IMG/VR virus record: IMGVR_UViG_3300042987_001554
Span: 1 to 20,803 of that record
DNA length: 20,803 bases
Reading direction: 5' to 3' (one strand)
From: a virus
This document shows, piece after piece, positions 1 to 20,803 of this stretch (the stretch's first letter is position 1; each line of letters opens with the position of its first letter). Under the pieces are notes generated by a model, which did no database searches, was not told the origin of the DNA, and worked only from the letters and a program-made list of their open reading frames with translations. The position numbers and the translations under genes are program-made.

Positions 1-2218
1 AGTACCTTGCAAAAGTAATGCTTATTTTTGATTCTTTTTTTTCAGGTAAATATAGGTGTTTTTGGTTTGCCATAATAGCAAGCCCTGAACTAATTGATGC
101 GTCAAATCTTGTACGGTTAGAAATATCAAACTTCGCCCAGTCTTCAAGCGTTCTATTAAACGGCATAGAGCCTATCAAATCTGAGTCTCTGTACTTGGCC
201 TCCATATCAAAGCCAACATACTTTTCTATATAGGACTCAATAGCAGAGGCATGAGACTGTCTAACGTCCTCAGATGAGTTGGGTATCCCACCGAGTTCTT
301 TCTCTGTCTTAGAGAGGTTGTTATACTGCTTATCGGGTCGGTTCATACTATAACCTCTGTACCCTCTATTCTTTAAATGGTACAGCAATCGTGGTTTGTT
401 GTTCTCCGCAAGGACCGGCATACCGTAAAACACCAACGCCATCAATACATCCTCGAAGAATATCTCAGCGGTCTGTGGTCTGGCTACATATTCCAAGAAG
501 AATTCATTTACTGGTGCATTGTCCATGTGGTATTTGGTCATACCATGTAACGCACCATTAGAACCACGCCCATCAACAGTGGCGGAAATATCGTAAGAGT
601 CACAACCAAATGACCCTAAGTGTTCATTCCCTGGGTATTTAATTCCATTCCTGTTTATTACATTATTCTGTAGCCCCGGCTCTGGCAGCCAACTTACTAA
701 GAACCTCCCCCTGTTGTCAGGGTACCATACTACCTTGGTATCTTTGATCCCATCTTTCCACATAAATGATCCACGAGTAACCAAGTGTTCCTTGATTTGC
801 GAGTCATTGTAGTCTATCTGCTGGTATATCTTGGTAATGTTAAATAGAGAGGACTTTGATTCATCCCTGAATGCATGAGATTCTGTGCGAGGGAACTGAC
901 GATAAAATTCATTCAAGGCATCGGGGTCTGACTTCAATGACTCCGCTTCAGCCTCCCAATAATCGATAGCTCCGTTGCGAATCCACATGTTATCAACTCC
1001 CTTTACTGCATTGTTTGGTTTCCTGAATACAGGCATACCGTGCTTATCGATAAAACCTTCCATGTTCCACTCCATTGGGATAAACAATTTGTATAGACCG
1101 CTCTTGGTCTGTCCGTTGGCGTTTCTTTTTGTTGGGTCTGAATCTTCGTATAGTTTCTTGTAGTTGTCACCACCCTTACTTAAAGCATTGGATGTGGAAC
1201 CCATCATGCACTTGCCGATAATCTTACTACCAACACGCAAACACGTCTTTGTTACACGCCAATTGTTTAGTATGTTATTTGGTTTCAGCCACTTAGCTGA
1301 TTCATCGTGAGAAAGAAACAATAGCTTTTCCCCGTCATAAGAGTTCTCTTCTGTGTTCCTCCAGTCAATGGTGGTATCAAGTCCGTCCATATCTTCCACC
1401 TTGAGCTTGTCCATGTTCTTCTTGGTAATCTTGGATGCAGGTACACGATAGGCTAACTCTGTCTTTGGTTTATCCATACCATCCATGACCGGCTTGAAGA
1501 AGAATGGCAACTTGCTGTTGATAGGCACCACCTTGTCGGTAAACATCTTCTTGGCATCTATACCGGTCTTTGATAATATCCCAATCCTTGAATCTCTTGC
1601 AAGTGTGGCTATGTTCACCACCTCGGACGAAGACATGAACGAGAATCCAGAACGTCTTATCTTTAGATATATCATACCAAAGCATCTTGGGTCTGCCTTG
1701 CAAGCCTCCCAGTATATGTAGAATATCCTATTGGCTTCACGATAGTCGGGATACCCAACGTCAATACTAGCCCATTGAAGATACATCCAATGGGCCCCCG
1801 TTATGTATGTAGGATCACCGCCATTCATAAACCAATAACCCTTATCCCTATATTCAAATTGCTTCTCAATGTAATCTACCCATGCCTCTTTGAATTGTTT
1901 GGCCATGGTGTTCCATTGGAATATACTTTGGATTCTTTGCAATTCTTTTGGGTACTCTTCTCTCTCCCAATATTGCTCAGTGGATTTCTTGTCTCTGGAG
2001 TGTATGTTTTCTGGAACGCCTGGTAGTGCTATTATCAACCCTGATATGTTTATAATCTCACCCACGGTACCATCCTTGGATATAACCACCATGTCGTAGG
2101 TCTCACTATAGCCATATCGCCATGCTTTTAACGTGTTCTTGTGCTTCATGGTATCCTTCGGCACGTAGTCTTTCAGTACTGTGTAAAGACTATTTTGATC
2201 TTCTTTCTGCAAATCCAC
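1..2218 (-). CDS. terL: Terminase large subunit, partial (C-terminus beyond left edge)
   Basis: An uninterrupted minus-strand frame of 739 codons runs off the left edge. It should be the ATP-driven packaging motor and headful/end-cutting nuclease. With GTG 2218 as codon 1, a degenerate Walker A (KIRRSGFS, about residues 186-193) is followed by Walker B with catalytic Glu (LLFLSHDE, 299-306), a coupling motif (MGSTSN, 339-344), the FPRTESHAF motif typical of TerL (442-450), and a nuclease region with candidate acids D540 and E605. The start is uncertain: there is no in-frame ATG before codon 24 (2149). GTG 2218 overlaps the upstream gene by 29 nt, and a TTG lies at 2251. The Walker A lacks the usual GKT/S, which is tolerated in many phage terminases. 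The order small gene, then terL, fits a packaging module. Confidence 0.9.
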   Translation of the reverse strand, partial: MDLQKEDQNSLYTVLKDYVPKDTMKHKNTLKAWRYGYSETYDMVVISKDGTVGEIINISGLIIALPGVPENIHSRDKKSTEQYWEREEYPKELQRIQSIFQWNTMAKQFKEAWVDYIEKQFEYRDKGYWFMNGGDPTYITGAHWMYLQWASIDVGYPDYREANRIFYIYWEACKADPRCFGMIYLKIRRSGFSFMSSSEVVNIATLARDSRIGILSKTGIDAKKMFTDKVVPINSKLPFFFKPVMDGMDKPKTELAYRVPASKITKKNMDKLKVEDMDGLDTTIDWRNTEENSYDGEKLLFLSHDESAKWLKPNNILNNWRVTKTCLRVGSKIIGKCMMGSTSNALSKGGDNYKKLYEDSDPTKRNANGQTKSGLYKLFIPMEWNMEGFIDKHGMPVFRKPNNAVKGVDNMWIRNGAIDYWEAEAESLKSDPDALNEFYRQFPRTESHAFRDESKSSLFNITKIYQQIDYNDSQIKEHLVTRGSFMWKDGIKDTKVVWYPDNRGRFLVSWLPEPGLQNNVINRNGIKYPGNEHLGSFGCDSYDISATVDGRGSNGALHGMTKYHMDNAPVNEFFLEYVARPQTAEIFFEDVLMALVFYGMPVLAENNKPRLLYHLKNRGYRGYSMNRPDKQYNNLSKTEKELGGIPNSSEDVRQSHASAIESYIEKYVGFDMEAKYRDSDLIGSMPFNRTLEDWAKFDISNRTRFDASISSGLAIMANQKHLYLPEKKESKISITFARY

Positions 2219-2474
2219 GAGTAGTGTCTGATTTTTTAGCCCCTTGTTCAATCATATCGATATCTTCTTTCTCTGCTGTGATGCGGTTTAAAATATCGAA
2301 TGCATCAAATATAGCCAACTTCTTGGTAGCTGCTGCGTTCTTTAATTTATCGGCTGCCAATTCATCTTCTTCGCCCGGCTTAATAATCTCTTCTTGAGCT
2401 ACCTTTATCAATCTTTCTACTGCTGCGTATCCAGCTTCTATGATTCTCAATTTAATTTCCTTGTTGTCTTTCAT
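2190..2474 (-). CDS. Putative terminase small subunit (94 aa)
   Basis: A 94-residue, helix-rich, highly charged protein with Ala/Lys/Glu-rich stretches (AADKLKNAAATKKLAIFDAF) and no membrane segment or signal peptide. It begins with ATGA overlapping the stop of the gene before it and overlaps the start region of terL. Position immediately upstream of terL, size and predicted all-alpha character are what one expects of TerS, the DNA-recognition subunit of packaging. No helix-turn-helix can be asserted by eye, so the function is inferred from context. It could instead be another small head protein. Confidence 0.6.
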   Translation of the reverse strand: MKDNKEIKLRIIEAGYAAVERLIKVAQEEIIKPGEEDELAADKLKNAAATKKLAIFDAFDILNRITAEKEDIDMIEQGAKKSDTTRGFAERRSK

Positions 2475-3034
2475 AGCTTTATAGTTATTTGGTGGTCGAA
2501 TATTCGGTACAGCTTTTCTCCGTCCACTTCAAACTCATACTCGCTTTCCGGCTGAAAGCAAACCATATCTCCTGTGTTTACCCCTTTACTGATTAGGTAT
2601 TGGTTAGGATAAACCATTTCACCCATCAAGGGTTCTTTGCTGAACGGCTTGAATATGTATGATTTTTGTATAGGTATGGGTCGAACGAAACAGTATCTGT
2701 CGTATGCATTCCATGCATCATCATGTTTGAATAAGAAAAACTGGTCAGGTTCGATGAAAAATAAATCTTCACGAAAGAAACTTTTCCCACTCTTTCGATT
2801 TCCTTTGATGTCGTTGTAGAATTTGAAAACATTGTGGTGTACTAATAATATATCTCCGGGTACAATTGGCCCATTATATCCACGAGGTACTTCTATTACC
2901 TCGGCTTGCCTGTTAGAAAACTTATGATCCTCCTCGGATGTGCTTACAATAAGATTGATACCGCCTATCTCCTTGGTATTGTTGTATCGTTTTCCTTCTA
3001 GTGGTTTTGCAATAAAGTAAAATGGTGACTGCAT
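2471..3034 (-). CDS. GroES-like protein with two tandem co-chaperonin barrels (187 aa)
   Basis: I start at ATG 3034, whose A is shared with the upstream TGA; a TTG one codon earlier is possible. The protein looks like two fused GroES folds. In barrel 1 (about residues 3-95), IAKPL is followed by a mobile-loop-like EIGGINLIVS, an AEVIEVPRG strand, VPGDILLVHHN, and a closing FIEPDQFFLFK. In barrel 2 (about 100-187), RYCFVRPI is followed by GVNTGDMVCFQPESEYEF, VDGEKLYRI and DHQITIKL, close to the C-terminal GroES pattern (GDxVxF, DGExYxxxxDxxIxxxL). Barrel 2 lacks a GGI-type mobile loop. Normal GroES is about 95 aa and T4 gp31 is 111 aa. Location beside terS and terL suggests a role in capsid folding or a repurposed structural role. 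The fold assignment is by eye. Confidence 0.6.
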   Translation of the reverse strand: MQSPFYFIAKPLEGKRYNNTKEIGGINLIVSTSEEDHKFSNRQAEVIEVPRGYNGPIVPGDILLVHHNVFKFYNDIKGNRKSGKSFFREDLFFIEPDQFFLFKHDDAWNAYDRYCFVRPIPIQKSYIFKPFSKEPLMGEMVYPNQYLISKGVNTGDMVCFQPESEYEFEVDGEKLYRIFDHQITIKL

Positions 3035-3261
3035 CAATAGTTAATATTGTACTCTATGGATACAGGTATATTGGAGGAAAACTCCTTCCAAAGGACAACT
3101 TCTTCCTTTGGATTTATGATATAGATTTTAATCGATTGCTTCCTCTCGTCATACTTGATTAGGTGTATCTCATTACTTTCATTAAGCACCTTTTGCCCAA
3201 CGATGTAATGCATAGCCCCATTCTTGTAGTCTGGACCAATCGCTATTTTCCTGATTTCCAT
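3034..3261 (-). CDS. Conserved-looking small protein (75 aa), function unknown
   Basis: A 75-aa protein with alternating hydrophobic/charged stretches suggesting a small beta-rich fold (IHLIKYDERKQSIKIYII, then EVVLWKEFSSNIPVSIEYNI). It has no signal peptide, no TM segment and no cysteines. ATG at 3261; its TGA shares one base with the next ATG (3034), so it is translationally coupled to the GroES-like gene. It sits in the head/packaging part of the late block. I do not recognise a family. Confidence 0.7.
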   Translation of the reverse strand: MEIRKIAIGPDYKNGAMHYIVGQKVLNESNEIHLIKYDERKQSIKIYIINPKEEVVLWKEFSSNIPVSIEYNINY

Positions 3262-3296
3262 AGTTCATTTGATTAGATTTAATTTAGAAAAGTTTA

Positions 3297-3902
3297 TTAC
3301 TGGAGTTGCCAGATGTTTACCTCAGCTGATGGTACATTACTCCATCCACCTAGATTTGTATGAGGGTACAATCCTCCTGCGTTCGTGCCTGAGCTATCTC
3401 TCATTATCTCAAAAGTGGCAGTCGTACCAGCAGTGCTGATATTAATAGGGAAAGTAATCTCATAGGGAGTGCTAACATTTGTAGTGTCCAAATGAAATGC
3501 CTTTACTGATCCTGCTTGAGTCCCATTCACCAAGAACCTAAACAACAAAATAGCTGTACCTCCTGAAGAACCTTGACGCTCAACGCTGCCATATCCGTTT
3601 ATTAAATACAACCCTGGTTCATTGAATGTAATCAACCCACCTGATGATATCATTACAGCATCTCCAGATGTTCCTTGAGCTGCCCCAAAAGTTACTTGCA
3701 ATGCAGTATTCAAAGCAGCAGGCGTTTGGGTTACAGTAGATTGAGCAACCAAAACAGGAGTAAACTCAAAAGTATCAGCAAATAAGGAAGCAATGCTACC
3801 CAAAGTATAGTTCTTAGTTTCGTTATTTGATGACGCTTCCGTTCCAATTAGTTTATCTGATATGGCCGGAGAGTTGTCCGTGGTGTATTGTGAGATTTTC
3901 AT
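3297..3902 (-). CDS. Virion-associated beta-rich protein, C1q/TNF-like C-terminus (201 aa)
   Basis: The N-terminus (SDKLIGTE..., about residues 16-40) has the short attachment-like pattern seen in phage fibres, and resembles the start of the 419-aa fibre gene at 8640-9899 (NDWMIIEDTSAGETKKV). Residues from about 50 on are Thr/Ser/Gly/Ala-rich beta strands with GGLITFNEPGLYLINGYGSV and FRFLVNGTQAGSV, the layout of a C1q/TNF-type jelly roll that usually trimerises. It ends in VNIWQLQ. It is likely a minor fibre, head decoration or spike. The gene is 2 nt after the 113-aa gene and 35 nt before the next one. Specific function is inferred. Confidence 0.65.
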   Translation of the reverse strand: MKISQYTTDNSPAISDKLIGTEASSNNETKNYTLGSIASLFADTFEFTPVLVAQSTVTQTPAALNTALQVTFGAAQGTSGDAVMISSGGLITFNEPGLYLINGYGSVERQGSSGGTAILLFRFLVNGTQAGSVKAFHLDTTNVSTPYEITFPINISTAGTTATFEIMRDSSGTNAGGLYPHTNLGGWSNVPSAEVNIWQLQ

Positions 3903-3903
3903 C

Positions 3904-4245
3904 TTATGTCAAGCTTAACAAGTATAATGTTTTGTAGATTAATCCAGACATCTCGTCCAAAATATTCTGCAAACAAGATGGATAGTTTTTGTATTCCTCT
4001 TCAATAGTTTTAGCCAATGATTTTAAATGGGTAATGGCATCTTCTGCACTTGAAGCAGGAATAGATATATCCAATCTTCCATAGTACCCGAAATAAGATT
4101 CTGTAAAGCTATCTGTCAAATCCAATATGCCATCATAATAAGCATTCAATGCTTTGTGTTCAGCAAATGATTCTGTTTTAAGATGCATCAAATGCATCAT
4201 GTCTCTGGATTGGAATAACATTCCAATAAATTTTGCAGGTGCCAT
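3904..4245 (-). CDS. Ferritin/Dps-like helical protein (DUF5856-like), 113 aa
   Basis: All-helical protein with a QSRDMMHLMHLKTESFAEH stretch (about residues 12-30), then KALNAYYDGILDLTDSFTESYFG. Spacing and content resemble small phage relatives of the ferritin/Dps four-helix bundle (the pattern I associate with DUF5856): His/Glu-rich helix 1, then a Tyr-containing helix 2 ending in YxGRxD. Whether it binds iron is unknown; candidate ligands are His18, His21, Glu25 and His30. Its ATG shares one base with the stop of the coiled-coil gene before it (4245), so the two are probably translated together. The family name is from memory. Confidence 0.55.
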   Translation of the reverse strand: MAPAKFIGMLFQSRDMMHLMHLKTESFAEHKALNAYYDGILDLTDSFTESYFGYYGRLDISIPASSAEDAITHLKSLAKTIEEEYKNYPSCLQNILDEMSGLIYKTLYLLSLT

Positions 4246-4475
4246 TATTCTTTTTCTTTCTTTTTTATTTCTCCTGTTTTTAAATCGATAACAACATCTT
4301 CGCCATATCGATCTATTAATAGTCTTTCGTGATTGGAGAACTTCTCACGCAAGACATCAATTGCATTTAATACAGAGTGCTTTTGCATTTCAATGTCAGC
4401 AATTGACATCTTCAAACGAGTGTACTCTGTGTTCATTTGTTGGATTGTTTCCAACTCTTCTTGTGTTAATTTCAT
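4245..4475 (-). CDS. Short coiled-coil phage protein (76 aa)
   Basis: Residues 1-50 form a continuous amphipathic helix (heptads in EELETIQQMNTEYTRLKMS and onward), followed by LLIDRYGEDVVIDLKTGEI and a Lys/Glu tail. Proteins with this layout (helix, then RYGEDxVIDxxTGEI) are common small genes in late operons of aquatic phages; their role is not known to me. ATG 4475 lies just after the terminator at 4511-4541 and a promoter-like TATATTTG, so it is likely the first gene of a new transcription unit leading to terL. Confidence 0.7.
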   Translation of the reverse strand: MKLTQEELETIQQMNTEYTRLKMSIADIEMQKHSVLNAIDVLREKFSNHERLLIDRYGEDVVIDLKTGEIKKKEKE

Positions 4476-4491
4476 TGGATTAAATTTAATA

Positions 4492-4519
4492 CAAATATAT
4501 GCGTTTTTATAAAAACAAA
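4492..4519 (-). promoter_or_regulatory. Candidate Bacteroidota-type promoter for the packaging block
   Basis: On the minus strand TATATTTG (4499-4492) matches the -7 consensus TAnnTTTG, and a TTTG at 4519-4516 lies 16 nt upstream, slightly short of the usual TTG-N17-23 spacing. It sits between the terminator and ATG 4475. The upstream element overlaps the terminator T-tract. Confidence 0.4.
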
Positions 4520-4541
4520 AATCCCCCTGTTTTGCAGGGGG
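4511..4541 (-). terminator. Intrinsic terminator after the M15 peptidase gene
   Basis: Read on the minus strand: a 7-bp stem CCCCCTG/CAGGGGG with a 5-nt loop (4541-4523), followed by ATTTTTGTTTTT (4522-4511). It begins 10 nt after the TAA of the M15 gene and would separate lysis genes from the packaging block. Confidence 0.8.
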
Positions 4542-4551
4542 GACTATCTTA

Positions 4552-5037
4552 TTACTTGGTAGATTTTTTCTTCTTGGCTTTTGGAATCTCCATCGCCTGG
4601 TATTGAGTCTTGCCTCCTACCTTAACTGCTTTTAACAATTGGTTTCTGTTTCCGGCAGCATTGTAAGATACATGCACCCAATCAGGATTTGAGTCATCTC
4701 CAAATTCCCAAATCATTTGGTCGAACTGCAAGTTGTTTGCAATGTAAGCAAACACATCTGCATTCTTTTGGTCCAAATCAATGTCAACAGCTTGACCAAC
4801 ATTGTGTTGGCTAGCCTTAGCTCCACCGACTAACTTGTTTAAGTCAGACGAACGGTATCCGCTACTGATTTTAATTGGGCAACCTAAGCCTTCTCTCAAT
4901 GGCTCAAGTACTTTCTCGCAAAGGATTGTTAGATTTTCTAACACTTGTGGATCTTTGGGTACATTTGGTATCCCGTTTTTGATTGCAGTTTGACTGTATG
5001 TCAACTCACGCAAAGTGAAATTTTCAGAAATATTCAT
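4552..5037 (-). CDS. Endolysin: peptidase M15A-type zinc L,D/D,D-peptidase (161 aa)
   Basis: Cell-wall hydrolase of the M15 family, cutting peptidoglycan peptide cross-links. Visible motifs: KISSGYRSSDLN (about 56-67), SQHNVGQAVDID (76-87) giving zinc ligands H78 and D85, the candidate catalytic Glu in WEFG (E111), and WVHVSY (120-125) giving H122. Length matches single-domain M15A phage lysins. The C-terminus is a lysine-rich tail (KAKKKKSTK). There is no signal peptide, so export depends on a holin. It is last in the lysis cassette, 5 nt after the spanin stop, and is followed by a terminator. Confidence 0.9.
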   Translation of the reverse strand: MNISENFTLRELTYSQTAIKNGIPNVPKDPQVLENLTILCEKVLEPLREGLGCPIKISSGYRSSDLNKLVGGAKASQHNVGQAVDIDLDQKNADVFAYIANNLQFDQMIWEFGDDSNPDWVHVSYNAAGNRNQLLKAVKVGGKTQYQAMEIPKAKKKKSTK

Positions 5038-5042
5038 GGCTA

Positions 5043-5432
5043 TTATCTTTTAATAATCAGCAAAATAAACAACAAAACAGCCATAATTGCAAGCCACCAC
5101 TTGTATTCTTCTTTTTCTTTGTACACTATTTTAGGCTTGGTGGTAATGGTTTTTGTTTTAATTATGGTCTTTGGTTCCTGAGTGATGATAGTTTTAATAG
5201 TATCTTTTACTCGGATTATCTTCACCTTGATGCCACCGGTATCGATAAAGATTGTATCGATTTCCTTAGTAACATAAGTCTTTTCAAAGTATATCGAATC
5301 CCTAACCTTGATGGTATCCGTAACGACAATAGTGTCGGGCTCACAAAGCTTGGGTTCTTTTTTGCACGCCTGCTTAATGTGCCATTGTGATGAGCAGGAA
5401 GATAGCAATATTGCTATGATTAAATATCTCAT
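5043..5432 (-). CDS. Unimolecular spanin candidate (lipoprotein with C-terminal TM), 129 aa
   Basis: The N-terminus MRYLIIAILLSSC is a lipoprotein signal with lipobox LSSC (Cys13). The periplasmic part is a run of beta-prone Thr/Ile/Val/Lys/Asp repeats (DTIVVTDTIKVRDSIYF and onward). The C-terminus has a single TM helix (WWLAIMAVLLFILLII) and a short basic tail. An outer-membrane lipid anchor plus an inner-membrane helix in one chain is the u-spanin architecture (T1 gp11 type), which fuses the two membranes at the last step of lysis. ATG overlaps the stop of the holin candidate by 4 nt and the endolysin follows, supporting the role. Assignment rests on topology and position only. Confidence 0.75.
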   Translation of the reverse strand: MRYLIIAILLSSCSSQWHIKQACKKEPKLCEPDTIVVTDTIKVRDSIYFEKTYVTKEIDTIFIDTGGIKVKIIRVKDTIKTIITQEPKTIIKTKTITTKPKIVYKEKEEYKWWLAIMAVLLFILLIIKR

Positions 5433-5632
5433 TCTTTATTTTGTTTGGTAAACTTTTCAGCTACGGTGCCTATACCATAAGCAATGGATATAAACTCAAC
5501 TGCTTCAATGGCTTTGTCTGATTCTTTGTAGAACATATAGACAATCAATGAGACAAATCCTAGGGCCCCCAACACTCTTTTGTGAGAGACTCCACTAGAA
5601 GACGACACCATATCTATCAGGAACTTTTTCAT
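5429..5632 (-). CDS. Holin candidate (67 aa)
   Basis: Small membrane protein: after a short N-terminus come a hydrophobic helix at about 20-35 (VLGALGFVSLIVYMFY) and a second, weaker one at about 45-60 (VEFISIAYGIGTVAEKF), then a charged tail. Size, topology and position between a small basic gene and the u-spanin/endolysin pair fit a holin, which would release the M15 enzyme. It starts at ATG 5632, sharing one base with the upstream TAA, and overlaps the spanin by 4 nt. It could be another inner-membrane lysis factor. Confidence 0.65.
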   Translation of the reverse strand: MKKFLIDMVSSSSGVSHKRVLGALGFVSLIVYMFYKESDKAIEAVEFISIAYGIGTVAEKFTKQNKE

Positions 5633-5775
5633 TACCCTTGTCCTTTCGATAATTTTACGTAGTTCTTGCTATGCTTGGATTTGCTAGTCTTGGTCTTAGC
5701 ATGTATTCCTGGGCGAGAAATCTTTGGCTTCACCTTGAACTTAGTAGCTATAGTATTTGATTTTACCTTGGCCAT
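5632..5775 (-). CDS. Tiny basic protein (47 aa)
   Basis: An ATG at 5775, sharing its first base with the end of the preceding gene, opens a 48-codon frame ending in TAA that shares a base with the holin ATG. The product starts MAKVKSNTIATKFKVKPKIS and is rich in Lys and Ser, including RPGIHAKTKTSKSKHSKNY. It looks disordered and nucleic-acid binding or virion-associated. Tight coupling on both sides argues that it is real. I associate the RPGxHAKTKTSKxKxSKNY pattern with small proteins of Bacteroidota phages but know no function. Confidence 0.75.
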   Translation of the reverse strand: MAKVKSNTIATKFKVKPKISRPGIHAKTKTSKSKHSKNYVKLSKGQG

Positions 5776-6122
5776 TACTTTATAATTTCAGATTGTGGCA
5801 CATTGATTTGCATCATCATTCCCCCATCGTATCTTTTTACTTCTTTGCCGTTGTTTAATACGATAATGGTTGGGACTGCTTTGATTTTGAATTGTTCTTT
5901 TACTTCGTATGGGAACTTATCTAGCGAAAGGTAGTAGTACTTAACACCGGGAGTATTCACCCACTTATAAGTGTTAGCCTTGTTCCATTCGTAATTCAAT
6001 TGAACCACCGCTTTGCCTTTGGCAAGATCTGGAACCTGATTCGGTTTGTTTTGTTCGTCATTGCCTTTGAAAAATATCAAACTAATCAAGGCAATCAATA
6101 ATACAGTACCTATAGTTTTCAT
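5775..6122 (-). CDS. Membrane-anchored thioredoxin-fold protein lacking the CxxC site (115 aa)
   Basis: Residues 4-18 are a hydrophobic anchor or signal. The rest follows the thioredoxin order: KAVVQLNYEWNKANTYKW (strand and helix start, where WCxxC would be), YYYLSLDKFP, then KIKAVPTIIVLNNGKEVKRYDGG with the cis-proline (P84) and the final hairpin. No cysteine is present, so it cannot be a redox enzyme and may be a structural or binding version of the fold. It lies in the lysis cassette and overlaps its neighbours by 4 nt upstream and 1 nt downstream. Role unknown. Confidence 0.7.
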   Translation of the reverse strand: MKTIGTVLLIALISLIFFKGNDEQNKPNQVPDLAKGKAVVQLNYEWNKANTYKWVNTPGVKYYYLSLDKFPYEVKEQFKIKAVPTIIVLNNGKEVKRYDGGMMMQINVPQSEIIK

Positions 6123-6394
6123 CGCATTAATCTCTCTTCCATTTTTTCAAGACGCTGGTCAATCTTATCAACCTTCTTCTCTATGTTGTCTACGGTAGTA
6201 CGAAGCAATTGGTCTTTCAGCTCGTACTCTTCTTTGGTAACTGCAGGTTTTGGAAGCTGCTTAGCCTCTTCAATGTCAGCAGACAACTTGTAATAAACAC
6301 CCATTGTGCTTACTACTCCAGCGATTATCACCACTAAAAACTCTAGCGTGATATTGAATTTAGTTGACTTGTCTATGTTTATGGGATTGCTCAT
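6119..6394 (-). CDS. TM plus coiled-coil lysis-region protein (91 aa)
   Basis: A TM helix at about residues 17-36 (EFLVVIIAGVVSTMGVYYKL) is followed by a long charged coiled coil (IEKKVDKIDQRLEKMEERLMR at the C-terminus). The layout recalls holin accessory proteins of the hemolysin XhlA kind, although there the TM helix is C-terminal. First membrane gene of the lysis cassette; ATG and TGA overlap neighbours by 4 nt each. Function inferred from position. Confidence 0.65.
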   Translation of the reverse strand: MSNPINIDKSTKFNITLEFLVVIIAGVVSTMGVYYKLSADIEEAKQLPKPAVTKEEYELKDQLLRTTVDNIEKKVDKIDQRLEKMEERLMR

Positions 6395-6624
6395 GATTCA
6401 ATAGGTGGGAATGGTGGTGGTGGTGGTGGTATGTATTCGGCTTCGGGTAGGGTTAATATCCAATTCCATTCGGGATTATTTACGATTTCTTCTTTGTCTT
6501 GTTGAGACAAGAATAGGAACCAAGTCCCATCTATTGATTGTACGCAGTTAAAAAATTGACTTGGTGAGTAATACTGACCTTGTATTTGTTCGTAATTTTC
6601 TTTGGTTAAAATATAGCCTATCAT
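6391..6624 (-). CDS. Small poly-proline protein after fibre, copy B (77 aa)
   Basis: Starts MIGYILTKENYEQIQG and contains FFNCVQSIDGTWFLFLS, then WNWILTLPEAEYI and a poly-proline tail of six prolines encoded by a perfect (GGT)6 tract on the plus strand (6413-6430). It is a clear paralogue of the 74-aa protein at 7430-7654. Each copy directly follows a lectin-like fibre gene with a 4-nt overlap, so a fibre assembly or attachment partner is the best guess. The triplet tract could change in length by slippage. Confidence 0.75.
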   Translation of the reverse strand: MIGYILTKENYEQIQGQYYSPSQFFNCVQSIDGTWFLFLSQQDKEEIVNNPEWNWILTLPEAEYIPPPPPPFPPIES

Positions 6625-7427
6625 ACGTTACGGCTTAAAGTTGTTTGAAACGCTTGAACGGCAGTATAAAAGTCGGAAGCATTAGTTCCGCTTATGCCGT
6701 CACCTAATGAAGCAAATGCATATTGTTTTGAAGCAAAATCCGTAGCCGTACCACCACCGTTGGCAGCACCAATATAGATGTTATTATTTGCAAAGTTACC
6801 TCCATTTGTTCCTGTTTTTATGGATGAACCATTTTTATATAAAATTTGAGTTGAACTTCCATTAGTAGCACCTAACCAAAACCCCCTTGAATCTGTTGAA
6901 GTTATTGATGTTCCATAACCTGGGTCAGGTAATCCTAAAAATGCTGCATTACTTGCTAAATAACGTGGTATTAAATAGGTTGGATTACTTGTTAAGCCTA
7001 AATTTGCTGCGTTTGCAAAATCGTATGAATTTTCACCAACATTATTTCTAACATATAAAGATAAATGAGCAGATGTCGTTGAAAAATTAGTAGATGTATT
7101 AAAATTAGTATCAAAATACGCACTCGTTCCATTAGGTGTAACCCCTGTACTTGCAAAAGTCCAACCGCTTGAAAAAGTCGCGGTAAACGATGACGATTTT
7201 AAATTCTGCGCACAAGCCGCAGCACTTGCTCCAACCATTGGATAAATGGCTTTCATTGCATTCCATATAGAATAACCTTTTAAATCAATTACAAGCGTAT
7301 TAACTGCCGTTTTCTCGGTGGTTGATAGGCTACCTCCTGCCGTTGTAACTCGGTCAAAGAATGCTTGTGCATCTGTATCGTACAATGTCGTTACGCTAAT
7401 TGTATTTGAATATCCTGTAATTGGCAT
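6621..7427 (-). CDS. Receptor-binding fibre, lectin-like, copy B (268 aa)
   Basis: After a short N-terminus containing GYSNTISVTT, which looks like the last strand of a fibronectin III domain, it shares YDTDAQAFFxRVTTAGGSL, MKAIYPMVGASAAACAQN and SSGWTFASTGVTPNG with the 328-aa fibre. The middle (about 110-230) is a diverged concanavalin/LamG-like beta sandwich (FWLGATNGSSTQILYKNGSS). The C-terminus AFQTTLSRNV is identical to the other copy. Conserved ends with a variable centre suggest selection on host recognition. Probably tail-tip or side fibre. Confidence 0.8.
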   Translation of the reverse strand: MPITGYSNTISVTTLYDTDAQAFFDRVTTAGGSLSTTEKTAVNTLVIDLKGYSIWNAMKAIYPMVGASAAACAQNLKSSSFTATFSSGWTFASTGVTPNGTSAYFDTNFNTSTNFSTTSAHLSLYVRNNVGENSYDFANAANLGLTSNPTYLIPRYLASNAAFLGLPDPGYGTSITSTDSRGFWLGATNGSSTQILYKNGSSIKTGTNGGNFANNNIYIGAANGGGTATDFASKQYAFASLGDGISGTNASDFYTAVQAFQTTLSRNV

Positions 7428-7429
7428 TG

Positions 7430-7654
7430 TTAAATATTAGGGAATGGTGGTGATGGTGGTGGTACATATTCGCCTTGTGGTAGGTCTAATACCCAAGCGT
7501 ACTCGGAGGCTTGAATAAATGGTATTTGTTGGTCACTTACAAAATTGAACCAAACGCCATTAATGTCTTGAACGCAGTTAAAATACTGATAAGGTGCAAA
7601 TTCTTTGCCTTGTATTTCTTGATATTGTTGTTCGGTTAAAATATAGCCTATCAT
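7430..7654 (-). CDS. Small poly-proline protein after fibre, copy A (74 aa)
   Basis: Starts MIGYILTEQQYQEIQG with FNCVQDINGVWFNFVS, WVLDLPQGEY and a PPPSPPFPNI tail. It is a paralogue of the 77-aa protein at 6391-6624. Its ATG overlaps the TGA of the 328-aa fibre by 4 nt, and copy B starts 2 nt after its stop. Same inferred role as a fibre partner; no known domain recognised. Confidence 0.75.
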   Translation of the reverse strand: MIGYILTEQQYQEIQGKEFAPYQYFNCVQDINGVWFNFVSDQQIPFIQASEYAWVLDLPQGEYVPPPSPPFPNI

Positions 7655-8637
7655 ACGTTACGAGATAAAGTTGTTTGAAACGCTTGAACTGAGGTATAAA
7701 AATTAGATGCTTCAGTGTCTGTCAACCCATCACCAATAGAAGCAAATGCAAAACGTGCATCCTGATAAAAACTACTTCCATAACGTGCTAATTCTAATGC
7801 ATTTGATGTGTACGAACTGCCAGTATTTGATGTATTTTGTAAAATTTTAGAGTTGTTTCTAAATAAATTTAATGTTGATGATGATGGTCTATTTACCATC
7901 ACAAAAGACGCGGTTTGAGAAGCGGTTGTATTTATAAAAGTAGTATTTGCCAAGCCCCCGTACAACTGACCAGTCGAATATTGCAAAAAACAATTTAACG
8001 CATTTGCACCCAACAACACTCCATCATTTGGGTTAGTGTTATTATAACTCGAAAGGTGGGCAGAACTAATTGATAAATTTGTACTTGGTATTATCCCAGT
8101 AGACATATATCCTGTACTGCCATTCGGAGTAACCCCTGTACTTGCAAAAGTCCACCCACCATTAAATGTACCCGTAAAACTACTACTCTTTAAGTTCTGC
8201 GCACACGCTGCCGCACTTGCTCCAACCATTGGATAAATGGCTTTCATTTTTGACCATAGTGAATAGTACTTTAAATTAAGGACTAATGCATTTGTAGCCT
8301 GTTGTTCTGTAGTTGTCAAGCTTCCTCCTGCTGTGGTAACACGAGTGAAGAATGCTTGAGCATCTGTATCGTACTCTGTGCTAGCTCTAACCCTGTAATA
8401 GTATGTTGTGTTTGAAGCAAGCCCTGTAACCGTATATGAATTTGTGTATACTGGTAAGTCTTGCAACACATAGCTACTGAACGAAGACGAAGTAGATACG
8501 TCAAGTAAATAGTAAACAGCCCCAGTGTATGCGTTCCAGTTGGCTACGAACGAAGTGTCAGTTACGCTAGTAGCAGCAGTTGCTACTGGTACTAATACTA
8601 TCTGTGATGCTACTATTCCGTGGGTCGCTATTATCAT
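7651..8637 (-). CDS. Receptor-binding fibre with FN3 and lectin-like domain, copy A (328 aa)
   Basis: Residues about 17-88 form a fibronectin III domain (SFVANWNAYTGAVYYLLDVS, then YTVTGLASNTTYYYRVRAST). The remainder is the same module as the 268-aa copy: YDTDAQAFF, MKAIYPMVGASAAACAQN, GGWTFASTGVTPNG, a variable beta-sandwich centre and FAFASIGDGLTDTEASNFY up to AFQTTLSRNV. FN3 domains often act as spacers in phage fibres. ATG 8637 is 2 nt after the stop of the 419-aa fibre, so the two probably form one tail-fibre operon segment. Confidence 0.8.
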   Translation of the reverse strand: MIIATHGIVASQIVLVPVATAATSVTDTSFVANWNAYTGAVYYLLDVSTSSSFSSYVLQDLPVYTNSYTVTGLASNTTYYYRVRASTEYDTDAQAFFTRVTTAGGSLTTTEQQATNALVLNLKYYSLWSKMKAIYPMVGASAAACAQNLKSSSFTGTFNGGWTFASTGVTPNGSTGYMSTGIIPSTNLSISSAHLSSYNNTNPNDGVLLGANALNCFLQYSTGQLYGGLANTTFINTTASQTASFVMVNRPSSSTLNLFRNNSKILQNTSNTGSSYTSNALELARYGSSFYQDARFAFASIGDGLTDTEASNFYTSVQAFQTTLSRNV

Positions 8638-8639
8638 AA

Positions 8640-9899
8640 TTATGCAGTTATGTCGCCAAAGAGGTAGGCTTCAGTAGCACTAATGAACACTAAAGTTGCT
8701 CCACTGTATTGGCCACTAAGCTTCAACTTACCGCCATTGCTACGGATTGTCATTCCTGCTCCAGCTACGATTGTAGTCTGTCCTGCTCCGTATTGCGATA
8801 GCAATATCTGCTGACCTCCAGTAAATGTAGATGCAGGTACAGTGAGGTTGTTAGCACTCGCTACGTTCATCTCAACCAACTTATCTGCATCACCTGCCAC
8901 CAATGTATAAGATGCAGTCTGTCTGTTTAAAGTTATTGTCTTATTCGTCTTGCTGTCAAGCTGCGTTTGGATTGAAGCACTAACTCCATTTAAGAATCCG
9001 AACTCGGTATTATCTACCGCTCCACTACCAATTGCAGTTGCATCAATACCCGTAGCAGGGGCTACACTAATGTTACCGCTACCAAGTAATGAAGTAGAAT
9101 TAATAGTCTTTATGTTGGTGCCGCTTACTAATGCAGCTTGCTTGTTATTGAAAGTACTCCAATCAGTAGAGCTTAACTTACCGGTATTGGAAGAGCTTGC
9201 TACAGGAATGTTTATAGTAATAGTACCAGAAGTTGTTACTGGCGAATCAGTTACGTTTATGTCTGTACCGCTAGTACCTGTGGTCAATCCAACCGATGTA
9301 ACGGTCCCTGAACCACCTCCGCCTCCAGTGGCTGTAATGGTAATAGTGTCTGTGCCGTTGTCGGTGATAGATATACCACTACCAGCAGCTAGTTGTAACG
9401 CTCCACTTAGCCCCTCTAATGAGCTAACGCCTGAGCCGCTACCACCTGTATATTGAGGAATGTTCAGCGTGTTACCAATCAATGTGGCAGCACCGCTAGA
9501 ACCTGTTGTGGTCAATGTCAATGACCCTTGCTTGCTGTTTAGCTGAGTCTGGATAGCAGATGTTACTCCATCCAAATACCCAAACTCGGTATTGCTTACT
9601 ACTCCTGTGCCTATCTTAGCGGCATCAATACCCGTAGGCATATCAGAAGCAGATAAGTCGGCACCAGCAGTAACCAAACCATTGGCATCGTAAGTGATCT
9701 TTGTTTTAGTAGCCCCAGTTATAGCAGCATTAGCAGTAAGCTTTAAGTTCAAAGCGTTCTGCGTAGCCGTTGATATAGGTAAAGAACCCGGAGCAACCTT
9801 CTTGGTCTCTCCAGCACTGGTATCCTCTATAATCATCCAGTCATTGGCTGAGTCTATGCCGCCAATGGTGGTGAGGTTGTATATAAAAATATCTGCCAT
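8640..9899 (-). CDS. Tail fibre protein (419 aa)
   Basis: N-terminal attachment pattern IDSANDWMIIEDTSAGETKKV (residues 14-34) is followed by Gly/Ser/Thr-rich fibre repeats. FGYLDGVTSAIQTQLNSKQ and FGFLNGVSASIQTQLDSKT are two copies of one motif, and IDAAKIGTGVVSNTEF and IDATAIGSGAVDNTEF are two copies of another. The C-terminus (TLNRQTASYTLVAGDADKLV, then QQILLSQYGAGQTTIVAG) is a compact beta head common at fibre tips. Likely a trimeric fibre. It starts 2 nt after the stop of the 47-aa gene. Host-binding may be shared with the lectin-like fibres that follow. Confidence 0.85.
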   Translation of the reverse strand: MADIFIYNLTTIGGIDSANDWMIIEDTSAGETKKVAPGSLPISTATQNALNLKLTANAAITGATKTKITYDANGLVTAGADLSASDMPTGIDAAKIGTGVVSNTEFGYLDGVTSAIQTQLNSKQGSLTLTTTGSSGAATLIGNTLNIPQYTGGSGSGVSSLEGLSGALQLAAGSGISITDNGTDTITITATGGGGGSGTVTSVGLTTGTSGTDINVTDSPVTTSGTITINIPVASSSNTGKLSSTDWSTFNNKQAALVSGTNIKTINSTSLLGSGNISVAPATGIDATAIGSGAVDNTEFGFLNGVSASIQTQLDSKTNKTITLNRQTASYTLVAGDADKLVEMNVASANNLTVPASTFTGGQQILLSQYGAGQTTIVAGAGMTIRSNGGKLKLSGQYSGATLVFISATEAYLFGDITA

Positions 9900-9901
9900 A
9901 A

Positions 9902-10045
9902 TTAGGGTTGTCTTGTTGTTACTATAAATCTATCGCCATTATCCGCAACGATATAATTGCCGTTGTCAGCAACCAACAGACCTGTGATTAAGACAATTGC
10001 TTTCGTCTTAGCACCACGGATAAAATTAGCAATAGCAATTACCAT
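9902..10045 (-). CDS. Small fibre-adjacent protein (47 aa)
   Basis: ATG 10045 overlaps the end of the spike-base gene by 7 nt, and TAA at 9904-9902 is 2 nt before the fibre ATG. The product starts MVIAIANFIRGAKTKAIVLI and ends with a repeat-like pair, ADNGNYIVADNGDRFIVTTRQP. The small beta-hairpin-like C-terminus and tight spacing support a real gene, perhaps a linker between spike base and fibre. No family recognised. Confidence 0.6.
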   Translation of the reverse strand: MVIAIANFIRGAKTKAIVLITGLLVADNGNYIVADNGDRFIVTTRQP

Positions 10046-10305
10046 AATGCTACAATGTCAGTTGCTGTTGTGTCGGTTGCCCAAACACGTAATACTTGCA
10101 CAGGAACAAATGATCCTGCGGTTAACCCAGCGAATATAACTGTGTCGCCACCAGCGGTGGTTACCTTGATATCGCCATCACTACCGATGTACAATACGCA
10201 CCCGTTGTTACCCTTACCATCCTGAGCAGATACGCTCGGAATGTCAGTCGTGTCGCTAGGTGTTACTGCCGCTGCTCGGTATGCTTGTAGTTTCTGATAA
10301 GCCAT
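10039..10305 (-). CDS. Phage spike-base-like protein (88 aa)
   Basis: Starts MAYQKLQAYRAAAVTPSDTTDIP, then NGCVLYIGSDGDIKVTTAGGDTVIFAGLTAGSFVPVQVLRVWATDTTATDIVALW, of which I note the pieces YIGSDGDIKV, TAGGDTVIF and the end ATDIVALW. This pattern is that of the small phage spike base family (RCAP_rcc01079 type): Thr/Asp turn after AVTPSDT, LYxGxxGDxxV, then GTTATxIVAL. It is expected at the base of a tail spike. ATG shares a base with the upstream TAA. Family name from memory. Confidence 0.75.
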   Translation of the reverse strand: MAYQKLQAYRAAAVTPSDTTDIPSVSAQDGKGNNGCVLYIGSDGDIKVTTAGGDTVIFAGLTAGSFVPVQVLRVWATDTTATDIVALW

Positions 10306-10475
10306 TATTTTTCTTTATTATAGGGGAATATTCTGTTTAATGCGTCTTTCCTCTGTGAGCAACCACATGGTTTGCCAGTAGCTTTAGCCACAGTATCTAC
10401 GACTTTTTTGATTCCGGTAACCGTTGTTATCTTTTCAACGGTGTCACCCAATCCTTTGCTTTTGCCTTGTTCCAT
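10305..10475 (-). CDS. Small phage protein with CGCxxRKxxLN motif (56 aa)
   Basis: ATG 10475 opens a 57-codon frame whose TAA shares a base with the spike-base ATG. The product has GLGDTVEKITTVTGIKKVV, then KPCGCSQRKDALNRIFPY near the C-terminus. The CGC...RK...LN...FP pattern recurs in small proteins of Bacteroidota phages and mobile elements, in my recollection, and the two cysteines could bind metal. Function unknown. About 27 nt separate it from the upstream 111-aa gene. Confidence 0.75.
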   Translation of the reverse strand: MEQGKSKGLGDTVEKITTVTGIKKVVDTVAKATGKPCGCSQRKDALNRIFPYNKEK

Positions 10476-10502
10476 ATCTGCAAATTTATGTATTTTTCTT
10501 GA

Positions 10503-10838
10503 TTATACTTTCGATACTCTAGCACCCATACCTACTCTGCTTTTCTCAGCTTTCTTAGCAGCTAGTTTGCTAGGACTAATTTCAGATTTTGTCTTGGGAG
10601 TCTGAGCCGACACCCTCTTGCTTGGCCTGCAATACTCGTTCTTACCACCAGCACCACACGCCTTACCTGTTCTTGTATCCACCCACTTCTCTTTCTCCCA
10701 CCTCTTCAAGCTCGTACCAGCTTCACTCTTGCGTACACTGCCAGATTCTTTACGGCATTTAGCAATTGCCTGAGAAGCCCTAGCAGAAGGGAATACATCG
10801 TACTGTGCCTTGACCTTTTTGTAGCAAGCGTCTTTCAT
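10503..10838 (-). CDS. Basic Cys-containing phage protein, DUF5872-like (111 aa)
   Basis: An N-terminal MKDACYKKVKAQYDVFPSARASQAIAKCRK motif (the core CYxKVKxxYxVxPSAxAS...KCRK), then WEKEKWVDTRTGKACG, EYCRPSKRVSAQTPKTK and a Lys/Ala-rich tail. The two halves match what I recall of DUF5872-type domains, found in viruses and phages next to basic proteins like the neighbour at 10838. Strong positive charge and four or more cysteines suggest a nucleic-acid- or capsid-associated role. ATG shares a base with the preceding gene's stop. Confidence 0.65.
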   Translation of the reverse strand: MKDACYKKVKAQYDVFPSARASQAIAKCRKESGSVRKSEAGTSLKRWEKEKWVDTRTGKACGAGGKNEYCRPSKRVSAQTPKTKSEISPSKLAAKKAEKSRVGMGARVSKV

Positions 10839-11128
10839 TAGTACTTACCTCTTCTGTTTTTTGGCGATGACTTGGTTGAGCCACCCGGCCCAGCCCATAA
10901 ATTCTTACACGCCCAATATCTGGGGGTTAATTTGTCGTTGGCTGTGTCACAAGAATGGCGTGCTTTAAAAGATTTACGTGCGGCAGCTGAGTAATTATGG
11001 CCGTATCCCTCTGCCCCGAAATGCAGAAGTTTCTCCTTGCCACCAGCACACGCCTTAACCATCTTTTTCTTACCCGGCCTGTCAGAGGGAACCGGGCGAT
11101 TGCACGCCATCTTGGACTTGTTAGCCAT
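10838..11128 (-). CDS. Basic Gly/Lys-rich phage protein (96 aa)
   Basis: Starts MANKSKMACNRPVPSDRPGK, continues with KKMVKACAGGKEKLLHFG, AEGYGHNYSAAARKSFKARH and RYWACKNLWAGPGGSTK, and ends basic. The FGAxGYGHNYSxxARKSFxARH stretch is characteristic of a conserved phage family that often sits next to a DUF5872-like gene, as it does here. Four cysteines are spaced through the chain. Probably virion or DNA associated. Translationally coupled on both sides by 1-nt overlaps. Confidence 0.7.
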   Translation of the reverse strand: MANKSKMACNRPVPSDRPGKKKMVKACAGGKEKLLHFGAEGYGHNYSAAARKSFKARHSCDTANDKLTPRYWACKNLWAGPGGSTKSSPKNRRGKY

Positions 11129-11256
11129 TAGTAACCTTTCTTCTTGGCCATTACGACTTTCTTAGCGCCTTCCATCATTTTCTTGGCGGCACCAGGTTTA
11201 GCAGCAGGAGTCTTACCAGACTTTACTGTCACTGATTTTTTCATTGTAGCTTTCAT
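11128..11256 (-). CDS. Tiny Lys/Ala-rich protein, first gene of the late block (42 aa)
   Basis: ATG 11256 to TAA 11128; the TAA shares a base with the next ATG. Product starts MKATMKKSVTVKSGKTPAAK and has 14 lysines with Ala/Gly/Val, histone-tail-like and probably disordered. It is the first open frame after the divergent promoter region, so it opens the leftward operon. An internal ATG at codon 5 is an alternative start. Function unknown; DNA or capsid association is a guess from charge. Confidence 0.65.
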   Translation of the reverse strand: MKATMKKSVTVKSGKTPAAKPGAAKKMMEGAKKVVMAKKKGY

Positions 11257-11272
11257 GATTGTGTTATTTTTG
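11244..11272 (+). promoter_or_regulatory. Candidate promoter for the winged-helix-like gene
   Basis: TTG (11244-11246), 18 nt, TATTTTTG (11265-11272) fits the Bacteroidota TTG-N17-23-TAnnTTTG pattern. The -33 element falls inside the divergent 42-aa gene. A-rich leader to ATG 11301. Confidence 0.45.
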
Positions 11273-11277
11273 CATCA

Positions 11278-11285
11278 CAAATGTA
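11278..11285 (-). promoter_or_regulatory. Candidate -7 element of the leftward late operon
   Basis: The minus strand reads TACATTTG, a TAnnTTTG match, 22 nt before ATG 11256. I find no good TTG at 17-23 nt upstream, where the divergent gene's start codon lies, so recognition may need an activator. The site overlaps the 44-bp divergent spacer. Confidence 0.4.
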
Positions 11286-11300
11286 ATAAAATTTAATTAA

Positions 11301-11804
11301 ATGAAAGCACCACACTATTCCTTCATGAAATACTGGAGAGTCGTCAGGAAGTACGCACTGATGAAGTACAACCTAAGCCAAGAAGATCTAGACGTTTTGT
11401 TCTATATCCACGATGAGAAGTATTTCAGTAATTACAAATTTGAGAAGTATGAGAAGATACTAGGCTGGGACTCAAAAAGATTGAAAGATCTCTGCGAAAG
11501 AGGATGGATTAGCAAACTGGCTCCGGGGAACAAGTACGCCCAACGAGATGTCTACGAAGTGACCATGAAAACACAACGGGTTGTCACCAACATCTATAAG
11601 ATTTTAAATGGTGATGGCTACCCAACCATCAGTCAGCGTCTCACACGCACGCATAGGCGCTTTTTAGAGAAGCGCTACAAGCGTTTTATCATCTCGCTGG
11701 TAGAGGAACTCAAAGAAAGCAAAAAGAAGCAAGCAGAGATTGCCGCAGCCAACGAAGCCGAACGTCTACGCAATGAGCGTGTACGAAGGCTTAGAGGACA
11801 ATAA
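11301..11804 (+). CDS. Winged-helix-like DNA-binding protein candidate (167 aa)
   Basis: The only rightward gene in the left two-thirds of the window. Residues about 10-95 are helical with a wing-like strand pair (LSQEDLDVLFYIHDEKYFSN, FEKYEKILGWDSKRLKDLCERGW, then YAQRDVYEVT), the order expected of a MarR-like winged helix. The C-terminal 70 residues are Arg/Lys-rich and end in a charged coil (EAERLRNERVRRLRGQ). Divergent from the late operon and convergent with groES, whose last 14 nt it overlaps. A regulator of the leftward genes is a reasonable inference. Fold called by eye. Confidence 0.65.
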   Translation: MKAPHYSFMKYWRVVRKYALMKYNLSQEDLDVLFYIHDEKYFSNYKFEKYEKILGWDSKRLKDLCERGWISKLAPGNKYAQRDVYEVTMKTQRVVTNIYKILNGDGYPTISQRLTRTHRRFLEKRYKRFIISLVEELKESKKKQAEIAAANEAERLRNERVRRLRGQ

Positions 11805-12048
11805 CAACGTCTCTCTCCTGGATGATGGTGTACTTATGATTGTTGATTACCATAGTGAAGCTGTGGCCCTTGTCGTAATACACCACGTCCTTCTCCTTGA
11901 TAACCCCCACATCCGTACCGGGCTTAATCACCATACCCTTCTTATACCTAAACTCACCGGCATCCTTTGCCGATAGTAACAGCCCTCCGTCTGTCTTGAT
12001 CTCCTCGTCAATGTCAGAGACCACTATGTACTTGCCGATTGGTTGCAT
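11791..12048 (-). CDS. groES: Co-chaperonin GroES (85 aa)
   Basis: A single GroES barrel: PIGKYIVVSDIDE, mobile loop EIKTDGGLLLSAKDAGEF with the hydrophobic GGLLL tripeptide region that docks on GroEL, KKGMVIKPG, VGVIKEKDVVYYDKG, then a closing YTIIQERDVVIVL. It is about 10 residues shorter than bacterial GroES, mainly in the roof loop. It caps the chaperonin ring made by the next gene. It lies 5 nt downstream of groEL, the reverse of the usual bacterial groES-groEL order. The 3' end overlaps the convergent gene by 14 nt. Confidence 0.9.
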   Translation of the reverse strand: MQPIGKYIVVSDIDEEIKTDGGLLLSAKDAGEFRYKKGMVIKPGTDVGVIKEKDVVYYDKGHSFTMVINNHKYTIIQERDVVIVL

Positions 12049-12053
12049 ACGTC

Positions 12054-13673
12054 TTATTGTTGCTCGTAAACTCTAGCCATTGTAACGATGGCGTTAGTGG
12101 ATAAGATGGTTACAGCTACGCTGATTGCGTTCTGAAGCGCACATCTGGTCACTTTCAATGGGTCAATTACACCCATCTTAATCAAGTCACCATGCTCGCC
12201 AGTCTTTAAGTTGTAACCCAAGTTAAAATCAATGTGGTTAGCATACACATCGCACGCACTCACCCCGGCATTGTCCAATATCTGACTCAATGGCGCTTGT
12301 AAGGCCTCCGCTAAAATATTTATTGCGGCTTGTTTCTCGGCCTTGTAAGGCATTATCTCCACGAACATGGGGTCTTGTGTAGCAATGTGGTGCAAAGCTC
12401 GCCCAGCGCCCGGCAAAATGCCTTCTTCCAAGGCAGAACGAACGGCACATACTGCATCATCCACTCTATCGTACAATTCTTTCTGCTCTAGGTCGGTATT
12501 TCCACCCACATAGATTACTCCAATACCACCGGTAAGTGAAGCTATGCGCTCTAACAGGAAGTCCTTGTCTGCTTTTTTGGTTGCTTGAGCATGTGCTTGC
12601 CATAATTGCTCTACTCGTTGGTCAATCTCGCTCTGTTTAGAGCGCAACGATGACTTAATTATTATTGTTTTGTCTGAAGAGACGATAACTTTAGCCGCAT
12701 GCCCTAGGTCCGAGTAGTTAATTAAGCTCAAATCGTCCCCGGTTTTCTCGCTATAGTAGGTAGCCCCCACGCTCACCGCAATATCCTGCATCAGCTCGTG
12801 CTGCTTATAACCAAAACTAGGCGGCTGAATAGCCACAATCTTCAAATTATTCTTCATCACGTTAGCAGCCAGCGTATTTACCACATTGGTATTGCAGGGT
12901 GCTATCAACAAAATCTTCTTATTCTCCTGAATGATTGGCTTCAACACCAACTCCAACTGCAAGATATTACTTATCTCCATGTCGGCCACCAACACCATCA
13001 CATCCTCGTACACGCACTCGTCCTTCTTCTGGTCATTGATAAACAACGGGCTTAAATACCCCCTGTCAATCTTCAACCCTAACGTAGTCTCTGCATACGT
13101 CTCCGTAGTCTGGCTCCGCTCAACCGTCACTATACCACTCTTGCCCACATCCTTGTACACCTCAGCAATTATCTGCCCAATACTTTTATCGTTATTTGCC
13201 GATATAGTAGCCACGTCCAATAACATCGAATTGGTCAACTTCTTACCGCTCTTCTTCAACTTATCCACCACGTAATCGCTAACCTCCACCAATGCTCTGA
13301 GCAACTCCGTCCGGTTCAACGATGGATTATTGGTCAGCTCCTGTAAGCCACCCATAATAATCGCCTCCGTCAAAACAATACTGGTAGTCGTCCCATCCCC
13401 TGCCTCAGTCGCTGTCCTGTCAGCCGCCTGCTTAACAATCTTTACCGCAAGGTTCTCAATCGGATCTATCAAGTCCACCGACTTGGCCACCGTAACCCCA
13501 TCCTTAGTAACCGTCAACCCATGCGTGTGATTCGGTGACTCAATCAATACCGTATTGCCGCTAGGCCCCAATGTACTCTTAACCGCTCTAGAAAGTTTTT
13601 TGATACCACTAACAAGTTTGGCTCTGCCCTCGTAGTCAAATGCCAACTCCTTTGGAGAATAATTAGGATTCAT
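12054..13673 (-). CDS. groEL: Chaperonin GroEL (539 aa)
   Basis: Full-length phage chaperonin, an ATP-driven folding cage. Equatorial signatures: KSTLGPSGNTVLI (32-44), VTKDGVTVA (55-63, with the D52-equivalent D58) and AGDGTTTS (91-98, D93). The apical domain (about 190-375) has GYLSPLFIND and LLIAPC. A returning intermediate/equatorial part contains YDRVDDAV (401-408) and ALEEGILPGAGRAL. Catalytic aspartates appear intact, so it is probably active. The C-terminus ends ARVYEQQ and lacks the GGM-repeat tail usual in bacterial GroEL. Expressed from its own promoter with groES behind it. Confidence 0.97.
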   Translation of the reverse strand: MNPNYSPKELAFDYEGRAKLVSGIKKLSRAVKSTLGPSGNTVLIESPNHTHGLTVTKDGVTVAKSVDLIDPIENLAVKIVKQAADRTATEAGDGTTTSIVLTEAIIMGGLQELTNNPSLNRTELLRALVEVSDYVVDKLKKSGKKLTNSMLLDVATISANNDKSIGQIIAEVYKDVGKSGIVTVERSQTTETYAETTLGLKIDRGYLSPLFINDQKKDECVYEDVMVLVADMEISNILQLELVLKPIIQENKKILLIAPCNTNVVNTLAANVMKNNLKIVAIQPPSFGYKQHELMQDIAVSVGATYYSEKTGDDLSLINYSDLGHAAKVIVSSDKTIIIKSSLRSKQSEIDQRVEQLWQAHAQATKKADKDFLLERIASLTGGIGVIYVGGNTDLEQKELYDRVDDAVCAVRSALEEGILPGAGRALHHIATQDPMFVEIMPYKAEKQAAINILAEALQAPLSQILDNAGVSACDVYANHIDFNLGYNLKTGEHGDLIKMGVIDPLKVTRCALQNAISVAVTILSTNAIVTMARVYEQQ

Positions 13674-13700
13674 AATTTAAATTCAATTTGATTTATGAAG

Positions 13701-13732
13701 CAAAGATAAACCATTCATATACCACATACAAA
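13701..13732 (-). promoter_or_regulatory. Promoter of the groEL-groES operon
   Basis: Minus strand: TTTG (13732-13729), 20 nt, TATCTTTG (13708-13701), an essentially perfect Bacteroidota primary-sigma promoter. The -7 box is 27 nt before the GroEL ATG, leaving a short A/T-rich leader without a Shine-Dalgarno. No CIRCE or other heat-shock operator is visible. Confidence 0.7.
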
Positions 13733-14223
13733 TAAAAACATGATTTTGGATTCTTCGAAAACCAACCATGTTAATGATGATGTTAATTTCCCTATCTCTC
13801 TCTCTATAATTTCTTAATGCGCAACTTTTTTTTCTGGTGCCAGTTCATTTTCATTTTTAACATTTTTAACATATTTATACTTAACTTATTGATTTATAAT
13901 AAGTTATAAATATCATTTTTAACATATTTTTAACATAGTTTATGTTGAATTTAACATGGAATTGTCATAGTATTATACAATTGTCACAATATTGTAGAAA
14001 TAAGGTATGTTGAAAATTTTTTTTCATGTTGAAATTCTCCAATTTTTTGCCAAAATATGTTGAAATTGGAACCAATTATGTTGAAAATCGGACAAAATAT
14101 GTTGAAAATCGGACAAAATATGTTGAAATTCAGACCATAAAATGGGCTGAATCTAACGAAATTCAAGACCATTTTGTGGGTTAATACATACCCCTATTCT
14201 GTTCCAGAGCAGGGGGTATATAG
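13733..14223. other. AT-rich non-coding region with ATGTT/AACAT motifs (origin or operator candidate)
   Basis: About 490 bp without a credible gene. ATGTT or its complement AACAT recurs well over ten times, both as direct repeats (TTTTTAACAT at 13850s and 13910s) and as an inverted pair (ATGTTGAATTTAACAT near 13942). The right part holds the regular array listed separately. The right end (about 14188-14219) holds an imperfect hairpin with arms TACCCCT/AGGGGGTA. Such AT-rich, repeat-studded DNA next to a transcription boundary could be a replication origin, partition site or operator cluster. Confidence 0.5.
14007..14128 (+). repeat. Iteron-like array of six ATGTTGAAA repeats
   Basis: ATGTTGAAA occurs at 14007, 14026, 14057, 14078, 14099 and 14120. 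The last four are exactly 21 bp apart, and the units at 14078 and 14099 extend to ATGTTGAAAATCGGACAAAA. 21 bp is two helical turns, so bound proteins would line up on one face of the DNA. Confidence 0.75.
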
Positions 14224-14252
14224 AAACAAAAAGAGGGCCATATAGACCCTCT
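14224..14252 (-). terminator. Intrinsic terminator of the 71-aa gene
   Basis: Minus strand: AGAGGGTC, loop TATAT, GGCCCTCT (an 8-bp stem with one G-T pair, 14252-14232), then TTTTTGTTT. It lies 24 nt after the TAG at 14276. Confidence 0.8.
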
Positions 14253-14275
14253 CTCTGCTCATCCAAATCAGTATG

Positions 14276-14491
14276 CTATCGCATCCTTTTTGGCATGAGA
14301 ACAATCTCAACCTCATTCTCATTCTCGCTCTTCTCGGCACGCTTGTATGCCTCTGCCATCATCTCAATCTTCTGCTCCTTCATCCGGTCCTTGCGCATCT
14401 GCGCATACTTGCTAATGCCCATCTCATAACTGGGGCTCTCCTGCATAGTGCCATAACTTACATGGCTACCTACAATCTTAAATTTTTCCAT
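14276..14491 (-). CDS. Small helical protein (71 aa), single-gene unit
   Basis: Charged helical protein rich in Met, Lys and Glu (KYAQMRKDRMKEQKIEMMAE, then YKRAEKSENENEVEIVLM), with no TM or known motif. It is supported by a promoter box just before its ATG and a terminator just after it, making a self-contained cistron at the edge of the strand switch. Position next to the repeat array could suit a small regulator or replication accessory protein, but that is speculation. Confidence 0.7.
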   Translation of the reverse strand: MEKFKIVGSHVSYGTMQESPSYEMGISKYAQMRKDRMKEQKIEMMAEAYKRAEKSENENEVEIVLMPKRMR

Positions 14492-14495
14492 GTGT

Positions 14496-14503
14496 CAAAG
14501 ATA
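14496..14503 (-). promoter_or_regulatory. -7 element of the 71-aa gene, probably leaderless
   Basis: The minus strand reads TATCTTTG, identical to the groEL -7 box, and only 4 nt separate it from ATG 14491. A start site 4-9 nt downstream of the box would place the mRNA 5' end at or inside the start codon. No clear TTG lies 17-23 nt upstream. Confidence 0.55.
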
Positions 14504-14859
14504 GGGAATGTTTCTGACTGCTACTTCTAGCGGTTAAAAGCAAAACTTGTAGGGTTATCTATGGCTGTTAGATACTTGTACTGTTTGGGTAACACCCCCC
14601 GTTTTGCAAGCCCGATCCCCACCGAAAACCGAAAAATTTGCGAACCCCTCCCCTACCAATTCACCTTTTTTAACCCGATTTTTTGCCTTTTTTTGCCTTT
14701 TTTATCGTTGTAACTTGTTGATATTCAAGGAGTTACCACTCTCATTACGCACATGCGAGTCAATCAATACCTTAAAACCTTGTGTAACTCATTGACTATC
14801 AACTATTTAACCCGTGTCTTTGAAGACACAATTAAAAATAACGACAAATAAATTTTTTT
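14504..14859. other. Strand-switch intergenic region
   Basis: No supported gene. It separates the leftward 71-aa gene from the rightward block. The part 14587-14710 is pyrimidine-rich on the plus strand (C4-C6 runs, then T6-T7GCC repeats). The first GTGTCTTTGAAGACAC element lies at 14814. The open frame starting at about 14604 needs a TTG start and is low complexity, so I do not call it. Confidence 0.5.
14814..14829 (+). repeat. Palindromic element, copy 1
   Basis: GTGTCTTTGAAGACAC: 7-bp inverted arms around TG. Intergenic, upstream of early promoter A. Confidence 0.9.
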
Positions 14860-14884
14860 TTGTCATTTTTTTATAGTAGTTTTG
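14860..14884 (+). promoter_or_regulatory. Early promoter candidate A (TTGTCAT-N10-TAnnTTTG)
   Basis: TTGTCAT at 14860-14866, 10 nt, TAGTTTTG at 14877-14884; ATG follows 21 nt later. Two other sites (16115 and 16299) share the exact arrangement. TTG to TAnnTTTG spacing is 14 nt, shorter than the usual 17-23. Confidence 0.6.
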
Positions 14885-14905
14885 TCATCGTCAAATTAAG
14901 ACACT

Positions 14906-15646
14906 ATGAAAAACCAAAACATTAGCAACGTAGTTAACGGAATGTTGGCAGTTGCACAGACCAAAAAAGCATTGAACATTGTTGCAATCAAAAGTCTAAA
15001 CGCAAAGGTAAACGATGCGGAAAAGCAAAGATTTTTGAATTCCTTGGAATTGGCACAATTAATTGCCCAAACTTTGCCACAATTCGAGGCATTTTTTGAA
15101 TCGGTTAAAAACAAGTTAAAGGATGGCGGATTCACTGCAAAGGAATTGCCGAAAAAGGACGAAATTATCAAAATGGTTTATGGATTCGAAAAGTCCTTTT
15201 TTCACAAACTTAACAGAGTTGGCAAACTACCCAAAAACGTAGTAAACAAGTTTAACGACAAATGCGACGAAGCAAGAAAGCAAGGTATTAAACCGCAACA
15301 AAGTATCGAAGCACTTGAAACATGGTCAAAGAACTTTGATTCTCACAAAGGTAGTGCGGACGTAACGAAAGAAGCGATTTTAGACCTTCGAGAAGATAGT
15401 ACAAAGGAGAAAAAGCAGGCAATTTGGACTATTAAACAAGGAAACAAGGTATTAACGATTTTTGACGATAATTCCACAACTTGCAATTTTACTGCTATCG
15501 AGATTAACGATTTGTTAGACTCTGTTTTAATTCCATTCATCAGGTCTACATATCCAATTAAGAAAACCACCACCAAGAAAGAGACCGCAAGACTTGAAAA
15601 GACTCAAAAAGAGCGAATTTCGAAAATTGCCAACGGATTAAACTAA
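14906..15646 (+). CDS. First rightward gene, unknown function (246 aa)
   Basis: Soluble, Lys-rich (pI clearly basic), mostly helical protein. The N-terminal 120 residues are helices with ELAQLIAQTLPQFEAFFESV. The middle has KEAILDLREDSTKEKKQAIW followed by a short strand pair TIKQGNKVLTIFDD. The C-terminus is a basic coil (KKTTTKKETARLEKTQKERI). No known catalytic motif, TM or signal seen. Transcribed alone from promoter A and closed by two terminators, which fits a highly expressed early protein, possibly nucleic-acid binding. Unlike most genes to its right it contains no palindromic element. Confidence 0.85.
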   Translation: MKNQNISNVVNGMLAVAQTKKALNIVAIKSLNAKVNDAEKQRFLNSLELAQLIAQTLPQFEAFFESVKNKLKDGGFTAKELPKKDEIIKMVYGFEKSFFHKLNRVGKLPKNVVNKFNDKCDEARKQGIKPQQSIEALETWSKNFDSHKGSADVTKEAILDLREDSTKEKKQAIWTIKQGNKVLTIFDDNSTTCNFTAIEINDLLDSVLIPFIRSTYPIKKTTTKKETARLEKTQKERISKIANGLN

Positions 15647-15668
15647 ATTAATCTAATTCAACAAATTA

Positions 15669-15699
15669 ACGCCGTACCTAATCCGTACGGCGTTTTTTT
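15669..15699 (+). terminator. Intrinsic terminator, first copy
   Basis: ACGCCGTAC, loop CTAATCC, GTACGGCGT (9-bp perfect stem), then T7. It begins 23 nt after the stop of the 246-aa gene. Confidence 0.9.
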
Positions 15700-15704
15700 A
15701 TTTT

Positions 15705-15734
15705 ACGCCGTACCTAATCCGTACGGCGTTTTTT
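15705..15734 (+). terminator. Intrinsic terminator, second copy in tandem
   Basis: The identical 9-bp stem and 7-nt loop are repeated 36 bp downstream of the first, followed by T6. A direct tandem duplication giving back-to-back termination. Confidence 0.9.
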
Positions 15735-15933
15735 ATTTATTATATATAGTATATATATATAATTAATAAGATATCTAATTTTAGCCCATTTAAGCGATTA
15801 TTTTTACCTTTGGTATACCTACCTATCAATCAACCTATTTAATGCGTTTAAACGTCCTTAAAATACGTTTATACGATAGTTTTAATTTGTTGGTATCTGT
15901 TTACTCTATTAATACCTATTAATTATTGGTATC

Positions 15934-15974
15934 TTTTTACATGGTGGAAATTAACTTTTTTACATGGTGGAAAT
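15934..15974 (+). repeat. Direct repeat TTTTTACATGGTGGAAAT x2
   Basis: Two identical 18-nt copies, 23 bp apart, directly abutting the palindromic element at 15976. Confidence 0.85.
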
Positions 15975-15975
15975 C

Positions 15976-15991
15976 GTGTCTTCGAAGACAC
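15976..15991 (+). repeat. Palindromic element, copy 2 (perfect palindrome)
   Basis: GTGTCTTCGAAGACAC, the fully symmetric CG-centred variant. Intergenic. Confidence 0.9.
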
Positions 15992-16114
15992 GGACGAAAT
16001 ACCAACAAATAAATACGGCAAGGAAAACTGGATTTGTACATGATCATGAACGGCAAACCGATTTGCTTTCCTGCTTTGTACATGGTTACCAACGGCAAGG
16101 AATTTGACTTTTTA

Positions 16115-16139
16115 TTGTCATATCTTTGTACTACCTTTG
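16115..16139 (+). promoter_or_regulatory. Early promoter candidate B
   Basis: TTGTCAT (16115-16121), 10 nt, TACCTTTG (16132-16139). A second overlapping box, TATCTTTG, occurs at 16121-16128. The ATG at 16148 is 8 nt downstream. Confidence 0.6.
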
Positions 16140-16147
16140 TAGTGTTG

Positions 16148-16357
16148 ATGGAAAGGCAAGTTTTACCAATAGATAAACACGGCAAGGCAAGAAAAAACGT
16201 GTCTTTGAAGACACGGAAACACGGCAAGTTAACTTGTTGTGGATTGGTAAAAAACGGCAAGGTATATGACTATGAACAGAATACAATTACATTTTTTATT
16301 GTCATACCTTTGTCGTACCTTTGTAAAGTTGAATTAAACAGTAATAAACATGAATAA
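16148..16357 (+). CDS. Doubtful short frame between promoters B and C (69 aa)
   Basis: ATG 16148 lies just after promoter B, and the frame is open to 16357. Its translation begins MERQVLPIDKHGKARKN and is largely made of repeats: VSLKTR from a palindromic element, HGK/NGK from ACGGCAAG words, and hydrophobic residues read from promoter C. Either a decayed gene or a chance frame across regulatory DNA. The frame can be extended upstream to 16034 but that would cross promoter B. Confidence 0.25.
   Translation: MERQVLPIDKHGKARKNVSLKTRKHGKLTCCGLVKNGKVYDYEQNTITFFIVIPLSYLCKVELNSNKHE
16199..16214 (+). repeat. Palindromic element, copy 3
   Basis: GTGTCTTTGAAGACAC between promoters B and C; reads VSLKTR in the doubtful frame. 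Confidence 0.9.
16299..16323 (+). promoter_or_regulatory. Early promoter candidate C
   Basis: TTGTCAT (16299-16305), 10 nt, TACCTTTG (16316-16323), with a second TACCTTTG box at 16305-16312. ATG 16350 follows 26 nt later. Shares TTTTTATTGTCATA with site B, so B and C are copies of one module. Confidence 0.6.
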
Positions 16358-16658
16358 CCAAATCGAAAATGTGTCTTTGAAGACACGGCAAAACAAGGCA
16401 AGTTTACAAGAGAAAATTGTAAACCAATTAATGGTATTTAACAAATGCACTTACGAACGTGCGTTGTGTATGTACAAGGAAATGATGCAAACAATCGCAG
16501 ATTATTACTTGCTTGAAAACGTGTCTTTGAAGACACGAAGACACGGCTCTGACGTGAATTGGTCAATGCAAGAAATAGAGGTATTTGCAAAGGACGTATG
16601 CAAAGCGTATGGAATAATTGAGGAAAGTGTAAACCAACTAACAGAAAAACTATGCTAA
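16350..16658 (+). CDS. Small protein with two in-frame palindromic elements (102 aa)
   Basis: Starts MNNQIENVSLKTRQNKASLQ. The palindromic element is read as VSLKTR at residues 8-13 and again at 58-63, the second followed by RHGSDVNWSMQEIEVFAKDV. Apart from these inserts the chain is helical (EKIVNQLMVFNKCTYERALC, MYKEMMQTIADYYL). Function unknown. The clean start, promoter C upstream and a 7-nt overlap with the next gene support it being real. The near-identical inserts look added to an ancestral shorter protein. Confidence 0.7.
   Translation: MNNQIENVSLKTRQNKASLQEKIVNQLMVFNKCTYERALCMYKEMMQTIADYYLLENVSLKTRRHGSDVNWSMQEIEVFAKDVCKAYGIIEESVNQLTEKLC
16371..16386 (+). repeat. Palindromic element, copy 4 (coding, VSLKT)
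   Basis: GTGTCTTTGAAGACAC near the 5' end of the 102-aa gene. Confidence 0.9.
16521..16536 (+). repeat. Palindromic element, copy 5 (coding, VSLKT)
   Basis: GTGTCTTTGAAGACAC, followed by a repeated right arm GAAGACACG and the hairpin CACG-GCTCTGA-CGTG (16540-16554 approx.). Confidence 0.9.
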
Positions 16659-16867
16659 TCGCATTAAACCAAATCATTACAAGTGGAGGCACAAAACGTG
16701 TCCTCGTCAATGCTAAGGCAATTAATTACACGGCTACCGATGGCAATGGTACATTGGTGGATACCTTCATAGGCACCATACGTGTAGTAGAAACGCCACA
16801 GCAAATACTTGAAATCGTGTCTTTGAAGACACGGAGACGTATCTCCGATACGGATTCGTTAAAGTAA
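16652..16867 (+). CDS. Small protein whose C-terminus is made by the repeat module (71 aa)
   Basis: ATG 16652 overlaps the previous gene by 7 nt. The first 54 residues (with GTKRVLVNAKAINYTATDGN and DTFIGTIRVVETPQQILEI) look like a small beta domain. The last 16, VSLKTRRRISDTDSLK, and the TAA are encoded by a palindromic element, its second hairpin and the CGTTAAAGTAA tail. The original stop has presumably been displaced. Function unknown. Confidence 0.7.
   Translation: MLIALNQIITSGGTKRVLVNAKAINYTATDGNGTLVDTFIGTIRVVETPQQILEIVSLKTRRRISDTDSLK
16817..16832 (+). repeat. Palindromic element, copy 6, start of a full module
   Basis: GTGTCTTTGAAGACAC. It is followed by hairpin CGTATC-TCC-GATACG (16838-16852) and ATTCGTTAAAGTAAA before the RadC-like gene. 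Coding as VSLKT. Confidence 0.9.
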
Positions 16868-16881
16868 AAACAAAAGCAAAC

Positions 16882-17340
16882 ATGAAATACAAATGGTTTT
16901 TAGGTGAGGTAAGTATTGGATACAAACGCACCGCAACACAAACGCCTCCTTTGGTTAACGCTGTGAGGAACTCAAACGATTCAGCCAATCTGTTCAGGAA
17001 CATCATGGCACCGGAGTGCATGGAGCATCACGAAGAAATGTGGTTGGCTTACCTCAACAATGCAAACAAGGTCATTGGCTACACTCAGTTGTCCAAAGGC
17101 AATACGAATGCAACGATAGTAAACATAAAAGAATTGGTACAAGGTGCCTTAATGTGTAATGCTGTGTCCGTATTGATGATGCACAACCACCCAAGCGGAG
17201 CCACAAAACCATCAAATGAGGACGTGGAATTGACACGCAAAGTCCGTAATGCGTTGGAGTTGTTCGATATCCGTCTGTTAGACCATATCATCCTAACTAC
17301 GGACACGCACGTAAGTTTATTAGAGGAGGGAATAATTTAA
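16882..17340 (+). CDS. radC: RadC-like JAMM/MPN domain protein (152 aa)
   Basis: Carries the JAMM metalloprotease-like signature: Glu in HHEEMWLAYLN (about 50-60), HNHPSG (101-106) and PSNEDVELTRKV with Asp114, preceded by IVNIKELVQGALMCNAVSVL. That is the RadC core (E, HxH, D zinc ligands). Bacterial RadC has an extra N-terminal helix-hairpin-helix region; this protein has only about 40 residues before the core, so it is the single-domain type common on phages and mobile elements. Its molecular role is not settled even in bacteria. It sits between two palindromic elements and has an A-rich leader. Confidence 0.9.
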   Translation: MKYKWFLGEVSIGYKRTATQTPPLVNAVRNSNDSANLFRNIMAPECMEHHEEMWLAYLNNANKVIGYTQLSKGNTNATIVNIKELVQGALMCNAVSVLMMHNHPSGATKPSNEDVELTRKVRNALELFDIRLLDHIILTTDTHVSLLEEGII

Positions 17341-17347
17341 AAAAATC

Positions 17348-17363
17348 GTGTCTTCGAGGACAC
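17348..17363 (+). repeat. Palindromic element, copy 7 (variant)
   Basis: GTGTCTTCGAGGACAC; the one arm difference would still pair as U-G in RNA. It fills the 32-nt gap between the RadC-like and 158-aa genes. Confidence 0.85.
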
Positions 17364-17372
17364 ATAAAAAAT

Positions 17373-17849
17373 ATGAAAGCACAATATAACTGGACAGCGA
17401 CTGAAACGCTGAACTTAGAAAATTCCTTTGGGCTTGTTGCCACAAAGAAGAACGTAAAAGTTAATTATTCCCTGTGGATTATAGACGATTCACATGGTGG
17501 ATTTGAACTCGATGGAGGTAGTGATGATTGGTACGCAGAGGGTGGTCTATGGTTTGAAGGCATGGACTTGGTGGACTACGATGGCGTATTTGAATTACCT
17601 AAGGCAATTATCGACAAATTAAAAGAGTTGGGTTACAATACCGACTCCGAAGAAAGTGTCTTTGAAGACACGCCAAACGATGTTGTCGCATATAATGAAA
17701 ACCAATTAACCGAAATGATTGAAACGGTGCAAGATGTAATGTCAAGAATGGCAAACGATTACAACTCAGAATCGGATGATAGGGAAGAGATAATGCACAA
17801 CTTGAAACAATTAGACAAAATAGAAAATTTATTAAGAACACTTTTATGA
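17373..17849 (+). CDS. Acidic conserved-type phage protein (158 aa)
   Basis: Central block WIIDDSHGGFELDGGSDDWY, AEGGLWFEGMDLVDYDGVFE and LPKAIIDKLKELGYNTDSEE is acidic, Gly/Trp-rich and compact; I recall similar blocks in Bacteroidota phages and plasmids. Then comes ESVFEDTP from a palindromic element (residues 94-101), then a helical tail (NQLTEMIETVQDVMSRMAND). The insert sits in the linker between the two parts, where it would do least harm. Function unknown; the charge could suggest a DNA-mimic but that is conjecture. Overlaps the next gene by 4 nt. Confidence 0.8.
   Translation: MKAQYNWTATETLNLENSFGLVATKKNVKVNYSLWIIDDSHGGFELDGGSDDWYAEGGLWFEGMDLVDYDGVFELPKAIIDKLKELGYNTDSEESVFEDTPNDVVAYNENQLTEMIETVQDVMSRMANDYNSESDDREEIMHNLKQLDKIENLLRTLL
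17656..17671 (+). repeat. Palindromic element, copy 8 (coding, VFEDT)
   Basis: GTGTCTTTGAAGACAC, read in a different frame from copies 4-6. Confidence 0.9.
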
Positions 17850-18157
17850 AAAAGACAACACAAGAAATCTTAATAGACGGCATCAAGCGTATGCATCCGT
17901 TTTTCTTGGCGTACTTACGTCAGCGATTGGAGGCGGATGTTAAGAAAATAATCGAAGCCATCCCATCGCTTTACGAACAGGACAAGGCAGATATGGAGGA
18001 AGGCAAACTGAGTATAGGTATCAGCCCGGACTTTTATGTGACGTATGTAAACTCATTGCTCGAAATGTTCGATGAGATAGACGGCACCAAAACCCCACGC
18101 ATACCATATGGTATGGAAGCAAATCGTGTCTTTGAAGACACGGAGACACGGCTATGA
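17846..18157 (+). CDS. Small helical protein ending in repeat-encoded tail (103 aa)
   Basis: Mostly helical (TQEILIDGIKRMHPFFLAYL, RQRLEADVKKIIEAIPSLYE), then a short turn region KLSIGISPDFYVTYVNSLLE. The final residues VFEDTETRL and the TGA come from the palindromic element and the hairpin after it, so its natural C-terminus was probably near NR. ATG overlaps the previous TGA by 4 nt. Function unknown. Confidence 0.7.
   Translation: MKKTTQEILIDGIKRMHPFFLAYLRQRLEADVKKIIEAIPSLYEQDKADMEEGKLSIGISPDFYVTYVNSLLEMFDEIDGTKTPRIPYGMEANRVFEDTETRL
18126..18141 (+). repeat. Palindromic element, copy 9, start of a full module
   Basis: GTGTCTTTGAAGACAC, then hairpin CACG-GCTATGA-CGTG (18147-18161) containing the stop codon of the 103-aa gene, then ATTCGTTAAACTAAAC. 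Confidence 0.9.
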
Positions 18158-18167
18158 CGTGCATTCG

Positions 18168-18193
18168 TTAAACTAAACTAAACCAAACTAAAA
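18168..18193 (+). repeat. TAAAC pentamer tract in leader
   Basis: Consecutive TAAAC-type units lead up to ATG 18199. An A-rich unstructured leader of the kind that supports initiation without Shine-Dalgarno in Bacteroidota. Confidence 0.8.
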
Positions 18194-18198
18194 TAACC

Positions 18199-18747
18199 AT
18201 GTTAACACAAAAGCAAAACGAAATCATTGACCAAATCAAACAAGAGTTTGAAAGTCACAACGAGTTAATCAACTCTCGCAGTCAAACATCCTCTATCTTA
18301 AATCTTGAGAGCATTATCTCCGACATCGAAGAACGAGATAACTTAATTGAAGAAATGATGATAATTAACCTGTCAAATTACGGGGCAATTCGAGTAAAAG
18401 TGGAGGAAGAAATTGAGGTACTCAATCGTGAACTGAAAGTACTTGGGTTCGAATCCGAGTTGATTTTTAAGCAAAACCCAAAGGGTAGTATACGGCATTG
18501 GAATGTTTACTTGTCCAAAATAAATGCTCAGAAAAATGCAGAGGAATCGTTTATGGGCATAGAAGTAAACATAGAAGTATCTGACATTTACTTCAAGGGG
18601 AAACCAATCGATGGTATAGTCAAGATACTTCCAAAATATAATTGGAAATACAGCAGGTATACAAGCGAGGATGTGATATCCCTCATGAAGAACGAAACTA
18701 TCAGAGAACACTTGGCTAATTACTGGGAGAGATTCAATAAAAAATAA
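18199..18747 (+). CDS. Coiled-coil plus beta protein, unknown (182 aa)
   Basis: The N-terminal 75 residues form a coiled-coil-like helix (KQNEIIDQIKQEFESHNELI, later VKVEEEIEVLNRELKVLGFE). The second half is alternating strands (GSIRHWNVYLSKI, IEVNIEVSDIYFKGKPIDGI) and a helical end. No membrane segment, signal or catalytic motif visible. It contains no palindromic element, but one precedes its leader and another follows its stop by 5 nt. Function unknown. Confidence 0.8.
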   Translation: MLTQKQNEIIDQIKQEFESHNELINSRSQTSSILNLESIISDIEERDNLIEEMMIINLSNYGAIRVKVEEEIEVLNRELKVLGFESELIFKQNPKGSIRHWNVYLSKINAQKNAEESFMGIEVNIEVSDIYFKGKPIDGIVKILPKYNWKYSRYTSEDVISLMKNETIREHLANYWERFNKK

Positions 18748-18752
18748 AAAAC

Positions 18753-18768
18753 GTGTCTTTGAAGACAC
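18753..18768 (+). repeat. Palindromic element, copy 10, start of a full module
   Basis: GTGTCTTTGAAGACAC, then hairpin CGCATC-AA-GATGCG (18774-18787). The distal GACACGT (18788-18794) could pair with the first arm ACGTGTC (18751-18757) as an alternative fold. Confidence 0.9.
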
Positions 18769-18793
18769 AAGGACGCATCAAGATGCGGACACG

Positions 18794-18836
18794 TTAAACT
18801 AAACTAAACTAAACTAAACTAAACTAAAACTAAAAC
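18794..18836 (+). repeat. TAAAC tandem repeat (six units) in leader
   Basis: TAAAC x6 (18795-18824) followed by two TAAAAC units ends 1 nt before ATG 18838. The same motif as at 18168 but expanded, so its length may vary by slippage. Confidence 0.9.
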
Positions 18837-18837
18837 T

Positions 18838-19158
18838 ATGAACAACCAAATCAAAATCATGGAAGAAATGGTGCAACGCACCGAGGCAAATTTACAGCAG
18901 ATGCAATCACTACTTGCAGAGGCTAAGGCAACACAAGTGTCTTCGATGACACTCACCGACGAGTTGATTCGACGCATCGCCGAGGAGTTGGCAAACAACT
19001 TCAGAAACGACATGTACACGGCGGAGATGGTGGAGATGGACACAAGTGTATGTGGAATGGATATCTCAGTCGAATTGGATTGGGACTATTCAGTCGATGG
19101 CACCATCAAGGATTGGGCTTATCAAATAATGACTAATTTGAAAGACGAGTTATCATGA
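18838..19158 (+). CDS. Small acidic helical protein (106 aa)
   Basis: N-terminal coiled coil (NNQIKIMEEMVQRTEANLQQ), then QVSSMTLTDELIRRIAEELA, with VSSMT coming from a degenerate palindromic element, then an acidic C-terminal half (AEMVEMDTSVCGMDISVELD, WDYSVDGTIKDWAYQIM). The opening MNNQI resembles the start of the 102-aa gene at 16350. No known family. Its ATG/TGA overlaps the next gene by 4 nt. Confidence 0.75.
   Translation: MNNQIKIMEEMVQRTEANLQQMQSLLAEAKATQVSSMTLTDELIRRIAEELANNFRNDMYTAEMVEMDTSVCGMDISVELDWDYSVDGTIKDWAYQIMTNLKDELS
18937..18952 (+). repeat. Palindromic element, copy 11 (degenerate, coding)
   Basis: GTGTCTTCGATGACAC: one mismatch between arms; read VSSMT. Confidence 0.75.
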
Positions 19159-19820
19159 GAACCAAGGAACTAATTTACAGAATGCTCATCGAGAACACCG
19201 GAACGCACTTCCTCGACAGTGGGGGTGCGTACGGCAGGGCATGGGAGCGGAACCAAGGTAAGACCATCGAGGACTTCGAGCGTGAACCCGAAGAGAAGTG
19301 GGTCTATGACAAGCGATTTAACGAACTCAGCAGAACTGTGTCTGTGTTCCATTACCTGTCACAATTGGAGACAGATTGGATATGCGACTACTTCAATGAG
19401 ATGGGCTGTCCCGATTGGGAAGCGGAGGAAGTGTATGGTGTAAGCAAGGCACAATGGGATTGGCTTAACTCTAAATGCGAGGTGAGGATAGAACACACTT
19501 TCAATACATACAATGGGGACTCAGACCTATCGCAGATACTACAAGGCAGTTGGCTTTGGATTAATGACGAGCAGTACCTGTTGTTACAAATTCACGGTGG
19601 GTGCGATGCTCGTGGTGGGTACACCGATGCCAAACTATTCAAGCCGAGGGAAGAGTACAAGATACACGAATATTTGGAAGATTATACCGACCATTACATG
19701 GTGGACGAATACTTAGAATCCGGATGCATAGAGGCAGTGGACTACGAAGATCCGACTGTGTACTACACAAGCGAACAACTAATTGAAATGATGAATGGCG
19801 TGTCTTCAAAGACACACTAA
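19155..19820 (+). CDS. Conserved-type phage protein with HFLDSGGAYGR motif (221 aa)
   Basis: Begins with ELIYRMLIENTGTHFLDSGG and AYGRAWERNQ, a motif I associate with a widespread phage protein family of unknown function. Later parts are aromatic and acidic: TDWICDYFNEMGCPDWEAEE, TFNTYNGDSDLSQILQGSWL, LLLQIHGGCDARGGYTDAKL. The last residues GVSSKTH and the stop come from an inverted palindromic element. No membrane or signal segment. Length fits an intact protein with a short appended tail. Confidence 0.8.
   Translation: MRTKELIYRMLIENTGTHFLDSGGAYGRAWERNQGKTIEDFEREPEEKWVYDKRFNELSRTVSVFHYLSQLETDWICDYFNEMGCPDWEAEEVYGVSKAQWDWLNSKCEVRIEHTFNTYNGDSDLSQILQGSWLWINDEQYLLLQIHGGCDARGGYTDAKLFKPREEYKIHEYLEDYTDHYMVDEYLESGCIEAVDYEDPTVYYTSEQLIEMMNGVSSKTH
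19800..19815 (-). repeat. Palindromic element, copy 12 (opposite orientation)
   Basis: The plus strand reads GTGTCTTCAAAGACAC, the reverse complement of the main form; it encodes the C-terminus VSSKTH of the 221-aa gene. Confidence 0.9.
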
Positions 19821-19869
19821 TTAGAAATACCAACCTATCAATCACTCAGCAAATCTTAAATCAAATATC

Positions 19870-20103
19870 ATGACAGACCAACAGCACGCAAACAACTTTA
19901 TGTTCCTAGTTGCGAAGAAAATCTCAAGCGTTCGCTACATGACACAAGAGGAGGCGGACGCATTCATGTGGGACAAACGCCCACTAGTTATTCGATTCAC
20001 TGACGGCTCTTTCCTCATCCCACAAATGGATGACGAGGGCAACAACGGCGGGGCTATGTTTCACCAAGTCAACGGCAAAGAGACAATCATCTACACACTA
20101 TGA
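19870..20103 (+). CDS. Small phage protein (77 aa)
   Basis: Helix then beta: NNFMFLVAKKISSVRYMTQE, EADAFMWDKRPLVIRFTDGS, FLIPQMDDEGNNGGAMFHQV, ending TIIYTL. The FxDGSxLIPQxDDEGNNGG stretch looks like a conserved single domain; similar small proteins occur in phage accessory regions, in my recollection, without known role. ATG 19870 has an A-rich leader after the palindromic element at the previous gene's end. Confidence 0.75.
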   Translation: MTDQQHANNFMFLVAKKISSVRYMTQEEADAFMWDKRPLVIRFTDGSFLIPQMDDEGNNGGAMFHQVNGKETIIYTL

Positions 20104-20156
20104 CACAGATAGAAAAAGCAGTTAATAGTTCTTCAAAGACACAAGAAAATCAATAA
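20100..20156 (+). CDS. Remnant mini-frame (18 aa)
   Basis: ATG 20100 overlaps the preceding TGA by 4 nt and opens MTQIEKAVNSSSKTQENQ. Its second half comes from a truncated palindromic element. The overlap style is that of real genes here, so this may be a gene fragment cut short by the element, or only a coupling leader for the next gene. Confidence 0.25.
   Translation: MTQIEKAVNSSSKTQENQ
20128..20142 (-). repeat. Palindromic element, copy 13 (decayed)
   Basis: The plus strand reads GTTCTTCAAAGACAC: reverse-orientation form with one base lost and one changed in the left arm. Confidence 0.6.
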
Positions 20157-20161
20157 CTAAA

Positions 20162-20698
20162 ATGAACTACCAAACAATACAAGTAGATGACATCTCGGTA
20201 GAGGTGTTCTACGACCAGTATGCAGAGTCACCACGTCAGTGGGACAACATGACCAAGTTTATTATGTTTCACAGGCTGTACAATCTACCTCATGAAGTGG
20301 ACATACACCATCAAAATTACTCAAGTTGGGATGAGATGGAGGCGGAGTTGCAACAGATGTACAAGTGGGTGTATCCGGTGTACATGTACGACCATAGTGG
20401 ATTGGCATTCTCTATCAATTCCTTTACATGCAGGTTTGACTCAGGGCAGGTGGGATTTGTTGTATGCAATGAGGGAGAAGAATCCGATGCATGTGCATGG
20501 GCGAAGTCAGAACTACAGATATACAGCGAATATATCAATGGCAATGTGTTTGGATTCTCAGTTCAAGAGAATGGTGAGTACATTCATGCATGCGGTGGAT
20601 TCTATGGCAGTGACTTCGATGAGAATGGAATGATGTACGAACTAGAAGCAGGCTTGGGTGAAGAAGTAGCAACCAAAATTAAACAAGAATTGATATGA
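20162..20698 (+). CDS. Conserved-type phage protein (178 aa)
   Basis: Contains YDQYAESPRQWDNMTKFIMF and HRLYNL, then PVYMYDHSGLAFSINSFTCR and FDSGQVGFVV, then a Gly/acidic C-terminal half with FGFSVQENGEYIHACGGFYG. The SPRxWDNxxxxxxxHxxYNLxxE...LYxYDHSGxxxS...DSGQVGF pattern is that of a phage family I recall from many unrelated phages, function unknown. No palindromic element inside. ATG of the next gene overlaps its TGA by 4 nt. Confidence 0.8.
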   Translation: MNYQTIQVDDISVEVFYDQYAESPRQWDNMTKFIMFHRLYNLPHEVDIHHQNYSSWDEMEAELQQMYKWVYPVYMYDHSGLAFSINSFTCRFDSGQVGFVVCNEGEESDACAWAKSELQIYSEYINGNVFGFSVQENGEYIHACGGFYGSDFDENGMMYELEAGLGEEVATKIKQELI

Positions 20699-20803
20699 AA
20701 ATCTATGTATTAGCAGGGCAGAACGCAATCCGTCACTACCTTGAGGACGACTACCGAATGACGGCAATGTGCATTCTCGGTGGAGAAGGAATGCTTACCG
20801 AGG
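20695..20803 (+). CDS. Partial gene at right edge (at least 36 aa)
   Basis: ATG 20695 (4-nt overlap with the previous TGA) opens MKIYVLAGQNAIRHYLEDDY and stays open to the edge. Too short to identify; the first strand plus an AGQNA turn could belong to a small alpha/beta protein. The overlap style supports it being real. Confidence 0.6.
   Translation, partial: MKIYVLAGQNAIRHYLEDDYRMTAMCILGGEGMLTE

Follow-up and report, generated by a model that had tools for sequence, protein, structure and literature searches.

The stretch of DNA analysed here (the window, 20,803 nucleotides of a virus) carries a repeated palindrome, GTGTCTTYRAAGACAC, in its early gene block, with 12 copies at up to two mismatches and one half-copy between 14814 and 20142 (Table 1). 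These 13 places were the only ones in the window when both strands were searched with up to three mismatches. The original prediction of a dispersed family at 13 places, not expected by chance, was borne out, except that the thirteenth place (20127) is a half-site only, with three mismatches; dinucleotide shuffles of the window gave an expectation of 0.23 matches and a maximum of 2. Its absence from the leftward 14 kb holds for the window itself, but several relatives with the same palindrome flavour carry sparse copies in late genes too. The exact sequence GTGTCTTTGAAGACAC accounts for nine copies, of which eight are in the plus orientation and one is inverted, and one arm pair is broken in each of copies 7 and 11. 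The copy at 15976 has a symmetric CG centre. The description "roughly once per gene junction" was loose for the window, as four intact copies lie outside called ORFs and eight inside, several of the latter close to ORF ends. Some copies stand in frame within genes and encode VSLKT peptides. No larger conserved unit around the 16 bp was common to all copies, and the extended pattern AAGACACGRAGACACGGCTNTGACGTG, representing a longer repeat unit, had zero matches in the viral collection. A literature search returned no paper with the exact 16-mer, and DNA similarity of the palindrome-bearing block to phage records was limited to a trivial Mycobacterium match.

Table 1 Palindromes (proposed operators), putative regulator gene and promoter-like element in the window
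Feature	Position	Strand	Remark
Operator copy 1, GTGTCTTTGAAGACAC	14814..14829	+	92 nt upstream of regulator gene; different palindrome at same relative position in relatives
Promoter-like -7 element of regulator gene, TAGTTTTG (TAnnTTTG)	14877..14884	+	Consensus match only; operator copy 1 lies upstream
Putative regulator gene, cluster cl7, 246 aa	14906..15646	+	HTH helices 84-92 and 96-106
Operator copy 2, GTGTCTTCGAAGACAC	15976..15991	.	Fully symmetric
Operator copy 3	16199..16214	+	Within ORF 16040-16357
Operator copy 4	16371..16386	+	Codon 8 of ORF 16350-16658, in frame
Operator copy 5	16521..16536	+	In frame within ORF 16350-16658
Operator copy 6	16817..16832	+	Close to 3' end of ORF 16652-16867
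Operator copy 7, GTGTCTTCGAGGACAC	17348..17363	+	Gap behind RadC-like gene: 7 nt past stop, 9 nt to next ATG
Operator copy 8	17656..17671	+	Within ORF 17373-17849
Operator copy 9	18126..18141	+	3' end of ORF 17846-18157
Operator copy 10	18753..18768	+	Gap; 5 nt past stop of ORF 18199-18747
Operator copy 11 or relic, GTGTCTTCGATGACAC	18937..18952	+	Within ORF 18838-19158
Operator copy 12, inverted centre	19800..19815	-	Last codons of ORF 19155-19820
Half-site AGTTCTTCAAAGACAC, probably decayed copy	20127..20142	-

The putative regulator gene follows the first copy; upstream of its -7 element a TTTG was seen at 14859-14862, at a short spacing. The regulator belongs to no named family and had zero Pfam or PHROG matches. 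Its AF2 model (mean pLDDT 89) contains a helix-turn-helix (HTH). The best VIA match of this model was the DNA-binding domain of KorB (Z 5.4, rmsd 3.1 Å, 89 residues), and the model of a second family member matched sigma-factor HTHs (Z 5.0 and 4.2) and P1 ParB (Z 3.3), but with Z at about 5 or below all of these matches are weak as such, at a level that helical proteins often reach by chance. Foldseek alone gave zero matches to the regulator model at E <= 0.001, the KorB profile PF08535 did not match the regulator in a search of 12 records, and nothing credible was returned by a sequence search of solved structures.

About 40 relatives, which are GroEL-encoding, lytic-looking aquatic phages of about 60 kb, were compared with the window. 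The host group is probably Bacteroidota, judging from the promoter style and GroEL. Since a de novo palindrome scan with two mismatches was too noisy, exact stems were used instead. Palindromes were present at the same early-gene junctions in these relatives, with a sequence particular to each phage; the flavours at orthologous positions include GTGTCGTnACGACAC, GTATCTT..AAGATAC, GTCTCTT..AAGAGAC, GTGCACTCGAGTGCAC, GTCCGACATGTCGGAC, CGTATTTCAAATACG and others. Early sites fell in gaps in 121 of 183 cases, against 24 expected, and in GenBank MW202828.1, where only 9.5% of positions are between annotated CDS, this space holds eight of the 14 exact copies (p 1e-5). In nearly all relatives one copy precedes the regulator gene, and in many phages this copy is also upstream of that gene's promoter-like element. 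Some further sites follow a promoter-like element at a distance of 15-60 nt.

The similarity to REP or Rickettsia palindromic elements noted in the original prediction is real in that those elements, too, are short palindromes present in many copies, of which some are read in frame within genes, and a mobile palindrome spreading in phage genomes would suit the numerous near-identical, oriented copies. However, a spreading repeat would take its sequence along with it and empty sites should remain, and where relatives were checked for empty orthologous sites, different palindromes were found instead. For example, both in-frame sites of the small ORF 16350-16658 have orthologues in L136 and L127, each with its own flavour, and the same two relatives carry their own flavours at the position of copy 12. 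Positions were thus kept while the sequence was replaced. The absence of a larger unit common to all copies and the linkage to the regulator gene also speak against mobility, which is scarcely credible for this family. The sequence of copy 11, an old flavour, was retained in L136 and L127. In L127 the old GTGTCTT sequence persists at some sites, which means that the L127 protein accepts both sequences or that these sites are dead.

Repeated palindromes were found in 31 of 32 loci with the regulator gene versus 2 of 12 without it (Fisher p 3e-7); L187, whose regulator copy is frame-broken, was recoded in this count. In a region-wise partial Mantel-type test of helix against half-site divergence, the recognition helix (residues 93-108) predicted half-site distance with the rest of the protein removed (partial r 0.44, permutation p 0.001), and five other regions of the regulator did not (p 0.12-0.96). 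An unselected sliding window along the protein peaked at 89-104 (r 0.54-0.57). The regulators of L126 and L127 are 90% identical in the C-terminal domain and only 51% in the HTH, and their palindromes differ. The HTH of L126 is 69-74% identical to those of the window and L136, and one palindrome is common to all three, although a single site is visible in L126 because its contig ends. L127 and L130 have in common the HTH (66%) and the GTGTCG half-site, with C-terminal domains only 33% identical. In these naturally shuffled regulators the palindrome goes with the HTH half. Since operator sequence and recognition helix co-vary between related phages, each phage appears to have a private specificity, and this co-variation points to a phage-wide genetic switch.

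At the sequence level, the sites, their identity within each phage, their orthologous positions, their co-occurrence with the regulator gene and the HTH co-variation are established. The palindromes are probably the cognate DNA operators of the 14906-15646 product, a predicted sequence-specific DNA-binding protein. The regulator is what the first early gene encodes, and its HTH would read two 6-bp half-sites (GTGTCT in the window) spaced 3-4 bp apart, probably as a dimer. Its recognition helix would prefer GTGTCTTTGAAGACAC in the window and GTGTCGTTACGACAC in L127. The operator that precedes the promoter region of the regulator gene itself would allow autoregulation, and about 12 further operators would be spread across the early block, in relatives chiefly at gene junctions. 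The bound regulator would most likely lower the early block by hindering both initiation and the elongating polymerase at each junction, as at the stoperators of L5; the chance that repression or roadblocking of this kind is the outcome was put at about even. We infer binding, dimerisation, repression over activation, the timing, and protection from relatives through private specificity.

Strand-biased centres are not required of a symmetric DNA operator and count against this reading, as do the old-flavour sites of L127 and the many window sites in coding sequence, for which an effect on translation is more difficult to dismiss. The orientation bias claimed originally does exist, but across relatives the centres are CA 87 : TG 32, with the opposite sign in the window, and the sites are not independent. 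A DNA dyad would agree with the fully symmetric centres seen in L136 (12 of 12 CG) and in MW202828 (TA throughout).

The bias would suit palindromes that instead act as RNA hairpins, recognised in the early transcript for the processing of mRNA, the protection of 3' ends or the control of translation, and many sites in relatives do lie 14-24 nt before a start codon (the next ATG). However, the broken arm pairs (14 G.U, 10 A.C, 23 other) show no clear preference for G.U in the transcript, and in the flanks of sites without a ribozyme G.U is no commoner than A.C. The regulator-gene copies upstream of promoter-like elements, and the co-variation of the palindrome with the recognition helix, are also difficult to reconcile with an RNA role, which is unlikely as a general explanation. 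The situation is different in one sub-lineage, in which type III hammerhead ribozymes (Rfam RF00008) follow the palindromes by 3-11 nt. Clear matches adjoin palindromes in at least five relatives, with core and stems matched (E 7e-7 to 6e-3), one above the gathering threshold (49.2 vs 48.5 bits) and the others at 32-46 bits; they were detected solely in E-value mode, and with Rfam gathering thresholds, the window and five relatives gave tmRNA and tRNA only. At ribozyme-adjoining sites, flank pairs 1-4 extend the stem with G.U 36 vs A.C 3. No hammerhead was found in the window or MW202828, and many phages are without one. The predicted hairpin role is therefore not sustained at most sites, and it is likely as a secondary role only at the sub-lineage sites followed by a hammerhead. 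There, palindrome and ribozyme may form a combined DNA-operator and RNA-processing boundary with predicted cleavage. A fuller composite, in which the transcript of a private DNA operator folds into the hairpin that ends the preceding message and a self-cleaving hammerhead directly behind it frees the next cistron, is put forward tentatively.

The grouping of 16-bp palindromes in one arm, and an HTH similar to those of KorB and ParB, would also suit a ParB/parS-type centromere or DNA-organising system. The sites, however, are located at gene junctions, the AF2 models show an all-helical N-terminus with a long helix, whereas the CTP-binding domain of ParB is mixed alpha/beta, and the ParA-type ATPase profile PF13614, found in 14 of 14 control genomes, was absent from 12 records, some of them fragments; such a system is very unlikely. 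A host-encoded factor, with the palindrome fitting a host regulator and the flavour tracking the host, could account through host switching for the different palindromes of close phage relatives. It is highly improbable, as the flavour tracks the HTH of the phage protein, also between phages that have the remainder of this protein in common, and palindromes occur almost only alongside the regulator gene. In addition, the species-genome collection yielded no confirmed relative of the regulator among 156 pattern matches examined, a search that addressed the protein and not host motifs.

As operators, the palindromes resemble the stoperators of the Cluster A mycobacteriophages L5 and Bxb1, which are likewise many, short, dispersed and mostly outside promoters, with one site at the regulator's own locus, mostly a single orientation relative to transcription, and a motif that diverges with the cognate protein (PMC6550527, PMC9283540). 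Those sites are asymmetric, 13 bp long and recognised in temperate phages by a repressor that is a monomer (PMC6550527, PMC9283540), whereas the present sites are 14-16-bp palindromes paired with an unrelated small HTH protein encoded by the first early gene. Tyrosine integrase (PF00589) was absent from 12 records, some of them fragments. The KorB/OB operators of plasmid RK2 are also palindromic, dispersed over one replicon and active away from promoters (PMC11790492), and KorB is the best structural match of the regulator HTH in one model. However, the N-terminal domain of KorB is of the ParB type and binds CTP, and KorB acts as a sliding clamp together with KorA (PMC11790492), while no such domain is apparent in the phage regulator model and the protein has no KorB profile match. 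Several type III hammerheads per phage occur at early-gene junctions in the relatives, most behind an operator.

The relatives provide a natural series of matched regulators and operators, with at least nine half-site sequences and about 25 non-redundant proteins, which is suited to reading the specificity code of an unnamed HTH family. Hammerheads at regulated gene boundaries suggest that ribozymes take part in phage mRNA processing, an idea open to testing; if the composite is true, the same 16 bp would be a transcription roadblock in DNA and a 3'-end cap in RNA. The series also suggests that private operator codes, similar to those of immunity systems, evolve even in phages that lack lysogeny genes; if so, the operator code of lytic phages would diversify as an immunity system does, without lysogeny.

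When GTGTCTTTGAAGACAC was searched in the window with up to three mismatches, 13 places were matched against 0.23 expected, and none lay in the leftward 14 kb; these are the same 13 places named in the original prediction, with no extra site. Nine copies are exact (eight in plus orientation, with the copy at 19800 inverted); of the other four, one is symmetric about a CG centre, two carry a single broken arm pair, and the last amounts to a half-site. The window represents 20.8 kb of a phage genome and is a fragment of it. The left block, on the minus strand, carries terminase-like, M15 endolysin, GroES and GroEL genes, and the right (early) block, on the plus strand, a RadC-like gene along with small unknown genes. 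Between GroEL and the early block, an AT-rich stretch contains iteron-like tandem repeats, a possible replication origin. Past the first early gene, two tandem hairpins, each with a T-run, form a double terminator, and promoter-like segments duplicated in the early block were also present in two relatives (L127 and L136).

Relatives were gathered via GroEL, giving 437 related viral stretches of which 80 were kept, and genes were called as simple ATG ORFs except in MW202828.1, an annotated complete relative (60,850 bp, circular, P22-like portal). Their early-block palindromes are likewise repeated, with one sequence ("flavour") within each phage and another between phages; the repeated stems were sorted into flavours by eye, and sites of related phages are non-independent observations. 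An exact 6-bp-arm palindrome never exceeded one copy in shuffled sequences. The main GTGTCTT flavour, and no other, has sparse extra copies at conserved places in late genes (L140, L148, L145, L033, L187), lying 225 nt into a DUF5872-like gene and within bidirectional-terminator-like hairpins. Close relative L136 has a tmRNA match (Rfam RF00023, 83.6 bits) followed directly by a tRNA match, both at that end of the early block which faces GroEL.

Features of the window and of related phage loci (L-numbers)
Feature	Location	Strand	Remark
GroES	window 11791-12048	minus	left block
GroEL	window 12054-13673	minus	left block
TATGTTGAAAATCGGACAAAA-like tandem repeats	window 14000-14140
cl7 (putative regulator)	window 14906-15646		first early gene
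ACGCCGTACCTAATCCGTACGGCGTTTTTT, twice	window 15660-15740
TATTGTCATAyCTTTGT...TACCTTTGTA	window 16110-16150, 16290-16350
tmRNA match	L136:11683-12019	+
Type III hammerhead matches	L148:4345-4399, 6160-6215, 7074-7129	-	early-gene junctions
Type III hammerhead match	L110:9363-9417	-	early-gene junction
GTGTCTT..AAGACAC	most relatives		early block
GTGTCGTnACGACAC	L127		nine copies
GTGTCGTTAACGACAC	MW202828		fourteen exact copies
GTATCTT..AAGATAC	L131
GTCTCTT..AAGAGAC	L134
GTGCACTCGAGTGCAC	L139
GTCCGACATGTCGGAC	L168
CGTATTTCAAATACG	L138
GTCGGTATACCGAC	L137
GGCGCG-N4-CGCGCC	L198

The first early gene, cl7, was found in nearly all relatives with a repeated palindrome. Among loci with enough sequence, at least two copies occurred in 30 of 31 with cl7 versus 3 of 13 without, and in 31/32 versus 2/12 after recoding L187, where the gene is frame-broken and the putative operators persist (metagenome record G015, 53650-54330); this break could be an assembly error. 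Neither Pfam nor PHROG has a family that the protein matched. AlphaFold2 modelled it (mean pLDDT 89) with a long helix at the N-terminus, a helix-turn-helix (HTH) at residues 84-106 and, at the C-terminus, a small domain of beta-beta-beta-alpha order. The top VIA-align row was the KorB DNA-binding domain (Z 5.4, 3.1 Å, 89 residues; unrelated rows 4.1), and sigma-factor HTHs and P1 ParB were among the best rows for a second family member. Since these Z values are modest, we claim only a predicted HTH DNA-binding domain.

Distance in residues 93-108 predicted distance between half-sites (the 6-bp arms, GTGTCT in the window) with the rest of the protein removed (partial r 0.44, permutation p 0.001; 25 non-redundant proteins, nine half-sites), and five other regions in the same sample did not. 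Because this region was chosen with the alignment in view, an unselected sliding window was run, which peaked at residues 89-104 (r 0.54 and 0.57 at 62% and 50% redundancy cuts), with a minor peak at 121-136. L126 combines a C-terminal domain of L127 type (90%) with an HTH like those of the window and L136 (69-74%) and has the palindrome that these two share, and L127 and L130 share HTH and half-site, not the C-terminal domain. These natural shuffles agree with a specificity that would follow the helix. Directly before the recognition helix (E95 in the window), the four proteins with a half-site ending in G have S or T, and those paired with GTGTCT have E, Q, K or D; the numbers are small.

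A REP- or RPE-like spreading repeat, as originally suggested, was excluded as the main explanation, because orthologous positions carry each phage's own flavour. In gene-order alignments of the window, L136, L127 and L134, a palindrome precedes the first early gene by about 80-95 nt; in the first three, two in-frame copies lie in the small gene 16350-16658, and the 19155-19820 gene has one at its C-terminal end. Some old GTGTCTT sites remain within conserved coding sequence of L127, as if selection on active sites drives flavour switching.

The suggested RNA hairpin found support in the flanks of certain sites and no clear support in the core. Broken arm pairs read as transcript gave 14 G.U, 10 A.C and 23 others; at ribozyme-free sites the dyad extends one or two bases into the flanks, with no G.U excess; and in many phages the regulator's upstream palindrome stands 5' of its TAnnTTTG element. 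The core therefore most likely works as DNA, judging from sequence. In one sub-lineage (L148, L110, L195, L151, L140), hammerhead ribozyme matches (Rfam RF00008) follow sites by a few nucleotides, and the flanks of those sites show RNA-type pairing (G.U 36 versus A.C 3). Behind a palindrome stand 31 of 56 hammerhead-like motifs; each phage has two to three type III matches, located where early genes adjoin, most of them directly behind the operator palindrome and some behind a non-operator hairpin instead.

The system resembles Cluster A mycobacteriophage stoperators (PMC6550527) in layout and co-evolution, and KorB operators (PMC11790492) in site type. It fits neither definition, because its sites are palindromic rather than asymmetric, and its regulator matches no known repressor family and, in the models, shows no domain that can be recognised as ParB-type. 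Neither a tyrosine integrase nor an AAA_31 ParA was found in twelve records, which makes lysogeny and partition unlikely.

Early sites lie between called genes in 121 of 183 cases (24 expected), often 14-24 nt upstream of the next ATG. In MW202828.1, 8 of 14 exact copies fall outside the GenBank CDS, in the spaces between them, with a typical distance of four bases from the preceding stop and 17-24 to the following start. TTG-N17-23-TAnnTTTG elements precede 27 of 188 sites (5.5 expected), mostly by 15-60 nt. A protein bound at sites so placed would stand in the polymerase's path, just past initiation or between genes. The parsimonious model is that an early DNA-binding protein may regulate its own gene and, by occupying operators at gene junctions, would close the early block.
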